The notes under the pieces were generated by a model. The model was given only the letters and a program-made list of their open reading frames with translations, was not told the origin of the DNA and did not search any database. From assembly GCF_000504285.1 (NCBI RefSeq), contig NZ_KI632511.1:1857372-1921371 (forward strand): a DNA stretch of 64,000 nucleotides. The letters are read 5' to 3'. Position 1 is the first letter of the stretch. Each line of letters opens with the position of its first letter. The position numbers and the translations under genes are program-made. Shown here in pieces: positions 1-64,000 of this stretch. This DNA comes from Actinospica robiniae DSM 44927. Lineage in GTDB: Bacteria; Actinomycetota; Actinomycetes; Streptomycetales; Catenulisporaceae.

Positions 1-58
1 GTCCGGTCGCCGGACTGCTCCTCGTACCGGAAGCACGCCATCTGACAGGAGCTGCGCA

Positions 59-1498
59 ATGGCCGTCAAGCTGAGCGAGGTCCGGGTGCCGTTCGAGGGT
101 GACGGGGCGGGTGTCGGGGAGCTGACCTGGGGTCAGGCGGGGATCTGGCGCACGACGCGGCGTACCGGCCGGACCATGAACATCGTCGTGGTGATGCCGC
201 TGCCCGAAGCCACGCCGCTGACGGAGATGGCGGCAGTGCTGCGTTTCATCGTCGGACGGCATCCGGCGTTGCGCACCCGGCTGCGGTTCGCGGACGAGTC
301 GTCTGAGGACCGAGTGCCGCAGCAGGTCGTCGCGGCGTCCGGCGAGGTGCCGCTGCAGATCGCGGACATCGACGAGGACGACGACCCGGCGCTCGTCGCG
401 GAGGAGATGCGCTCGCGCTACGAGCTCACCGGCTTCGACTACGAGCACGAGTTCCCGGTGCGGATGGGGATCGTCCGGCGGGCGGGGGCGCTTCTCCAGC
501 TGGTGCTGGGCTATAGCCACGTGATGGTGGACGGTGTCGGACTCGGTGTGCTCACCCGCGACCTCGATCACCTCGACCGGCTCACCGGGGAGGCCGACGC
601 CCCGTTCGACGGGCCGAGTCCGCTGGAGCTGGCCCGCGCGCAGGCCGGCCCAGCCGGGCGGCGCCAGAGCGAGCGCTCCATCCGCTACTGCCTCGCCCAA
701 CTGGCGCGTCTGACGCCGTGGAGTCCGGCCGAGCCGCCCACCCCTCGTGAGCCGCGGTTCTGGGAGCTCGTGGCGTACTCGCCCGCGATGGAACTCGGGA
801 TGCGCGCGGTCGCGGCGCGCACCGGAGTGCCCACCACCTATGTGCTGCTCGCCGCCTACGCGTCGGCCGTCGCCCGAGTGTTCGGGCGCAACCCGAACGT
901 CGCCCAGATCGTCGTGAGCAACCGGTTCCGCCCTGGTCTGGCGGAGGCGGTCGCTCAGATCTCGCAGCACGGGATCTGCGTGGTCGACACCGCGGACGCC
1001 ACTTTCGACGAGGTCGTACACAGGGCCTACAACGCCGCTACGAATGCGAGCTTCCACGGGTACTACGATCCGGCGGATCACGCGGCGATGCTGGAGGAGG
1101 TGACGGCTGCCCGCGGCGGGCGACCGCTCGGGCTCTCCTGGCACCTCAACGACCGCCGCGGACTGTTCAGGTCGGACGACGACACCGCCGAGGCCGCCGT
1201 CGGTGGCAGCGATGGAGAAGGTGCCGTGTCTATCCAGGCCGAGCTGACCAGGGGTCTCCCGCTGACCAGGATGTACTGGGACCGCCGGCAGGCGATGTTC
1301 GACGGCGCGCTCTTCCTCCAGGTCGACTCGGAGCCTGCGCTGGCCGCCCGGCGGGCCCAGACGGAAGGGCAGCCCGCCGTCCACTTCGAGGTCTGGACGG
1401 ACACGCACGAGTTTGCGCTCTCCCAGGTCGAGGAGCTCGTCCGGGAGATGGAAGCGGTCGTGGTGCGGGCCGTCCTGGACCCGCGCGCGGGCGGGTGA
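59..1498 (+). CDS. Stand-alone NRPS-type condensation domain protein
   Basis: A 479-residue protein with the fold signature of NRPS condensation domains and related acyltransferases. The catalytic HxxxDG motif is intact as HVMVDG at residues 154-159, and an N-terminal segment around residues 60-75 has the typical GRHPALRTRL pattern. It is a single C-domain with no adenylation or carrier domain, so it would condense or transfer an acyl group held on a separate carrier, or act like PapA-type acyltransferases. The ATG is preceded by AGGAG about 8 bases upstream. The substrate cannot be inferred. The next gene, a WbsX-like protein, is on the same strand 129 bases downstream. Confidence 0.8.
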   Translation: MAVKLSEVRVPFEGDGAGVGELTWGQAGIWRTTRRTGRTMNIVVVMPLPEATPLTEMAAVLRFIVGRHPALRTRLRFADESSEDRVPQQVVAASGEVPLQIADIDEDDDPALVAEEMRSRYELTGFDYEHEFPVRMGIVRRAGALLQLVLGYSHVMVDGVGLGVLTRDLDHLDRLTGEADAPFDGPSPLELARAQAGPAGRRQSERSIRYCLAQLARLTPWSPAEPPTPREPRFWELVAYSPAMELGMRAVAARTGVPTTYVLLAAYASAVARVFGRNPNVAQIVVSNRFRPGLAEAVAQISQHGICVVDTADATFDEVVHRAYNAATNASFHGYYDPADHAAMLEEVTAARGGRPLGLSWHLNDRRGLFRSDDDTAEAAVGGSDGEGAVSIQAELTRGLPLTRMYWDRRQAMFDGALFLQVDSEPALAARRAQTEGQPAVHFEVWTDTHEFALSQVEELVREMEAVVVRAVLDPRAGG

Positions 1499-1627
1499 CG
1501 GCGACGGTCCCCGAGCGCCGCAGCACATACTGCTCAGCGTCCCGTCAACCCGCGAACGCGCGGGTCCCGGATCGACTCCCGGCCCTCGCGGCGGTGGGAT
1601 CTCTTTTTCTCGGAGGGTTCGACCGAC

Positions 1628-2728
1628 ATGGAAAGCAGCGCGCAGCGGCACTCTACGGCCGACCACGGGTCACCGCTCGAGGTTGTGGCGTTCTTCCTTC
1701 CCCAGTTCCACCCGATCCCCGAGAACGACCGGTGGTGGGGCGCCGGCTTCACGGAATGGACACACGCCGCCGCGGCCCGCCCACTGTTCGACGGCCATAT
1801 CCAGCCGCGCCTGCCCGCGGACCTGGGGTTCTACGACCTGCGTGTGCCCGAGACCCGCCGCGCGCAGTGGGAGATGGCCTCCCAGTACGGCGTGACCGCC
1901 CTGTGCTATTGGCACTACTGGTTCGGCGACGGCGCGCAACTGCTGGCGCGGCCGGCCATGGACCTGCTCGAGAACCCGAAACTGCCGCACCGCTACTGCC
2001 TCGGCTGGGCGAATCAGAGCTGGACCGGAGTGTGGCACGGGCGCGGCGACGAGATCCTGCAGCAGCAACGGTATCCCGGGCAGGCCGACCACGTCCGCCA
2101 TTTCCAGTACCTGCTGCCCCATTTCCTGGACGAGCGCTATCTCAAGGTCGAGGCCAAGCCCGTGCTCTACCTCTTCCGACCCGGCGCCATCCCGGATCTG
2201 CCCGGCCTGGCCGCGCTCTGGCTGCAAATGGCCGCCGACGCGGGACTCCCCGGGCTCTACCTCGTCGGTGACGCCGACGGATCGTGGATGCGGCAGGCCG
2301 ATCACCCGCTCGACGCGGCGGTGTGGAACCCGGCCCCGCCACCCCGGGGGCACGAACTGGAGCAGAGCTTCGCCGGCGTGCCGCTGCGCGAGGGCCCGAG
2401 AGCGTACCTCTACGACGAGATCTACGCCGCCTGGCTGCTCTCCGGGCTGCCTGCCGACGTGCGGCAGCACCCTTGCGTCGTGCCAGGCTTCGACAACACG
2501 CCGCGCTCGGGATCCCGCGGCGTCCTCTTGCACCGCCCCGACCCCGACGTCTTCGAGGCCGCCGTCGAAACCGCCGTCCGCCGGGAGCGGGCCATGCCCG
2601 GGCCGCGGATGGTGTTCGTCAAGTCGTGGAACGAGTGGGCGGAAGGATCCATCATGGAGCCCGACCAGCTCTTCGGCCGGTCGTTCCTGCGCGCGCTCGA
2701 ACGCGGTCTGCGACTCCAGCAGCGGTAA
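1628..2728 (+). CDS. WbsX-like / GH99-like glycan-processing protein
   Basis: A 366-residue protein matching the WbsX family, a GH99-like domain found in polysaccharide and O-antigen clusters. Hallmarks are an N-terminal FFLPQFHPIPEND stretch, GFTEW shortly after it, a YWHYWF segment in the middle, and a C-terminal KSWNEWAEGS motif near residues 335-345. No signal peptide is seen, so it probably works in the cytoplasm on nucleotide- or lipid-linked glycan, but the reaction is not established for the family. GGAGG lies upstream of the ATG. It is followed convergently by the DUF5655 gene. Family assignment is firm; function is inferred. Confidence 0.82.
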   Translation: MESSAQRHSTADHGSPLEVVAFFLPQFHPIPENDRWWGAGFTEWTHAAAARPLFDGHIQPRLPADLGFYDLRVPETRRAQWEMASQYGVTALCYWHYWFGDGAQLLARPAMDLLENPKLPHRYCLGWANQSWTGVWHGRGDEILQQQRYPGQADHVRHFQYLLPHFLDERYLKVEAKPVLYLFRPGAIPDLPGLAALWLQMAADAGLPGLYLVGDADGSWMRQADHPLDAAVWNPAPPPRGHELEQSFAGVPLREGPRAYLYDEIYAAWLLSGLPADVRQHPCVVPGFDNTPRSGSRGVLLHRPDPDVFEAAVETAVRRERAMPGPRMVFVKSWNEWAEGSIMEPDQLFGRSFLRALERGLRLQQR

Positions 2729-2758
2729 GACGGCGATGGCGACGGCCGGAGCGCCGCA

Positions 2759-3145
2759 TCAGCGACGCGTCGGCCCGTCCAGATGTGCGCCGGCGCCGAC
2801 TTGGTACGCCTCATGAAGCCAGCCGGCGAACTCGTCGTCGAGCTCGTCGAGTGTCTGAATGCGGAAGTGATGGACGAACAGCCGCCTGGTGTATGGCGTG
2901 GACCTGGTGATTCTGGGCTCTTCGACTCGGCGCTGCAGATCCAGATACCCGGTCAAGGCGTGCCTGCCGAGCGCCGCGCCCGCGAATCCACGACGGACGC
3001 CCTTCAAGGTGATCGCGGTCTTCGACACGGCGTAGCCGAATGGACCACAATCCTCCGCCAACCCGATGAACCGATCATACAATTCAATAACCTGCGACGG
3101 TTTTCCCTGCATGTGCCGCTCTACGGTCCACTCCACGTCATCCAT
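2759..3145 (-). CDS. DUF5655 domain protein
   Basis: A 128-residue cytoplasmic protein. The segment with FGYAVSKTAITLKG followed by RRGFAGAALG matches DUF5655, a domain that recurs in small proteins or at the ends of DUF4287 proteins; its biochemical role is unknown. It is compact, without signal peptide or membrane segment. It is convergent with the WbsX-like gene, only 30 bases separating the two stops. Confidence 0.7.
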   Translation of the reverse strand: MDDVEWTVERHMQGKPSQVIELYDRFIGLAEDCGPFGYAVSKTAITLKGVRRGFAGAALGRHALTGYLDLQRRVEEPRITRSTPYTRRLFVHHFRIQTLDELDDEFAGWLHEAYQVGAGAHLDGPTRR

Positions 3146-3472
3146 GGCGTCACCCTAACCATCACGTCAGACAGTCCCGATCATGATGTCCGGCTGCCGT
3201 AATAGCCGAATCCGCCCGACGACGCGCGGAAGCAGTGGGCGCCTTGGACGACCTCTACCATGCGCTGTCGGCCAAAGCATGGGCTATCTGAGCAAGACCC
3301 ACACGGACATGGAGAAGACGCGCTGCGGGCCGCGGTGGGAGCGATCGGCGCCAGCTCGCCAGTGCACAGTGACGCCCATCGCCAATCCAGCGCCACGGCC
3401 TCGCGCATCGCCTTGTCCTACTCCCCTTCTCTCTAGGTTCTGCGCGAGGCCTGGCTGCGGCGCGACGCGGGG
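3146..3472. other. Gap with possible degraded coding remnant
   Basis: No intact gene is convincing here. On the plus strand, coding-like stretches in three different frames follow each other between about 3200 and 3430 (AEAVGALDDLYHALSAK, then MGYLSKTHTDMEK, then DALRAAVGAIGAS). This is the pattern of a short gene broken by indels. I do not recognise the family, so it is left as an uncertain remnant. Confidence 0.25.
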
Positions 3473-4228
3473 TCAGAACATCGCGCCGTTGGCCCGGACG
3501 GTCTGTCCGGAGACCCAGCCGGCCGCGTCGCCGACCAGCCAGCCGACGACGGGCGCGATGTCCTCGGGCAGGCCGAGGCGGTTGCGTGGGCTGTGGTGGG
3601 TGGCGGCGGCGATGGCCTCGGGGGTTTCGGCGTCGCGGTAGAAGGAGTCGTCGATCGGGCCGGGTGCGACCGCGTTGACCGTGATGCCGCGCGCGCCGAG
3701 TTCCTTGGCCGCGGCCAGCACCATGCGCTCGACGGCGGCCTTCGAGCCCGAGTACAGGCCGTAGGGCCCGGTCATGATCGAGGTGAGGGTGGTGGAGAGC
3801 ACGACGTAGCGGCCGTTGTTTGCGACCGTGCGCGCCGTGGCCCGCAGGGTGTTGAACGCGCTGCGGGTGTTGCGGTCGATCAGATGGTCGAAGTCCGCGT
3901 CGGTGAACTCGACCAGCGGCTTCTTGATGACCGCGCCGGGCGTGTGCACGACGATGTCGAGGTGCCCGTAACGGGCCACGACGCCATCGAACAGATCATC
4001 GACCTCTGCTGAGCGTCGCGCGTCGGAGCAGATCGCCTCGGCCGGGACGTCGTGCTTCTCCAGCGCCGCCAGGGTCTGCCCGGCGGCGGCATGGTCCCCG
4101 GCGTAGCTGATGACGGTGCTCGCGCCGCGGGAGGCGATCAGTTCGGCGATCGCGGCGCCCTGGTTGCGGCTGCCGCCGACCACCAGAGCCACTTTGCCTT
4201 CGAGGTCGCGTGCGGGGTTGTTCGACAT
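3473..4228 (-). CDS. SDR family oxidoreductase
   Basis: A 251-residue classical short-chain dehydrogenase/reductase, cytoplasmic, NAD(P)-dependent. The nucleotide-binding turn reads VVGGSRNQGAAI near residues 15-26, and the catalytic YxxxK is YSGSK in the middle of the protein. PGPIDDSF follows, as in SDRs acting on small alcohols or ketones. The start was set at MSNNPARDLEG, not at the much longer open frame, because GGAAGGA lies about 9 bases upstream and the domain begins immediately. It is divergent from the response regulator. Substrate unknown. Confidence 0.88.
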   Translation of the reverse strand: MSNNPARDLEGKVALVVGGSRNQGAAIAELIASRGASTVISYAGDHAAAGQTLAALEKHDVPAEAICSDARRSAEVDDLFDGVVARYGHLDIVVHTPGAVIKKPLVEFTDADFDHLIDRNTRSAFNTLRATARTVANNGRYVVLSTTLTSIMTGPYGLYSGSKAAVERMVLAAAKELGARGITVNAVAPGPIDDSFYRDAETPEAIAAATHHSPRNRLGLPEDIAPVVGWLVGDAAGWVSGQTVRANGAMF

Positions 4229-4378
4229 GCGGCGGCGTTCCTTCCACAAGACCGGGTGCTGATACGGCCAAGCCTGTCGCTCCCGCCGCCGATCATGAAG
4301 TGCCGGGCTCACCGATCCGGCTGTGTATTTCGCATAGCCGGGGTGGAACGCCCGCGGGTGATCGGCGAGAATGGCGCC

Positions 4379-5011
4379 ATGCCGGAGGATCTCGCGTCGC
4401 ACGAGCGGATACGGATCCTGATCGCAGAGGACATGCACCTGCTGCGCGAGGCCCTGGTCGGGCTGCTTTCCGCCGAGCCGGACATGGCCGTGGTCGCACA
4501 GGTCGCCGACGGCACCCACATCGTGCCCGGCGCCCTGCAGCACACACCGGACGTCGCGATCATCGACATCGGACTGCCGGGCCTCGACGGCGTAGAGGCC
4601 TCTATCGCGCTGCGGGCGGCACTGCCCGCCTGCAAGGTCGTGATCCTCACCGGGCTCGCCGGGCCCGGCCAGCTTCGCCGGGCGCTGCAGGCCGGGGCCT
4701 GCGGGTTCCTGCCGAAGGACGCGCGCGCCGCGGAACTGACCGCCGCGATCCGGACGGTGGCCGCGGGCGGCCGGGTGATCGACTCCGCCCTCGCCGTGGC
4801 CGCGCTGGCGACGCCTGTCAGCCCCCTGACCCAGCGCGAGACCGAGGTGCTGCGCCTGTCCGCCACCGGCGCGCAACCGACCGAGATCGCCGAACGGCTG
4901 TTCATCACCTATGGAACCGCGCGCAACTACCTGACCTCGGCGGTGGGCAAGCTCTCGGCGCGCAACCGTGTCGACGCGATCAGGATCGCCACCGAAGCCG
5001 GCTGGATCTGA
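4379..5011 (+). CDS. NarL/LuxR-family response regulator
   Basis: A 210-residue two-component response regulator. The receiver domain carries the acidic pair in AEDMH, the phospho-acceptor Asp63 in IIDIGLPGLD, and the conserved Lys in FLPKD. The C-terminal LuxR-type helix-turn-helix spans roughly residues 145-205 (LTQRETEVLRL ... IAERLFITYGTARNYL). The start at MPEDLASHE leaves a normal N-terminus; the open frame upstream has no family similarity. Its likely partner is the histidine kinase that converges on it 48 bases downstream, an unusual tail-to-tail arrangement for a cognate pair. Confidence 0.9.
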   Translation: MPEDLASHERIRILIAEDMHLLREALVGLLSAEPDMAVVAQVADGTHIVPGALQHTPDVAIIDIGLPGLDGVEASIALRAALPACKVVILTGLAGPGQLRRALQAGACGFLPKDARAAELTAAIRTVAAGGRVIDSALAVAALATPVSPLTQRETEVLRLSATGAQPTEIAERLFITYGTARNYLTSAVGKLSARNRVDAIRIATEAGWI

Positions 5012-5059
5012 AGTCGGAGACGGGCCGGCTCAGCACGGCTCAGCACGGCTCAGGCTGGC

Positions 5060-6958
5060 TCAGGGCCGGGCGGCGAACTCGGCGACGACCTCGAAGCACC
5101 CGTGCGCACCCGGCCCGGCGCTCACCCGGCCCCCGGTCCGCTCGGCCATGCCGAGCAGCCCGGAGCCGCCCGCGCCCTGCTCCACCGCGCCGACGCCCGC
5201 CCTCGGCGCCGACGCCACACCGTCGTTCACGACCCGCAGGCGCACCAGCTCAGCCGTCGAAGTGATCGCTATCGTGCAGATGCCCGCGCGGCTGTGGCGC
5301 ACCACGTTGGTGACCGCTTCGCGCAACACCACCGCCAACGCCGCGTCCACCCCGGGCGGCAACGGATCGGGCGGCACCGACACCTCGGGGCGCACACCGA
5401 CGCTCTCGAGCACGCTGAGCGCGGCGGCCACCTCGTCATCCGTGCGCAGCACCGCGGGGCTGACCGCGAGCGCTTCGAGTTCGGCCCGTGCACGCTGCGC
5501 GAGCTCGGCCAGCACGGCGAACCGCGCGTACGCCGCGACCGGATCGGAGGCGAGCAGCCGACGGCACGCCTCGCCCTGCAGCGCCAACGCCGAGAGGCTG
5601 GAGGAAACCAGGTCGTGCAGATCCCGGGCCATCCGGGTGCGCTCGCGCACCACCGCCTCACGCGCCAGATCCCGCCTGGCCTCCCGCAGCACGACCACGA
5701 GCTGGGACAGCCGGATCAGACTGTAGGAGACCCAGGTCAACACGACCAACGACATCACGTCTCCGCCGATCCCGGCGAGATTGGGCAGCGGCGGAGGGTA
5801 GAAGAACAGTGATACGTACGGAACCGCCGCGACCCCGGTGACGATCCAGGCGTCGCGCCGCCGGTACTGCGTGAAGACCGGGCCGAGGAAGAACGGCCAC
5901 AGCAGCGTGAAGAAGTTGAACTCCCAGATCACGTCGCCGAGCGGGAACGCGCTCGGAACCAGGATCAGCCCCAGCAGCACCGTCTGGCGCCGCGAGGGCC
6001 GCATCACCAGCAGCACCGCCCCCGCGGCGACGACGACGGGCACCATCAGCAGCAGCGTCCAGAACCGGTGGAACCAGGCGAGCGCCTCGAGAATCACGAC
6101 CAGCGCGTCGCACCCGTACACCCCGGCCAGCGTCCACCTCGCCGCCAGCGGCGAGACGATCGGCGTGGCGGGCGCGGCTTGCGTGGTCGGCCTCGGAAGT
6201 GCGGTCTCCCGGTAGGCGCCCGCCGCCCGGCGCACTTCGGCCAGCGCCGCCCTGGCCGTCTCGATCACCGCTTCGAGCCTGGAGTCCGCGTCATCGCGCG
6301 CCCCGGCCTCGAGCGGCTGCGCCGACTGCCGTTCGAGCTCACGCAGGTGCCGACCCACGAGCGCGCGCAACTCCCCGTCCAGCCGACGCCGCTCGCGCGC
6401 CAGCAGTTCCCGCGCCAACTCCCCCCGCGTCGCATGCAGGTGCGCCACCATGGCGGCCAGGGCATAGAGACCGAACACGATGATGCCGTCGATCGCGGTC
6501 TTCGCCGCCCTCTCACACGCGATCACCGCCCCGTCGCCCAGCCGGACCCCGGCGACGTCAGTCGCCACCAGCAGCAGCGCGAACAGCGGCCAACCGACAC
6601 GCGCGCGGAAAGCGCACAACGCGACGACCGCCAGCGGCCACGGCAGCCAGTCCCAGTGCGCGCCGACCAGCACGAACGGCAGCAGGTAGAGCGCCGCGAC
6701 CGAGACCAGCAGAGCACTGCGAAAAGCGGGCTTCGACCGGCGCGACTGCCGCAACAGCAGCACCATCGGCGGATACGGAGCCATCGCCGACAGCACCGAC
6801 GTCCACGCCAGGCCCTCCTGCCACGCCGTCAGCAGCCTGATCAGCATGACCAGGCCGAGCGCGGCCCACATCATGGTCCGCACCAGGCCGAGCCGCAGAT
6901 CCCCGGTGTCGTCGCGTTCGTCGCCGAGCCCTGATCCGGCGACCGAATCCACTCGCAC
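5060..6958 (-). CDS. Tandem-type DesK/NarX-like sensor histidine kinase
   Basis: A 632-residue membrane histidine kinase with two similar halves. Residues about 25-175 form a multi-pass membrane block followed by a coiled region; residues about 270-425 form a second membrane block followed by the active HisKA_3 helix, with His448 in ARDLHDL. The ATPase domain has the N box (LREAVTNVVRHSRAG) and G box (GGSGLLGMAERTGG). The helix after the first membrane block aligns with the active one (RERRRLDGELRAL against RERTRMARDLHDL), but Arg198 stands where His448 does and no ATPase follows. It is probably a duplicated sensor with a dead first dimerisation helix, pairing with the adjacent response regulator. 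Confidence 0.88.
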   Translation of the reverse strand: MRVDSVAGSGLGDERDDTGDLRLGLVRTMMWAALGLVMLIRLLTAWQEGLAWTSVLSAMAPYPPMVLLLRQSRRSKPAFRSALLVSVAALYLLPFVLVGAHWDWLPWPLAVVALCAFRARVGWPLFALLLVATDVAGVRLGDGAVIACERAAKTAIDGIIVFGLYALAAMVAHLHATRGELARELLARERRRLDGELRALVGRHLRELERQSAQPLEAGARDDADSRLEAVIETARAALAEVRRAAGAYRETALPRPTTQAAPATPIVSPLAARWTLAGVYGCDALVVILEALAWFHRFWTLLLMVPVVVAAGAVLLVMRPSRRQTVLLGLILVPSAFPLGDVIWEFNFFTLLWPFFLGPVFTQYRRRDAWIVTGVAAVPYVSLFFYPPPLPNLAGIGGDVMSLVVLTWVSYSLIRLSQLVVVLREARRDLAREAVVRERTRMARDLHDLVSSSLSALALQGEACRRLLASDPVAAYARFAVLAELAQRARAELEALAVSPAVLRTDDEVAAALSVLESVGVRPEVSVPPDPLPPGVDAALAVVLREAVTNVVRHSRAGICTIAITSTAELVRLRVVNDGVASAPRAGVGAVEQGAGGSGLLGMAERTGGRVSAGPGAHGCFEVVAEFAARP

Positions 6959-7119
6959 CCCCTCGTGAAGACCCCCATGATAGGCGATCTCTCACGCAGG
7001 GTGCTGAGGAACTTCCCGCGGCTCACGCAGCCGACGTTCCGCAAGCTGATCTCCAGCGGCGTACCATCACAGGACACGCATACGCCGTCCACCGGCCGCC
7101 GAGGGGAAGCGCAGGCCTG

Positions 7120-7939
7120 ATGACACGCCACCAGCCCACCTGGGCACCGGATCCGGCGGAGACCGAAGCGCCCTCCGCCGCGCGCATGTACGACTACTAC
7201 CTCGGCGGCTCGAGCAACTTCGCCGCGGACCGCGCGCTCGCCGAAACAGTACATCGCCAAGCTGCCCGAGATCCGCGCGATCTCCTGGGCGAACCGCCGG
7301 TTCCTGCGCAGAGCCGTGGCCTTCCTGGCCGGCCAAGGCATCGACCAGTTCCTCGATCTCGGCTCGGGCATACCGACGGTCGGCAACGTGCACGAAGTCG
7401 CACGGGCTCTGAACCCCGCGTCCCGCGTCGTCTATGCCGATGTCGGCCCGGTCACCGTCGCCCACGGCGCGCATCTGGTCGCGGGCCTCCCGGGCGTCGC
7501 CTACTTGCGCGCGGATCTGCGCGACACCGCCGGGACTTTGGCGGCGGTCCGCAGGGACGCGACGCTGGACCTGACGCGCCCCGTCGCCGTGCTGATGATC
7601 GCGGTCATGCACTTCGTCCCCGAGGAGGACGGACCGGCATCGATCCTCGACGACTACCTCGGCGCCGTCGCCCCCGGCTCGTACCTCGCCATGAGCCACG
7701 CTACGAACGACTACCAGCCGGCCGCGATGCGCGAGGCCGGCGGCGTCTACCGGAAGGCGAGCCACTCGATGAACTTCCGCAGCCGTGAAGAGATCGCACA
7801 GATGCTCACTGGGACCGAACTCGTCGAACCCGGGCTGACCGACGTCATCCGCTGGCGGCCCGATCCCGACGACCTCGACCCCTACGGTGGGGACGTCACC
7901 CGTTACCACCTCCTGGCAGCGGTCGGATACCGCCCCTGA
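7120..7939 (+). pseudogene. SAM-dependent methyltransferase (DUF574/Methyltransf_19), frameshifted
   Basis: The protein matches the actinobacterial Methyltransf_19 family: MYDYYLGGSSNFAADR at the start, FLDLGSGIPTVGNVHEVA as the SAM-binding loop, then YADVGPVTVAHG. The first part reads from ATG at 7120; the rest is in the next frame. The family-like reading changes at the AAA run 7244-7246, where one extra A breaks RALAEQYIAKLPEIRAI into two frames. Removing one A restores an open reading frame of about 270 codons ending at 7939. This is either a sequencing error or a recent frameshift; everything else in the gene is intact. Confidence 0.75.
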
Positions 7940-8041
7940 CGGCCCCAGGCCTGCCGCGTCTTATACGCGTGGGCGTACGATGGCACTCCAGCGGGGCGCG
8001 GGGCAGGTGCGCCGTGGGCGCGGGGGGATGGCCGGCAGAGC

Positions 8042-8338
8042 ATGGTTTCGGTGGCGAAAGACGGTGCGGCTGGTGCTTCCACTCCAGCCGAGGAGCGCAA
8101 GCTCGCCCTGCTGATATTGCGTATGCAACTCGTCCTCGCGGCCCTGATGACGCTTGCCATCGGCTGCTTCGCGGTGCCGGCTCAGCTGGCGGCACAACAC
8201 TACGATTCGGCGCCGCGCTGCGCTGCCGCGACGCAGGGTCCCGACTGCGTCGCGTTCGTGCCCGTCACCGCTGTGGGCCAGGACGCGCTCCATGAGCCGT
8301 GCAGCGTCGCCCGCTCGGTCGGTGCCAGCGGCTGGTAG
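8042..8338 (+). pseudogene. Membrane protein, probably 3'-truncated
   Basis: A 98-codon frame with one clear transmembrane helix (residues about 24-50, LALLILRMQLVLAALM region) and then two cysteines about 11 residues apart, resembling the N-terminal third of small actinobacterial membrane proteins that continue as a longer extracellular domain. The frame ends abruptly at 8338 and runs into an unrelated SGNH hydrolase fragment, so a deletion probably joined two broken genes. It could still be an expressed short protein. Confidence 0.4.
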
Positions 8339-8385
8339 GCCTTGGCGGCGACGCGACCGCCGCGGAGGCGCTCGAGGCACACGCG

Positions 8386-8640
8386 GTGGAACAGGTGACG
8401 TCTCTCTACTGGATCTGCGGTGTGGACACCGAATCCGCCGACGCCGACGCGCACGCGCCACTCATCGCAGCATTCGGCGACTCACTCATTAACGGGGACG
8501 GCAGCACCCCCGGTGCTCACGACCGCTTCCCCGACCAGCTGGCCCGCCGCCTCGGCATCCCCGTCCTGAACCTGGGGATCAGCGGGAACCGCCTGCTTCG
8601 CGACGGCTTCGGCCGCAGCGGTCGCCTGGCTGCAGGCGGG
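8386..8640 (+). pseudogene. SGNH/GDSL hydrolase fragment
   Basis: About 85 codons in one frame match the front of the catalytic domain of SGNH hydrolases. Block I is AAFGDSLINGDG with the nucleophilic Ser. Then DRFPDQLARRL and the block around GISGNRLLRDG appear. After that the frame runs into the 3' end of the minus-strand MOSC fusion gene. Blocks carrying the catalytic Asp and His are absent, so this is a non-functional remnant. The upstream part of the hydrolase is also missing. Confidence 0.65.
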
Positions 8641-8654
8641 TGGGCCTTGCGGTC

Positions 8655-10397
8655 TCATAGGTCGATGATCACATCAGTGGTGGGCCGGCAGGAGCACGGC
8701 AACACCCGTCCGGGTTGGACCGGTTCGAGCGGGGTGGGTGCGTAGGTCACCTCGCCGGAGACCAGCCCGGTCTCGCAGGTGCGGCACACACCTGTGCGAC
8801 ATGACCAGCGGGTCGGCACGTCGCAGGCCTCGGCGAATTCGAGGAGGCTCTTCTTGCCCTCGTCGAATCGGGCGCCCAGGCCGCTGCGCGCGAACGTGAT
8901 CATGGGGCCGGTCCCGGGTGGCCCGGGCGGCTGGTGGGGGTGGTGTTCGCCTTCCCCGACGACGCCGGGGTTGATCGCGTCGAGCGCGCCGAAGGCCTCG
9001 GTGCGGATGTTGGGTGCCTGAAGTCCGCAGGTGATGAGGCTCTCGGTGACCGCCGCCATGAACCCGGCGGGCCCGCACAGGTAGGCGGTGGCTTCCGCCG
9101 GCAGGGCGAGGCCGCCGAGGGCCTGGGCATCAAGGTGGCCGTAGCGCACTTGCCCGGGGGCGGGTTCGTTCCCAGGGTTGCCTGCGCGGCTGAAGAACGT
9201 GAAGGCGCGCGCCGCCGGAAGCTTCTCGAGCAGCCGGCGAGTCTGCGGGCCGAAGCCGAGCTCGTGAGGGCCGCGGCTCGCGTGCAGCCACCACACCGGC
9301 GCCGCGCTTTCTTGAGCGGCTAACTGGTCGAGCATGGCCAGCACAGGGGTGATGCCGACCCCCGCGGAGATCAGGAGGACGGGTGGGGGATTTTCTGCCT
9401 CGACTTCCAGGGTGAATTCACCTCGGGGCGCTGCCACTTCGAGCTGGTCGCCGCGGTGCACCTGGTCATGAAGATATGTGCTGACCTGGCCGTGCGGCTC
9501 GCGTTTGACGCTGATGCGGTAAGCGGTGCGGGTGGGGCTCTGCGAGAACGAATAGCTGCGGACCGCGCTCGCGTCGGCGCCCGGCACACGGATCGTCAGA
9601 TACTGCCCGGAGCGGGCCGGCGGCAGGTCGGAGCCGTCGGGGTCGGCGAGATAGAACGAGGAGACCTCAGAGGTCTCGGGCACGACTTCGGCGACCTTCA
9701 GTGTCCTGAAACCTGACCATGCGGGTGCCACCGGGGTAGGCGGGCGCGGTTTGTCGGCAGCGTCAAGCAACTCCTGCAGTGACGTTCGCCATCCGGCACT
9801 CAGGGCGGGCACGCGGACGGCTCTGCGCAGTTGCTCGGTGTCCGGGTTCGGCAGGTAAAGCAGTGCGTCGATATCCGCGACACTCACCTCGCCCGGGCCG
9901 CGGGCGGTGCGAACCACCGAATCCCCTGGCGCGACACGACCCTCGGTGATCACCCGCATGTAGAAGCCGGGCCGGTGATGGGCCACGAGCAGTGAAGCCA
10001 TCTCGGGGTGCCCGATGCGCATGCCCGCGCGGAAGCAGGTCACGCGCGGTTGGCTGACTTCGAACTCCGCCTCGCCGATCCGGTAGCGGTCGCCGATGCA
10101 CACGTCGGTATCGGGCAGTTGGTCGACGGTGAGGTTCTCGGCCAAGGTCCCCGGACCGAGGTCCGAACGCTTGAAGTAGGAGCTCCAGTACTCGTAGGAC
10201 TCGATCTGGTAGACCATGACGGCGCGATTCGGTCCGCCGTGCCCCTCCAGGTCGCCCTGCCCGTCGCCCTCCATGCCCGTTCGCCGCACCATCCGGGGGC
10301 CCTCGACCGGGTCCTTCCACGCTCCGGTGTACACGGTGCGCCCCTGCCAGGAGTGGTCGCGGGACATCCCCACGTTGACGGAGACCACTTTGGGCAT
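8655..10397 (-). CDS. MOSC / FAD-NAD(P) reductase / 2Fe-2S ferredoxin fusion
   Basis: A 580-residue fusion. Residues about 1-165 form a MOSC domain (YiiM-like, with VTCFRAGMRIG), followed by a 3-alpha linker to about 215. Residues about 230-480 form a ferredoxin-reductase module with the flavin motif RSYSFSQSP and the nucleotide motif SAGVGITPVLAML. The C-terminus is a plant-type 2Fe-2S domain with CX4CX2C and a fourth Cys in LPCSC. This joins a molybdenum-cofactor-using site to its own electron supply, suggesting a soluble NAD(P)H-dependent reductase of N-hydroxylated or similar substrates. The start is MPKVVSV, with GGAG 9 bases upstream; a TTG three codons earlier is less likely. Confidence 0.85.
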   Translation of the reverse strand: MPKVVSVNVGMSRDHSWQGRTVYTGAWKDPVEGPRMVRRTGMEGDGQGDLEGHGGPNRAVMVYQIESYEYWSSYFKRSDLGPGTLAENLTVDQLPDTDVCIGDRYRIGEAEFEVSQPRVTCFRAGMRIGHPEMASLLVAHHRPGFYMRVITEGRVAPGDSVVRTARGPGEVSVADIDALLYLPNPDTEQLRRAVRVPALSAGWRTSLQELLDAADKPRPPTPVAPAWSGFRTLKVAEVVPETSEVSSFYLADPDGSDLPPARSGQYLTIRVPGADASAVRSYSFSQSPTRTAYRISVKREPHGQVSTYLHDQVHRGDQLEVAAPRGEFTLEVEAENPPPVLLISAGVGITPVLAMLDQLAAQESAAPVWWLHASRGPHELGFGPQTRRLLEKLPAARAFTFFSRAGNPGNEPAPGQVRYGHLDAQALGGLALPAEATAYLCGPAGFMAAVTESLITCGLQAPNIRTEAFGALDAINPGVVGEGEHHPHQPPGPPGTGPMITFARSGLGARFDEGKKSLLEFAEACDVPTRWSCRTGVCRTCETGLVSGEVTYAPTPLEPVQPGRVLPCSCRPTTDVIIDL

Positions 10398-10488
10398 CGC
10401 GATCAACTCCTTCCTGGTCGTGCGGCCGGCGGGCGCACCCGCGGTGTTCAGTGCTCCGAGGCGCAGGTGCGATGCGATCGAGTCGTCA

Positions 10489-11361
10489 TCAGCCCTCGGT
10501 GCCTACGCGCTCGACCTCGTCTGCGTCGAGCCCGCGGTCGATGCCGTGCGAGATGACCTGCTGACCCGGCTCGAGCGCCAGGGGCGCACCGTCAAGGGTG
10601 ACGGTGAGCAGGTCCGGCTCGAAGGAGACCATGTCGCGCACGGGCGCGACCTCCTGCCAGGCCTGCGGATAGGACCAGGCCGCCTTCGATGCGCCCTCGA
10701 CGTCGTAGTAACTGCACAAACCCTTGTACGGGCAGAACGTCTGGCCCTCGACCGGAGTCAGGGCGCTCTCGTCGATGTCAGCGCGCGAGACGTACCAGCG
10801 TGGAGCGAAGCCGGATTCGAATAGCGCGAGCGGCGAGCGGGTGTCCGCGACCACGCGATCGCCGGTCCTGACCACGAGGTGGCGGCTCGTACGGCGGATG
10901 TCGATCCGGTGGTACATGTCGGCCGCGTGGCCGAAGATGCGCTCGTCTTCCTCGTAGAAGGCGTCCATGCCGCGCCAGGCGAAGGCCACGCGGTCCTGCA
11001 AGACTTGGGCGTGCGCCGGCAGACCCGTGTGCTGCCAGGCGGCGCGCGGCGTGGACGCCTCACCGGCCGAGACCGTGAACCACGCGGTCTCGCCGAGATC
11101 CTGGTGCCGGGTGACCTTCTCGAGGCGCTCGAGCACTCCGTCGGCGACGTCCGAGAGCGGGAAGTAGGCCACCGGGTAGCGCGCCGGCTCGTGCAGCAGC
11201 ACCACATCCTCGCTCTCGGCGATCCACGATCCGCCGAAGCGTACTCGCATGCGCCGACGCAGCGGTTCGGCGTACAAAAGCCGCGTGGGCAACGCCTCCG
11301 GTGTCAAGAAGTGTCCTACGCCGCGCTCCGACAAAGGGCCTTGCTGCCACGCCAAACCCAT
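10489..11361 (-). CDS. Tandem DUF427 protein
   Basis: A 290-residue cytoplasmic protein made of two DUF427 domains. The first covers about residues 30-130 (RVRFGGSWIAESED, then HEPARYPVAYFP). The second covers about 145-250 and has the typical TSRHLVVRTGDRVVADT, RWYVSRADID and FCPYKGLCSYYDV segments. DUF427 proteins are small beta-rich proteins of unknown enzymology, usually near oxidoreductases. It lies 91 bases upstream of the MOSC fusion on the same strand and may be cotranscribed with it. Confidence 0.82.
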   Translation of the reverse strand: MGLAWQQGPLSERGVGHFLTPEALPTRLLYAEPLRRRMRVRFGGSWIAESEDVVLLHEPARYPVAYFPLSDVADGVLERLEKVTRHQDLGETAWFTVSAGEASTPRAAWQHTGLPAHAQVLQDRVAFAWRGMDAFYEEDERIFGHAADMYHRIDIRRTSRHLVVRTGDRVVADTRSPLALFESGFAPRWYVSRADIDESALTPVEGQTFCPYKGLCSYYDVEGASKAAWSYPQAWQEVAPVRDMVSFEPDLLTVTLDGAPLALEPGQQVISHGIDRGLDADEVERVGTEG

Positions 11362-11431
11362 GACCTGACTCCTTCTCGCGCGCGGTGCCCGAGAGAGCGG
11401 CCGCGCTTCGCATATCCGTGGACTGAATCGG

Positions 11432-12430
11432 TCACATCGCCGGGTTGGGGTTGGGCGGGCCGAGGTACGGGAAGTCCGGACGCAGGTCTGGGTGCGGCGG
11501 TACGGCGCCCGAGGTGACGGTGCCGTTGCTCAGGAACGCCATGCGTAGGGTGAATACGTCGTCGGCCAGGTGGCGGCCGTTGTCGGGATAGACCGCAGGA
11601 CGTCGACGGTCGTAGCGCAGGATGTCGGGCAGCACGGTCCGGGCCGCCGCGTCCGCCTCGGCGGGAGCGTAGCCGTGGTCTTGCAGGATCCGGGCGAACG
11701 GCTCAAGGTAGGCAGCTACGTCGTCCGCGGGGTGCCCGGCGTTGTAGGCCTCCTTGGCGTAGTCGGGGTTGATGAATGGGTTGATCGTCGGGTGTCCGGC
11801 CCGGTCGACCTGGACGTAGCCGCCGTTTCGCGGCACGCTGACCGTCGCCCACACGCCGATCTCCGGGTCTGCGCCCAGCATGCCGTCGGGCACGTCCAGG
11901 GCCATGCACACGATGTTCTTGCCGGCGAATGCGTCCTGGCCCGTCCATTTGAACCCGTGCAGTGCGCCCTCGGCGTCGGCGAAGAACGGGTCGCTGCGTA
12001 CGCCGGCGAAGATCCTGCACTCGCCGCCGGCCTGGACCGGCTGCGCCGCGTCGTCACGCCCGACCGGGGCGGCCTCGATGAGCACCGTTCCGAGTGCCTC
12101 CGGCTGTCGCGCGTCCTCGCCGGTCGCGTAGCGGACGGTCACGCTCTGGCCGCCGTCCGCGGCATCGGCGAACACGAACGTGAACGCGGCGTCGGCCAGC
12201 AGGTCCCCGTCATTGTCGATGTTGATCCGGTAGACGGCGTCGGTGCGCAGCGTCTCGGTCAGGAGGAACGGCGGCGTCGCGCTCAGGCCTGTCATATACG
12301 GGTTCGCATCGAGAATCAGCGAGGTCCGGCCCGAGGAACCCGGCGTCGGGAACACGTACAGGTCGGTGAGGTCGAGCCGGGCGTCGTCGCCCGGGAAATG
12401 GAGGTAGGCGCCGCTGTAATGATTGGACAT
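11432..12430 (-). CDS. DUF4331 family protein
   Basis: A 332-residue protein matching DUF4331, whose members begin with a short conserved SSHYSGA-like stretch (here MSNHYSGAYLHFPGDDARL) followed by DLTDLYVFP. The INIDNDGD segment resembles a calcium-type loop. No signal peptide is evident. The family role is unknown; members often occur near stress or surface genes. The start was set at MSNHYSG because GGAGAA lies just upstream and the family begins there; the open frame extends further upstream without similarity. Confidence 0.8.
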   Translation of the reverse strand: MSNHYSGAYLHFPGDDARLDLTDLYVFPTPGSSGRTSLILDANPYMTGLSATPPFLLTETLRTDAVYRINIDNDGDLLADAAFTFVFADAADGGQSVTVRYATGEDARQPEALGTVLIEAAPVGRDDAAQPVQAGGECRIFAGVRSDPFFADAEGALHGFKWTGQDAFAGKNIVCMALDVPDGMLGADPEIGVWATVSVPRNGGYVQVDRAGHPTINPFINPDYAKEAYNAGHPADDVAAYLEPFARILQDHGYAPAEADAAARTVLPDILRYDRRRPAVYPDNGRHLADDVFTLRMAFLSNGTVTSGAVPPHPDLRPDFPYLGPPNPNPAM

Positions 12431-12675
12431 GACTACTTTCTCCGGCCGATTGCTCTCCATGCTGAGATATCCATCATCGAGTAAGTCCGTGGGATCGGAA
12501 CGATGCTCGGCTGATCGGAGACGCATCCGGGCTCACGATGAGCCGGTCGGGCTAATACTCCACTTATCGTTCGTGGTCTGTCGGTACGCCGACGGGGAGG
12601 CCGCCCGGGTGGTGACGGACGGCACGAACGGGGTGTTCACCCCAGCCTGGCCTGGCATCGTGGCACGGTCAGATC

Positions 12676-13197
12676 ATGAAGAAGCCCACCCCTCGCAAGA
12701 CCGCGCTCCTCGGCAGTTGCGCCATGGCATTCGCCGGAGGAATCCTCGCGGCTGGTCCTGCGCACGCCGCTGCATTGCCGCCCCACATCACGTGTAGTTA
12801 CGGGGATGTGGCCAAGTACGACAACGATGGTCTGACTATTCATGGATTCGACTGCACCGGCGGAGAACCCGATCCGGGCTCCGCGGCGCGGGTCACGTTG
12901 ATCAGCGACGACGCCACCTTCGACTGCGAGCGCGCCCAGTTCACTCCCGGTTTCGGTGCTCTTTTCGCCAGTCATTGCACACCCGCCCAGGTTTCCATCT
13001 CTTGCCAGGACGGATACCCGGGCTTAAGAAGCCTGGTCGCGTTCGGATGCACCGGCCTACCTGCTCGGCTGGGCGGCCCGGCGAAGATCACCCTTACCTC
13101 AGGCCCCTCCACCGGCACCTACGAGTGCCGGGTCGTCGTCGCCGCAGACCCGGACAGAGGGGTCATCGCCGCCGAGGACTGCGATCGCGCCCGCTAG
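12676..13197 (+). CDS. Small secreted protein with eight cysteines
   Basis: A 173-residue protein with a clear Sec signal peptide (positive KKPTPRK start, hydrophobic core, AHA cleavage region near residue 31). The mature part holds eight cysteines spaced through its length (TCS, DCT, DCE, HCT, SCQ, GCT, ECR, DCD), consistent with four disulfides in an exported beta-rich domain. I do not recognise the family. It is divergent from the DUF4331 gene with 245 bases between; a promoter region is expected there but no element is clear. Confidence 0.65.
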   Translation: MKKPTPRKTALLGSCAMAFAGGILAAGPAHAAALPPHITCSYGDVAKYDNDGLTIHGFDCTGGEPDPGSAARVTLISDDATFDCERAQFTPGFGALFASHCTPAQVSISCQDGYPGLRSLVAFGCTGLPARLGGPAKITLTSGPSTGTYECRVVVAADPDRGVIAAEDCDRAR

Positions 13198-14118
13198 CGA
13201 CGCGTGCCTTCCTCCTGCGAGGCTTTGTGCGCGGCGTAGTTCGCCGCGGTGCGCATGAAGGCGCGGATGGCCTGGCCGGTGTGCGATTTACGCCAGATGG
13301 GGGCCCACTCGATCGGCGTGCTGGGTTCAAGGGGCACGCAGGTGACGCCGGGCCGGGGATAGTGCTGCTCGGTGTGGGCGCCGACGATGAGGGCGCCGAG
13401 TCCGGAGGCGGTCAGGGCCAGCGCCTCTTGGAAGGTCTCGAACTGCGGGCCGGGGGCGATCGGAACGCCCTGGGGGGTGCGCTCGAGCCGCCGGTCGGCG
13501 GGCCAGTCGCCCGGGCCGCGACCGGCGATGCGCAGCATGGGTATGTCCGCGAGGTCCTCGAAGCCGACGCCTTCCCGGTCGGCGAGTGGGTGCGCGGCCG
13601 GGAGCATGAGCATGCGCCGTTCGCGCACCAGCACGGGGCCCACCGCCAGATCGGGTTCCTCGACCGGCAGGCTGAGCACGAGCACGTCGAGTTCGCCGGC
13701 GCGGAGCCGGTCGAGCGCATCGACGATCTGCGCTTCACGGGTGCGCACGGCGACGTCAGGGTGCTGTTTCCGGAAGACGGCGACCACCTCGCTGAGCACC
13801 GTGCCAGCCAGACCGCTGACGAATCCGGCGCTGAGCCGGCTGGAATCGCCCCGCGCCGTGGCGGCGGCCGCGCGGTCGATTCCGGCGTTGATCATCTCGT
13901 AGCCCGGGCGCAGGTCGCCGAGCAGCTGCCGGCCGAGATCGGTGAGTCGGACCCGACGGCTGGTGCGTTCGAACAGCGGAGCGCCGATCTGCCGTTCCAG
14001 CGCTCTTACGGTCTGGCTGATCCGTCCGGTGGGTCACATGCAGACGCTCCGCAGTGCGGTCGAAGTGCAGCTCCTCGGCCAAAGTCAGGAAGGCCTCAAG
14101 CTCAAGGCGTTCGATCAC
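13194..14118 (-). pseudogene. LysR-family regulator, frameshifted in the HTH
   Basis: The effector-binding half (from MINAGIDRAAAATARG to the end at 13194) is intact and typical of LysR regulators. The helix-turn-helix begins in another frame from GTG at 14118: IERLELEAFLTLAEELHFDRTAERLHV. The two join perfectly (HVTTGRISQTVRALERQ) if one base is removed from the GGG run at 14031-14033. As written, the protein would lose its DNA-binding domain. The gene is divergent from a truncated epimerase, itself broken, which favours real decay of a former regulator-target pair over a chance read error. The stop overlaps the end of the secreted cysteine-rich gene by 4 bases. Confidence 0.75.
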
Positions 14119-14204
14119 CCCGCCCCTCCGGTCCCGATCGTTGAACCCGGCTAAACGCCGGTTCCGCCATCACGCGTTGATCATCGTATCGGCAGCCTGG
14201 ATGC

Positions 14205-14574
14205 TGGTCACAGGCACACCTCTACGGCCCGGGCACCTGGTACCGGCGCGGCGGCCTGGTCGCCGAGAACCTGGCGGCCGGAACGATGCCGGCAACCGAC
14301 GCGGTCAGTTCCTTCCTCCACGTGCAGGACGCCGCGCACGCGGCCATCAAGGCCCTGGCGTGGCCGCCCGGACCGGTGAACATCGTCGACGACGAGCCCG
14401 CACCCGGCCGCGTCTGGGATTCCCGTCTTGTGCGAAGCCCTCGGGCTCACCCCGCCCGCGCCGACCCCAGGCCGCGCCGGATGGGAACGCGGCGCGGACA
14501 ACACCTGGGCCCGCGACATCCTCGGCTGGCAGCCGCTTCACCCGTCCTGGCGCGCCGGCTTCGCCCAGCTCTGA
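14205..14574 (+). pseudogene. NAD-dependent epimerase, 3' remnant with frameshift
   Basis: Coding similarity begins at about LYGPGTWYRRGGLVAENLA and includes DAVSSFLHVQDAAHAAIKAL and PVNIVDDEPAPGR, the C-terminal half of an extended SDR/epimerase. The frame then changes at a GGG run near 14417-14419; in the next frame it continues as LCEALGLTPPAPTPGRAGW to WQPLHPSWRAGFAQL and a stop at 14574. The N-terminal Rossmann half is missing. It sits head-to-head with the broken LysR gene. Confidence 0.7.
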
Positions 14575-14592
14575 GCGGCGTCCAGGAGCGGG

Positions 14593-15510
14593 CTACTTCA
14601 GCGTTCCGGCCGTGAGGCCTGCCTGGACCTGCCGCTGGAAGGAGAGGTAGACGGCGAGCATGGGCAGCATCGCGATGGTCATCCCGGCGAACAGGGCGGG
14701 GAGGTCTCCGGCGTAGCCCTGGGCTGCGAGCAGGTTCACCAGGCCCTGGGTCAGCATCTGGTGCGCCTCGGTGTCACCGCGCTGGCGCTGCATCAGGACG
14801 ACGGGAAGGAGGTACTGATTCCACTGCCCGAGGACGTTGAAGATGCCGACCGAGATCAGCCCGGGCTTGGCCATGGGCAACATGACCTGGAAGAACGCCC
14901 GGGTGTGCGAGCAGCCGTCGACGAAAGCCGCCTCGTGGACGGCCGTGGGCAAGGTCTGGAAGAACGCGTGCAGGAAGAACACGGTGAACGGCAGGGAGAA
15001 GGAGATGTAGACCAGCGCGAGACCGGTGTACGAGTTGAGCATGTGGAAGTTGTTGACTTGGAAGAACAGGGGCACCAGGGCCAGGTAGATCGGGAACATC
15101 GCACCGGCGACGAAGCCGTAGTAGACGGTGCGGTTGCCGCGGAACTTGTAGCGGGCGAGCACGTAGGCGGCCATCGCGCCGAAGAGCATGGTGCCGGTGA
15201 CGGACATGGACATGACGATCAGCGTGTTGCCGAAGTAGCCGCCGATTCCGGTGGACCAGGCTCGGCCGAACGCGTCGAAGGACCAGTTCGTCGGCCAGGC
15301 CCAGGCGTCGGCGCCGATCTGGAGGTTTGTTTTGAACGAGCCGAGGACGACCCACAGCAGCGGAAACGCGATCATGAAGGCCCAGAGGGCGAGGAAGCCG
15401 TGGGAGAAGACGTTCAGGACCCGGCCGTCCTGGCCGAACGTCCGCAGACGCCCGTCGCCGGGCTCCTTGCGCACTCGCGTCCCGGACGGGGCCTCGGTCT
15501 TGGTGGTCAT
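14593..15510 (-). CDS. ngcG: Sugar ABC transporter permease, MalG/NgcG type
   Basis: A 305-residue inner-membrane permease of the CUT1 family. About six transmembrane helices follow a cytoplasmic N-terminus. The EAA loop that docks the ATPase is visible as EAAFVDGCSHTRAFFQVMLP with PGL further on. It lies 15 bases downstream of the partner permease, and with it forms the channel fed by the NgcE-like binding protein. There is no ATPase gene in the operon, as is usual for actinobacterial CUT1 systems that use a shared MsiK ATPase encoded elsewhere. The symbol rests on the NgcE-like neighbour; the cargo is inferred. Confidence 0.85.
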   Translation of the reverse strand: MTTKTEAPSGTRVRKEPGDGRLRTFGQDGRVLNVFSHGFLALWAFMIAFPLLWVVLGSFKTNLQIGADAWAWPTNWSFDAFGRAWSTGIGGYFGNTLIVMSMSVTGTMLFGAMAAYVLARYKFRGNRTVYYGFVAGAMFPIYLALVPLFFQVNNFHMLNSYTGLALVYISFSLPFTVFFLHAFFQTLPTAVHEAAFVDGCSHTRAFFQVMLPMAKPGLISVGIFNVLGQWNQYLLPVVLMQRQRGDTEAHQMLTQGLVNLLAAQGYAGDLPALFAGMTIAMLPMLAVYLSFQRQVQAGLTAGTLK

Positions 15511-15525
15511 GGTGGGGGTCCTTAC

Positions 15526-16470
15526 TCAGTACTCGACGCTGTCGCGTCGGGTGAAGCGGAGCATGACGAACGAGAGCACGAGGGTGATCGCGAAGATCAC
15601 CACGCCCATGGCGCAGGCATAGCCCGCCTTGCCGAAGGTCAGGAAGTTGCGCATCAGGTAGGTCGCGAGGACCTCGCTGCGGTAGTCGGGGCCGCCTCCG
15701 TAGCTTGAGCCCTGGGTCAGGTTGGCGACCAGGGCGAAGCCGTCCATCGCGGCGATCGACAGGTAGACCCAGGCGGTCTGGACGGAGTCCCACAGCAGCG
15801 GGACGGTCAGGCGCAGGAACGTCTGGCCGCGTCCGGCGCCGTCGAGCAGGGCGGCTTCGAAGATCTCCTTGGGTATCGACTGCATCGCGGCGGAGAACAG
15901 CACCATGTAGAACCCGACCCACTGCCAGATCAGGATCGCCAGGATGCACCACAGCACGGCGTTCGGATTCGCCAGCCAGCCGAGGGGGTGGGCGGCGTCG
16001 ATCAGGCCCAGTTTCACGCCGATGCCGTTGAACAGTCCCGCGGAGTCCGAACGGTACGCCTCCTGAAAGATGATGATCAGGATGGCGACCGACAGGACCT
16101 GGGGTAGGAAGAAGACGACGCGGTAGAAGGCCGCGCCACGCACGCCGCGGATCCCCGCAGCTCCGGCGCGGCCGCCCGCGTTGAGCATGAAGGCGAAGAA
16201 CAGGGCCAGGACGATGGTGATCGGTGGGAGCACGATCAGCATCAGCAGGTTGTGCCACAGCGCGGAGCGGAACACGCTGTCGCCGAACAGCTCCTTGTAG
16301 TTCTGCAGGCCCACGAACTTGGTCGGCGGCGTCAGTCCGGACCAGTTCGTCAGCGAGTAGCCGAAGGTCTCGAGGTACGGCCACAGGACGAACAGCGCGT
16401 ACAGGCCGATCGGACAGATGAGGAAGGCTGTGACGAACAGGTTCTTCCGGAGGTTTTTGCTCAGTCGCAT
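15526..16470 (-). CDS. ngcF: Sugar ABC transporter permease, MalF/NgcF type
   Basis: A 314-residue CUT1 permease with an N-terminal hydrophobic helix (LFVTAFLICPIGLYALFVL), a periplasmic-type WSGLTPPTKFVGLQNY loop and an EAA motif (FEAALLDGAGRGQTFLRLTVP). It pairs with the downstream NgcG-like permease. It starts 94 bases after the stop of the binding-protein gene, with an 11-bp stem hairpin in the gap that probably lowers permease expression relative to the binding protein. Confidence 0.85.
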   Translation of the reverse strand: MRLSKNLRKNLFVTAFLICPIGLYALFVLWPYLETFGYSLTNWSGLTPPTKFVGLQNYKELFGDSVFRSALWHNLLMLIVLPPITIVLALFFAFMLNAGGRAGAAGIRGVRGAAFYRVVFFLPQVLSVAILIIIFQEAYRSDSAGLFNGIGVKLGLIDAAHPLGWLANPNAVLWCILAILIWQWVGFYMVLFSAAMQSIPKEIFEAALLDGAGRGQTFLRLTVPLLWDSVQTAWVYLSIAAMDGFALVANLTQGSSYGGGPDYRSEVLATYLMRNFLTFGKAGYACAMGVVIFAITLVLSFVMLRFTRRDSVEY

Positions 16471-16514
16471 GGACGGGCGCTCCTGATCGGACGCTTGGGG
16501 CAGATGGGCCGGTC

Positions 16515-16554
16515 GGCCGGGGACGGGTCCGCGCGGAGCGCGTCGTCCCCGGCC
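16515..16554 (-). terminator. Intercistronic hairpin between binding protein and permease genes
   Basis: Arms GGCCGGGGACG (16515-16525) and CGTCCCCGGCC (16544-16554) pair perfectly with an 18-base loop. There is no T tract. It lies between the stop of the solute-binding protein gene and the start of the first permease. In ABC operons such structures commonly give partial termination or 3' stabilisation of the binding-protein transcript; that role is inferred. Confidence 0.55.
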
Positions 16555-16564
16555 GTGGCGTGGT

Positions 16565-17998
16565 TCAGCTGCGGGTGTACTTCTGGATGGACGAGTCGGC
16601 AGCGGTCTTGTCCGCGGCGGCCTGCGCCTGCGTGATGAAGTCGGCCGGCTTGATCCGACCGGCCATCAGGTCGCCCATCGCGTTCTCCAGGTCCGTCTCC
16701 AGCTGCGGGTACCAGTTGGCATAGTTCCAGGTGATGACGTTGTCCCCGGCCGCCGCGATCAGGTCGCTGGAGGACTTGGTGCCCGGCGTCATCGCGGCCG
16801 CGACTTCCGGGGTGATGGCGCCGCGCACGACCGGCAGTGACTTGGCGTCGAGTGCGAAGGCCGCGCCGCCGGCCTTCGAGCACATGATCCGCATCAGCTC
16901 GAGCCCGCCGGCCGGGTTCGCGGCCTTCGCCGGGACGATGAACGCCTCAGCCGCGACGGCCCGCACGGACGTGGCGGGCATGACGTCGCCGGCGACCTTC
17001 GGCATCGGCATGACGGCCATGTCGAACCCGGCCGGGGTGATCCCGTCCATCTCCTGCTCCAGCCACGATCCGCAGGGGACGAAAGCCGCCTTGCCCTCGG
17101 TCCAGGCGGTCTCCGCCTGGATGTTGGTCAGACCCTCGGTGCCCGGGAGCATGTAGCCGTCAGACACGAGCGAGTAGATCGCCTCGACCGACCGGACGAC
17201 GGCCTCCTCGTGCCAGGCGTTCGGCTTGAGGTTGTCGATCTTCTTCATGATGTCCTGGCCGCCGGCCTTGGCGACCATGTCCATGAGCGGCACCATCATG
17301 TAGAACGGGTACTTGCCCTGGTGGGCCCACGGGGATATACCGGCGGCCTTGATGCTCTGGCACAGGGTCGTGAACTCGTCCCAGGTCTGCGGGACCGTCC
17401 AGCCGTGCTTCGCGAACAGCGTCTTGGAGTACCAGACGCCGTACACGGTGAGCGCGTAGTTGAGCGAGTACATGCTCGTACCGATGAGGCCGGCCTCGAC
17501 GGTGCCGGGGACCAGCGTGTCGCGCACCGTCTTCGACGGGTCGTCGATCGAGGGCGCGTCGAGCAGGGCGTCGAGGTTGGTCAGCTGCCCGTTGGTGTGC
17601 AGCACGTTCAATTGAAGCTTCTGCGCGCCGTCGTCGAAGATGAAGTCGGGCGGCGAACCGGCGTTGAAGCGGGGCTGGAGGTCACCGGTGACGTTCTGGC
17701 CGCCGCCGGCGGAGATCTTGGCGGACGGGAACTTCTTCTGGTACATCGCCTGGAAGGCCTTGGCGAAACCGCTGCCGAGGCCGCCTTCGAAGAAGTAGAC
17801 GTCCAGCGGCGCCGTCGACTCGACCCCGAACGGGTTGCCGGCGCTCTTCGCACCGGTGGGGGCCGCGCCGGCGCCGGTGCCTCCGGCGCAGGCGGAGAGC
17901 AGACCGGCGGTCGGAACCGTCATCGCGGCGATGGTCGCGGAACGAACCAGGACTTGCCTGCGGGTGCCGGCGGTGGAGGTGCCATGAGCGAAGGACAT
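16565..17998 (-). CDS. ngcE: NgcE-like N-acetylglucosamine/chitobiose-binding lipoprotein
   Basis: A 477-residue solute-binding lipoprotein. The N-terminus has a twin-arginine-like RRQVLVRS and a lipobox LSAC, so it is probably Tat-exported and lipid-anchored. The mature part begins NPFGVESTAPLDVYFFEGG and carries LQPRFNAGSPPD, DAPSIDDPSKTVRDTL and YGVWYSKTLFAKHGW, all characteristic of the NgcE (TIGR03851-like) family for GlcNAc and diacetylchitobiose. The start MSFAHGTS has AAGGAG about 7 bases upstream; the longer open frame upstream has no signal. It heads the transporter part of the operon, 109 bases after the Gfo/Idh gene. The exact ligand is inferred from family. Confidence 0.85.
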   Translation of the reverse strand: MSFAHGTSTAGTRRQVLVRSATIAAMTVPTAGLLSACAGGTGAGAAPTGAKSAGNPFGVESTAPLDVYFFEGGLGSGFAKAFQAMYQKKFPSAKISAGGGQNVTGDLQPRFNAGSPPDFIFDDGAQKLQLNVLHTNGQLTNLDALLDAPSIDDPSKTVRDTLVPGTVEAGLIGTSMYSLNYALTVYGVWYSKTLFAKHGWTVPQTWDEFTTLCQSIKAAGISPWAHQGKYPFYMMVPLMDMVAKAGGQDIMKKIDNLKPNAWHEEAVVRSVEAIYSLVSDGYMLPGTEGLTNIQAETAWTEGKAAFVPCGSWLEQEMDGITPAGFDMAVMPMPKVAGDVMPATSVRAVAAEAFIVPAKAANPAGGLELMRIMCSKAGGAAFALDAKSLPVVRGAITPEVAAAMTPGTKSSSDLIAAAGDNVITWNYANWYPQLETDLENAMGDLMAGRIKPADFITQAQAAADKTAADSSIQKYTRS

Positions 17999-18107
17999 CG
18001 TCGTTCTCCTTGAATCGGTGGCGGGAAAGGGGCGCCGGAGATCGGCGCCGGAAGCAGAAGGTCGGTGCGCGCGGCCGGTCGGGCGGCGGTGCGGCGGAAG
18101 GCGCCGC

Positions 18108-19385
18108 TCAGGCGTCCAGAGCGTCCAGACGAACCACGGTTCCGGTGCGCCGGGCGCTTTCGGCGGCCCAGACCACGCGGTGACCGGCCAGGCTGGTGCG
18201 GGCATCGGAGATCAGGGTGCTCGGGTCCCCGCTCGCGACGGCGGTCAGAAACGCATCGATCAGGGCGTCGTCGCCGCCGCCGTGCCCGTCCGCGGCGGAC
18301 GCGCCCGGGTGGCTGTCGGAAGTCCGGTACTCCTCGGTCTCATCGGTCACGAAGTCGTGCAGGCGCACGATCTCGCCGTCGCCCTCCACCGTGCCGCGGG
18401 TGCCGAAGATCCTCGTCTTGCGGTGGACGAGCTCGGTGAACGCGGTCATCGTGAACGAGGCGGTCGTGCCGCTCGGGAACTCCAGGCTCACGACCTGGTG
18501 GTCGACGACGTCGTTGTCGCAGGCGTAGACGCAGCGGCCGTACGGGCTGTGCTCCAGCGCCGCCAGCACCCCCGCCTCGGACATGTCCTCGGTCACCATC
18601 GAGAGCGGCCAGTACTCCCGCAGCGGATCGCCGACGCAGCCCAGGTAGATCCGCTTCGCGGAGTACGCACACGAGGATTCGACAGGGCAGCTCACGCACC
18701 GGTCCGTGGCTCCCTCGGGCTTGTGCTCTGGGGTGAAGTGGCTCAACGAGCCGAAGGAGGAGACCCTGCCGGGTGACTCGCCCACAATGTACATCAACCA
18801 GTCGATGTCATGACAGGACTTGGTCAGCAGCATCGGCCCCGACTCGTCCTCGCGCCGCCAGTTGCCGCGCACGTACGAGTGCGCCTGATGCCACCAGCCG
18901 ACCGGCTCCAGGTGTTCGACGCTGACGATCGTCCCGATGCGGCCGGAGTCGAGCACCCGCTTGAGCAGTCGTGTGTACGGCGTGTAGCGCAGGACGTGGC
19001 CGACGGCGAAGACCACCCCGGCTTCCTCCACCGCGTCGATGATCCGTGCGCAGTCCTGCTCGCTCAGCGCCATCGGCTTCTCCAGCAGCATCGGATAGCC
19101 GCGACGCGCCGCCAGGACGGCGTGCTCGGCGTGGCAGGCGTCGGGCGACGAGATGACCACGGCGTCCGCCGCGCGGTCGACGGCCAGCAGGTCGTATACG
19201 TTCTCGAACACCAGTTCAGGGGCGATCTCGAACTCGGCCGCGAACCGCTCCCGGGCCTCCGGGCGCGGCTCGGCGACCGCGGCGATGCGCGCGCCCTGCG
19301 CCCGAGCCCGGCGCGCGTAGCCGAGCCCGCGCACTCCGGCACCGATTACCGCCAGACTGGTGCCGTGATGATTTGCGGAACCCAT
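18108..19385 (-). CDS. Gfo/Idh/MocA family oxidoreductase
   Basis: A 425-residue NAD(P)-dependent oxidoreductase. The Rossmann motif GAGVRG is at residues 15-20 and the family EKP motif at 102-104. The substrate domain has LLTKSCHDIDWL, and an unusual cysteine-rich insert (CVSCPVESSC followed by a Cys near the end of the segment) of the kind seen in one actinobacterial subgroup. It probably oxidises or epimerises a sugar taken up by the following transporter. It is the first gene of the Gfo/Idh-ngcEFG operon; its promoter shares the ROK operator region. Confidence 0.88.
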   Translation of the reverse strand: MGSANHHGTSLAVIGAGVRGLGYARRARAQGARIAAVAEPRPEARERFAAEFEIAPELVFENVYDLLAVDRAADAVVISSPDACHAEHAVLAARRGYPMLLEKPMALSEQDCARIIDAVEEAGVVFAVGHVLRYTPYTRLLKRVLDSGRIGTIVSVEHLEPVGWWHQAHSYVRGNWRREDESGPMLLTKSCHDIDWLMYIVGESPGRVSSFGSLSHFTPEHKPEGATDRCVSCPVESSCAYSAKRIYLGCVGDPLREYWPLSMVTEDMSEAGVLAALEHSPYGRCVYACDNDVVDHQVVSLEFPSGTTASFTMTAFTELVHRKTRIFGTRGTVEGDGEIVRLHDFVTDETEEYRTSDSHPGASAADGHGGGDDALIDAFLTAVASGDPSTLISDARTSLAGHRVVWAAESARRTGTVVRLDALDA

Positions 19386-19400
19386 GGTTGAGCCCTCCCT

Positions 19401-19440
19401 GACCTGGTGCTAATTTATTACCTGAGATATGCAACTGGGG
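19401..19440 (-). promoter_or_regulatory. Operator-promoter module in front of the Gfo/Idh-ngcEFG operon
   Basis: Between the divergent Gfo/Idh and ROK genes. The 20-base site at 19421-19440 (CCTGAGATATGCAACTGGGG on the plus strand) matches, at 17 of 20 positions, the reverse complement of the palindrome at 20830-20849. Read toward the operon it is followed by an AT-rich -10-like TAATAAAT, and the similarity to the second site continues through that element to a shared GGTC. Its position suits repression of the operon and perhaps autoregulation of the ROK gene. Confidence 0.65.
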
Positions 19441-19488
19441 GAATTAAATGGATCGGCCGTCCCCGCCGTCAAGAGGAGCGCCCACGCC

Positions 19489-20679
19489 GTGACCGAATCG
19501 TTTCCAAGCTCCGCCCGTGATCAGACGCTGCTGCGCCGTGTCAATGAACTGTCGATCCTGGCCGTATTGCGAGGCCAGGCAGCGCGGCCGCTGCGCGAGA
19601 TCTCCGACACCACGGGGTTGTCCTGGCGCACGACGCAGGTGGTCGCCGAGATCCTGGACGAGCACGGTTGGCTCGTAGAGACGGAGGCCGACGACGGCTC
19701 CGGCGGCAGGCGTGCGGTGGGCCGTCCGGCCCGCAGGTACCGTTTCCGCGCCGAGGCCGGGCACGTGGTCGGCCTCGACGTGGGCACACACCAGGTCCAG
19801 GTGTTCGTCGCCGACCTGGCCGCCACCATCGTGGGCCGCCACCGCCTCGAGGTCTCGCCGACCGATGACGCCCCCACCCGGCTCGCCGCCGTGGAGCGGA
19901 CGCTGCTGGGCGCCCTCGCCGATGCGGGCCTGGAGCCGCAGGCCGTATGGGCGGCGGCCATGGGGGCCAGCGGTGTCGTCGGCCCGGACGGAACGGTCAC
20001 CGCCTCGGCTCTGCTGCCGGGCTGGCGCGGCCTGAATCCGGCGAAGGCGCTCGACTCCGTGCTGCCGTGCACCGTGGAGGTGGCGAACGACGCGAATCTC
20101 GCGGCGCTGGCCGAACGGTGGCGTGGCCACCGGGCCGAGACGATGATCTACGTCCTGGCCGGAGCTCGCCTGGGCACCGGATTGGTCATCGGCGGCCAGT
20201 TGCACCGCGGCGCGGCCGGCGCGGCCGGCGAGATCGGAGCCCTGCGCGAGATCGGCTGGCACGACGCGGCCGAGCGCCTGGCCGCGACCGCGCTCGGCCT
20301 CGACTCGCCCACCGGCCGCGGCAACGCGGCGACGCGGGTATTCCAGGCCGCCCGGGACGAAGACCCCGCCGCGCTCGCCGCGGTGGACCGGTTCGCCGCC
20401 GACATCGCGCGCGGCGTGACCGCCATGGTGCTCACCATCGACCCTGAGCTGGTGGTCCTGGGCGGCGGCTTCGCGCATGCCGCCGACCTGCTGGTACCCC
20501 GGCTCGCTGTGGAACTGGCCGCGACCTGCCTGCATACGCCGCGGGTGGAGGGCTCCGTGCTGGGCGACGACGCGGTCGCCCTCGGCGCGCTACGCCTCGC
20601 CCTGGACACCGTCGACCAGCGGATGACCTCGCTGGACAGCAACACGCCGCTGACCCACGGAGCGATCCGCGGGTGGTGA
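19489..20679 (+). CDS. ROK-family transcriptional regulator
   Basis: A 396-residue one-component regulator. The N-terminal winged helix (LREISDTTGLSWRTTQVVAEIL) is followed by a ROK sugar-kinase-like domain with VGLDVGTHQVQVFV, GAAGEIGAL and LGGGFAHA. The zinc motif CxCGxxGC of classical ROK proteins is absent. I chose GTG at 19489 because AGAGGAG lies about 10 bases upstream; an in-frame ATG at 19429 lies inside the operator and lacks a ribosome site. It is divergent from the NgcE-type transporter operon, which it most likely controls in response to an amino sugar or oligosaccharide. A strong terminator follows. Confidence 0.85.
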   Translation: MTESFPSSARDQTLLRRVNELSILAVLRGQAARPLREISDTTGLSWRTTQVVAEILDEHGWLVETEADDGSGGRRAVGRPARRYRFRAEAGHVVGLDVGTHQVQVFVADLAATIVGRHRLEVSPTDDAPTRLAAVERTLLGALADAGLEPQAVWAAAMGASGVVGPDGTVTASALLPGWRGLNPAKALDSVLPCTVEVANDANLAALAERWRGHRAETMIYVLAGARLGTGLVIGGQLHRGAAGAAGEIGALREIGWHDAAERLAATALGLDSPTGRGNAATRVFQAARDEDPAALAAVDRFAADIARGVTAMVLTIDPELVVLGGGFAHAADLLVPRLAVELAATCLHTPRVEGSVLGDDAVALGALRLALDTVDQRMTSLDSNTPLTHGAIRGW

Positions 20680-20695
20680 CGGCGTAGTCCGCCAC

Positions 20696-20739
20696 CGGGC
20701 GGGCTCGGCGACCGAAGGGTCGCCGAGCCCGCCCGTTTT
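20696..20739 (+). terminator. Intrinsic terminator after the ROK gene
   Basis: A perfect 18-bp stem (20696-20713 with 20718-20735) with a GAAG loop is followed by TTTT. It separates the ROK gene from the promoter of the secreted protein. Confidence 0.9.
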
Positions 20740-20828
20740 CGTGCGCCGGCCACGAGGCCGCCTCCGGACACGGTTCGATAACGGCGGCGGGGGCCGTCTT
20801 GACGACGCAGAGTCCCGCCCATTTACTT

Positions 20829-20870
20829 CCCTCAGTTACATATCTGAGGTACAAAATTTAATCCCTGGTC
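20829..20870 (+). promoter_or_regulatory. Second operator-promoter module, upstream of the secreted CBM32 protein
   Basis: Holds a 20-bp palindrome at 20830-20849: CCTCAG, eight bases, CTGAGG. It is followed by a -10-like TACAAAAT. It matches the site upstream of the Gfo/Idh gene at 17 of 20 operator bases and in the adjoining -10 region, in the same orientation toward its target gene. This links the secreted protein, about 97 bases downstream, to the same regulator. Confidence 0.7.
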
Positions 20871-20966
20871 CGAGCCCGGCAACCTCCGCTGCGCGGCGCA
20901 CCTCGTCGCGAGCCGCGGCCTCAGGGCTCGCATCCCACGACCTATCCCTCGCTAGGAGTCCTTGCA

Positions 20967-23609
20967 GTGCCCCGTTCGCGCAACACACTTCTGGTGGCGC
21001 TCGCCGCTCTCGCGGCGGGCGTGCTCGTGCCCGGTACCGCGTCGGCGACGGTTCCGCTGCCGGCCGGCACCGCCTACACGCTCTCCGTGGGCCCCGCGGG
21101 CCCGAACAACTTCGCCTCCGACTCGCCGTCCAGCCCCTTCCTCGACAAGGACGGGACGTTCTACACGCAGCAGTCGGTCTCGGACTACAGCTCCACCGCC
21201 ACACGCACCTGGGCCTTCGACACGGGCACGAACTTCGACGACGCCTCCGACGACGCCACCCTCAACAGCGACAACGGCGACACCACCGCGCTGTGCAACA
21301 ACAGCCCCACCGGACTGGAGGCGACCGGCACGCCGTCCGCATCCGCCTACGCCGAGCCGAACTACTGCGACCTGATCGGCACTTGGGTCGACCCCGACAC
21401 CGGCAACTGGTACGGGCTCGTGCACAACGAGTTCACCCCGGAGCCGTTCGGCGACGGCATGCACTACGACTCGATCGACTACGCCGAGTCGACCGACGAG
21501 GGCGCGAGCTGGACCATCGTCGGGCACGCGCTCACCTCCCCGTACAGCACGACCCGGGGCGACACGACGGCGTTCCCGAACCAGACCTACTACTACGGCG
21601 ACGGCGACCAGCGCCTGTACGTCGACACCGCATCAGGGTATTTCTACGTCTACTACGGCTCCAGCGTGATCGACAAGCCGGGCTGCGCCGGCGCGATCCA
21701 GCGGCTCGAGCACGTCGCCCGTGCCCCGATCTCGGGCAAGATGGCGACCGGCACCTGGCAGAAGTGGTACGACGGCTCGTGGTCGCAGCCGGGAGTCGGC
21801 GGCCAGGAGAGCACCATCGTGCCGGTCAGCTCCGCCAACTCGAACGGCTACGACCCCGTCTCCAGCGAGTACAACCCGGACAACGCCGGCTGCGTCAGCG
21901 CCCAACTGGCCGCCGGCACCATCCCCGCCCAGTCGCCGCTGCTCTACATGAGCGTCGCCTACGACGCCTACCTCGGGCTGTACATCGCCGGGGCCAACCC
22001 CGAGAACACCAACAGCGTCGCCGCGCACCCGGAGCAGTTCTTCGTCACCGACAACCTCGCCACCGAGAAGTGGACCGAGGTCGCCGACACCGGCTCCACC
22101 CTCTACCAGGACTACTGGTACCACTGGTTCGTCGACACCGGGAGCCTGACCACTGGCACGATCGTCGGCAAGACCTTCCGCAGCTACTGCGATTACGGCT
22201 GCAGCGCGGATAGTAGCGCGGGTGATTCCGCGACCGGTCCCTCGGAGTACCGCGACATGACGCTCGACTCCACCACGCCCGCGGCCGCACCGGTCGACCT
22301 GCACGACGCCTATCGGATCACCAGCGCCGCCGGAGACACCCTCACCCAGGTGTCCGGAACCTCGCGGACCACCTCGCAGACCGGGCACTCCGGCTCGTCG
22401 CTCACGGACTGGGTTTTCACCTCGCTGGGTGACGGCTCCTACCAGATCACCAACGCCCGCACCGGGGACGCTCTCGGCGTCGCCTCCACCAGCACGGCCA
22501 CCCGCGCCTGGGGCACCGCGACCACCGCGACCCTGCCGGACGCCGCCGACGTCGGCCAGCAGTGGTTCTTCGTCCGGACCACCGACTCCAACGGCAGGCC
22601 GCTCGGCTCCTACCGGCTCGTCAACCGCTACAGCGGGCTGGTTCTGGGCCTGTCGGACGACAACTCCAAGCCCCTGGCCGAGACCACGCCCACGCGCAGC
22701 TGGACCGACACCATCGCCCACTCCGTCGGCAAGGCGCGCTCAGCAGCCGAGCAGGAACTGGCCTTCACCGCCGTCGGCCCCGCACCGATCCCGGACGTGG
22801 CACTCGGCAAGCCCGCCACCGCGCAGAGCTCGCAGGGCACGAACACCCCGAACCTGGCCGTGGACGACGCGAGCGGCAAAAGCTACTGGGGCGCTGCCTC
22901 GACCTCGCAGTGGTGGCAGGTCGACCTGCTCGGTGACTACAAGCTCAACGACGTCGCCATCACCGACTACGTCGACGGCAACCGCTACGACCACTACACC
23001 ATCCAGGCCAGCACCGACGGCGTCACCTGGACGACCATCGCCACGAAGAGCAACAAGAAGGCTGCCACGAGAGCAGGCGACAGCTACCCAGTCAGGGTCA
23101 CAGCACGCTACCTGCGCGTCAACATGACCTCGGGCTCCGCCAACACCGGCGTCCGCATCACCGACTTCAAGGCCTTCGGCACACCGGTGGCGGCCGCGGA
23201 CACGGACGTCGCGTTCAACAAGACCGCGACCGCCGAGAGCTCGCAGGCCGGGCACGCCCCGGGCATGGCTGTCGACGACGATCCGAGCAGCGAAAGCTAC
23301 TGGAGCGCGGACCCCGCGCCGCAGTGGTGGCAAGTCGACCTGGGAAGCAACTACAACCTCGACGACGTCACCATCACCAACTACGTCGACGGCACCCGCT
23401 ACTACGACTACAACATCCAAGCCAGCACCGACGGCGTCACCTGGACGACCATCGCCACCAAGAACAACGACACGGTCGCGACCAGCTCCGGCGACAGCTA
23501 CGCGGTGAGCGTCGCAGCACGCTATCTGCGCGTCAACATGGCCTCGGACTCCGCCAACACCGGCGTCCACATCGCCAACTTCGTGGCTATGGGTACACCC
23601 GCGTCATAA
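20967..23609 (+). CDS. Large secreted carbohydrate-active protein: Asp-box domain, ricin-type and two CBM32 domains
   Basis: An 880-residue exported protein. A Sec signal peptide ends near ASA at residue 27. Residues about 30-440 look like a beta-propeller with an Asp-box (STDEGASWTI) as in sialidase-like folds, but I cannot assign a glycoside hydrolase family. Residues about 455-610 resemble a ricin-type trefoil (YRITSAAGDTL, SYQITNARTGDAL, SYRLVNRYSGLVLGL). Residues about 615-750 and 755-880 are two similar F5/8-type (CBM32) domains, each with QWWQVDL and RYLRVNM. GTG start with AGGAG upstream. It lies next to the ROK regulator and shares its operator, suggesting it releases the sugar imported by NgcEFG. 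Confidence 0.78.
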   Translation: MPRSRNTLLVALAALAAGVLVPGTASATVPLPAGTAYTLSVGPAGPNNFASDSPSSPFLDKDGTFYTQQSVSDYSSTATRTWAFDTGTNFDDASDDATLNSDNGDTTALCNNSPTGLEATGTPSASAYAEPNYCDLIGTWVDPDTGNWYGLVHNEFTPEPFGDGMHYDSIDYAESTDEGASWTIVGHALTSPYSTTRGDTTAFPNQTYYYGDGDQRLYVDTASGYFYVYYGSSVIDKPGCAGAIQRLEHVARAPISGKMATGTWQKWYDGSWSQPGVGGQESTIVPVSSANSNGYDPVSSEYNPDNAGCVSAQLAAGTIPAQSPLLYMSVAYDAYLGLYIAGANPENTNSVAAHPEQFFVTDNLATEKWTEVADTGSTLYQDYWYHWFVDTGSLTTGTIVGKTFRSYCDYGCSADSSAGDSATGPSEYRDMTLDSTTPAAAPVDLHDAYRITSAAGDTLTQVSGTSRTTSQTGHSGSSLTDWVFTSLGDGSYQITNARTGDALGVASTSTATRAWGTATTATLPDAADVGQQWFFVRTTDSNGRPLGSYRLVNRYSGLVLGLSDDNSKPLAETTPTRSWTDTIAHSVGKARSAAEQELAFTAVGPAPIPDVALGKPATAQSSQGTNTPNLAVDDASGKSYWGAASTSQWWQVDLLGDYKLNDVAITDYVDGNRYDHYTIQASTDGVTWTTIATKSNKKAATRAGDSYPVRVTARYLRVNMTSGSANTGVRITDFKAFGTPVAAADTDVAFNKTATAESSQAGHAPGMAVDDDPSSESYWSADPAPQWWQVDLGSNYNLDDVTITNYVDGTRYYDYNIQASTDGVTWTTIATKNNDTVATSSGDSYAVSVAARYLRVNMASDSANTGVHIANFVAMGTPAS

Positions 23610-23616
23610 ACCCCAA

Positions 23617-23659
23617 GCGGCTGTCCGGGCAGCGGTGACCCCGCCGCCCGGACAGCCGC
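23617..23659 (+). terminator. Hairpin terminator after the secreted CBM32 protein
   Basis: Perfect 14-bp arms GCGGCTGTCCGGGC (23617-23630) and its complement (23646-23659) with a 15-base loop, immediately after the stop. It lies between convergent genes, so it may work in both directions. Confidence 0.75.
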
Positions 23660-23703
23660 GTCGTTCAGCACCGATCGTTGTCCCCCGCCATCGCCTCTCC
23701 GTG

Positions 23704-25083
23704 TCAGCGCACGAAGCTGGCAAGCACCTCGTTGAACGCCTCAGTGGAGCTCGGGTGGGTGTAGATCGCGTCGCGTAGAGTGCTCGCTGTCGTGCCGGTG
23801 CGCATGGCCAGCGCCACTGTGTTGATCAGTTCCTGACCGTCGACGCTGAGCAGCGCGGCACCGAGGATCTCGTCGGTATCCGCATCCACGACGAACTTCA
23901 TCATCCCTCGCGTCTCGCCGACGATGCGGGCTCGGGGCATCGCCGCCATGGCCGCGATCGGCTTCGACGCGATGCGCACGGCCCTTCCGGCGGGGCGCGC
24001 CTGGTCTTCGGTCATGCCGACCCGGGCGAGCGGCGGGGTGGTGAACAGGGTGGTGGGCACGGCCACGCGGTCGGCCGTCGACCGCTTGCCCTCGCCGAGG
24101 AGCTGGTCGGCCACGATCCGGGAGTCGTCAAGGGAGATGTAAGTGAACTGCGGCCCGCCGTTCACATCGCCGAGGGCGAAGATGTGCGGCCGGCTGGTGC
24201 GCAGGTGCTCGTCGACGGCGATGGCACCGCGCTCGGTGGTGCGCACGCCGGCTGCCTCGAGTCGCAGGTCCCCGGTGCGTGGGGCGCGCCCGACGGCCGC
24301 GAGCACGACATCCGCGTGAACGAACTGCTCCCCCGCCTCGCCGGACGTGTAGTACACGAGCGCGTCGTCAGCGGTGTCTTCGACCCTGGTGACGCGGGCG
24401 CCGGTGACCAGCTTGATGCCGTCGTCCGTGAGGATCTGCTCGACGGCACGCGCGACGTCCTCGTCCTCGGACCGCAGGATCCGCTCGGCGCCCTCAAGAA
24501 CGGTGACCTCCGTCCCGTACCGGCTGAGCATCGCGGCGAACTCGATGCCCTGGTATCCCCCGCCGATCACGACCAGGCGACGGGGCAGATCGGGCCGGCT
24601 GAGCAGGTCGGTCGTCGTCGCCAGCCGCGCGCTGCCGCGCAGACCGGGGATGTCCGGGACGTTCTGCGAGGCACCGGTGTTGATGACGATCGTGTCCGCG
24701 GTGATCTCCAGCCGGTCCTGCCCGGCGGTGACCTCGACGCGCTTGTCGTCGAGGAAGGCCGCGGTGCCGGTGATCACGATGACCGACTCGATGGAGTCGA
24801 GCATCTCGAAGTTCTTGCCACGCATCCCCGAGGTCAGCGCCGCGGTCGAGGCGATCGCCGCGGTGTACCAGGCTTCGGGGTCGGCGTCGTCCGGTCGCGT
24901 CGTGGCGTGGTGGATGAGGGACTTGCTCGGTACGCAGCCGATGTTGATGCAGGTGCCGCCGTACATCTGGTCGGACTGCTCCACCATGGCGACGCGCTGA
25001 CCGCGCCGCCCCAGGGCCGCCGCCAGCGACTTGCCGCCCTTGCCGAACCCGATGACCAGCAGATCGACGTGCATGTTGTCCAT
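23704..25083 (-). CDS. rclA: RclA-like flavin disulfide oxidoreductase
   Basis: A 459-residue FAD/NAD(P) disulfide reductase of the mercuric-reductase/RclA group. The flavin site GFGKGGKSLA is at the start, the redox pair is GGTCINIGCVPSK (Cys45, Cys50), the second nucleotide site is VVIGGGYQGIEFA, and the catalytic HP...E pair is HPSSTEAFNE at the C-terminus. Segments such as GGPQFTYISLDDSRIV and LLGEGKRST closely follow E. coli RclA, a copper/hypothiocyanite-type reductase of the reactive-chlorine response, more than mycothione reductase. It diverges from an AraC regulator, just as rclA and rclR do. The symbol is by homology recalled, not searched. Confidence 0.8.
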   Translation of the reverse strand: MDNMHVDLLVIGFGKGGKSLAAALGRRGQRVAMVEQSDQMYGGTCINIGCVPSKSLIHHATTRPDDADPEAWYTAAIASTAALTSGMRGKNFEMLDSIESVIVITGTAAFLDDKRVEVTAGQDRLEITADTIVINTGASQNVPDIPGLRGSARLATTTDLLSRPDLPRRLVVIGGGYQGIEFAAMLSRYGTEVTVLEGAERILRSEDEDVARAVEQILTDDGIKLVTGARVTRVEDTADDALVYYTSGEAGEQFVHADVVLAAVGRAPRTGDLRLEAAGVRTTERGAIAVDEHLRTSRPHIFALGDVNGGPQFTYISLDDSRIVADQLLGEGKRSTADRVAVPTTLFTTPPLARVGMTEDQARPAGRAVRIASKPIAAMAAMPRARIVGETRGMMKFVVDADTDEILGAALLSVDGQELINTVALAMRTGTTASTLRDAIYTHPSSTEAFNEVLASFVR

Positions 25084-25183
25084 GGATCAAGCTTGGCCCG
25101 CTTCGACCGAGACGACTAGACCCAATAGGATCAATAATCATCGAGATCGGCTCAATGCATCACGGACGGGTAACGGCGAAGCC
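25084..25183. promoter_or_regulatory. rclA/rclR-like divergent promoter region with 21-bp-spaced half-sites
   Basis: The 100-base gap contains GGATCAAT at 25128-25135 and GGCTCAAT at 25149-25156, direct repeats exactly 21 bases apart, the spacing expected for an AraC-family dimer or the two HTHs of one monomer pair. The match is short and could be chance. Confidence 0.4.
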
Positions 25184-26101
25184 ATGGACGCGATCAGTAC
25201 CCTCATTCGGATGGCGCGCCTGGAGGGGGCCGTCGACGTGCGCTGCCTGCTCGCCGGCCGACACGTCCTGGACAATCCGGCCGCGCCCGGGCGCGTGCCC
25301 TTCCATCTGCTGCTCGAGGGCAGTTGCGTGGCCGAGGTGGGCGGACGCAGCGTCGAACTCCATGCGGGCGACGTGCTCGTCCTGCCACGTGCCGGGAGCC
25401 ACCGCATCCGCGTCGCCGCCGGCGCGTCGGACCTGCCCACCGAGCTGCGTGCGGGGAGCGTCCTCGACACGCTGAGCAGCGCGGGTCCGCCGGCCATCGA
25501 CCTGTTCTGCGGCCACTACACCTATCGTCCTGGGGCGGGCGAGCTGCTGTTCGGCGGGTTGCCCGAGATCGTGCTCGCCTCCTTCGGCACCGGCGCCGAC
25601 TCTCCGCTGAGGCTGCTGGGCGAGCTGATGCGCGGCGAAGCGGGCCTCGAGGGCCCGGGCGCCGGAGCCCTGCTCGCCGCTCTGTGCGAGGCGCTGTTCG
25701 CGCTCGTGCTGCGGGGCAACGGTGCCGCCCGGCTGACGACGAGCCTTCCCGCGCCGTGGACCGCGGCGAAGGATCCCGGCTTGCGTGCCGTGATCGACGC
25801 CGTGGTCCACCAGCCGCAGCGGCCGTGGACGATCGCCGAGCTCGCCCGCGTGGCCGGAGTCTCGCGGGCCACGCTGGTCCGGCGTTTCGCGGCCTTCACC
25901 GGGATGGGCGTCGCCGACTTCCTCACCCGGATCCGGATGACGATCGCCGCCGACCTGCTCGCCACCACCGACCGCAGCCTCGACGCGATCGCCGCCGCGG
26001 CCGGATACGGCTCCACCTCCGCCTTCGGCCGGGCCTTCCGCATAGCCACGGGCACCACCCCCGCCGCCTTCCGCCGGGCCACGGCACGCGACCGGTTCTG
26101 A
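25184..26101 (+). CDS. RclR-like AraC-family redox regulator
   Basis: A 305-residue AraC regulator with an N-terminal cupin (HAGDVLVLPRAGSHRI) and a C-terminal double HTH (TIAELARVAGVSRATLVRRF, then LDAIAAAAGYGSTSAFGRAF). Cys21 lies in DVRCLLAG and Cys109 in DLFCGHYTY, where E. coli RclR has its two HOCl-sensing cysteines (Cys21, Cys89). A third Cys is at 48. It is divergent from an RclA-like gene. This suggests a reactive-chlorine or general thiol-oxidation sensor. Start at MDAISTL, just as RclR begins MDALS; a longer frame upstream is not supported. Confidence 0.8.
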   Translation: MDAISTLIRMARLEGAVDVRCLLAGRHVLDNPAAPGRVPFHLLLEGSCVAEVGGRSVELHAGDVLVLPRAGSHRIRVAAGASDLPTELRAGSVLDTLSSAGPPAIDLFCGHYTYRPGAGELLFGGLPEIVLASFGTGADSPLRLLGELMRGEAGLEGPGAGALLAALCEALFALVLRGNGAARLTTSLPAPWTAAKDPGLRAVIDAVVHQPQRPWTIAELARVAGVSRATLVRRFAAFTGMGVADFLTRIRMTIAADLLATTDRSLDAIAAAAGYGSTSAFGRAFRIATGTTPAAFRRATARDRF

Positions 26102-26117
26102 CCTCGAGCAGACCGTG

Positions 26118-26151
26118 GCGCGAACGTCCGAGATACCTGCGCGAACGTCCG
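26118..26151 (+). promoter_or_regulatory. Direct repeats 21 bp apart upstream of the quinone oxidoreductase gene
   Basis: The 13-mer GCGCGAACGTCCG occurs at 26118-26130 and again at 26139-26151, perfectly conserved and 21 bases start-to-start, that is two helical turns. This is the geometry of AraC-family sites. It sits between the AraC gene and the quinone oxidoreductase gene. Confidence 0.5.
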
Positions 26152-26252
26152 CGGAGGAATGATCAAGCGACATCCGCCGGTTAACGTGGCGCAGTCGCCC
26201 ACCACCCCGGCCGAGACGGCCAGGTCCGACACACGAAAGCGCGGCACAGAAA

Positions 26253-27242
26253 ATGCGTGCACTCATTCTTCGGGAATTCGACACTCCACTCGAGCTCGAC
26301 GACATCGCAACCCCCGTCGCCGGCCAGGGCCAGGTGCTGGTCCGCGTCCACGCGAGCGGGGTGAATCCGCTCGACACGAAGATCCTCGCCGGCAAGGCGG
26401 CGCACGCCCAACGGCAACTGCCCGCCGTGCCGGGCCTGGACATGGCGGGCACGGTCGTCGCGGTGGGCGACGGCGTGAACGGCTTCGCGCCCGGCGACGA
26501 GGTGTACGGCATGACCGGCGGCGTCGGCGCGCTGCAGGGCTCGCTCGCCGAGTACGCGGCCGTCGACGCCCGGCTGCTGGCCCGCAAGTCCGCGCAGCTG
26601 ACGATGCGCGAGTCCGCGGCCCTGCCGCTGGTGGCGATCACTGCATGGGAGGGGCTGGTGGACCGCGCGGGAGTGCGCGAGGGCATGAAGGTGCTCGTGC
26701 ACGGCGGCGCCGGCGGCATCGGACACGTGGCGATCCAGATCGCGCGTGCCCGCGGTGCCCGTGTCTACGCGACCGGCAGTCAGCGCAGCCTCGAGATCAT
26801 CGAGAGCCTCGGCGCCACGCCGATCGATTACACCCGGACGGACCACACCGCCTACGTCGCCGAGCACACCGACGGAGACGGCTTCGACGTCGTCTTCGAC
26901 ACCGTGGGCGGCGCGACGCTGGACAAGTCGTTCGCGTCAGTCCGCACTTACACCGGGCACGTGGTCAGCGCGCTGGGTTGGGGCACCCACAGCATCGCCC
27001 CGCTCTCCTTCCGCGGAGCGACGTACTCCGGGGTGTTCACGCTGCTGCCCATGCTGACCGGCCGCGGACGCGAGCACCACGGCGAGATCCTCGCGAACGT
27101 CGCCGCGCTCGCGGACGAAGGCAGCCTCAGGCCTCTGCTGGATCCGCAGCACTTCACGTTCGCGACGATCGCCGACGCGTATCGCACAGTCGAGAGCGGT
27201 GCGTCCGGCGGCAAGGTCGTCGTGGACGTCGTCACTGAATGA
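26253..27242 (+). CDS. NADPH:quinone oxidoreductase family protein (zinc-less MDR)
   Basis: A 329-residue medium-chain dehydrogenase/reductase of the quinone reductase type. It has VNPLDTKI, PGLDMAGTVVAVG and the nucleotide site VHGGAGGIGHVAIQIA in the middle. The structural zinc cysteines are absent. It would reduce quinones or reactive enals with NADPH in the cytosol. It is on the same strand as the AraC regulator, 151 bases downstream, behind a perfect direct repeat, and probably belongs to its oxidant response. Confidence 0.85.
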   Translation: MRALILREFDTPLELDDIATPVAGQGQVLVRVHASGVNPLDTKILAGKAAHAQRQLPAVPGLDMAGTVVAVGDGVNGFAPGDEVYGMTGGVGALQGSLAEYAAVDARLLARKSAQLTMRESAALPLVAITAWEGLVDRAGVREGMKVLVHGGAGGIGHVAIQIARARGARVYATGSQRSLEIIESLGATPIDYTRTDHTAYVAEHTDGDGFDVVFDTVGGATLDKSFASVRTYTGHVVSALGWGTHSIAPLSFRGATYSGVFTLLPMLTGRGREHHGEILANVAALADEGSLRPLLDPQHFTFATIADAYRTVESGASGGKVVVDVVTE

Positions 27243-27368
27243 TCAGCATAGGAACACAAGTAGCGTCCATACGCTGGAGATAGGCCGGGAACCCGCCATC
27301 GAGACGGGTCCCCAGCCTTCTTCCGCCCATCGCGGTCAGGACTGGGCGCAGGACACCTAGACCCTGAC

Positions 27369-28478
27369 CTAGACCCTGTAGCGGAGGATTGCGGCGCAAC
27401 CGTCGTCCGCCTTGGTGCCCGGCAGCAGCTCGCTGAAGGACGCGTCGCCGGCGGTGGCGGCGCGCAGCATCAGGGGGCCGGCCTTGGCCTCGAACGCGCC
27501 GTCGGCCGCTTCGCCGAGTCCTTCGCGGCTGGTGGCGATCATCCGCTGGTCCTGCGTGGTCGCCCACTTCATCGGGTCCGCGGCGCGGTCCGCGGACAGC
27601 AGCAGCGTCTCGACCGCGCCTTCGGTCAGGGCCTGGCTTACGGCGGGGATGCCGTGAACCGCGCGGCCTTCGCCGAGGGCGTCGCTGTACTCGGCCATCA
27701 CCTTGCGGTGACTGGCGAGTGAGGCTTCCGCGAGAGCCTGGTCGACTGATGCGCGCATCGCGTTCTCCGCGCTCTTCCCGCCCCGGCCGCCCGCGACCTC
27801 CACGGCGTCCGCGTCCACGTTCAGCGCGGCCAGCTGCTCGTGGAACAGCGGCAGCGCCTTGGGGTCGCCGGCGACGAACACGACTGCCGCGCCGACCTCG
27901 GCTGCGGCCTCGGCCACTTCGCGGGCGACCCCGGCCGCGTTGCTCTCCCACGCGTTCACCGAGCGCCGGTGGTACGAGGCCATCGACGGCCCGCCGGCGC
28001 CGACCCGGTTCAGGTGCAGCGTGGTGCCGTCGTAGGTGCGGTGCGAGTCGGGGTCGAACGCGCCGGCCGGATACGCGGTGATGTCGCCACCCGAACGGTC
28101 CAGCGCCACGACGATGTGCGCCATCTGGTGATCGAGATCGAGCACCGTCTCGAGCGGGTCGACGACCGGCCCGACCATCGCCTGGCTCTGCGCGGGCGGC
28201 TGGGAGAGCGAGAAAGCGCCGAGCACCCTCCCGCCCGCCGCGAACAGCGACTCGCCCTGCGGGCCCGCGATGTGGGGGGAAGAGCCGACCTCGGGATCGA
28301 GCGCGGCCAGCGAGGGCTCGTCGGCCCCCTGCCCCTCGAGCATGCGGCGCAGATCCCGCCAGGTCAGCTCGAGCCTCTTGTCCGCGTCCTGGTCCTGCCG
28401 GCTCGTGTCCACATGTACCGTGACGACCTCGGCGTTCGGCGGGGCGGTGTAGAGCGGGCGCAGAAGTGCGAGTTCCAT
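27369..28478 (-). CDS. Vms1/Ankzf1-type peptidyl-tRNA hydrolase (Rv2629-like, eRF1-fold)
   Basis: A 369-residue protein of the bacterial archaeo-eukaryotic release-factor (baeRF) group, as in M. tuberculosis Rv2629. It starts MELALLRPLYTAPPNAEVVTVHVDTS. A VVFVAGDPKALPLFHEQL segment and a C-terminal ETLLLSADRAAD / ATAGDASFSELLPGTKADDGCAAILRYRV stretch fit the family. It may release peptidyl-tRNA from stalled ribosomes. The start was placed at MELALL, with GGAG upstream; the upstream open frame shows no similarity. Confidence 0.8.
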   Translation of the reverse strand: MELALLRPLYTAPPNAEVVTVHVDTSRQDQDADKRLELTWRDLRRMLEGQGADEPSLAALDPEVGSSPHIAGPQGESLFAAGGRVLGAFSLSQPPAQSQAMVGPVVDPLETVLDLDHQMAHIVVALDRSGGDITAYPAGAFDPDSHRTYDGTTLHLNRVGAGGPSMASYHRRSVNAWESNAAGVAREVAEAAAEVGAAVVFVAGDPKALPLFHEQLAALNVDADAVEVAGGRGGKSAENAMRASVDQALAEASLASHRKVMAEYSDALGEGRAVHGIPAVSQALTEGAVETLLLSADRAADPMKWATTQDQRMIATSREGLGEAADGAFEAKAGPLMLRAATAGDASFSELLPGTKADDGCAAILRYRV

Positions 28479-28622
28479 CGCGATCTCCGTTCGACGATTG
28501 CGGACCGATCGGTCGACAACGGCTCCATCCTCACGCCACCGCCGACCGGGCGACATTCGGCGCTCACTCGAACGGCGGTAGGGCACGACGCGCGCGGCCC
28601 GGGCCGCCACGGCACGTGACAA

Positions 28623-28654
28623 GGGTCGGGCCCGGCTCACGCCGGGCCCGACCC
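28623..28654 (-). terminator. Terminator hairpin after the S53 peptidase gene
   Basis: Perfect 14-bp stem GGGTCGGGCCCGGC / GCCGGGCCCGACCC with a TCAC loop, 33 bases beyond the stop of the minus-strand peptidase gene. Confidence 0.75.
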
Positions 28655-28686
28655 GCGTTCGTGTCAGACGATTACGGTTCCAGAGC

Positions 28687-30783
28687 TCAGTTCACGTTCA
28701 GCGCGTTGTCGTCGATCACGAAGGACGTCTGCAGCGAGGAGTCCTCCGCGCCGGTGAACTTCAGCGTGACCGTCTGCCCGATGTACGGCGCCAGACTGAA
28801 CGAGTGCTGGACGTATCCGGTGGCGGCGTTCAGGTTCGAGTACGTCGCCAACGTCGCCACAGTGCCGGCGGAGTTGACCACCTGCACCGTGAGCTTGTCG
28901 AACTGCGTCGTCGTCGTGGTCTCCGAGGTGTCGATGTGCAGGTAGAAGGAGAAGGTCGCCGTCGTGCAGGTGGCCGGGATCGTCACCGGCTGAGCGACGG
29001 TGTCGGTGTGGGTGGTGCCGTAGCCGTCGAGCCACGCGAACCACGTGCCTGTGTGGGAGGTCTCGCCGCTTCCGTTGGAGTTGACGACTCCGGCGGTGGT
29101 GCTCCACGGCGCGCTCGAACCCGTCTCGAAGCCCGGGTTGCCGAGCAGCTGGGCCGCGGTGCAGCCGCTGCCCTTCGCGGCGATCGCCCAAGTGAACGAA
29201 GTCGAGCCGCTGGCGGTGCCGGAGGATGCCGTGACGGTCGTTGTGGAGGTCGCGACGGTGGTCGGGGTGCCGGAGATCAGGCCGCTGGTGCTGATCGACA
29301 GGCCGGCCGGAAGACCGGTCGCCGAGAAGGTCAGCGCCTTGCCCGCCGTGTCGGTGGCCGAGATCTGCAGCGACACCGCGGTGCCGACCACGCCGGTCCG
29401 GTTGCCGGGGCTGGTCACCGAGACGGTCTCGGCGCCGGTGCCGGCCTGCAGCCCGGCGATGCCGTTCGGCGTGCCCCATCCGGTCGGCCCGTCGTAGCCG
29501 GTCTGCGCGGTGCACAGGTAGGCCGGGCTGCAGGAGCCGTTGTTCCCGGTGGTGACGTCGAAGAAGTTGGCGGTGTGCTGGTAGACGTCCTGTGCCGGGT
29601 TCGCGCCGGCGTTGCCGGCGAGCGCGTACATGGCCGCGACCATCGGAGACGACGCGCTGGTGCCGCCGACTTCGTTCCACCCGCCGTCGCCGTTGGAGGT
29701 GTCGTAGACGGCGACGCCGGTGTTCGGGTCCGCGTCGGCCGCGACGTCGTTGTCGATGCGGTTGGAGCAGCCCGCGGGCAGGCTCAGCGCGCTCTGCCAG
29801 GACGGCTTGGCTTCCAAGGCCGAGCAGCCCGAGCCGGTGCCTTCCGAACCCGTCGCGGTGTTCCAGACCGACTCGGTCCAGCCGCGCGAATTCGATGCGG
29901 TGCTCAGTGCGGTGCCGCCGACGGAGACGACCTTCGGCGAGGTCGCCGGGTAGCTCACGCCGTAGTCGTCGTCACCGGCGGACACCGTGGTGACGATGCC
30001 GGAGGCGTGGGTGAAGTAAGCCGCGTCCATCGACGCCTCCGAGCCGGACTCGCTGCCGCCCCAAGAGTTGGAGATGTAGCCGGCCAGGCTCGCCGCCGCG
30101 TTCTGGGCGACGTAGAGGCCGGTGCCGGAATCGTCCTGCGCCTCGACCAGCACGAGCTTGCACAGCGGGCAGATCGCCGAGGCCATGTCCAGATCGAGCG
30201 CGGCCTCGACCGTCCAGTCGTCGCTGGCCGGAGCGGCCGAGGGCAGCGGCGAGGTCGCGCCGTTCTGGTTGACCTTGGTGAAGATCGCCACGGGCAGGCC
30301 GGCCGCGGAACGGTAGGCGGCCAGGTCGGCGGCGGCGTTCGGGTAGTCGTAGGCGTCAACCACCGCGATCGTGCGTCCGGCGCCGTCCGCGGCGGAGGCC
30401 GCCGTCAGCGCGTAGGCCGCCTGGAGCTGGGCCGGGCCGTAGCCGACGCCCGCCGGAATCGCGTTCGGGGTGGCCGTCGTGGACGAGGCCGTGGCGGCGG
30501 CCGCGTGGACGCCGTTGCGCTTGAGCGCGAAGCAGGACATGTGGCCGACCACCGTCGCCGACGAACAGGCGCGCGTGGCTCCGCGGTTCGCCGAAGAGTT
30601 CGCGGGCTGCGAAGCGTGCGCGGAACCGGCCGCCTCGGCGGCGATCAGGTGCGTGGCCGAGGTGGCCACGTTCGAGCCGGCAGCCGCCGCGGCGGCCCCC
30701 GACACCGAAGCGACCGACAGAGCGCCGACCAGGGCGACGGTCGTGACCAACGCCCCGATCCCGCGAAGTGTTACCCGATGCAC
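28687..30783 (-). CDS. Secreted S53 (sedolisin) peptidase with Ig-like and jelly-roll domains
   Basis: A 698-residue exported protease. A Sec signal peptide covers about residues 1-32. The sedolisin triad is visible: Glu193 and Asp197 in [10 protein letters not shown], and Ser376 in GGTSASSP, with the oxyanion Asp in VSAGDDDYG near 271. No long kumamolisin-type prodomain precedes it; only about 110 low-complexity residues do. After the catalytic domain come a He_PIG-type Ig domain (about 455-540) and a C-terminal jelly-roll domain ([12 protein letters not shown] to [11 protein letters not shown]). It would act outside the cell at acidic pH. Confidence 0.85.
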
Positions 30784-31186
30784 GTGGATTCCTCCCCTGA
30801 ACCGGCTGCGCCGGTCCTGTCGTTGACGGGGGCAGCCCCCGCCAATGTGGAGAGGAATTGATCAAGGGTTCTGATACAAGACTTCCGCGAATTTTTCGCC
30901 AGCCAGGCCGTTAACGCCGGGATCCTCAATCCTTGTCGGCTCCCATGCTGCACTGGGGCGACTTCTGCCATCGAGTTTGGCAGAAGATAGGGGTGACAGG
31001 CGATCGAATTCTTGAGACTGTTCAGGGCTTCCGGCTCTCTCGCGAACTCGGGTCACCTGCTGAGGATTGTCACCTGCTGAGGCCGCAGATCAGCGAAGAC
31101 GCGGTCGGCAACCATCCGCAGCCGCATCCTTTCTATGCACGCGAATATTACAGCGACTGGCGATCCGGACCATATCGGCGTGCGTG
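30784..31186. other. Intergenic, 403 bases
   Basis: Upstream of the peptidase gene. No gene is convincing. It holds a perfect 14-bp direct repeat, GTCACCTGCTGAGG at 31052-31065 and 31069-31082. The base composition is lower in GC than the neighbours near 30860-30920. Confidence 0.5.
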
Positions 31187-31648
31187 TCAGCCGCCGCCGC
31201 GGACTCGGTTCTCCCTGACAGGAGTCGAGCCGGCGGCGGTCATTCGCATGAAGGCGCACACGGTTTTCCCCCACGGCGGACGCACACAGACTTCGACCCG
31301 CTCCGCCAACCGGCGCAGCAGATGCCAGCCGAACCCGCCGCCGCGCGCCGGATCCGAGGATCGCGGCTCGGGCGGCACCGTACTGGTGTCGCTCACGCCG
31401 ATCGTCAACTCCGCCTCAGCCTCGACCAGGTAGAGGCCGCACGGCCCCGGGGCGTGGACCACCGCGTTGGTCACCAACTCGCTCACCACCGTGGCCACGT
31501 CGGCCACCACATCCGGCGGCACAGGGTGCCCGCACTGCCCGAGAAACGCTCGGGTCCGCCCCCGCGCCCGGGCAATGCAACCGATTGATCCGTCCAACGG
31601 GTAGACGATGAGACGCCCCGCCGCCAGCGCGCTCCCGTATGCGTCCAT
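31187..31648 (-). CDS. Anti-sigma-type ATP-binding protein (HATPase_c_2)
   Basis: A 153-residue serine-kinase-like ATPase of the RsbW/SpoIIAB group common in actinobacteria. The N box is VVSELVTNAVVHAPG, with GVSDTSTVPP and a GGGFGWHLLRRLAERV G2 segment. It probably binds or phosphorylates an anti-anti-sigma partner encoded elsewhere. The start was placed at MDAYGSAL; the longer frame upstream is basic and unlike the family. Confidence 0.7.
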   Translation of the reverse strand: MDAYGSALAAGRLIVYPLDGSIGCIARARGRTRAFLGQCGHPVPPDVVADVATVVSELVTNAVVHAPGPCGLYLVEAEAELTIGVSDTSTVPPEPRSSDPARGGGFGWHLLRRLAERVEVCVRPPWGKTVCAFMRMTAAGSTPVRENRVRGGG

Positions 31649-31940
31649 GCGATGCCCCAATCCTGCCCTCTGGCTCCTGCTGCGAAGGATTGCTCTCGTG
31701 CCCCTCCTGCTGGGCGTTCGCAGCCGGATTCCAGTCACGCGGCGCGAATTGTCGTGGCCCTATGCCTCACGGTTAACCGCCCGCTCAGGGAGCAAACAGG
31801 CAGACCGCGCGACCCGGGTGAATCCCCGGGACCACCCATACGGGTTTGTCCGGACCGGAACCGGCAACCCATAAGCAGCGGACTCAGCCCAGAGGCGAAC
31901 AGAGTCCCGGGAATACTCGAATGCGTGAGGAGCATGTCTT

Positions 31941-32114
31941 ATGGGTGTCGTTCTGCTCGTCCTGCTACTCGCCCTGATCCTCGGCGGTCTGGGGTTCGCG
32001 GTCCACGTGCTGTGGTGGATCGCCCTGATCGTGCTCGTGGTCTGGCTCGTCGGCTTCGGTATCAGGGCCGGTGAAGGCAGCGGTGGACGTCGGCGGTGGT
32101 ACGGCCGCTGGTGA
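31941..32114 (+). CDS. Small hydrophobic membrane protein
   Basis: A 57-residue protein too short for a length-filtered gene list. Two hydrophobic helices (VVLLVLLLALILGGLGFA and VLWWIALIVLVVWLVGFG) are followed by a basic tail RRRWYGRW. It matches the small 'hydrophobic protein' family (DUF5670-like) frequent in actinobacteria; function unknown. GGAG lies about 9 bases before the ATG. Confidence 0.7.
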   Translation: MGVVLLVLLLALILGGLGFAVHVLWWIALIVLVVWLVGFGIRAGEGSGGRRRWYGRW

Positions 32115-32183
32115 CGCAGGCGCAGCTGCGCCGAACTGCGACGCGGTGATGGGCACCACCGCAGCATCGGCACTCTCGTGCCC

Positions 32184-32260
32184 AAGGGCGGATTCCCGCC
32201 GAGCCGCAAGAACACGCTGAACTCCAGTGTTCTTACGCGGATCGGCGGGAATCCGCCCTT
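32184..32260. repeat. Long near-perfect inverted repeat
   Basis: Left arm 32184-32215 (AAGGGCGGATTCCCGCCGAG onward) pairs with right arm 32227-32260 over about 31 of 32 bases, with one mismatch and a 2-base bulge, around an 11-base loop. It is between convergent genes: the small membrane protein ends 70 bases before it, the VOC gene ends 88 bases after it. It is either a bidirectional terminator or a MITE-like remnant; no T tract or target duplication is evident. Confidence 0.7.
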
Positions 32261-32348
32261 GCGCAGTAGCCGCCACCCCACAACCACCATCGCGTCATCG
32301 TGAGCGAACGGACGGGGTCGGCGCTGCCTTGATCGGGCGGCCTGTTTC

Positions 32349-32789
32349 TCAGCTCAGCTGCTGGGCCAAGGCAAGGATGATTCCGCTCGGCCCACGGAGG
32401 TAGCAGAGCAGGTAGCTGTCCTCGAAGCGCGTCACCTCGCCGACGAGTTCGGCGCCGTGCGGGCGCAGGCGCGCGAGGGTGTCCTCGATGTCGTCGACGG
32501 CGAACATGATGCGGTGCAGACCCAGCGTGTTGGACGGCGCGACCGATGGCTCGAGGGCGATCGCCTCCGGGGCGTGGTACTTCGCCAGTTCGATCCGCCC
32601 CGTGACGCCCGGGATCCGCATCATGGCGATCTCGCACCGCATGTCATCGAGCCCGACGACGCTTTCCGCCCACCGCCCCTCAATCGGCATCCTGCCTTCC
32701 AGTTCCATGCCGAGTGCGGTGAAGAAGGCGACGGCGGCATCGAGGTCGTCGACGACGATGCCCACGTTGTCCATGCGCTGAATGGTCAC
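32349..32789 (-). CDS. VOC (glyoxalase/dioxygenase-like) family protein
   Basis: A 146-residue protein of two beta-alpha-beta-beta-beta modules: NVGIVVDDLDAAVAFFTALGM and LHRIMFAVDDIEDTLARL. His in LHRIMF is kept, but the first metal position is Asn and the last module ends in GIILALAQ rather than an acidic ligand, so metal-dependent activity is doubtful. Cytoplasmic. No operon partner. Confidence 0.8.
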   Translation of the reverse strand: MTIQRMDNVGIVVDDLDAAVAFFTALGMELEGRMPIEGRWAESVVGLDDMRCEIAMMRIPGVTGRIELAKYHAPEAIALEPSVAPSNTLGLHRIMFAVDDIEDTLARLRPHGAELVGEVTRFEDSYLLCYLRGPSGIILALAQQLS

Positions 32790-32872
32790 AGTTCGAGGAT
32801 AGGGCCGGGCACGCCGCCGGCGGCATACGGCTCGGCTGACGGCCCGCGACTCGGTGGCTCTACCGTAGGGCG

Positions 32873-33343
32873 GTGAACAATTCGACGCGTGAGGATTCGG
32901 CTCCCGACGCTGCGGCCAAGCGGCGCCCGCGCCGATGGCGGGAGGTCTCGCCCACCCGCCACGGGCTGGTGCTGGCCTGGTGGGGATTCACCGTGACCTT
33001 CGGGGGCCTGCGCCTGCTGACGTGGTTGATCCACATCGATGTCTCGGGAGTCGGCAACATCCAGGCCGGCGGCGTACACCTGCACCACTACATCTGGGGA
33101 ATTCTGCTGTTGATGATCGTCGGTGCGTACGGGCTGGTGGAGCGTTCACCGCGCTGGCGCGCCTGGCTGGGCCTGATCTACGGCATCGCGATGGCGCTGG
33201 TCATCGACGAAACCGGCAACCTCGTCGATCTCAAAGACGTCTACTGGCAGCACGCCGGCGGTATCGGCATCGCGATCGCGTTGATCTTGATCGGTGTGTG
33301 CGGGAGCTTCCTGGCCTTCACACACCGCGAAGAGACCCGATAG
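32873..33343 (+). CDS. Four-helix integral membrane protein of unknown function
   Basis: A 156-residue membrane protein with a basic cytoplasmic N-terminus and about four helices. Conserved-looking polar motifs within or next to the membrane are HLHHYIWGI and an acidic pair in VIDETGNL, suggesting a metal or proton site. It resembles uncharacterised integral membrane proteins of actinobacteria. GTG start. Confidence 0.65.
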   Translation: MNNSTREDSAPDAAAKRRPRRWREVSPTRHGLVLAWWGFTVTFGGLRLLTWLIHIDVSGVGNIQAGGVHLHHYIWGILLLMIVGAYGLVERSPRWRAWLGLIYGIAMALVIDETGNLVDLKDVYWQHAGGIGIAIALILIGVCGSFLAFTHREETR

Positions 33344-33418
33344 GCACGACGCCGGGCTCCGCACGAGCCGGCGCCGCGTTTTGATCAGCTCAAGGAGAAA
33401 TCGGCTGCGCCAGGACCC

Positions 33419-34048
33419 TTACTCCGCCTGCTCAATCGCCTGCCGCGCGAGGAGCTCGAACTCTGGCTCCGGCCGCAGGCCCGAGATCGTCTCCCCCGCG
33501 ATCAGCCACGTCGGAGTCGCTTGGACGCCGGCCCACCCGCCTGCCGACTCCGCCTCGGAAAGGGCGGTCTGCGCGTCGCCGTCCGCTAAGGCGGCACGGA
33601 GGGCCGCTGTATCGACGCCCACCGCGGTGGCGTGCCGCATGACCACGTTGACGTCGCCGAGGTCCTCGCCGAGGTCGAAGTGCACAGCGAACAGGGCGCG
33701 GTTGAACGGGTCCGATACCTCCGGCCGGTGCCGCCGGACCCATTCCGACGCGGACAGAGCCGTTCGGCTGTTCGGGAGCCGTGGTGGCCAGTTCAGCGGT
33801 AGTCCGGCCTTGGCCGCCTCTTGTTCGAGCGACCGGTACATCGCTCCGTTGCGCGGCCCCGCCTCGATGCCCCCAGGCGGGATGTCCGGATGGATCTGGA
33901 ACGGGAGGTGGACGACCTCGAGTCCGTAGCCGGCCAGGAGCTGGTTCCGCGGCTGCGCCACATAACAGAACGGGCAGATGAAATCGAACCAGTGCAGGAC
34001 CGTGCGTGGACCCGGCGGGAGCACCAGCTCGATGTCCTTGTCGTCCAT
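33419..34048 (-). CDS. DsbA-family (FrnE-like) thioredoxin-fold oxidoreductase
   Basis: A 209-residue cytoplasmic protein with a DsbA-like fold. The active-site CPFC is at residues 25-28 (DFICPFCYV), followed by the helical insert and the cis-Pro region QATPTWLIAGE. FrnE-type proteins act as disulfide isomerases in polyketide pathways or stress. The start was taken at MDDKDIEL because the fold begins at about residue 14; the frame upstream is not family-like. Divergent from a methyltransferase gene. Confidence 0.82.
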   Translation of the reverse strand: MDDKDIELVLPPGPRTVLHWFDFICPFCYVAQPRNQLLAGYGLEVVHLPFQIHPDIPPGGIEAGPRNGAMYRSLEQEAAKAGLPLNWPPRLPNSRTALSASEWVRRHRPEVSDPFNRALFAVHFDLGEDLGDVNVVMRHATAVGVDTAALRAALADGDAQTALSEAESAGGWAGVQATPTWLIAGETISGLRPEPEFELLARQAIEQAE

Positions 34049-34223
34049 GTAATCACGATAAAGCGCTCGCCCCGACCCGGCGCGCTCAACGGCGGCTCTG
34101 CGGGATCTCGCGCCTGTTCCCGAGCGCCCGGCTACGGGCCCAGCCGGGTCACTGATGGTTGCTGTTTGTGAGCGGCAGCGAAATGCGGTTGTCGCAATGG
34201 GCCCGGATTGGGATCGTGGCCGG

Positions 34224-35042
34224 ATGACGCCGACACCCGCCCATGCGCACTCCACGCCGCGGCTGGCTCCGGAGATTCTGGATTACTACGCCCTCGGACG
34301 GGAGGACAGCCGGCTACGTGAGGGAACTGGGCGCTTAGAGCTGTGGCGTACCCAGGACATTCTGCGCCGTATCCTGCCCGAGCAGCACGGACGCCTGCTG
34401 GATGTGGGCGGTGGCAGTGGCGTCCACGCCGAGTGGCTCGCGGCCGACGGGTGGGGAGTGGAACTGATCGACCCGGTGCCGTCCCACGTTGAGCAGGCTG
34501 CCGCGCTCGCCGGCGTTACTGCACGACTGGGCGACGCGCGTGCCCTGGACGTCGGCGATGCAACCGCCGACGTCGTGCTGCTGCTCGGTCCGCTCTACCA
34601 CCTGCCGGATCCGGGTGAGCGCGGCAGGGCCTTGGCCGAGGCCGCACGGGTGGTGCGCCCAGGAGGGCTGGTGGTCGCGGCGACGATCAACCGGTACGCA
34701 GCGCTGCACGATCAGCTCAATCGCGGCGGTTGGTTCGAACCCGGGCGTCGCGCCAGGTTGGAGGCGACCGCGGCGACCGGACGTGTGCATACCGGCGGTG
34801 ATTTCACGACCGCCTACTTCCATGAGCCCGCGGCCATCGCCGCAGAAATGACCGCGTCCGGTCTTACCGTCACCGGGCAGTACGGGGTCGAGGGCGCCGG
34901 GTGGCTCATGGCCGATATCGCGGCCTACCTCGAGGACGACTCGAAGCGCGATGCCGTGCTCGCCGCGCTGCGTATCACCGAGTCCGACCCGGCGCTGCTC
35001 GGCATCTCCGGACACCTGCTGACCGCCGCGCGGCGGGAGTAG
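34224..35042 (+). CDS. Class I SAM-dependent methyltransferase
   Basis: A 272-residue methyltransferase. The SAM loop is LLDVGGGSGVHAEWL, the adenine acidic loop is ELIDPVPSHV, and DVVLLLGPLYHLPD is the post-motif. The C-terminus includes YFHEPAAIAAEMTASG and GAGWLMADIAAYL, a pattern common in actinobacterial orphan methyltransferases. Substrate unknown. It starts at MTPTPAHAHS; the frame further upstream overlaps the divergent DsbA-like gene. Confidence 0.82.
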   Translation: MTPTPAHAHSTPRLAPEILDYYALGREDSRLREGTGRLELWRTQDILRRILPEQHGRLLDVGGGSGVHAEWLAADGWGVELIDPVPSHVEQAAALAGVTARLGDARALDVGDATADVVLLLGPLYHLPDPGERGRALAEAARVVRPGGLVVAATINRYAALHDQLNRGGWFEPGRRARLEATAATGRVHTGGDFTTAYFHEPAAIAAEMTASGLTVTGQYGVEGAGWLMADIAAYLEDDSKRDAVLAALRITESDPALLGISGHLLTAARRE

Positions 35043-35122
35043 CGGTCGCAACCGAGTGCGATCCGGAGCGAGCCCGTGATGCCGAGGCCACGGGCACGCA
35101 GGCGGTGAAAATGTAAGAGATG

Positions 35123-35560
35123 ATGAGCGAGCCGAACCTGATTCGTGAGGCAGAGGGCTTAGGCACTCCCCCGCCTCCACGCTACTTCGACTTCGGCACT
35201 GCCGGATTCCGCCGCATCGATGGGACTATCCGTCGCATGGTCGTGGAGGAAGTCGACGCCAGTAACAGGCGCGTGCTGTTCCTGGAGCTCGAAGCGCCCC
35301 AGAGCGAACGACTGCGCCGTAACGTGGGCGAATCGCGCCTGGCCGAGAAGCCATCGAAGCGGAACCTGGAGTCTTCGCGCGCAGCCTGCCGGAACTCGAT
35401 GCACGCCACCAGCTCAACTCTGGCGGCATGTTCGATGAGCGTGACGACTACCTGCGCCTCGCCAACACGCCCCGGACACCCGGCCAGGTGGCCGACCACG
35501 TGATCGCGCACTTCGTAGAGACCGTCGGCCTGCTGGGCGGCGACGTGGATGGCCGCGGGT
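35123..35560 (+). pseudogene. Frameshifted unknown gene
   Basis: Coding-like sequence starts MSEPNLIREAEGLGTPPPPRY and runs as SNRRVLFLELEAPQSERLRR, then changes to the -1 frame before about 35345 and continues REAIEAEPGVFARSLPELD, HQLNSGGMFDERDDYLRLAN, TPRTPGQVADHVIAHFVETV. Both halves read like one protein. The end is unclear because the second frame runs into the opposite gene. I do not recognise the family. Confidence 0.4.
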
Positions 35561-35595
35561 CGGACCCTTGCGTCACGTGGATGCAGCCGGCCGGC

Positions 35596-37320
35596 TCACA
35601 CGTGTGCGGGGCCGGGGAGCCCTGGTGTGATCCGGGCGCTGAGGTAGTTCAATCCGAACCCGGCTGGCATATCGTCGCCCATAGCGCGGAAGATCGCCGC
35701 GAGCGCCATCTCATAGCTGACCCCTTCCGGGGTCGGCAGTTCTGTCGGCTCCTCCCTTCCGGCGACCTGAGCGTGCGAAGGAACCAGCCACGCGTCCCAG
35801 GTACCGTCGGCGAAGCGGTGTAGCGTAGCGAAGTACGCTTCGCCTCCCCGCGCCCAGCAGAGGTCCACCTCCGTGTTCTTCTGCACCGTCAGCGCCGGGA
35901 TCTTGCGCTCGTCCTCCGGGCACAGGGTCCACTCGCTGATCGCCCGGTTCTCCTCGGCCGCCTGGATCAGGGCGGCCAGACTCGTTCCGTCACCACCGAC
36001 GCCCAGCGAAGATGCTTCACAACTGTGGAGGCCGCCGGTATCGCCGCATTCGACCAGGCTCAAGCCGGGGTAGAGTATTTGACGCTCGTATGACGTGGGG
36101 AGTCTTGCCTCGGGCTGCCCCCACACCTCAGGGGTCGGTACGAAGGCCGGGTACGGGGTCGGGTCCGGCTGCTCCTCGGCGTAGACCGTCTCGAAGTGCG
36201 TCGGCATCACATCGCCCATGGCTCGGAAAACCGCGGCGAATGCCATCTCGTAACTGACACCGTTGCGGGTCACGCGTTTTCCCGCTGCCTCACCGTCGGT
36301 AGTTGACGGACGCAACCATGCGTCCCACACGTGGTACTCAAGCCGGCGCAGCACGGCGAAAGTACGCCCGTCCGACTGGAGGCGAGCCTCCGCGGGCGTG
36401 TACGCCGGCTCCCCGGTCTCCTCCTCGCCCGCGACGGCGGTCTCCCACTCGCACCGCGTTCCGTGCTCATCGGCCATCCGCATCAGTGTGGCCAAACTGT
36501 CGCCTTCACGGATCATGCCCACGATCTCGCCGTCGTCGCTGAAGGCGCCGCCGGTCTTGGCGGCGCACTGAAGCGCCATCCCCCTATTGGGCCAACGGTC
36601 GGCATTGAACCAGTCAGCAGAGCGGACCAGGTACCGCGCGTACCGCCCCGTGGGCAGTGGTTCGGTTGTCTGGCGTTGGTCGACGCGTCCGGCGAACAGG
36701 CCACGAAATCGCTCCAGGACGGCGGAATCCGCATCGGCGCCGAACAGTTCCGCCAGGACCCAGTCGGGCGGTATCCGGGCCGGACCGGGATGCCGCTCGG
36801 CGGTCAGAGCCCACTCGCGGACCGAGGATGGGATGTCCCTGCCGAGATCCAAGACGACGTCGGCGGCCGGGTCCAGCGGCGGGTTCTCCCGGTCGCCGCG
36901 GGTGAATGCCCACTGGAAACCGTCACTGCCGTCATCTCCGCGCTGAGCTGCGCGTACGCGATGCATGTACTGCGGCCGCAGAGCCACCCCGAAGAACGCG
37001 GTGCCCTGCCTGTCGGCAGCCGGATCCACGACGGTCTCGCCGTCCAGGCACCAAGCCCACTCCCAGGAATCGCTCTCGCGCATAGCCTCTGGGTGGCGGG
37101 CGAAGCCCTCCACATAGAGCAGATCTGAATCCACAGCGAGCCGGCATGCCTTCCGGCCGGCCGAATCCGGAGACATTCGCCGGATATCAACGCCATGCGT
37201 GCCCGTGCCCGGCGGGAACAGCCTGCCATAGCGCATGACCGGCTCCCACCGCCGCCAGCCACTCCACGTCAGGCACCGGGCTGCCACCGACGCCACAGCC
37301 TTGGCCTCATCTTCGGTCAT
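35596..37320 (-). CDS. Unknown protein with internal duplication
   Basis: A 574-residue soluble protein of unknown family. It contains two related modules near its C-terminal half. One holds DAWLRPSTTDG then NGVSYEMAFAAVFRAMGDVMP; the other holds DAWLVPSHAQV then EGVSYEMALAAIFRAMGDDMP. Each is preceded by a CEW/SEW...LQ segment. The N-terminal part is unrelated. No signal peptide or membrane segment. The start MTEDEAKA is chosen; an in-frame GTG seven codons upstream, with GGAG before it, is an alternative. Confidence 0.65.
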   Translation of the reverse strand: MTEDEAKAVASVAARCLTWSGWRRWEPVMRYGRLFPPGTGTHGVDIRRMSPDSAGRKACRLAVDSDLLYVEGFARHPEAMRESDSWEWAWCLDGETVVDPAADRQGTAFFGVALRPQYMHRVRAAQRGDDGSDGFQWAFTRGDRENPPLDPAADVVLDLGRDIPSSVREWALTAERHPGPARIPPDWVLAELFGADADSAVLERFRGLFAGRVDQRQTTEPLPTGRYARYLVRSADWFNADRWPNRGMALQCAAKTGGAFSDDGEIVGMIREGDSLATLMRMADEHGTRCEWETAVAGEEETGEPAYTPAEARLQSDGRTFAVLRRLEYHVWDAWLRPSTTDGEAAGKRVTRNGVSYEMAFAAVFRAMGDVMPTHFETVYAEEQPDPTPYPAFVPTPEVWGQPEARLPTSYERQILYPGLSLVECGDTGGLHSCEASSLGVGGDGTSLAALIQAAEENRAISEWTLCPEDERKIPALTVQKNTEVDLCWARGGEAYFATLHRFADGTWDAWLVPSHAQVAGREEPTELPTPEGVSYEMALAAIFRAMGDDMPAGFGLNYLSARITPGLPGPAHV

Positions 37321-37400
37321 ATGACAGACCGTACAGATCACCTCCGACAGCAGAGCACGTTCGACGTGCCCTGTGTCGCAGGCCTCGGAAGGCGGCTGCG

Positions 37401-37434
37401 CTGGTGGTCCCGCCCATCCGGGCGGGACCACCAG
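37401..37434 (-). terminator. Terminator hairpin after the acid phosphatase gene
   Basis: Perfect 15-bp stem CTGGTGGTCCCGCCC with its complement and an ATCC loop, 13 bases beyond the stop of the minus-strand phosphatase gene. Confidence 0.8.
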
Positions 37435-37446
37435 CGGCGGGATCGG

Positions 37447-38232
37447 TCAGGGAAGGAAGTACATCGGGTTGGGGATCTTGAAGGACTTGTCCTCGTGGCC
37501 GCCGGACAGGTCGCTGTACTGGTCGCCGAAGTTGCCCACGATTTCGTAGCCGAGGGCTTCGAGGTGGGCGCGGGTGTACGCCTTGTACTGGTCGGTGTTG
37601 CAGGTCGCGCCGCAGGGCAGGTAGGCGGGCGGGTTCGCGGCGTTCTTCATGAACAGGTTCGCGTCGGTGGCGGCCGGGAAGCCGACGGCCTCGAGGTTCG
37701 CCTCGGTGTACGTGCGCTGCGACTCGGGACGGCCGGTGATGTAGAAGACCGTGTAGCCCTGCGCCTGCGCCCAGGTGGCGAGGTTGTTCATGCCGAAGAC
37801 GGCGGGCATGGTCTTGGTGGCGATGTACGCGGCGTTGCTGGCGGAGCTGTAGACGAACATCGTCTCCAGCTCGTAGTTGTAGGTGGACAGGGAGGTGTCG
37901 TCCACATCCAGCACGATGGCCTGCTTGGCGCCGTGGGCGTGGCGGGCCTTGTCCGCGAGGTACTTCTCCGCCTGCGTCTCGATGCCCTGGACCTGCACCG
38001 CGTAGTTGCTGCTCGGTGAGGGCCAGTGTTCGCCGTTGGCGTCGACGGTGTCGCCGTAGTACGCCTCGATTTCGCTGACCTCGTCGGTCATGTTCGTGAT
38101 CTGCTTGTCGGTTCGCGGCGCCGAGGAGGAGTCGGCCAGCGCCAGACCCCCTGCGGTCAGCGAGCCGGTCAGGACGCCGACCGCCAGGGCGGCCAGTGTG
38201 CGGGAGCGGATGGACAAGACGTGTGGGCGCAT
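37447..38232 (-). CDS. Secreted HAD acid phosphatase (subfamily IIIB)
   Basis: A 261-residue exported phosphatase. The Sec signal peptide has a basic start and a hydrophobic core ending near ALA at residue 33. The nucleophile motif is VLDVDDTSL, with Asp109 and Asp111; motif II is FYITGRPE; the loop GNFGDQYSDL provides motif IV. HAD-IIIB acid phosphatases hydrolyse phosphomonoesters outside the cell. Two Cys in YLPCGATCN may form a disulfide. Confidence 0.87.
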   Translation of the reverse strand: MRPHVLSIRSRTLAALAVGVLTGSLTAGGLALADSSSAPRTDKQITNMTDEVSEIEAYYGDTVDANGEHWPSPSSNYAVQVQGIETQAEKYLADKARHAHGAKQAIVLDVDDTSLSTYNYELETMFVYSSASNAAYIATKTMPAVFGMNNLATWAQAQGYTVFYITGRPESQRTYTEANLEAVGFPAATDANLFMKNAANPPAYLPCGATCNTDQYKAYTRAHLEALGYEIVGNFGDQYSDLSGGHEDKSFKIPNPMYFLP

Positions 38233-38404
38233 GTGGGCGCGGCTCTCCTTCCAGCCGCACGGGCCGCAAAGGCGCCCGTCGCCTCTGCCCGGCGGCTGAT
38301 CGCGGTGACCCGACCGTATTGGCCGTCAGATGAACAGGTCAAGAACGCCAGGTGAACAAGGCGCCTGCGTCGGCCACCCGCCGAGCCCGCCGCATCGGGG
38401 CCTT

Positions 38405-38770
38405 TCAGTCCCGCGGTGCGACGCGGATACGGTTCCCGTCATGATCGGCCGCGAGGAAGGTCAGCCCGAACCCCGCATCATGTGGCTCCCGCAGGATGTT
38501 GACACCCTTGGACTTCCACAGCGCGAATATCGCGCTGACCTCGTCGGGCCCACCATTGGTGGCCAGGCACACCTCACTGGTACGCGGGACGTCCGCCGAC
38601 AGGTCGTCAAACTGGCCAGACCACAAAGCGAGGTCAGCGCCTGGCCCGAGCTCGAAGGTGATGTATCCCGGAGTCTCGAGCGACGGCAGCATGCCGAGGA
38701 GGTCGCCGTAGAAGCGTGCTGCGGCGGGAGCGTCGTTCACGTAGACGATGGATACGACGGATGTGGTCAT
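38405..38770 (-). CDS. VOC family protein (glyoxalase-like)
   Basis: A 121-residue protein with one VOC module pair: SIVYVNDAPAAARFYGDLLGM and GFGLTFLAADHDGNRIRV. It may be a detoxification or antibiotic-binding protein. The start at MTTSVVSIVYV has AAGGA upstream. It is divergent from the WYL regulator, which probably controls it. Confidence 0.8.
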   Translation of the reverse strand: MTTSVVSIVYVNDAPAAARFYGDLLGMLPSLETPGYITFELGPGADLALWSGQFDDLSADVPRTSEVCLATNGGPDEVSAIFALWKSKGVNILREPHDAGFGLTFLAADHDGNRIRVAPRD

Positions 38771-38861
38771 GGTTGTCCTTCTCGCAGGTCGTGGGTGCGT
38801 GCCCACCAGCCTGACCGGGATATGCGCCGGATCATGGCGCAATTTCTGAAAAACTTGAGGA

Positions 38862-39842
38862 GTGACCCCCGACCGCTTCTTCTCCCTCATGCTGCTCCTG
38901 GAATCGAGGGATGCGGTGACCACGCAGGAGCTTGCCTCGGCGCTCGGGGTGTCACTTCGAACCGTCACCCGGGACCTGAACTGGCTCCGCGACGCCGGTA
39001 TGCCGGTGACCGCGCAACGGGGCCGCCTCGGAGGCGTGACCATGCTGCCCGGATCCGGACTCGACCTTGCGCGACTCACGCCGGGCGAGCGTGACCATCT
39101 GTCGCTCGCCGGGCTGGACGAGAAGCAACGTGCTGAGCTCGACGCATCGGGCGAAAGCCGGCGCGCGCGCTCCAAGATCGGTGCTACGCCGCCACGCCGA
39201 GGTGATGGGCTCCTGCCGCTCACTGACGTAGTGCACGTGGACAGTCGTCCTTGGCTCCAGGCACGTACCGCCGTCACGACTCCGGCTTCGCTGCTCGGCC
39301 CTGTGCGGCGCGGTCGCCGGCTGCGGATCCAGTACGACAGCCCACGCGAGTCGTGCCCACGCGACCTGGTCGTGGATCCCTACGGAGTGTTCGCCAAGGC
39401 GGGCATCTGGTACCTCGTCGCCGACTGTGCCCGAGTGCCGCGGATGTACCGACTCGAACGGATCACGGCGTGGAAAGAGGTCGACCAGCCACGACGGATC
39501 CGCGCGAACCAGACCCTGGCCACTGTCGCTGCGGCGCTCGTCGAGCAGTGGGAACACACCCATGCGATAGAGGTCAGCGCCACCATCGACCAGACCCAGA
39601 TCGAGCGAGCGCGACGGATCCTCGGCCAACGACTCGTCCAGGACGGCCATGAGGAATCTGCCACCGGCCACAGGGTGAGGATCCGCTTCCCGCACCTGGA
39701 GGACGTGCGAGCGCTACTGCCGTTCGGGAGCGCCATCACCGTGCACGGCCCCGCCGAAGTCAGGGCTCACCTCCGTGACCTCGCCACCGACCTTGCCCAC
39801 CACTATGCGCCGTCACCGGGCGCATCGAGGTTCAATAGATAA
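38862..39842 (+). CDS. DeoR/YafY-like HTH and WYL-domain regulator
   Basis: A 326-residue regulator. The N-terminal HTH_11-like domain reads FFSLMLLLESRDAVTTQELA and SLRTVTRDLNWLRDAGMPV. The WYL domain follows, with RRGRRLRIQYDSP and DPYGVFAKAGIWYLVADC. WYL domains bind nucleotide or other small ligands. Starts at GTG. Divergent from the VOC gene. Confidence 0.85.
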   Translation: MTPDRFFSLMLLLESRDAVTTQELASALGVSLRTVTRDLNWLRDAGMPVTAQRGRLGGVTMLPGSGLDLARLTPGERDHLSLAGLDEKQRAELDASGESRRARSKIGATPPRRGDGLLPLTDVVHVDSRPWLQARTAVTTPASLLGPVRRGRRLRIQYDSPRESCPRDLVVDPYGVFAKAGIWYLVADCARVPRMYRLERITAWKEVDQPRRIRANQTLATVAAALVEQWEHTHAIEVSATIDQTQIERARRILGQRLVQDGHEESATGHRVRIRFPHLEDVRALLPFGSAITVHGPAEVRAHLRDLATDLAHHYAPSPGASRFNR

Positions 39843-39961
39843 TTTGCTGTGACTTCTAGATTTTTTGCGAGACCTTGTATACCTTCGGAGAGCGGCGGAC
39901 GGCCTGGCGCCGCCCACACCGTCTTTCAGGGCCGCCGGATACGAAAGCGGGTGCTGCCGGA

Positions 39962-40822
39962 ATGAAGGTCGCCGTCACCGGAGCGGCGGGGCTGCTCGGC
40001 CGGACAGCTGTCACCGCGCTGACGGCCGCCGGCATCGAAGTGCTCGCCGTCGACCGCCAGTTCTCGCACCTCACGCCCGGCATCGCGCCCCTCCGCGCGG
40101 ACCTCAACGACCTCGGGCAGGTCTACGGCGCTCTCGCCGGGCAGGACGCGGTGCTCCACCTCGCCGCGATCCCCGCGCCCACCGGCCTGCCGGCCGAAGA
40201 GGTCTTCCGCAACAACACCGCCGCCACGTTCCACGTATACGAGGCGGCGGCGCGCCTGGGCATCCGGCGGGTGGTGAGCGCCTCGAGCATCTCCGCCTAC
40301 GGCTTCCCCTTCCAGCACCGCTGGAGCGTCCCCGACTACTTCCCCATCGACGAGGGCCACCCGCTGCTCCCGCAGGACTCTTACGGCCTCTCGAAGGCGG
40401 TCGGCGAGCAGATCGCAGAGGCCTACGTCCGCCGCGGCGCCGGGGACGCGGTGAGCTTGCGCATCTCGCACGTCGTCGACGACACCACGATCAAGCCTCT
40501 GCTCGCCATCACAGCGAAGGACCCGGCCAAGTTCGCCCCCGAACTCTGGTCCTACGTCCACGTACGCGATGTCGCGCAGGCCTGTCTGCTCGCCCTCACC
40601 CGACCGCTCGACGGCCGCCACGTCGCCGTGCACGTCACCGCGGCCGGGACCACCTCCACTCTGCCCACCGATGAACTGCTCGCCCGCTGGTTCCCCGAGG
40701 TCCCGATCCGCGAGCACGAAGCGGACGAGCACTGGTCGCTCATCGACGCGAGCACCGGCCGGTCCGTGCTCGCCTACGAGCCGACCTATTCCTGGACCAC
40801 CGAGCAGGAGGAGAACGCATGA
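39962..40822 (+). CDS. NAD-dependent epimerase/dehydratase (extended SDR)
   Basis: A 286-residue extended SDR, cytoplasmic. The NAD site is VTGAAGLLGRTA at the N-terminus; catalytic YxxxK is YGLSK (LPQDSYGLSKAVGEQ). It is the first gene of a two-gene operon; its stop overlaps the start of the enolase-superfamily gene by ATGA, so they are translationally coupled. Together they suggest a sugar acid pathway, the SDR possibly as a uronate or aldonate dehydrogenase. This assignment is inferred. Confidence 0.85.
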   Translation: MKVAVTGAAGLLGRTAVTALTAAGIEVLAVDRQFSHLTPGIAPLRADLNDLGQVYGALAGQDAVLHLAAIPAPTGLPAEEVFRNNTAATFHVYEAAARLGIRRVVSASSISAYGFPFQHRWSVPDYFPIDEGHPLLPQDSYGLSKAVGEQIAEAYVRRGAGDAVSLRISHVVDDTTIKPLLAITAKDPAKFAPELWSYVHVRDVAQACLLALTRPLDGRHVAVHVTAAGTTSTLPTDELLARWFPEVPIREHEADEHWSLIDASTGRSVLAYEPTYSWTTEQEENA

Positions 40823-42039
40823 CGGCGAACGGCTCCGCACTCACCATCCGGGCCGTGCGTCCGATTCTGACCATGCCCGACGGCGCCAACCGGCTGGTCG
40901 TGGTCAAGGTCGAGACCTCCGAGCCCGGCCTGTACGGCGTCGGCTGCGCCACCTTCACGCAGCGACCGCATGCGGTGCGCACCATCGTCACCGACTACCT
41001 CGACCCGTTCCTGCGCGGCAAGCAAGCCCATCGGATCGAAGACCTCTGGCAGACGATGAACGTCAGCGGCTATTGGCGCAACGGACCCGAGTTCAACAAC
41101 GCGATCTCCGGCGTCGACATGGCCCTGTGGGACATCAAGGGAAAGATCGCCGGACTGCCGCTCTACGAACTGTTCGGCGGCAAGGTGCGCGAGGGCGCCG
41201 CCGTCTACCGGCACGCCGACGGGCGTGACGCGGCTGAAATCGCCGACAACGTCCGCGGCTGGCTCGCGCAGGGCGTCCGGCACGTGCGCTGCCAACTCGG
41301 CGGGTACGGCGGCGGACATGCCCTGATGCCGGCCGCACCCGCCGGCGCCCTGCCCGGGGCCTACTTCGACCCCGCCGCCTACGCCCGCACCGTGCCCGCG
41401 ATGTTCACCGCTCTGCGCGAGGACCTCGGCTTCGAGGTCGAACTCCTGCACGACGTGCACGAGCGCCTCGCACCCGCTGACGCGGTCCGTCTTGCCCGCC
41501 GTCTCGAAGAGCACGAACTGTTCTTCCTCGAAGACCCCTTCCCGCCCGAGCACCACGAGTGGCTCGGCCGACTGCGCGCACAGTGCACGACGCCGATCGC
41601 GATGGGCGAACTGTTCAACAACCCGCACGAGTGGATGCCGCCGATCAGCTCCCGGCTCATCGACTTCATCCGCTGCCACATCAGTCAGATCGGCGGCATC
41701 ACCCCGGCCCGGAAACTGGCCGCCACCGCGGAGGCCTTCGGCGTGCGCACCGCCTGGCACGGCCCGCGCGACACCTCCCCCGTCGGCCACGCCGCCGGCC
41801 TGCACCTGGCCCTGGCCAGCCCCAACTTCGGCATCCAGGAGTGGGCCGGATTCCCCGAACCGGTCTACGAGGTCTTCGACGGCTGCCCCCGAACCCGCGA
41901 CGGATACCTCTACGCGAACGACAAGCCAGGCCTCGGAATCGACATCGACGAACGTCTTGCGGCGAAGTACCCGTGCTCCGAGGAACTGCCCGGCTGGACC
42001 CTGGCCCGCCTGCCCGACGGCAGCCCGGCCCGCCCCTGA
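40819..42039 (+). CDS. D-mannonate dehydratase-like enolase superfamily protein (ManD/RspA group)
   Basis: A 406-residue mandelate-racemase/enolase-superfamily enzyme. The N-terminus has YGVGCATFTQRPHAV. The barrel carries acidic metal ligands in ELLHDVHERL, FFLEDPFPPEHHEW and MGELFNNPHEW, followed by CHISQIGGITPARKL and WHGPRDTSPVGHAAG, the HGP motif of the ManD group. It probably dehydrates a six-carbon sugar acid such as D-mannonate or D-gluconate. Its ATG overlaps the epimerase stop. Confidence 0.87.
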   Translation: MTANGSALTIRAVRPILTMPDGANRLVVVKVETSEPGLYGVGCATFTQRPHAVRTIVTDYLDPFLRGKQAHRIEDLWQTMNVSGYWRNGPEFNNAISGVDMALWDIKGKIAGLPLYELFGGKVREGAAVYRHADGRDAAEIADNVRGWLAQGVRHVRCQLGGYGGGHALMPAAPAGALPGAYFDPAAYARTVPAMFTALREDLGFEVELLHDVHERLAPADAVRLARRLEEHELFFLEDPFPPEHHEWLGRLRAQCTTPIAMGELFNNPHEWMPPISSRLIDFIRCHISQIGGITPARKLAATAEAFGVRTAWHGPRDTSPVGHAAGLHLALASPNFGIQEWAGFPEPVYEVFDGCPRTRDGYLYANDKPGLGIDIDERLAAKYPCSEELPGWTLARLPDGSPARP

Positions 42040-42181
42040 CGCGGGAGATGTGGATTCACCGCAAATACGTATCCGAAGATATTGATGACGTCTTGATGGC
42101 GCCCGTTCAATTAGACGCAAGGGTCTGGTGTTGCGCCACTGGAGTTGCGGTCGGGCGACAACCAATCACAGGGGTGGGCCC

Positions 42182-42685
42182 GTGTCTCAGCACGATTGCA
42201 CGATCCGCAAAAGCAGGATGGTCCTGGCGGCGCTGGCCGTCGCCGGGACCGTGGCGCCGGCCGGCTGCGCCAGTTCGTCTCCCGTCACCTCGGCGGGAGG
42301 CGGCGCGAACAACGGAGCAGCAGGTGGGGCGAGCACCGGAGCGGCCGGCGGCGGTGCCGGTGCGAACAGCCCGATCTGCGCGCAGGTGGCCAAAAGCTAC
42401 TCTGATTTCCTGGCCGGCTACACCCCGGCCAAGGGCGGGCTGTGGGGAAACCCGTTCACCAGCCTCCAGGTCCAGGCGAGCAGCGCCGGCAATGTGAACA
42501 CACAGATTGCCACGGACATCTTCGCCGTGTACACGGACACCGGAGACCTCACCAACATGAACAATCCCAGCGGATACAACACCGTGTCGGCGTCTCAGCT
42601 CGAGCAGTTCGACAGCGACCTCAAGACGCTGGCGACGGACTGCGGAATCACGCTCACTCCCCCGGTTCCCGAGAACAACAACTGA
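42182..42685 (+). CDS. Small lipoprotein of unknown function
   Basis: A 167-residue lipoprotein. The signal region is RKSRMVLAALAVAGTVAPAGC with lipobox PAGC near residue 28. A Gly/Ala/Ser-rich linker follows, then a soluble domain with two cysteines (SPICAQV and ATDCGIT). GTG at 42182 is taken as start; ATG at MVLAAL would also keep the signal. Family unrecognised. Confidence 0.65.
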   Translation: MSQHDCTIRKSRMVLAALAVAGTVAPAGCASSSPVTSAGGGANNGAAGGASTGAAGGGAGANSPICAQVAKSYSDFLAGYTPAKGGLWGNPFTSLQVQASSAGNVNTQIATDIFAVYTDTGDLTNMNNPSGYNTVSASQLEQFDSDLKTLATDCGITLTPPVPENNN

Positions 42686-42715
42686 CACGGCTGATATAGC
42701 TGGCTGATGCCGAGC

Positions 42716-42760
42716 ATCGCTGAGCCCGGGCCGCGCACGTGCAGGCCCGGGCTCAGCGAT
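42716..42760 (+). terminator. Terminator hairpin after the lipoprotein gene
   Basis: Perfect 17-bp arms ATCGCTGAGCCCGGGCC (42716-42732) and complement (42744-42760) with an 11-base loop, 31 bases after the stop. Confidence 0.85.
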
Positions 42761-42891
42761 ATCGATCATGGGCTGCCGTCAAGCGCGAGGACCCTGATCG
42801 GGTCAAGCACGCAACGCTCCAGGGCCCCACGGCGACAGTGACGCGGCGCAGACAGCCGAGAATGTCAGACCCCGCTATTAGGCTCCATGGC

Positions 42892-43812
42892 ATGCGAGAA
42901 CTCATTGACGCCCTGGTCCGGTCGGCCGAACGAGAGGGCATGGAACTCTACGGAGTGCACGTCTACCGCCGTGGTGCCGAGCCGGTCGAACGCAGGCTCC
43001 GGTCGGACGACCGGATCGACCTGCGGTCGGTCTCGAAGACGTTCACGTCCGTAGCGCTCGGCATCGCCGAGGCCGAAGGCCGCCTCGCCCTGGACGACCC
43101 CGCCCTCGAGTACTACCCCGAGCTGGCCGGCTCTGCCGCGCCCGGCCTGGACCAGGTCACGCTCCGGCACTTGCTCACGATGACGTCCGGCAGCCCGCAC
43201 TCCTGGTCCGCCTACGAGCCCGTCCTGGTCGCGGATCTGGCCGCTGACTTCTTCGCGACCCCGCTGGCGCACGAGCCCGGCACGCATTTCAGCTACACCG
43301 GCATCGGCCCGTACATAGCGGCCCGCGCCCTGCGCGCCGCAACCGGCGCCAACGTCCGCGACTACCTGGTGTCCCGCCTCTTCACCCCACTGGCCATCCA
43401 CAACCCCCAGTGGCACACCTGCCCCCTCGGCCACCCGGTAGCGGAAAGCGCCCTCCACCTGACGACGTCCGAGTTGGCCCGCTTCGGCCGCCTCCTGCTC
43501 GACGAGGGCCGCCACGAAGGCCGGCAGCTCATCCCCGCCGAATACTGCGCACGCATCGCGACGGAAACCGTCCCGACGGTCGAGGACCCGACATACCAGG
43601 GCTTCCGCCTCTCCGACAGCTACGGCCTCGGCGTCTGGTGCACCCCCGGGGAGAAGACGTACAAAATGGCAGGCCGTTACGGCCAGCTCTGCATCATCGC
43701 CCCGGACAAGGAAGCGGTGGTGACCGTGACCGGCCATGTCGAAGGGAACACGGGCCCCCACCCGGTCTCGATAACAACGCTCATAGACCAAGAGATCGTG
43801 GACCGTCTATAA
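42892..43812 (+). CDS. Beta-lactamase-like serine hydrolase
   Basis: A 306-residue class C/penicillin-binding-like serine hydrolase without signal peptide. SxxK is Ser46-Val-Ser-Lys49 in DLRSVSKTFTS; the tyrosine motif is YTG in FSYTGIGPYI; a late HVEGN replaces KTG. Such cytosolic members are usually esterases or peptidases and not beta-lactamases. The start could be MSDPAIRLHG 30 bases earlier. Confidence 0.8.
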   Translation: MRELIDALVRSAEREGMELYGVHVYRRGAEPVERRLRSDDRIDLRSVSKTFTSVALGIAEAEGRLALDDPALEYYPELAGSAAPGLDQVTLRHLLTMTSGSPHSWSAYEPVLVADLAADFFATPLAHEPGTHFSYTGIGPYIAARALRAATGANVRDYLVSRLFTPLAIHNPQWHTCPLGHPVAESALHLTTSELARFGRLLLDEGRHEGRQLIPAEYCARIATETVPTVEDPTYQGFRLSDSYGLGVWCTPGEKTYKMAGRYGQLCIIAPDKEAVVTVTGHVEGNTGPHPVSITTLIDQEIVDRL

Positions 43813-43828
43813 AAGCGAGCGTCCGCGA

Positions 43829-43873
43829 ACGCTCCTGCCTCTCATCGGCCCGAAAGGATGAGACCAGGAGCGT
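43829..43873 (+). terminator. Terminator hairpin after the serine hydrolase gene
   Basis: Arms ACGCTCCTGCCTCTCATC and GATGAGACCAGGAGCGT pair nearly perfectly around a 10-base loop, 16 bases after the stop. Confidence 0.7.
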
Positions 43874-44013
43874 CTCGCAGCCGCGCACGTGAGCGGCGCC
43901 CGCGCCACGACCGTGGCGGTTCGACCCGGATTCCCGGGTTTATCAAGGTACAACCCGGTAATACGGTGCAGCCGGACTATACGGACCGGGGGTCGATCGC
44001 GCGGAGGTCCGCA

Positions 44014-44643
44014 GTGAGCAGTACCGTCGGGGCCGGGTCCATTCTCAAGGTTCTGAGCGACCAACATGCCCGCACGCGTGAACTGCTGTGCCTGGTGGCG
44101 GACGGGAAGGGCCCGGACCGCCGAGCGGCCTTCGACGCGCTGCGCCGGGTACTGGCCGTGCACGAGGCGGCCGAGGACTTCGTGCTGCGGCCGGCCGCGC
44201 ACACGGTGATCCCCCGTTCGGTCGTGAAAGCCCACCTCGAGGACGAACGACGGCTCGGCGAGATGATCGAGCACCTCGAGCGGCTCGACTTGGACGGCAA
44301 CGACTTTCAGGACGCGTTCTTCTCGTTCTCCGAAGAGCTCATCGCGCACATGTGGTCCCAGGAAGCCGAGGAGTGGCATCCGCTCGAACTCCGCTGGAGC
44401 GACGAAGAACAGTCGCGCCTCGGTGCCTGGCTCTACCGCGCGTTCGCCCCCGACCCGGCGAACCCGACAGCGCGCACGTCGGATCGGGCCGTGCCGGCAG
44501 GATCCGTGGCGCGGCTCTCCTCGGCAGACATCGCACGCCTCGAATACCGCGCTCTGTTTCAGGAGGCTGTCGACAGGCTCGCCGAGTCCCGATGGCGGGA
44601 CGAGCGCTCGCGGTACTTCGAGACCGCCCCCGTCGCCGCCTAG
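44014..44643 (+). CDS. Hemerythrin-like domain protein
   Basis: A 209-residue cytoplasmic protein with a four-helix hemerythrin/HHE arrangement. Likely iron ligands are His in LSDQHARTREL, His and Glu in LAVHEAAEDF, His in VKAHLEDE and His in LIAHMWSQEAEEWHP. Possible oxygen, nitric-oxide or iron sensing. GTG start at 44014 with GGAGG about 7 bases upstream; the longer frame is not supported. Confidence 0.75.
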   Translation: MSSTVGAGSILKVLSDQHARTRELLCLVADGKGPDRRAAFDALRRVLAVHEAAEDFVLRPAAHTVIPRSVVKAHLEDERRLGEMIEHLERLDLDGNDFQDAFFSFSEELIAHMWSQEAEEWHPLELRWSDEEQSRLGAWLYRAFAPDPANPTARTSDRAVPAGSVARLSSADIARLEYRALFQEAVDRLAESRWRDERSRYFETAPVAA

Positions 44644-44913
44644 CGGGACGACTCGCGCCGGCGCAGGTCCGTGGCGCGCAGGCCGACACCGCATGTCGTC
44701 GCCTGGTGGGGTGGTATCTATTTCACCCGTGGATGCAGAGAACGCCAACCCCGAAAGACCTGGCCGTCCTCCGGGTCGCATCCACGCGAAGAGGCACTCG
44801 AGCGCAACGTCGATGTCAGACATCACGATCCCCTCCCCGGCCGGGCCGGTAGCCCAGGCCAGGTGAGGACTGCGGATAACCCAGCACTCGATGACATCAG
44901 CTAGGCACCGGGG

Positions 44914-45495
44914 TCAACGGCGCACCTGATAGCGCAGATGAAGCACCCGGTTGCCCTGAAGCACCACCTCAGGATCCTCCAACAGGTGCTGCGCGTCGAC
45001 CGACCCGAAATAGCGCTTGCCGGACCCGAACACGACAGGCACGACGTCCATGCGTACCTCGTCGACCAGACCTGCGGCGAGCACCTGGCCACCGACCTCG
45101 CCAGCGGCGACCTCGACCATGCGGTCACCGGCAAGCTCCTGCGCCTTGGCCACGGCTGCGTCGACGTTGTCGACGAAGTAAAACGGCGCCTCGTGGTCCC
45201 AGCCCTCAGGTGCCGGCCGGTGGGTCACGACGACCACGTGGTCGATCCCGCTCGGAGGCTTCCCGTCCCAGCCGTCCGTCATGTCGAAGACGTGGCGGCC
45301 GACGAGTGTCACCCCGATCGCGTCCCAGTAAGACCGGGTGTAGTCGTGGGACGTCTGCGACACCTTCAACACGCCGCTCTCGTCCAATGGGACGTCACCG
45401 CTCGACAACCAGTCGAATAGCGGTCCCGGCTGGTCGTTTTCGTCCGCGATGAAGCCGTCCACCGACACTGAGCTGTACATGACCACCTTGCCCAT
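44914..45495 (-). CDS. Dihydrofolate-reductase-like (RibD C-terminal) family protein
   Basis: A 193-residue RibD_C/DHFR-like reductase. The N-terminus YSSVSVDGFIADEND and the LVGRHVFDMTDGWDG segment are typical; the C-terminal part has DVVPVVFGSGKRYF. These proteins are not true DHFR. Probably NADPH-dependent, cytosolic. AAAGGAGG lies upstream of the start. The next gene upstream, on the same strand, is an AraC regulator. Confidence 0.83.
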   Translation of the reverse strand: MGKVVMYSSVSVDGFIADENDQPGPLFDWLSSGDVPLDESGVLKVSQTSHDYTRSYWDAIGVTLVGRHVFDMTDGWDGKPPSGIDHVVVVTHRPAPEGWDHEAPFYFVDNVDAAVAKAQELAGDRMVEVAAGEVGGQVLAAGLVDEVRMDVVPVVFGSGKRYFGSVDAQHLLEDPEVVLQGNRVLHLRYQVRR

Positions 45496-45559
45496 GGGCC
45501 CTCCTTTGCTCTGGGGTGCCCAACACTAGTGTTGCGTGGGCTGTCGCTCTTGTAAGAAA

Positions 45560-46399
45560 TCAATCGATCGGCAGGGGCCAGCTGTCCAGGATGTTGCCGG
45601 GATGTTCGCGCAGGAACCGCTGCCGGACTTCGACATATCGTGTCGGCGTGAGCCCGGTGAACTCCCGGAACTCGTGGCCGAAGTGCGCCTGATCGAAGTA
45701 ACCCGCGCTGCCGGCGAGGTCGGCCCAGTCGATCGGTCCGGCGGGGTCGATCGAGAACACGGTGGCTGCGAAGCGGTAGGTGCGGGCCAGCCGCTTCGGC
45801 GTGACCCCGATGAGCTCCTTGAACCGCTGTGCCAGGTGGGTGCTGCTGACACCGGCCGCCTCCCTCAGGCCGCCGATCGCCACCGCCCCGCCGGTCGCCG
45901 CGATGACGCTGCTCGTGTGGCGGACCAGCCCCAGGCCGGCCGTGTCACGCAGCCGTCGCAGTAGCTCATCCTCAAGCAGCGTCAGCATCGCGTGCGGTCC
46001 CTCGGCCGTGGCCAGCCGGTCTCGCAGCTCGGCAATGGCGGGTCGGCCCCAGACCTGCTCTACCGTCACCGGCCGGTCGCACAGTTCGGCCGCGGGCATC
46101 GGCAGGAACGGCGCCAGCCCCCAAGGCTTGAAGTGCACGCCGACGGACCGGGTCTGGGGCGGGTAGCCGAACTCCAACGCGCGAGTGGGTGTGGTGACCA
46201 CGCAGCCGTCGGCGTACTCGGCCGTCTCGATGTCGGTGCCGGCACGGATGCGGAACGGCGGCCCGAGGTTGACGATGAGCAACGCCGCCGGCATCGGCGG
46301 CAGCGTCAGCCGGGCGTACGGCGGCGCACCCTCCAGGTAGTAAAGGTCGTCGATCAGCCCGTCCAGCGGCGGTCGCGGCACTCTGGACACGTACTCCAT
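45560..46399 (-). CDS. AraC-family regulator with DUF6597-like N-terminus
   Basis: A 279-residue regulator. The N-terminal part (GLIDDLYYLEG, PMPAALLIVNLGPPFRI, VGVHFKPWGLAPFL) matches the DUF6597 class; the C-terminal HTH_18 reads GLREAAGVSSTHLAQRFKEL and GYFDQAHFGHEFREFTGLTP. It probably controls the DHFR-like gene 65 bases downstream on the same strand. Confidence 0.83.
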   Translation of the reverse strand: MEYVSRVPRPPLDGLIDDLYYLEGAPPYARLTLPPMPAALLIVNLGPPFRIRAGTDIETAEYADGCVVTTPTRALEFGYPPQTRSVGVHFKPWGLAPFLPMPAAELCDRPVTVEQVWGRPAIAELRDRLATAEGPHAMLTLLEDELLRRLRDTAGLGLVRHTSSVIAATGGAVAIGGLREAAGVSSTHLAQRFKELIGVTPKRLARTYRFAATVFSIDPAGPIDWADLAGSAGYFDQAHFGHEFREFTGLTPTRYVEVRQRFLREHPGNILDSWPLPID

Positions 46400-46423
46400 C
46401 TCACCAGTATCGCTGACGCACCG

Positions 46424-47770
46424 TCAGCAGGCCTGGCATTCCCCCGCCTCAACCGACCGGACTGAGCTGACGTGAGCGGGCTCGGTTTCGGGTTCGTGCT
46501 CGGATTCGGGTTCGTGCGCGGGGAAGTCGCGCATGCCGCGCAGCGGTGAGAAGAAGAGCCACAGGCCGGAGGCGCAGCCGCCGACGACCGCGATCCACAG
46601 GGTCGGGCGTACCCCGAGGGTGGAACCGAGGGCGCCGGCTGCGATACCGCCCAGCGGCAGGGTGCCCCAGTTGATCCACCGGGAGGTGGCGTTGACCGGG
46701 GCGAGCAGGTCGGGCGGGCAGGTGGACTGGCGGTAGCTGAGCAACGCGACGGAGCACACGGTCGAGGAGAACGTCCAGGACATCCAGCCGATCGCGAACA
46801 GCAGCACCCAGGCGCCGGAGCCCGCGGCGGCGATCAGCAGTCCGGGAAGCGCGAAGACGGTCATCGACAGCCAGCACACGCGGGCCGCGCCGAAGCGGCG
46901 GGCGAGCAGCCCGGAGGCGAGCCCGCCGACGACGCCGCCGACGGCGCCGAGCGCGAGCAGCAGGCCGACGTATGCGGGGCGCAGGTGCAGGACGCGCACG
47001 AGGAAGACCGCGCCGAGGGATTCGACCATGATGACGAAGAAGTTCGCGCAGCCGCTCCACAGGACGCCTTTGAGCAGGATCGGCTCGTGCAGCACGTAGG
47101 CGAGTCCGGCGCGGATCTGCTCGCGCAGCCGCGGGCGTCCGGCGGGGGCGGCGGCGGGCGGTTCGCGGCTGCCGATCGCCAGGAGGCCGGCGGCGGAGGC
47201 GAGGTAGGACAGGGAGTCGCCGACCATGGCGGTAGCGGCGCCGAACGCGGCGACCAGCCCGGCGCCGAGTCCGGGGCCGGCGATCTGCGCGAAGGACTGG
47301 GTGGTGCCGAGCTTCCCGTTGCCGTCCATGAGCTGGTCGCGTTCGAGCAGGGTGGGCAGATAGCTCGGGTAGGCGACGGAGAAGAACACGCTGAACGCGC
47401 TGGAGACGAGGGCGACGGCGTAGAGCTGCCCGAGGCTCAGGACCCCGGCCCAGTACGCGACGGGCACGGAGCCGATCAGGACGAGCCTGGCCAAGTCGCA
47501 CCAGAGCATGGTGCGCCGTTTGGGATTGCGCCCCACCAGCGGGCCGGCCGGGAGCGAGACGAGCAGGTAGGCGCTGGTCTCCGCGGCCGAGAGCAGGCCG
47601 ACCTGGAGGGTGGAGGCGTGCAGCTGGACCACCGCGACCAGGGGCAGCGCCAGCACGGTGATCTGCGAGCCGACCTCGCTGACCGTCTGCCCGCCCCATA
47701 GCAGCATGAAGTCCCGGTGATGCCACAAGCTCGGCGCGCGGACCTCGGTGCCGGTATCAGTACCCGTCAT
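46424..47770 (-). CDS. MFS transporter (efflux type)
   Basis: A 448-residue inner-membrane MFS transporter of about twelve helices. Motif-like segments include FMLLWGGQTVSEVGSQIT at the start, GRNPKRRTMLWCDLARL in the first loop and NATSRWINWGTLPLGG in the second half. It belongs to the drug- or macrolide-efflux-like MFS group. The C-terminus is acidic and Glu-rich, ending with two Cys. Confidence 0.85.
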   Translation of the reverse strand: MTGTDTGTEVRAPSLWHHRDFMLLWGGQTVSEVGSQITVLALPLVAVVQLHASTLQVGLLSAAETSAYLLVSLPAGPLVGRNPKRRTMLWCDLARLVLIGSVPVAYWAGVLSLGQLYAVALVSSAFSVFFSVAYPSYLPTLLERDQLMDGNGKLGTTQSFAQIAGPGLGAGLVAAFGAATAMVGDSLSYLASAAGLLAIGSREPPAAAPAGRPRLREQIRAGLAYVLHEPILLKGVLWSGCANFFVIMVESLGAVFLVRVLHLRPAYVGLLLALGAVGGVVGGLASGLLARRFGAARVCWLSMTVFALPGLLIAAAGSGAWVLLFAIGWMSWTFSSTVCSVALLSYRQSTCPPDLLAPVNATSRWINWGTLPLGGIAAGALGSTLGVRPTLWIAVVGGCASGLWLFFSPLRGMRDFPAHEPESEHEPETEPAHVSSVRSVEAGECQAC

Positions 47771-47921
47771 TCGATTGATCCTCTCCGGGCTCCGTCAAAG
47801 GTGTCAACCCCACGGGCACGCCGGCGGGCAGAGGTTCCCCGGCCGTTCGTGTGGAAGAAGACGGCCGAGGAGATCCTCACCTCACTCGCAAAAAACTGAA
47901 ACGAATATAAGACGCAGAATG

Positions 47922-48122
47922 CTAGTGCAGCGCGACGAAGGCGATGACGGCGACGACCACCACGAGGGCGACGACGATGCCGATCACCTTGCCGGAGCCG
48001 GAGCCGCCGCTCGCGGCGGGCGCACTTGCGGCGAAGGTCGGGTTCTTGGCTTCGCCGCGTTCGACGAAGGCCTGGAACATCTGAGTGCTGGCGGCAGAAT
48101 CGAGATCATTGTTGTTCGACAC
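47922..48122 (-). CDS. Small tail-anchored membrane protein
   Basis: A 66-residue protein with an Asp/Asn N-terminus, a Gly/Ser linker and one C-terminal helix (VIGIVVALVVVVAVIAFVAL). No family recognised. Codon usage and an open frame ending just outside the helix support it as real. Confidence 0.5.
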   Translation of the reverse strand: MSNNNDLDSAASTQMFQAFVERGEAKNPTFAASAPAASGGSGSGKVIGIVVALVVVVAVIAFVALH

Positions 48123-48240
48123 CCCGCCTACCTTAGGGGTCCCAACCTGCCGGAACCGTCACGCTGGGAGAAGCTTTTGACCTAGCAACGGAGATCCTTG
48201 ACCTGCCAGGCCGCCGGGCAGGGGCGTCATCCTTGTCTGG

Positions 48241-48345
48241 TTACGGTCGGGCTTCAACGCCGAACAGCCCGTCGAGGTACTGGTCGACGGCGGCTGAGGC
48301 TCGCTCAGGCTCGATCACGCCCAGTTCGATCAGCGGGGTGAGACC
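48241..48345 (-). pseudogene. 3' remnant of a regulator (TetR-like), uncertain
   Basis: In the minus strand the 33 codons before a TAA at 48241-48243 read LTPLIELGVIEPERASAAVD then QYLDGLFGVEARP, like the extreme C-terminus of a TetR-type regulator. The rest is missing. It abuts a carboxylesterase fragment on the plus strand. Confidence 0.35.
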
Positions 48346-48363
48346 GGTGGGGCGTTCGGCACC

Positions 48364-48624
48364 ATGCACAGCCCAACCGGCAGACTGTTCTTCGGCAACC
48401 AGCCGACTCCGCAGGTCGCGGCGGTCTCCCGGGAGTTACGGCAGGCACGGGTTCGCTTCGCCGCGACCGGCGACCCCGGCTGGCCCGCTTACCAGGCCGA
48501 GCACCGCCTGACGCGCGTGCTGGACACCGAGTCGAAGACCTCGCCTTATCCGCATGCCGCGTCTCGCGCCGTCTGGGACGGACATGACCCCGCGCCCCTG
48601 GATCTCACGGAGTCCGCGATCTAG
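48364..48624 (+). pseudogene. Carboxylesterase (type B) C-terminal fragment
   Basis: An 86-codon frame whose core, RELRQARVRFAATGDPGWPA followed by YQAEHRLTRVLDTES, matches the extreme C-terminus of type B carboxylesterases (para-nitrobenzyl esterase group). The catalytic domain is missing, so it is a remnant. Confidence 0.6.
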
Positions 48625-48662
48625 CTCGAACCTTGCCGGCTCTCGCTCGGGCCTCGTGCCGT

Positions 48663-49283
48663 TCAGCCTTCGTCCGGAGCGCGACGGTGGACGCTGACCG
48701 CGTATCCGCCGCCGCTGTACGGGTCGGCGTCCCAGGTGGCGAAGCGCTGCACGAAGGTGAGGCCGGCCGCGGCGCAGTAGGCGTCGTATTCGGCCAGGGT
48801 GATGCTCGGCGGAACCGGCAGGTTGGCCGCGTCCAGGCCGAATCCGGAGACCAGGAGGCCGTCCGGGCGCAGTGCCCGGGCAAGTCGGTTGACGACCGCG
48901 GCCTCGGTGCCGGTGGTGAGCAGCGGGAAGATGTTGCCGGCGGCGACTACGAGATCGAAGTCCGCGGCGATACCTTCCGCAGCGGAGTCGAACCGGGTCA
49001 GGTCGGCCTGGATCCAAGTCGATTCCGGCGCCTGCCTGCGCGCCACGGCCAGCATGGACGCGTCGCGGTCCACCCCGACGCAGACGTATCCGAGTTCTGA
49101 TAGTCGGATCATGACGCGCCCGGTTCCGCACCCGGCGTCCAGCACCCGTGCTCCGGCCGGAACCAATGCCGCGCAGAACCGCGCCTCGCCGTGCACGTCC
49201 TTGCCGCTCGCGGCGAGGGCCGCGAACCGTGCGGCGTAGTCCTCGCCGGACTTCCCACCGGTGAGCTCTTCCCAACGACTCAT
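48663..49283 (-). CDS. SAM-dependent methyltransferase
   Basis: A 206-residue class I methyltransferase. SAM motif VLDAGCGTGRV, acidic loop GVDRDASML, then IQADLTRFD. The N-terminal RWEELTGGKSGEDYAARFAA is shared with small-molecule methyltransferases of actinobacteria. Cytosolic; substrate unknown. Confidence 0.85.
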   Translation of the reverse strand: MSRWEELTGGKSGEDYAARFAALAASGKDVHGEARFCAALVPAGARVLDAGCGTGRVMIRLSELGYVCVGVDRDASMLAVARRQAPESTWIQADLTRFDSAAEGIAADFDLVVAAGNIFPLLTTGTEAAVVNRLARALRPDGLLVSGFGLDAANLPVPPSITLAEYDAYCAAAGLTFVQRFATWDADPYSGGGYAVSVHRRAPDEG

Positions 49284-49469
49284 CGCAGCAGCTTAGAGCC
49301 CTCGGCGCAGGAGCACGGCCATCGACGCCCCCTTTGGCGGATTCAACCCGGCCGGCACGGGTCGCGGCGGGGGTAATATCTGCGTGCTGATTTCAGGTGA
49401 CGGCCGAGGATAGGGATCGGGCCGCCGCCCGGCAGTTCACAGCGGTTCATCAGAGAGGACTTAGCGGCA

Positions 49470-50447
49470 ATGACGTCCGACACCTCCGCGCCGGCGCCGG
49501 TTTCCGCGCCGTGCTACCGGCACGAGCGGCGCGAGAGCTATATACGGTGCACCCGTTGCGACCGCTTCATCTGCCCGGACTGCATGCGGTCGGCGGCAGT
49601 TGGACATCAGTGCCCTGATTGTGTGCGCGAGGGCGGCAGGACCGTTCGCCGGGTGCGCGGGACGTTCGGCGGAAGTGCCGTCTCGTATCAGGCCACGCCG
49701 CACGCCACGATGACGCTGATCATCCTCAACTTCGCGGTCTACGCCCTCGAGGTGATGCGCAACCAGTCGCTCCTGGACCTCGAGACCCTCGGCTCCGGGT
49801 TCTCGTTCACCGGCGGCACTCCGCATCAGATCGGCATCGCGCACGGCGAGTACTACCGCTTGATCACCGGGTTCTTCGCCCACTCGCTCCCCTCGGCGGC
49901 CCCGTTCGGGATAGCACACATCCTGATGAACATGCTGGCCCTGTGGGGAATCGGGCCGGAGCTCGAGCGGCTGATCGGCCGGGCTCGGTTCGTGGCGCTG
50001 TATCTGCTCGCCGGGCTCGGCTCGTCGGTGCTGGTCTACGTGCTCGCGCCCTACTCCGGGGCCGACGGGGCCTCCGGCGCGATCTTCGGCCTCGTCGGCG
50101 CCTACTTCGTGTTCGGACGCAAGCTCGGGATCCGGGGCAACGGCAGACTACTGGCGTACTACGTCATCTGGCTGGGCGTGACGTGGACCTTCACCTCGTG
50201 GCAGGGACACCTCGGCGGGCTCCTCACCGGTCTCGTCGTCGGCGCGCTGCTCGCCTACGCACCGCGGCGCCGACGCGAGACGGTGCAGTGGGCGGGCATG
50301 GCCGTCATATTGGCGATCCTCGTCGGCGCTACGCTAGCCGAGACGTCCCATCTGCACGCCAGGGAAACACTGATCTTGCCGAGCGCGGCGGCAGGCGTCT
50401 TCCCGACACAGGGCACATACTCGCCGATCGGCGAAGGCTTACACTGA
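49470..50447 (+). CDS. Rhomboid intramembrane protease with N-terminal zinc finger
   Basis: A 325-residue rhomboid protease. An N-terminal B-box-like zinc site has Cys15, His18, Cys27, Cys30, Cys35, Cys38 and His46. Six or seven membrane helices follow, with HILMNMLALWGIG, catalytic Ser202 in GASGAIFG and His247 in WQGHLGG. It cleaves membrane proteins within the bilayer; the substrate is unknown. Typical for actinobacteria. Confidence 0.9.
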   Translation: MTSDTSAPAPVSAPCYRHERRESYIRCTRCDRFICPDCMRSAAVGHQCPDCVREGGRTVRRVRGTFGGSAVSYQATPHATMTLIILNFAVYALEVMRNQSLLDLETLGSGFSFTGGTPHQIGIAHGEYYRLITGFFAHSLPSAAPFGIAHILMNMLALWGIGPELERLIGRARFVALYLLAGLGSSVLVYVLAPYSGADGASGAIFGLVGAYFVFGRKLGIRGNGRLLAYYVIWLGVTWTFTSWQGHLGGLLTGLVVGALLAYAPRRRRETVQWAGMAVILAILVGATLAETSHLHARETLILPSAAAGVFPTQGTYSPIGEGLH

Positions 50448-50499
50448 TTCGCTTTTCGGCGCAGCTCGCCGGGACGGGGACAGCGAGCAAGCCCTCTGA

Positions 50500-52008
50500 T
50501 CAGCAGCTGCCTGCGGAAGACTGCTGCGGGTCGAACACGCAGGCCCTGGCTCTTGCGGGCAGCCGCGCAAGCTCGGGTTGGGCATCGGACGGGAGGTTGT
50601 CCAGGTAGGTCAGGTCGACGTACTGGCCGTTGAAGTAACGGTTCACGTCGACTTGCGCGACCAAGTGCGACGGGCCGATCCCCACGTACGCCGCTGCGAC
50701 GAGCACGGCGCTGAGCGCGACACCGCGCGGCAGCCAGGCCACGGCCGGCCGGCATCTCGCGGCGGCGAGGATGATGAAGAGAAGCCCCAGCCAGATTTCG
50801 ATCGCCACGACCGCGACGCGGGGCAGGGTAAGGCCGTACGCGTCGATGTCCAGTGTCATCCGGCGCAGCGCCGAACCGACGATGACGAGGGCCAGCACGC
50901 ACAGTGTGCACAACGTGATGGAGGCGATCACGCCGTCGCGCCTTCCGCCGCGCGGCGACCACCGGATCGCCAGGCCGATCACCACGAGCGTCAGGACGGT
51001 CGCCACGATCAACTGCCAGAAACCCTGGCGGGCATAGTCCGCGTAACTCATCCCGCTCGACTTCAACACAGCCCGATAACCACCGAAGAGCACAGACACC
51101 TGAATGCCGTCGAAGGCTGCGAACATAGCCGCCACGGCCACCAACGGCGCGAGCCACAAGTTGCGGCTCAGCGGCTTGACCACTCGGGTCGGCAGCCGAT
51201 CCCACCGCATCGGCGCCGCCGCACCATGGCCCACCACCAGCGCTCCTCCGACACCGACGAGGAACCACAGGATCGGCAACGGCGACCAGCCCGAGAACAA
51301 AGAACCGACCGCATCCCAGAATCGGGCGAAGACCGGGTCCGCAGCGGCGAACAAGGCCCCGAAGACGACGAGGAGCACCAGGGTCACGCCTGCCGCGATG
51401 ATGCCGTTGCGGGTTCGGGAGCGGCCGAGCGAGTTCAGGCTGTACAACGCTCTCCACGTCCATCTCGCCGCGGCGTCCCAGCGCATCATCAGGCCGACCG
51501 GCGCACGCAGGACGGCGGCCCAGCTTCGGCCGCCGTGCACGGCGAGAGCTCCGACCGTGAGCGCGCAGAGCACGGCCAGCCAGTACGGACCCGGCTCACC
51601 GCGCCAGGCCGCGAGGCACAACAGCCCCAGCGTCGAAACGCCCCATACGGCACTCCACCGCCCCGGTCGGCGGCCGATCGTGCGCCCGCTCGCCAGGGCC
51701 GTGGCGGCCAGGAGGCCTGCGAGTACTGCGATGTTGAACCCGTATCCGGCGTCGAGCAGCCACACGGAGGCGACTCCGGTCGCCAGCACGAGAAGCCCGG
51801 CCGCCCTCGGCATCGCCGGGGCCGGATCGGAGTACGCCGGAGCCCAGGGCGGCGGGATGCTGACCGCGTTCGACGGCGCCGGCAAGTAGTTCAGCGGCGG
51901 CCCCGGGGGCAGCGGCCGAGCCTGCTGGTCCACGGCCATCGCGAACCCCGGCGGTGGTGCATCCTGTGCCGAACCTGCTCCCGCCCCGCCACCTGTGTTC
52001 TCCGGCAT
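50500..52008 (-). CDS. DUF4173 membrane protein
   Basis: A 502-residue polytopic membrane protein. A Pro-rich cytoplasmic N-terminus precedes about a dozen helices. The DUF4173 hallmark is YADYARQGFWQLIVATVLTL and MTLDIDAYGLTLPRV. Function unknown. Start at MPENTGGG, with GGAGGGAG about 8 bases upstream; a longer open frame upstream is not used. Convergent with the rhomboid gene. Confidence 0.82.
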   Translation of the reverse strand: MPENTGGGAGAGSAQDAPPPGFAMAVDQQARPLPPGPPLNYLPAPSNAVSIPPPWAPAYSDPAPAMPRAAGLLVLATGVASVWLLDAGYGFNIAVLAGLLAATALASGRTIGRRPGRWSAVWGVSTLGLLCLAAWRGEPGPYWLAVLCALTVGALAVHGGRSWAAVLRAPVGLMMRWDAAARWTWRALYSLNSLGRSRTRNGIIAAGVTLVLLVVFGALFAAADPVFARFWDAVGSLFSGWSPLPILWFLVGVGGALVVGHGAAAPMRWDRLPTRVVKPLSRNLWLAPLVAVAAMFAAFDGIQVSVLFGGYRAVLKSSGMSYADYARQGFWQLIVATVLTLVVIGLAIRWSPRGGRRDGVIASITLCTLCVLALVIVGSALRRMTLDIDAYGLTLPRVAVVAIEIWLGLLFIILAAARCRPAVAWLPRGVALSAVLVAAAYVGIGPSHLVAQVDVNRYFNGQYVDLTYLDNLPSDAQPELARLPARARACVFDPQQSSAGSC

Positions 52009-52217
52009 ATTCGAACTCCCTCCCTCAAGCACTTTCAATCTGGCTCGAAGGTAGTCCGTCCGGACATATACGTGGTCGGATTCGGTGTGCAGGTAGGGTG
52101 ATGATTCTGTGCGCAAATTGTGAAGAAAAGTTCGATATGACAATGGCCTTGCATATCGGGCGGGCGTCCGCCGGCCCGTGACCCGCAGCCCTGCAGGGCG
52201 CGGGACGCGAGCCCTTC

Positions 52218-52967
52218 TTAGCGGCCGACGTTCTGGCCGCCGTCTACGTGCAGGATCTCGCCGGTGACGAACGAGGCCTGTTCGAGGTACCGGATGGCCT
52301 GGACGACGTCGTCGACCTCTTCCATCCGGCCGAGCGGGTGGCGGGCGGCGAGTTCGGGCGTGACCTCGGGGTTCATCGGCGTGCGCACCACGCCGAGAGA
52401 GACGCAGTTCACCCGGATCCCGTGCGCCGCATACTCGATCGCCAGTTCCCTGGTGACGGCGTTCAAACCGCCCTTGGTCAGCGATGCGAGCGCGCACGGC
52501 ACCTGGGAATCGGACCGGTCGACCAGGGAGGTGGAGATGTTCAGCACGTGGCCGCCGCCGTCGCGGGAGAGCATCGCGCCGACGGCGCTGCGGGAGACGT
52601 TGAAGAAGCCGCGCAGATTCACGCCGACGATCAGGTCGAAGTCCTTGTCGGTGTGATCGGTGAACGGCTTGCCGATGTAGACGCCCGCACTGTTGACCAG
52701 GGTGTCGACTCGGCCGAACCGATCCATCGCCGCTCCGACGATGCGTTCGCCTGCGTCGGGCTCGACGAGATCGGCGCTGACGGGGAGTACTCGCGGGTCT
52801 TCGGATTTCGGCATGGACCGGCTGGTCGCGACGACCGCGTAACCGAGGTCTCGGTAGGCGGCGACGACGGCGGACCCGATTCCACCGTCGGCGCCGGTGA
52901 TGATCGCAACCTTCTGCGGGGCGTCCGCACCCGGCGTCTCGACCGGATCGCTCCGGGACCGGGTCAC
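52218..52967 (-). CDS. SDR oxidoreductase lacking the catalytic Tyr
   Basis: A 249-residue SDR. NAD(P) site is IITGADGGIGSAVV and NSAGVYIG is the NAG-type motif. At the expected YxxxK the sequence is ALASLTK, so Lys is kept while Tyr is replaced by Ala. Start is GTG at 52967 overlapping the upstream TGA as GTGA, so it is translationally coupled to the DJ-1 gene. It may be a non-classical reductase or a ligand-binding SDR. Confidence 0.82.
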   Translation of the reverse strand: MTRSRSDPVETPGADAPQKVAIITGADGGIGSAVVAAYRDLGYAVVATSRSMPKSEDPRVLPVSADLVEPDAGERIVGAAMDRFGRVDTLVNSAGVYIGKPFTDHTDKDFDLIVGVNLRGFFNVSRSAVGAMLSRDGGGHVLNISTSLVDRSDSQVPCALASLTKGGLNAVTRELAIEYAAHGIRVNCVSLGVVRTPMNPEVTPELAARHPLGRMEEVDDVVQAIRYLEQASFVTGEILHVDGGQNVGR

Positions 52968-53659
52968 TTGAGGATTTCCAGCATCCGGTTGCCGAGGATC
53001 GCGGCCGAGGCCGGATTCTGCCCGGTGACGAGATTGCGGTCTTCGACCATGTACGGCTTCCACATCGGGCCGCGGCTGAAGTTGACCCCGACCTTCTCCT
53101 TCACGTCGGTCTCCAGCAGCCACGGAGCCCTTGAGGCCAGTCCCACGCCCTCCTCCTCCTCGTTGGTGAAGCACGTGATGTTGAAGCCCTTGAAGGGGGA
53201 CTCGCCGTGGATCCTGGTCGCCAGCAGCGCTGCGGGCGCGTGGCACACGATGAACAGCGGGTTGCCCGAGGTCAGCTGCCGGGTCAGCAGGCGGCCGACG
53301 TCGGCGTCCCACGCCAGGTCCGACATCGGGCCGTGGCCGCCGGGCATGTACACCGCGTCGTAGTCCTCGAGCCGCACGTCCGAAAGCTGCAGCGGCCGCC
53401 GCATCACCTCCGCGGAACGGATGATGGCTTCCAGTTCGAGAGCCTCATCGTTGCCGCCGACCATCTCGGGGCGAAGGCTCATCATGTCGACGTTCGGAGT
53501 CACGCCGTTCGGCGTCGCGACCACGACCTCGTGGCCGGCGTCCGTCAGTATCTTGTACGGGTTCGCGAACTCCTCGGCCCAGTAGCCCGTCGCGTACCTC
53601 GAGCCGTCCTTCAATACCCAGTAGGTGGCGCCGCTGACGATGAAAAGTACCTTTGCCAT
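52964..53659 (-). CDS. DJ-1/PfpI family protein (Hsp31/glyoxalase III-like)
   Basis: A 231-residue DJ-1-superfamily protein. Catalytic Cys is in FIVCHAPAALL, the acidic partner in YWAEEFANPY. It resembles HchA-like glyoxalase III or deglycase-type proteins that remove methylglyoxal. Coupled to the downstream SDR by a 4-base overlap; together they may process reactive aldehydes. Confidence 0.85.
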   Translation of the reverse strand: MAKVLFIVSGATYWVLKDGSRYATGYWAEEFANPYKILTDAGHEVVVATPNGVTPNVDMMSLRPEMVGGNDEALELEAIIRSAEVMRRPLQLSDVRLEDYDAVYMPGGHGPMSDLAWDADVGRLLTRQLTSGNPLFIVCHAPAALLATRIHGESPFKGFNITCFTNEEEEGVGLASRAPWLLETDVKEKVGVNFSRGPMWKPYMVEDRNLVTGQNPASAAILGNRMLEILK

Positions 53660-54002
53660 GGTGACGGGTTCCTTTCGGGTGCGAACTGGGATTGCGAACC
53701 GGGGTTGAGCGGGATCAGCCGCGAAGCCGACTCGTCCGACATCGGGATCGACCGAAATCGACGCGCCTCTGACGGTTCCCCCGTCCTCACCCTAGGCACG
53801 TCTGCGAGCTCGCCGCAGAACGCGCTCGGCAGATCCCGAGCGCCGGACGGTGCACTGCAGGGCGCCGGGCGGCGCGCGGCCACCTCCTCCGACAACGGAT
53901 AGGGCCATCCGGGTGAGGGAAGAGCGGGGTCGCTGGCACCACGGTCGATCGGTGACGTCGAGCACCGCCGCGCGCTCTACGCCGAGGTTCCGTACCGCCT
54001 GG
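53660..54002. other. Intergenic, 343 bases
   Basis: No convincing gene. It holds the promoter side of the DJ-1 operon. Nothing further is recognised. Confidence 0.5.
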
Positions 54003-54974
54003 TCAGCTGCCGAACGCCGCCTTCAACGCATCGATGGCCAAGCGGCGGGCGAGCTTGGTGGCGTTGGCGTCTCGCAGGCTGTCGAGCATCAGGAAGTCGT
54101 GCACCATCCCGAGCACGCGCACCGCGGTCACGTCGACCCCAGCCTCCCGCAGCCTCGCCGCGTAGGCCTCCCCCTCGTCACGCAACGGGTCGGCCTCGTC
54201 GGTGATCACGAGAGTGGTCGGCATGCTGCGTAGCTGATCCGAGCTCGCGCGCAGCGGGGAGGCGTACGGTTCTGCGCGTTGGGCGGGGCTGCTCGTGTAC
54301 TGGTCCCAGAACCACTCCATCGCCTCGCGCGTGTTGTAGTAGTGGTCGGCGAACTGCTGGTAGGAAGCGGTCTCGAAGTTCGCATCCATGGTCGGATAGA
54401 GCAGAATCTGGGCCCTGAGACGCACGTCGCCGCGCTCCTCGGCCATCAGGGCCAGCACCGCGGACATGTTGCCGCCCGAAGAGTCCCCGCACACTGCCAG
54501 CCGCGAAGGATCCATCGCGTGCTGTGCACCTTCGCGCATGATCCATCGGGCGACGGCGTAGTTCTGCTCGATCTGCGTCGGGTACTTCGCCTCGGGTGCC
54601 AAGTGGTAGACGGGGAACACCGCCGCCGCGCCGGCGCCGACCGCCAGCTCGCGGACCAGACGGTCGTGCGTGTCGGCGTCGCCGAGGACCCAGCCGCCCC
54701 CGTGGATGTACATGAACACGGGCAGGGTTCCGATCGCGCCCCTCGGTCGAACGATGCGCGTGCGCACCGTCCCCCACTCGCTGGCATCGACGTCGATCCA
54801 CTCCTCGTCGATCTCGGGCTTGGGGACGCCGTCACCGGCCTGCAGCCGGTCGATAAGGGCCCGGCTCTCGTCCGGCGGCATCTCGTAGATCCGCGGATGC
54901 GGGTCGGTCTCCTCCGCGAGCTGCTTCGCGGCAGCCTCCAGCACGGGAGCCGGCGGAGCGGACACTGCGGCCAT
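54003..54974 (-). CDS. HSL-family alpha/beta hydrolase (esterase)
   Basis: A 323-residue esterase of the hormone-sensitive-lipase group. The oxyanion motif is HGGGW, the nucleophile is GDSSGG, the acid is in DEADPLRDEGE and the base His is in GMVHDFLML. Cytosolic short-chain ester hydrolysis. Start at MAAVSAPP with GGAGGG about 9 bases upstream; the upstream open frame is unlike the family. Confidence 0.87.
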   Translation of the reverse strand: MAAVSAPPAPVLEAAAKQLAEETDPHPRIYEMPPDESRALIDRLQAGDGVPKPEIDEEWIDVDASEWGTVRTRIVRPRGAIGTLPVFMYIHGGGWVLGDADTHDRLVRELAVGAGAAAVFPVYHLAPEAKYPTQIEQNYAVARWIMREGAQHAMDPSRLAVCGDSSGGNMSAVLALMAEERGDVRLRAQILLYPTMDANFETASYQQFADHYYNTREAMEWFWDQYTSSPAQRAEPYASPLRASSDQLRSMPTTLVITDEADPLRDEGEAYAARLREAGVDVTAVRVLGMVHDFLMLDSLRDANATKLARRLAIDALKAAFGS

Positions 54975-55335
54975 GATCAAGCCCTCCTGAAGGGTGGCGG
55001 CGGCTGGGACAGGATGCCGGGCGGGTCTGCTGGCCGGGTCGCCGGCCAACCGGGCCATCGGCCCCGCATGTCCCCGACCGCGGTACTTGCAGCTCCACGG
55101 TCGAACCGCCCACCGCCGCCCGCAAACGGACCGCGGCACGCGCCCGTCAACTACCGCCGTTCAGGGCAGGGCGCACTACGGCACCGGGGGTTCGGAACGA
55201 TGATGGGGGTACCGACACAGACAGGGCCCCGGGCGCGAACCGGCGCCTGCCGCCTTAGCATCGATCTGTCCCCCGGCCCCCACCCACCGACCGACCCGGC
55301 TCGTCCCGAGTGACACAGACCTGAGGGAGTCTCAT
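54975..55335. other. Intergenic, 361 bases
   Basis: Between divergent esterase and peroxiredoxin-like genes. No gene or clear regulatory element is seen. The final part holds the GAGGGAG ribosome site of the next gene. Confidence 0.5.
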
Positions 55336-55899
55336 ATGCGTGCGGACATCGTCCCCGGCGCCGTCTTTCCCGACTACGAGCTGACCGATCACACCAAAGC
55401 GCGCCGCAAGCTGAGCGAGCTCCAGGGTGGCGATCCGATGATCCTCATCCTCTCCCGAGGGCACTTCTGCCCCAAGGACAACCAGCAGCACCTGCAGCTG
55501 GCAGCCCACTATTCTGAGATAGCGGTCGCCTACACGCAGATCGTCACGATCGCCACCGACAACTTCTTCGAGCTCAACGAGTTCCGGTCCTCGGTCGGTG
55601 CGCAGTGGACCTTCCTGTCGGACATCGGGCGCAAGGTTCAGAAGGACTTGGATATCCAGGAGTACACTGACACCACCCACGACCCGATGATCCCGCACAC
55701 CCTGGTCCTGAAGCCGGGCCTGGTCGTGCACAGTATCTACAACGGGTACTGGTACTGGGGTCGGCCCTCGATCGAGGATCTGCGCCGCGACCTGCGCGAC
55801 GTGACCCGCGAAGTCCGCCCCGACTGGGACCCGAGCCTGCCCGAGCTGCGAGCCTCCTGGGACGCCGGTGACCACTCGAAGCACTATCCCTACAAGTAG
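55336..55899 (+). CDS. Peroxiredoxin-like (AhpC/TSA) protein with one cysteine
   Basis: A 187-residue thioredoxin-fold protein. The N-terminus GAVFPDYELTDHTK and the redox segment ILSRGHFCPKDNQQH (Cys45) fit the redoxin/AhpC group, though the Cys environment differs from the canonical TxxC. I see no second cysteine, so a 1-Cys mechanism or a non-redox role is likely. Start ATG after GAGGGAG. Confidence 0.75.
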   Translation: MRADIVPGAVFPDYELTDHTKARRKLSELQGGDPMILILSRGHFCPKDNQQHLQLAAHYSEIAVAYTQIVTIATDNFFELNEFRSSVGAQWTFLSDIGRKVQKDLDIQEYTDTTHDPMIPHTLVLKPGLVVHSIYNGYWYWGRPSIEDLRRDLRDVTREVRPDWDPSLPELRASWDAGDHSKHYPYK

Positions 55900-56058
55900 C
55901 AGGCCGCCTCCCCGGGTGCAGCGGGCGGCATTGCGCGGACGGGCCCCTTCCCCCTCGTGCCGGTGAGCGCGAGAACCGCGTGATCCGGTGTTCGGTATGA
56001 TCCAATCCGAGTGGTGGATTCGAAGTCGGATATGTTCTTTTCGAACACTGGAGGGTCC

Positions 56059-56352
56059 GTGGCCAAGGGCTACTGGGTCAGCGCGTACCGCACCATTTCA
56101 GACCCCGAGAAGCTGGCTGCCTACAACGAACTGGCCGGTCCGGCCGTCCGGGCCGGGGGCGGGCGGGTCTTCTGCCGCGGCGGCCGGGTCGTCGCCCACG
56201 ACGACGGAATCGCCGAGCGCACCGTCCTGATCGAGTTCGACAGTTTCGAACAAGCAGTCGCGGCGCACGAGAGTGACGCCTACCAGGCGGCGCTGGCCGC
56301 CCTCGGCGACGGGGTCGAGCGCGACTTCCGCATCGTCGAAGGGCTCGACTGA
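56059..56352 (+). CDS. DUF1330 family protein
   Basis: A 97-residue small dimeric-type alpha/beta-barrel-like protein. Segments KGYWVSAYRTISDPEKLAAY and ERTVLIEFDSFEQAVAAHES identify DUF1330. Function unknown. GTG at 56059 with GGAGGG just upstream is chosen over the ATG 48 bases earlier. Confidence 0.8.
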   Translation: MAKGYWVSAYRTISDPEKLAAYNELAGPAVRAGGGRVFCRGGRVVAHDDGIAERTVLIEFDSFEQAVAAHESDAYQAALAALGDGVERDFRIVEGLD

Positions 56353-56414
56353 CCAACGGGCTCCGTCACTTCGGCCGCTATCGATCCGCCGGGCATTGGA
56401 AGTTCGTAGAACAC

Positions 56415-56453
56415 GTAGCGTGCCCCCGGTCACCTCGACCGGGGGCACGCTAC
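56415..56453. terminator. Bidirectional terminator hairpin
   Basis: A perfect 17-bp stem GTAGCGTGCCCCCGGTC / complement with a five-base loop between the convergent DUF1330 and glycosidase-like genes. Confidence 0.85.
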
Positions 56454-56490
56454 GCTCGTATGAAGCCTTACTCAGGCGAGTGGTGAGGCG

Positions 56491-59400
56491 TCACGAACTC
56501 GGCAGGCTCGGCACAGCCCACTGGATCACTCCGACCGAGGCGGTTCCAGTGCTCTGCATCGAGATGCGCAGCTTGCTGGTGGTCACCTGGTCGAACGTGA
56601 TGTCGTTGAAGGTGTTCAGGGCGGTCGGCTGACCGCTCTGGCTGGTCACGTTCACCCAGTTGCTGCCGTCCCACGCCTGGACGGTCCACGACGAGGGCAC
56701 CCGCAGGCCGCCGCCGTCGTCGGCCCAGTAGACCTCGGCGCTGTCGGTGGTGATCGGCGCTGCCCAGTCCAACTCGACCCAGTGCGTGCCGGTCTGCGGC
56801 CAGTCGCCCCAGTAGGGCGTCAGGTTGCCGTCGTCACTCGACTGGATCGGGTAGACACCGTTGTTGATCGCCGAGACCGTGGTCCACCCCGAGGTGTACG
56901 AGGCCGAGGCGGTCGCGGTCAGTGCCAGGTTGGTGGTGCCCGCCGGCAGGGGCAGCGGCTTCTGGGCGATGACCCACTGCTCGGCGCTGGCCGAGCCCGA
57001 AGCGTTGTCCGGCGCGCTGTACGTCGCGGTCGCCACCAGTCCGTTGCCGCCGTTGGCGTTGGCGGGCGGGGTGACGTCGTAGGTGACGGTCTCGCTCTTG
57101 CCGGGAGCGAGGTCGACGGCCTTCGCCGCGGACGTGTCGGCGACCGTCCAGCCGGACGGCGCCTGCAGGTTCAGGGCGACGCCGGTCAGGGTGGTCGCGC
57201 CGTTGTTGGTCACGGTCGCGGTCGCCGTGGTCTGCGAGCCGGCCAGCAGCGCCGGCTGGTTGTGCGCGCCCGGCGCCGTGCTGGCAGTGCTCACCGCGAC
57301 CGTCGGCTTCGCCGAGTCGCCGAGGGTGATCTTGACGTCGCTGCCGTTCATCGTGGCGGTGTGCGTGGCGGCGTCGTACTTGCCGGCGGACACCTTCTGC
57401 ACGCCGTACTCGGCGAACTGCGGCAGCTGCACCCGGACGTCGCCGCTGGGCGCCTTGCCGCTCAGGTGGACCTTGACGACGGTGTTCTTGCCCTCGCTGC
57501 TCGTGGAGATGGACACGCCGTAGGTGGCGCGCTTGCCGCTGGACTCGTCATAGGACGAGGTCAGGTTGTTCACCGCGATGGTCTGCCCGGGCGTGATCCA
57601 CGCGTCCGGAACGCCGCGGCCGACGTAGAGCGCGGTGCCGTAGCTGTAGCTGCCGTCCGCGTTGGTCGTCGAGGTGAGCCCGGAGGCGACCAGCGACTGG
57701 AGCAGAGTCTGCGTCTGGCCTGCCATCGGCCAGGCGTAGGGAACCGCGCCGAACTGCGGAGCGGCGTGGCTGCCGGCCCACGGGTTGGTCGGGTCGGGCG
57801 CGCTGCCGTTGGCCTCCCACCAGGCGTTCGGGCCGCCGGTGGTGGTGGCGATCTGCCAGGCGTAGCTGGTGATCGGCAGGTCGCGGTAGGCGTCGCCGTA
57901 CAGGGCGCCCTGCGAGTAAGCGGTGTTCAGCGCGACGCTGTACCCCGAGTACGCGCCGAACGACGGGAACGGCACGCCCGTTCCGTCCAGCTTGCTGAAG
58001 CCGGTCTCGTAGAGGTTGTCGGTCTGGGTCGGGTCGCCGAGAACGCCGTTGAGCGTTCCGCCGGCCAGCATGATGTCCCAGACATTCTGGCCCCAGAGGT
58101 TGGACCCGGCCCAGTTCGCGTCATTGGCGGTGTTGCACCGGTCGCTCGTCGAGGGGACGTTCACTTCGCAGGGCAGGTAGTCGAACCCGTTGGTCTGCTC
58201 GTTGGTCGAGAGCGCGCTGTTGACGGAGTTCAGCAGGCTGGTGTAAGCACCGTCAGCCCACTGAGCCTCGGCCGTGTTGCCGATACGGGTGGCGATGTAC
58301 TTGTACGCCGACAGGCCGGCCAGCGCCGTCTCGTCGTCGAACAGCCACACGCCGGAGCTGTCGTTGTCGAAGGACGTCTTGAGGTATCCGGTGGTGGCGT
58401 TGAGCTGCGCGAGGTAGTCCGTGTGCATCATGGTGTAGAGGCTCGGACCCCACTGGCTCTGACCGTTCGCGTCGTCGTGGAAGTACTGGCTGACGAACGC
58501 GGTGTCGTTGGTCCCCTCGAGGTAGTCGGCCCAGGCTACCGGGGTGCGCCACGGACCGTCCCAGTACCAGTTCGCGCCCTGCTCGTTGAAGTTCGACGCG
58601 TCGGAGATCCGGGCGTTGAGCAGCAGGCTCTGCGCGTCCTGATAGTCGCCGAGCTCGAAGCTGTTGCCCAGGATGCCGGGGGCATCGTGGTCGAGCAGGT
58701 AGGCGTAGTTGTTCGCACCGGAGTACGGCGCTTCGCCGGCCTGGACGATCCGGGTGTAGATGAACGCGGCCTTATAGGCGTTGTCCATCGCGGTGCCCGG
58801 ATCCTTCAGGTTGTTGGTGTTCGGCAGCGACGTGTTCGGCAGCGAGAGTTGCGGAGTGACCGACAGCCGCTGGTTCCAGTAGTCCGCCATGTGCTTGTAC
58901 GCCGCGTCGTACGACTGGGCGCCCGGGTTCCCGGCAGCGGGCGTTATCGCGGCCACGGTGGGCAGCGCGACGGTGGTGCTGAAGGTGTCGACCGCCGCCA
59001 CGAAATCGTGCTGCACGGTCGCGCCCGGGTCCACCGTGTCCGAGTTGGAGTCGAGTGAGACGAGGTTGGGCCCGGACTGGCCGGACGGCACACTCACCGC
59101 GGCGCTGCCGTTGTTGGTCACGCTCACCCGGGTGTAGACCAGCTCGGTCGGAGTGCCGTTGATCGACTGCTCGTCCGCGAAGTCGGTGATCGAGATCGCC
59201 ACGTCGTTGCGCGTGAACGAGGTGGTCATCGCGGGCAGGTAGCCGTCGGCCTCAGTCCACTGGACCGAGCCCGCCGCCGGCGCCTTTCCGGCGGCCAGGC
59301 CGTAGGTGTAGACGCCGAAGGAGTACATCGCGCCGCAGTAGGTCGTGCCCTTGCCGTTGGCCTGGTAGGTCAGCGGCACGCCGCGCGCGAAGTACGAGCC

Positions 59401-59682
59401 CGAGAGGTACTCGAAGGGCGCGTAGTAGTTGTTCTCCCAGCCGATCGCGGTCTGGTCGGCGTAGCCGAACCCGTTCGGGTCGCTCGGGGTCGGGAAGCCG
59501 GTGCCGTAGTCCTTCGGCAGTGCGGAGTTCTGGCAGATGTTCACCGGCATGGTCTGGACATGCTGCAGATCGCCGCTGCCGCTCGCCTTCGCGGATGCCG
59601 GCAGCGCGGTGGCGGCCAGCGCGACGAGGGCGAGGGCGGTCAGTTTCATCGACGTGAATCTTCGGCGCAGGGGTGCGCTCAT
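56491..59682 (-). CDS. Large secreted glycosidase-like protein with NEW3 and discoidin-like domains
   Basis: A 1063-residue exported protein. The Sec signal peptide covers about residues 1-32. Residues about 35-700 form a large domain rich in Trp and aromatic runs (ENNYYAPFEYLSGSYFARG, NWYWDGPWRTPVAWADYLEG, ANWAGSNLWGQNVWDIML) of the six-hairpin-glycosidase kind; I cannot place it in a CAZy family. It is followed by an NEW3-type domain with NNGATTLTGVALNLQAPSGW and a C-terminal discoidin-like domain (HWVELDWAAPITTDSAEVYW). It is divergent from a LacI regulator and is likely induced by its glycan. Confidence 0.75.
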   Translation of the reverse strand: MSAPLRRRFTSMKLTALALVALAATALPASAKASGSGDLQHVQTMPVNICQNSALPKDYGTGFPTPSDPNGFGYADQTAIGWENNYYAPFEYLSGSYFARGVPLTYQANGKGTTYCGAMYSFGVYTYGLAAGKAPAAGSVQWTEADGYLPAMTTSFTRNDVAISITDFADEQSINGTPTELVYTRVSVTNNGSAAVSVPSGQSGPNLVSLDSNSDTVDPGATVQHDFVAAVDTFSTTVALPTVAAITPAAGNPGAQSYDAAYKHMADYWNQRLSVTPQLSLPNTSLPNTNNLKDPGTAMDNAYKAAFIYTRIVQAGEAPYSGANNYAYLLDHDAPGILGNSFELGDYQDAQSLLLNARISDASNFNEQGANWYWDGPWRTPVAWADYLEGTNDTAFVSQYFHDDANGQSQWGPSLYTMMHTDYLAQLNATTGYLKTSFDNDSSGVWLFDDETALAGLSAYKYIATRIGNTAEAQWADGAYTSLLNSVNSALSTNEQTNGFDYLPCEVNVPSTSDRCNTANDANWAGSNLWGQNVWDIMLAGGTLNGVLGDPTQTDNLYETGFSKLDGTGVPFPSFGAYSGYSVALNTAYSQGALYGDAYRDLPITSYAWQIATTTGGPNAWWEANGSAPDPTNPWAGSHAAPQFGAVPYAWPMAGQTQTLLQSLVASGLTSTTNADGSYSYGTALYVGRGVPDAWITPGQTIAVNNLTSSYDESSGKRATYGVSISTSSEGKNTVVKVHLSGKAPSGDVRVQLPQFAEYGVQKVSAGKYDAATHTATMNGSDVKITLGDSAKPTVAVSTASTAPGAHNQPALLAGSQTTATATVTNNGATTLTGVALNLQAPSGWTVADTSAAKAVDLAPGKSETVTYDVTPPANANGGNGLVATATYSAPDNASGSASAEQWVIAQKPLPLPAGTTNLALTATASASYTSGWTTVSAINNGVYPIQSSDDGNLTPYWGDWPQTGTHWVELDWAAPITTDSAEVYWADDGGGLRVPSSWTVQAWDGSNWVNVTSQSGQPTALNTFNDITFDQVTTSKLRISMQSTGTASVGVIQWAVPSLPSS

Positions 59683-59746
59683 GCGGTGCCTCCAGGGCGT
59701 CGTCGACGCAGGCGGGCTCTCGCCCGGCTGCGCAAGAAAAGTGCAC

Positions 59747-59758
59747 GAAAACCTTTTC
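59747..59758. promoter_or_regulatory. LacI operator site 1
   Basis: GAAAACCTTTTC, 65 bases before the start of the glycosidase-like gene. Its reverse complement is identical to site 3. Confidence 0.7.
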
Positions 59759-59980
59759 CGATGAGGAGGTTAGAGAGTTGAGCTCAGTTCGTCAACCACC
59801 AGTCACCACCCGAGATAGTCGGTCAATCCGTCCGCAAGCCGACATGAAGAGGCACTGACCTGCGTCTACCGTGGCGCGCTGGGTTGCGCACGGTTGTCCG
59901 GCGAATACCGGAGAGTGCTGCCATCCCCTGCGGCCGGCCTGGCGCATGCTGCGTCCAAGCCTGCCCGGAAGGAAAAAAGA

Positions 59981-59992
59981 GAAAACGGTTTC
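59981..59992. promoter_or_regulatory. LacI operator site 2
   Basis: GAAAACGGTTTC, a near-palindrome with central CG, differing at few positions from sites 1 and 3; placed midway in the divergent region. Confidence 0.55.
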
Positions 59993-60322
59993 CTAACTGC
60001 GGCCGCAGCCGTGCCGCCGTGCAGGCCACACCGGCATCACCTTCAAGGGCCGCTATGTGCACAGGTAAGGTAGGGCACTGCATGTATATCTATGGCAGTA
60101 ATCTGCCTGGGCCGCGCTCGATGCCGACGTCGGCGCGCAACCGTGACGCGCTGTCCCCGAGCTCGCGCGGCGGCCGTGCCGTGGCGCGCCAGGAAGTTTC
60201 ATTACCGCTTTCGCATGGCCGGAGAGGTGGCTGAGTGCCTCGCGCCAGCCAGCCATGGATTAGCCCATTCACATGGGGTTTTCTGGTTCTGCTGCCGTCG
60301 ATCTGACGGCTGAGCGGCGGCC

Positions 60323-60334
60323 GAAAAGGTTTTC
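60323..60334. promoter_or_regulatory. LacI operator site 3
   Basis: GAAAAGGTTTTC, the exact reverse complement of site 1, 90 bases before the lacI start, suggesting autoregulation and possible looping with site 1. Confidence 0.7.
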
Positions 60335-60423
60335 TTCAGCGTCCTCCTCGCCGCGCCCGCGGCCAGGACGTCGAGGCGGTATGGTGTGCATCACATCTAC
60401 TGCGATGTTCGACGGGAGGCGCG

Positions 60424-61455
60424 GTGGCGGGGCGAGATGCTCAGCGTGCGAACAGCCGGACTGCCACACTGGAAGACGTCGCCCGGCTGGCCGGAGTATC
60501 GATCGCGACCGCTTCGAAGGCGCTCAACGGCCGCGCGCACGTGTCCGCCACGACACGGACCCTGGTTCAGGAGGCCGCCGAGCGCCTGTCGTACTCCCCC
60601 AACGCGTTGGCGCAGGGGCTGCGCGCGGTGCGCACCGGGATCGTCGGGCTGCTGACCTCCGACCTGGAAGGCCGGTTGTCGATCCCGATCCTGATGGGCG
60701 CGGAGGACGCGTTCGGCGCGGGTCGTACCAGTGTGCTGCTGTGTGATGCGCGCGGCGACTCGATCCGCGAGGCGCACCACCTGCAAACGCTGCTGTCGCG
60801 CCGGGTCGACGGGCTGATCGTGCTCGGTGCCCGCCCGGACGCGCGCCCTTCGATCGGACGCGATCTGCCGGTGCCCGTGGTCTACGCCTACGCGCCGTCA
60901 GCGGATCCGAACGACCTGTCGCTGGTCAGCGACAACATCGCCGGCGGCCGGCTGGCGATCAGGCACCTGACCGAGATCGGGCGACGCTCGATCGCCCACA
61001 TCACCGGCGATCCGACCTACGGCGCGGCCCAGGACCGCGCCGAGGGGGCGCTGGCGGAGCTGGCCGAGCAAGGCCTCGAACTCGTCGGCGGCCGGGTCTA
61101 CTTCGGCTCCTGGTCCGAGGCCTGGGGCCGCAGCGCGACCAGGATGCTGCTGTCGCGGGCCCAGGAGATCGACGCGGTGTTCGCCGGCTCCGACCAGATC
61201 GCCCGCGGCGTCATCGACACCTTGCACGAGGCGGGTCTCGACGTGCCGGGCGACGTGGCCGTGGTGGGCTTCGACAACTGGGAGATCTTCGCCACCAGCG
61301 CCCGGCCGCCCCTTTCCAGCATCGACATGAATCTCAAGACCCTCGGCCGGGTCGCCGCCGAGCGGTTGTCGGCCGCTCTCGACGGCGACATCGGCGCCGG
61401 GGTGGAGTCGCTACCCTGCCGCCTGGTGCCGCGCGAGTCGACCACCTCGTCGTGA
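60424..61455 (+). CDS. LacI-family transcriptional regulator
   Basis: A 343-residue repressor. The HTH reads ATLEDVARLAGVSIATASKA with the hinge helix PNALAQGLRAVRTGIVGLL. The effector domain has VLLCDARGD, SRRVDGLIVLGARPD and VVGFDNWEIFATSARPPLSS. Starts at GTG with GGGAGG upstream. It probably represses the divergent secreted glycosidase-like gene and itself through the three sites. It may also control the gene at 61649-64000, whose promoter lies outside the window. Confidence 0.88.
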   Translation: MAGRDAQRANSRTATLEDVARLAGVSIATASKALNGRAHVSATTRTLVQEAAERLSYSPNALAQGLRAVRTGIVGLLTSDLEGRLSIPILMGAEDAFGAGRTSVLLCDARGDSIREAHHLQTLLSRRVDGLIVLGARPDARPSIGRDLPVPVVYAYAPSADPNDLSLVSDNIAGGRLAIRHLTEIGRRSIAHITGDPTYGAAQDRAEGALAELAEQGLELVGGRVYFGSWSEAWGRSATRMLLSRAQEIDAVFAGSDQIARGVIDTLHEAGLDVPGDVAVVGFDNWEIFATSARPPLSSIDMNLKTLGRVAAERLSAALDGDIGAGVESLPCRLVPRESTTSS

Positions 61456-61567
61456 CTGCTCCGAGAAACCTCCTTTCGCACACTCGATAACGGGTTCGGC
61501 GGTCCGGGTTCGACGGTCGACGGCGTGGCCGAGCCGTCCGGCCAGCCAGCCAGCCAGCCGGCTGCGC

Positions 61568-61609
61568 GGTCGCTCTCGGCACCGGTATGGCTCGGTGCCG
61601 AGAGCGACC
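61568..61609. terminator. Bidirectional terminator hairpin
   Basis: A perfect 16-bp stem GGTCGCTCTCGGCACC with its complement and a 10-base loop, between convergent lacI and the LamG/AbfB gene. Short GCCA repeats lie just before it (61540-61560). Confidence 0.8.
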
Positions 61610-61648
61610 ACCTACAGCGCCCTGCTACGGGTCAGGTTTCCGTGGACA

Positions 61649-64000
61649 TCACGGCGCCTGGGCCCAGGGCTGGTCGACCAGCCAACTCGAGTCGGCCGCC
61701 CACGAGGTGGCGTCGTCCCACGGGTTGGTTCCGCCATCGCTGGCGAGGTAGAGGGTGTTGCCGAATGTGCGGACGTACTTGGTGGTGTAGTTCACTGATT
61801 GGAACGACATGCCCTGCCCGCTGTTGCCCGCCTGCGGGCAGAACGTCGCGTCCTGGGCGAACAGGGCGCTGCCGTCGCTCGCTTGCAGGTGGAACTGGAA
61901 GTTCATGTGCCTGAGATAGCTGCCGGGCTTGTTGACCGATTCGAACGAGACACAACTCGGATTGGCCAGACCGGCCGCCTCGACCCACGTCCCGTCCTGC
62001 TTGTCGATCTGCGCGCTGCCAGCCGTGATCGGCGCGGTGACCACGAGGTCGTCGGTGTCGTCGTGCTTGATGAAGTCGGACGAGGTGCCTCCGGCCGTGG
62101 TCTGCAACGACACCAGCGGCCCCGCGTCCAGTGCGAACTTGTTGTCCGTGCCGGGCGTGGCGTTGGCGACGATGAAGTCGGAGCAGTTGCTGTCCGTGTC
62201 GTTGCCGTCGGGGAAGCGGCTCGCGCTCTTACCCACGCCGCTGGCCAAGGCCGGCGTGGGTACTGTGCAGCCGCTGCCCGTGCCGCCCTGGTAGCCCTCC
62301 GCGGCAGACGGGTCGACCAGGAGGCCGTAGTCGAGACTGTCGGCGACGAGGCCGTGGTCGTCCTGCAGCACCATCGCGCCGGCACTGGTGGACAGAGCCG
62401 GTCCACCGAACCACTGGTCGGGCGTGGGCGAACCCTGATATCCCGCCGTGGTGACCTTGGTGTCGCGTACAGGAGCGTTGATCGCCTGCTTGTGTGCCAA
62501 GGGGTGGTCGAGCACGATCCCGGCGCCCAAGGCCTGAACCGGTTCGTCGCTCGAGTGCGCGAAGTGCGTCGCCGGCGTGAAGCTGATTCCGGTCCCCCGG
62601 TCGCTGAACGGAAGGTTCGACGAGTGGTTCTGGGTCAGCGGGGCCGTCAGACCGAGCCCGGTGCCGTTCGCGCCGGCCGTCCCGACCGTGGCGACGGTGA
62701 TGGTCTCGGTTTGCTTGCCGATGTCCAGCCGGATCTTGTCGCCCGCCGAGATGTTGGCGGTCGACGAGACCTTGACGACGCTCGCGCCGGCGGCTGCTGC
62801 TGCGGCCAACCGCGCCTGGGTGCCTGCCGTGCCGACCGCGCTCACGGTGGCCACCTCAAGCTTGCTGCCGTAGCCGATCGAGACCTTCTGCCCGACGGTG
62901 AAACCCGTGGTGCTCGTGACCGGGACGTTGGTCGAGCCGGCGGGAATCGTGATCGGACCGTCCGGTACGGGCTGCCACAGCGGCGTGTTGCCCGTCGCCG
63001 CAGTGCCCTGACCGATGATCGTCGCGTTGTTACCCTTGCCGGACGAGTCGACGGCGGTGGCGCCTCCGGTCTCGTCGAACTTGTAGTCGGCGACGTCGCC
63101 CGCGCCGGCCTGGCCACCGGCCAGTGCGGCGATCTCGGCCGGTGACAGCGCCGTGTCGTAGATGTTGAAGTCGTCGACCGCGGCATCGAGGAACGGGTCT
63201 GCGTACTGCGAGCGCCCGATCCAGTTCTGGTTGGTGTTGCCGAGGCTGGACGGGTGAAGCGTCATGTTCGGGTTGGTCGCCACCGGCTTGCCGTCGAGGT
63301 AGAGCGTGCCGGTCGTGCCGGAGAGCGTCACCGCGACGTGCGACCACGTGTTCAGCGGAAGCTGACCGCCGCCGGTAAGCTGCTGCTCCCCTCCGCCTCC
63401 GCCCGTGGTTATCGCGAAGCGCAGTCCGGCGCCGCCGCCGTCGACCGTCATGAACATGTACGTGTTCTGGCCGGTGCCGAAGTCGAAGACGCGCGACCAG
63501 GTGGAGTCGACGGACGGGTTGACCCAGGCCGAGACGGTGAAGTCGGACAGGCCGCTGACGATTCCGGTGGGCAGGCTGACGTATTCGTTGGCGCCGTTCA
63601 GCTTCACCGCGTTCCCCAGTTCCCCGGAGACCCGCGGCCCGGTCGCGCCGACCGAGGGGATGGCGGCGATCTTCGCGGTCTCGGCCGTGCGGCCGGTGCC
63701 GATCACGACCGGGTCCCCGACGCTCATCCCGGCCGTGCTGCGGACGTTGAGCGTGGAGTCGCCCGCCTCGGCCGGCGCGGCGAGCCCTGAATCGGCCAGG
63801 GCGAGCAGGTAGTGGCCGTCGGCCGGGATGGTGGTGCCGTCCGGAATCGTGACCGTGGAGAAGACCGCCTGCCCCGACGGGTGCTCGGTCAGCGTCCAGC
63901 CGGAGACGTCGATGGCGTGCGCGGAGGCGTTGGCGAGCTCGACGTAGGAGTTCGTCGAGTCGTCCGCCGTGCCGATCCGGAACTCGTTGATCTTGATCGG
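61649..64000 (-). CDS. Secreted multi-domain LTD/LamG/AbfB-type protein (5' end beyond window)
   Basis: Partial: the frame is open to the window edge, giving at least 783 residues; the N-terminus with any signal peptide is outside. Domains in order: a lamin-tail domain (KINEFRIGTADDSTNSYVEL, VDVSGWTL-like), LamG/concanavalin-like (AVKLNGANEYVSLPTGI to DDFNIYDTALSPAEIAAL), a second LTD-like part with SRFPDGNDTDSNCSDFI, and a C-terminal AbfB (CBM42) arabinose-binding domain (SCVSFESVNKPGSYLRHMNF). Short repeats separate the domains. It is probably a surface-active arabinan- or hemicellulose-related protein next to the LacI locus. Confidence 0.75.
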   Translation of the reverse strand, partial: PIKINEFRIGTADDSTNSYVELANASAHAIDVSGWTLTEHPSGQAVFSTVTIPDGTTIPADGHYLLALADSGLAAPAEAGDSTLNVRSTAGMSVGDPVVIGTGRTAETAKIAAIPSVGATGPRVSGELGNAVKLNGANEYVSLPTGIVSGLSDFTVSAWVNPSVDSTWSRVFDFGTGQNTYMFMTVDGGGAGLRFAITTGGGGGEQQLTGGGQLPLNTWSHVAVTLSGTTGTLYLDGKPVATNPNMTLHPSSLGNTNQNWIGRSQYADPFLDAAVDDFNIYDTALSPAEIAALAGGQAGAGDVADYKFDETGGATAVDSSGKGNNATIIGQGTAATGNTPLWQPVPDGPITIPAGSTNVPVTSTTGFTVGQKVSIGYGSKLEVATVSAVGTAGTQARLAAAAAAGASVVKVSSTANISAGDKIRLDIGKQTETITVATVGTAGANGTGLGLTAPLTQNHSSNLPFSDRGTGISFTPATHFAHSSDEPVQALGAGIVLDHPLAHKQAINAPVRDTKVTTAGYQGSPTPDQWFGGPALSTSAGAMVLQDDHGLVADSLDYGLLVDPSAAEGYQGGTGSGCTVPTPALASGVGKSASRFPDGNDTDSNCSDFIVANATPGTDNKFALDAGPLVSLQTTAGGTSSDFIKHDDTDDLVVTAPITAGSAQIDKQDGTWVEAAGLANPSCVSFESVNKPGSYLRHMNFQFHLQASDGSALFAQDATFCPQAGNSGQGMSFQSVNYTTKYVRTFGNTLYLASDGGTNPWDDATSWAADSSWLVDQPWAQAP

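Follow-up and report, generated by a model that had tools for sequence, protein, structure and literature searches.

A 64,000-nucleotide window of the Actinospica robiniae DSM 44927 genome probably encodes, as judged from its sequence, a local ROK repressor regulon for extracellular glycan use, in which repression would be relieved by the imported product of a secreted enzyme. The first-pass annotation had proposed that one operator-promoter module links the ROK gene, a Gfo/Idh-ngcEFG operon and a secreted CBM32 protein, and this predicted linkage was borne out by comparison: the module stands at both places in 6/6 genomes containing the ROK gene and was found nowhere else in the loci scanned.

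The ROK gene sits between a divergent Gfo/Idh-SBP-permease-permease operon (19385 to 14593, minus strand), in which no ATPase gene was seen, and the secreted-protein gene on the plus strand (Table 1). The solute-binding protein (SBP) scores above the NCBIfam NgcE cut-off, and the permeases are NgcF-like and NgcG-like by position. In the ROK protein, P0001, the Pfam ROK model matched residues 94–373 (118.1 bits, cut-off 22.9); the N-terminus gave no Pfam HTH match, and the NCBIfam NagC model aligned from residue 49 with 52.3 bits against a cut-off of 650. A terminator-like stem between the ROK and enzyme genes suggests a separate transcript from operator 2, and the enzyme gene thus probably has its own promoter. 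Elsewhere in the window, 13194–14123 (minus strand) holds an apparently broken LysR-like regulator gene, with its substrate-binding part and start region in different frames, and 14200–14570 (plus strand) an apparent frameshifted and truncated remnant of an NAD-dependent epimerase-like gene, both read by eye; a Bacterial archaeo-eukaryotic release factor family 2 protein is encoded at 27369–28640 (minus strand; Pfam 2.2e-31).

Table 1. Features of the ROK locus, with coordinates given as positions in the window.
Feature	Coordinates	Strand	Basis
ABC permease P0006, NgcG-like by position	14593–15510	-	Pfam BPD_transp_1
ABC permease P0005, NgcF-like by position	15526–16470	-	Pfam BPD_transp_1
NgcE-type solute-binding protein	16565–17998	-	TIGR03851 chitin_NgcE, 539.4 bits, cut-off 399.65, scored on the longer open frame 16565–18205; start at 17998 placed by eye, from AAGGAG before it
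Gfo/Idh/MocA oxidoreductase P0003, first gene of importer operon	18108–19385	-	Pfam GFO_IDH_MocA, 1.5e-19
Possible ROK promoter TTGAGC-N17-TAATTT, divergent from gfo	19388–19416	+	Inferred by eye
Operator 1 (predicted; CCTGAGATATGCAACTGGGG), core 19424–19437 = CAGTTGCATATCTC on minus strand	19421–19440	-	Sequence comparison
gfo-ngc promoter: -35 TTGACG 19472–19467, spacer 18, -10 TTTAAT 19448–19443	19443–19472	-	Alignment, 6/6 genomes
ROK-family regulator P0001, GTG start	19489–20679	+	Pfam ROK, 6.9e-34
Intrinsic terminator-like stem 3′ of ROK gene, 18 pairs, TTTT tail	20696–20735	+	
Enzyme promoter: -35 TTGACG 20799–20804, spacer 17, -10 TTTACT 20822–20827	20799–20827	+	Alignment
Operator 2 (predicted; reverse complement CCTCAGATATGTAACTGAGG), core 20833–20846 = CAGTTACATATCTG	20830–20849	+	Sequence comparison
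Secreted protein P0002, 880 residues	20967–23609	+	Pfam; AF2 model of residues 26–440

The 17/20 agreement first noted between operator 1 and the reverse complement of operator 2 was recomputed and confirmed, and the claimed continuation of the similarity past the 20-mers was likewise reproduced, with 26/30 identical bases in the best 30-mer and 30/36 in the best 36-mer. When the two intergenic stretches were subjected to 1,000 dinucleotide shuffles, the best scores were 16/20, 23/30 and 25/36, so that the real pair exceeded all 1,000. Searched as a 30-mer with up to 3 mismatches, the sequence had no further occurrence in the 9.92-Mb genome beyond this pair (reversed control, 0). Operator 2 is the good palindrome it had been taken for, with 8/10 base pairs; operator 1 is a poor one, with 5/10. 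The half-site pattern CCTCAG-N8-CTGAGG, which had been put forward for finding the regulon across the genome, was rejected as a marker, as it performed no better than chance: its relaxed form gave 7 strand matches in the genome against 9 for the control, and with up to 2 mismatches it gave 5 matches in the window against 4.1 expected. Weaker matches in the window's own genome were seen at C1:6914682 (3 mismatches) and C1:758469 (1 mismatch), and a third target at either is unlikely because each is overlapped by a stop-free frame (240 and 590 codons, respectively), although in GC-rich DNA such frames are no proof of coding.

Read toward the target gene, each site consists of a -35 (TTGACG), a spacer, a -10, 5 nt and then the operator core (CAGTTACATATCTG at the enzyme promoter, CAGTTGCATATCTC at the gfo promoter), the 5-nt gap depending on the row layout chosen for the alignment. 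The -10-like element described within the shared similarity is thus present at both places, with the correction that a conserved promoter lies upstream of each operator and reads into the enzyme gene and the gfo operon. Transcription is expected to start about 7 nt past the -10, and the start would therefore fall inside the operator. A possible ROK promoter, which in A. durhamensis reads TTGAAC-N17-TAATTT (by eye), faces the opposite way on the other side of operator 1, for which reason this operator may serve both divergent units, ROK and gfo. A generic sigma-70 scan of 18000–24000 found no promoter because it demands an A at -10 position 2, which is absent here; the csnN106 promoter (-35 TTGCGC, -10 TTCAAT, spacer 18) is also described without this A (PMC3048496).

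Relatives of the ROK protein at 63%–86% identity were found by tblastn in five other genomes, namely Actinospica durhamensis (G001), a genome of the same family as the window's own (G008), Spongiactinospora rosea (G859) and two genomes of the latter's family (G996 and G1030). In 6/6 genomes, counting the window's own (G000), the propeller protein gene lies directly downstream of ROK on the same strand, and the module, consisting of TTGAC[GA], 17–18 nt, a TTTACT-like -10 and the operator, precedes both the secreted-protein gene and the divergent importer operon; both sites are therefore present in A. durhamensis and G008, and all 12 promoters have a TTGAC[GA] -35 and a 17–18 nt spacer. Another register is possible for the S. 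rosea importer promoter, and the G1030 enzyme -10 (CTAAAT) was placed by hand. Actinospica has the CAGTTACATATCTG type of core, which changes to CACTTATTTATGTG in the S. rosea group, as a rule at both promoters of a genome; G008 carries one site of each type, so that its two sites are unlike.

For scanning, a promoter-operator pattern was written from the sites of G000, G001, G008 and G859 and matched, allowing up to 3 substitutions, against 104 loci totalling 1.88 Mb. Matches were confined to the six loci containing both ROK and enzyme, two each (12 in total, or 10 distinct sites in five genomes, as L059 and L071 both cover one stretch of A. durhamensis). Among them were the sites of G996 and G1030, all four unseen when the pattern was written. 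No matches were obtained in the reversed sequence or in any of five 200-nt block shuffles. When up to 1 mismatch was allowed, a 25-mer pattern, built from the very sites it was scored on, matched the six whole genomes 12 times and recovered 11 of the 12 expected promoters, against no match in the reversed control; it missed the G1030 enzyme promoter with its aberrant -10 and gave one extra match in the window's own genome. A related pattern, allowed up to 3 substitutions, had no match in the 20 loci examined from among the many ROK relatives of 43%–45% identity that were found. What the aligned sequences show, in a small sample of six genomes from two family groups, is thus that the module is paired, where it stands and how it is spaced, that across the scanned loci it is restricted to this ROK clade, and that ROK and the enzyme go together. 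Orthologs of this ROK protein appear rare: among 394 genomes drawn from the class only the window's own had one, as did 3/250 genomes in the family of S. rosea and 1/4 and 1/11 genomes in two genera, the last two already in the set.

Trees were built from chosen rows, 28 for ROK proteins and 67 for enzyme domains. The six ROKs formed one clade (98/100), outside which fell the relatives of 43%–45% identity, none of them bearing the name Rok7B7, and the six enzymes likewise grouped as a single clade (quick tree, SH-aLRT 100). The two Actinospica genomes paired in both trees, as did the three of the S. rosea group with one another; the trees disagreed on the placement of G008 and on the order within the S. 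rosea three, and the ROK tree carried a long-branch warning. G859 also encodes a second ROK (45% identity; L170, 8636–11025), divergent to a Gfo/Idh 60% identical to that of the window and without the operator pattern, which indicates that a ROK-Gfo pairing exists apart from the secreted enzyme.

Three other explanations of the paired module were weighed. It could be a duplicated promoter segment without shared regulation, as the similarity spans the promoter and its flanks (30/36 bases), but the -35, spacer and core are kept at both places while the surrounding bases differ, which points to selection and makes this extremely improbable. That a different regulator, encoded elsewhere, binds the module with ROK as a bystander is made conceivable by S. 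coelicolor, in which an ngcE operon is reported to answer to another regulator, DasR (PMC6167110). This would fit poorly with the occurrence of the pattern only next to the ROK clade in 104 loci and with the position of one operator just upstream of the ROK gene; moreover, the promoter-operator pattern is absent from paralogous-enzyme loci without this ROK, and a LacI relative is found instead in 16/95 records. We consider a bystander role very improbable. Third, ROK could act not as a repressor but as an activator, or in both ways. In the 12 aligned promoters, however, the operator follows closely on the -10 and the TTGAC -35 is a good one, whereas the usual binding sites of activators are at the -35 or upstream of it. 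Activation or mixed action is quite improbable here, even though ROK regulators can act either way according to the paper on bifidobacterial NagR (PMC9599254).

The first-pass annotation had defined the regulon as secreted enzyme, importer, oxidoreductase and sensor. Of these, ROK, the secreted propeller protein and an ABC importer of some type recur throughout, but neither the NgcE type nor the oxidoreductase is constant. Among the six genomes, the NgcE-type importer is present in Actinospica only and another SBP in the other four, whose scores with the NgcE model (99.5 bits in G008, 112.2 in G859, 118.8 in G996 and 117.4 in G1030) lie below the cut-off of 399.65. In G008 the Gfo/Idh is kept (76%) and the SBP-permease set is different; G859, G996 and G1030 have relatives of the G008 set, preceded by a DUF5107 protein in place of gfo, and no Gfo/Idh relative was found in the stretches of these three genomes that were examined. 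Because the importer varies while ROK, enzyme and operator stay, NgcEFG belongs to the Actinospica branch and not to the regulon as such. GlcNAc or chitobiose, weakly supported as substrate by an importer that is not conserved, was rejected as a sure substrate. An importer swapped while regulator, operator and enzyme stay together warns against reading a substrate from the NgcE name.

The secreted protein P0002 comprises a signal peptide (by eye), a propeller at about residues 35–437, a ricin-type lectin domain and two CBM32-like F5/8C stretches (Pfam F5_F8_type_C, 2 stretches, 5.9e-36), the CBM32 name being taken from matched CBM32 domains in proteins of solved structure and the binding being predicted. 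An AF2 model of residues 26–440 made from 67 sequences gave a confident propeller (pLDDT 88.6, pTM 0.90) and replaced a poor earlier model from 29 sequences (pLDDT 63.9); from its strands and the structure matches, we read the predicted propeller as having five blades. In structure comparison with VIA-align, the top row was the GH183 endo-D-arabinanase EndoMA1 (8hhv; Z 18.7, rmsd 3.6, 277 aligned), GH183 being the family name according to PMC10509167, followed by a putative exo-beta-1,3-galactanase (5flw; Z 17.8, rmsd 3.6, 266 aligned), GH43 galactanases (Z 17.1–17.3), GH117 (4u6d; Z 16.7, rmsd 3.9, 271 aligned) and GH93 (Z 16.2). Rows less than 1 Z apart were treated as tied, and identity in the listed rows was only 7%–14%. 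In Foldseek, GH62 came first (5b6s; E 6.4e-8, TM 0.40 by query) and was followed by sialidases, at query-based TM-scores of about 0.3–0.4. The modeled fold is thus like that of GH43, GH62, GH117, GH183 and sialidases, and the matches single out no family.

Sequence searches placed the domain in none of these families. Residues 26–440 matched 0 Pfam families at E up to 1, including GH183 (DUF4185) and GH43, the whole of P0002 matched no NCBIfam family, and the best E in a profile search against the PDB was 0.36, to unrelated proteins. Over the 67 members, Pfam reported five families only, the best being BNR/Asp-box in 16/67 (E 0.014); as regards a GH33 sialidase, these BNR matches are weak, and sialidases appear among the Foldseek rows. 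Four acidic residues are invariant in 67/67, at D27, D117, E130 and D195 of the aligned domain, corresponding to D52, D142, E155 and D220 of P0002. The likeliest reading of the secreted protein is a glycoside hydrolase. D-arabinan (from EndoMA1, the best Z), beta-1,3-galactan and others were rejected as assigned substrates, since the top matches tie and having a fold in common does not demonstrate activity, and no match was found that would make the protein a chitosanase.

Members of the enzyme family are encoded at 277 places across the genome collection; 80 of these were retained. The family is rare in an even draw of the phylum (2/396 genomes) and occurs in 24/147 relatives of the window's genome, three of the 24 with a ROK of the six-genome clade; the window's genome has three further members. 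A distant propeller subfamily (L155 and L162–L168; 29%–31% domain identity, six members aligned) was found as one match in each of eight genomes. In 95 records, some overlapping, a DUF5107 relative was present within the stretch examined in 21, a G008-type SBP in 15 and a LacI relative in 16. A LacI relative accompanied 10/11 records with the G008-type SBP but without a ROK of the six-genome clade, and LacI was confirmed by Pfam in four records. DUF5107 relatives recur near the secreted propeller family at L160 (3976–5865, minus strand), L161, L093 and 18 other loci, a recurrence (21/95 records) that suggests action on the same glycan as the propeller protein. Near paralogous enzymes, GH95 was present in 6/95 records and GH59 in 4/95, a hint of galactose- or fucose-containing glycans as substrate from too few records to rely on; CBM32 together with GH59 and GH95 near these few paralogs gives a hint only of galactose-rich glycans.

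Three described systems resemble parts of this arrangement. In Streptomyces lividans, CsnR is reported as a ROK repressor of chitosanase genes whose palindromic operator overlaps the chitosanase start site, and the two systems have in common a ROK regulator, a secreted hydrolase (putative here) and a spacer of 18 (PMC3048496). By analogy, the operator here should cover the start site as that of CsnR does, and ROK should be a repressor. However, the CsnR operator as published, CCTCTTCTGGTAGGAAACTTTCCTATCAGT, differs from the operators here, and its site centre, GGTAGGAAACTTTCCTATC, had at most 10/19 matches in the two intergenic stretches (PMC4856308); by operator sequence, the predicted system of the window is not CsnR. 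The CsnR target is moreover a chitosanase, whereas the secreted protein here is a propeller without a known family. With known propeller hydrolases (GH183, GH43, GH117, GH62 and GH33), the secreted domain has the predicted fold in common, but it matches no Pfam family. NagR of Bifidobacterium, a ROK repressor of glycan importers and hydrolases, parallels the proposal made here; 10/11 of its operators are reported to overlap a -10 or -35, GlcNAc and its phosphorylated forms are given as plausible effectors, and it has 11 sites and 29 genes, compared with two sites in the window system (PMC9599254). In S. coelicolor, the gene for Rok7B7 (SCO6008) lies beside ngcEFG, as the ROK gene does in the window, but it is downstream of ngcEFG and its product is said to control xylose genes; the ngcEFG operon there also has no ATPase gene, and MsiK most likely serves it (PMC6167110).

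We propose the following mechanism for the ROK repressor regulon, for which we infer that ROK is the protein that binds, that it represses and regulates its own gene, that its ligand is a sugar and that the secreted protein acts as a hydrolase. Without inducer, ROK would occupy both operators, the first lying where the gfo-ngc and ROK promoters diverge and the second at the enzyme promoter. As the operator core begins just past the -10 and covers the predicted start, binding would block transcription of the importer, the oxidoreductase, the secreted enzyme and probably ROK itself. The secreted enzyme would free a sugar, which the ABC importer would take in; on binding of this sugar to ROK, both operators would be freed and enzyme and importer induced together. 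More tentatively, and with some doubt, the secreted propeller may found a new GH family, and its locus, elsewhere often equipped with LacI and DUF5107-SBP, may have been taken over once by ROK with a new operator, the importer then being exchanged in one branch (NgcEFG, Actinospica) with the ROK-enzyme-operator unit intact.

A literature search by titles and abstract openings, mainly outside subscription journals and extended to DUF5107 and the organism, found no paper describing such a regulon. The kind of gene control is already known from CsnR and NagR. The analysis yields a testable two-promoter ROK regulon with an exact predicted operator, and an unclassified secreted propeller family, present in several actinobacterial families and often near DUF5107, that is probably inducible and linked to a sugar. 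Together, operator and ROK could be used to find the inducer and, from it, the substrate of the enzyme.
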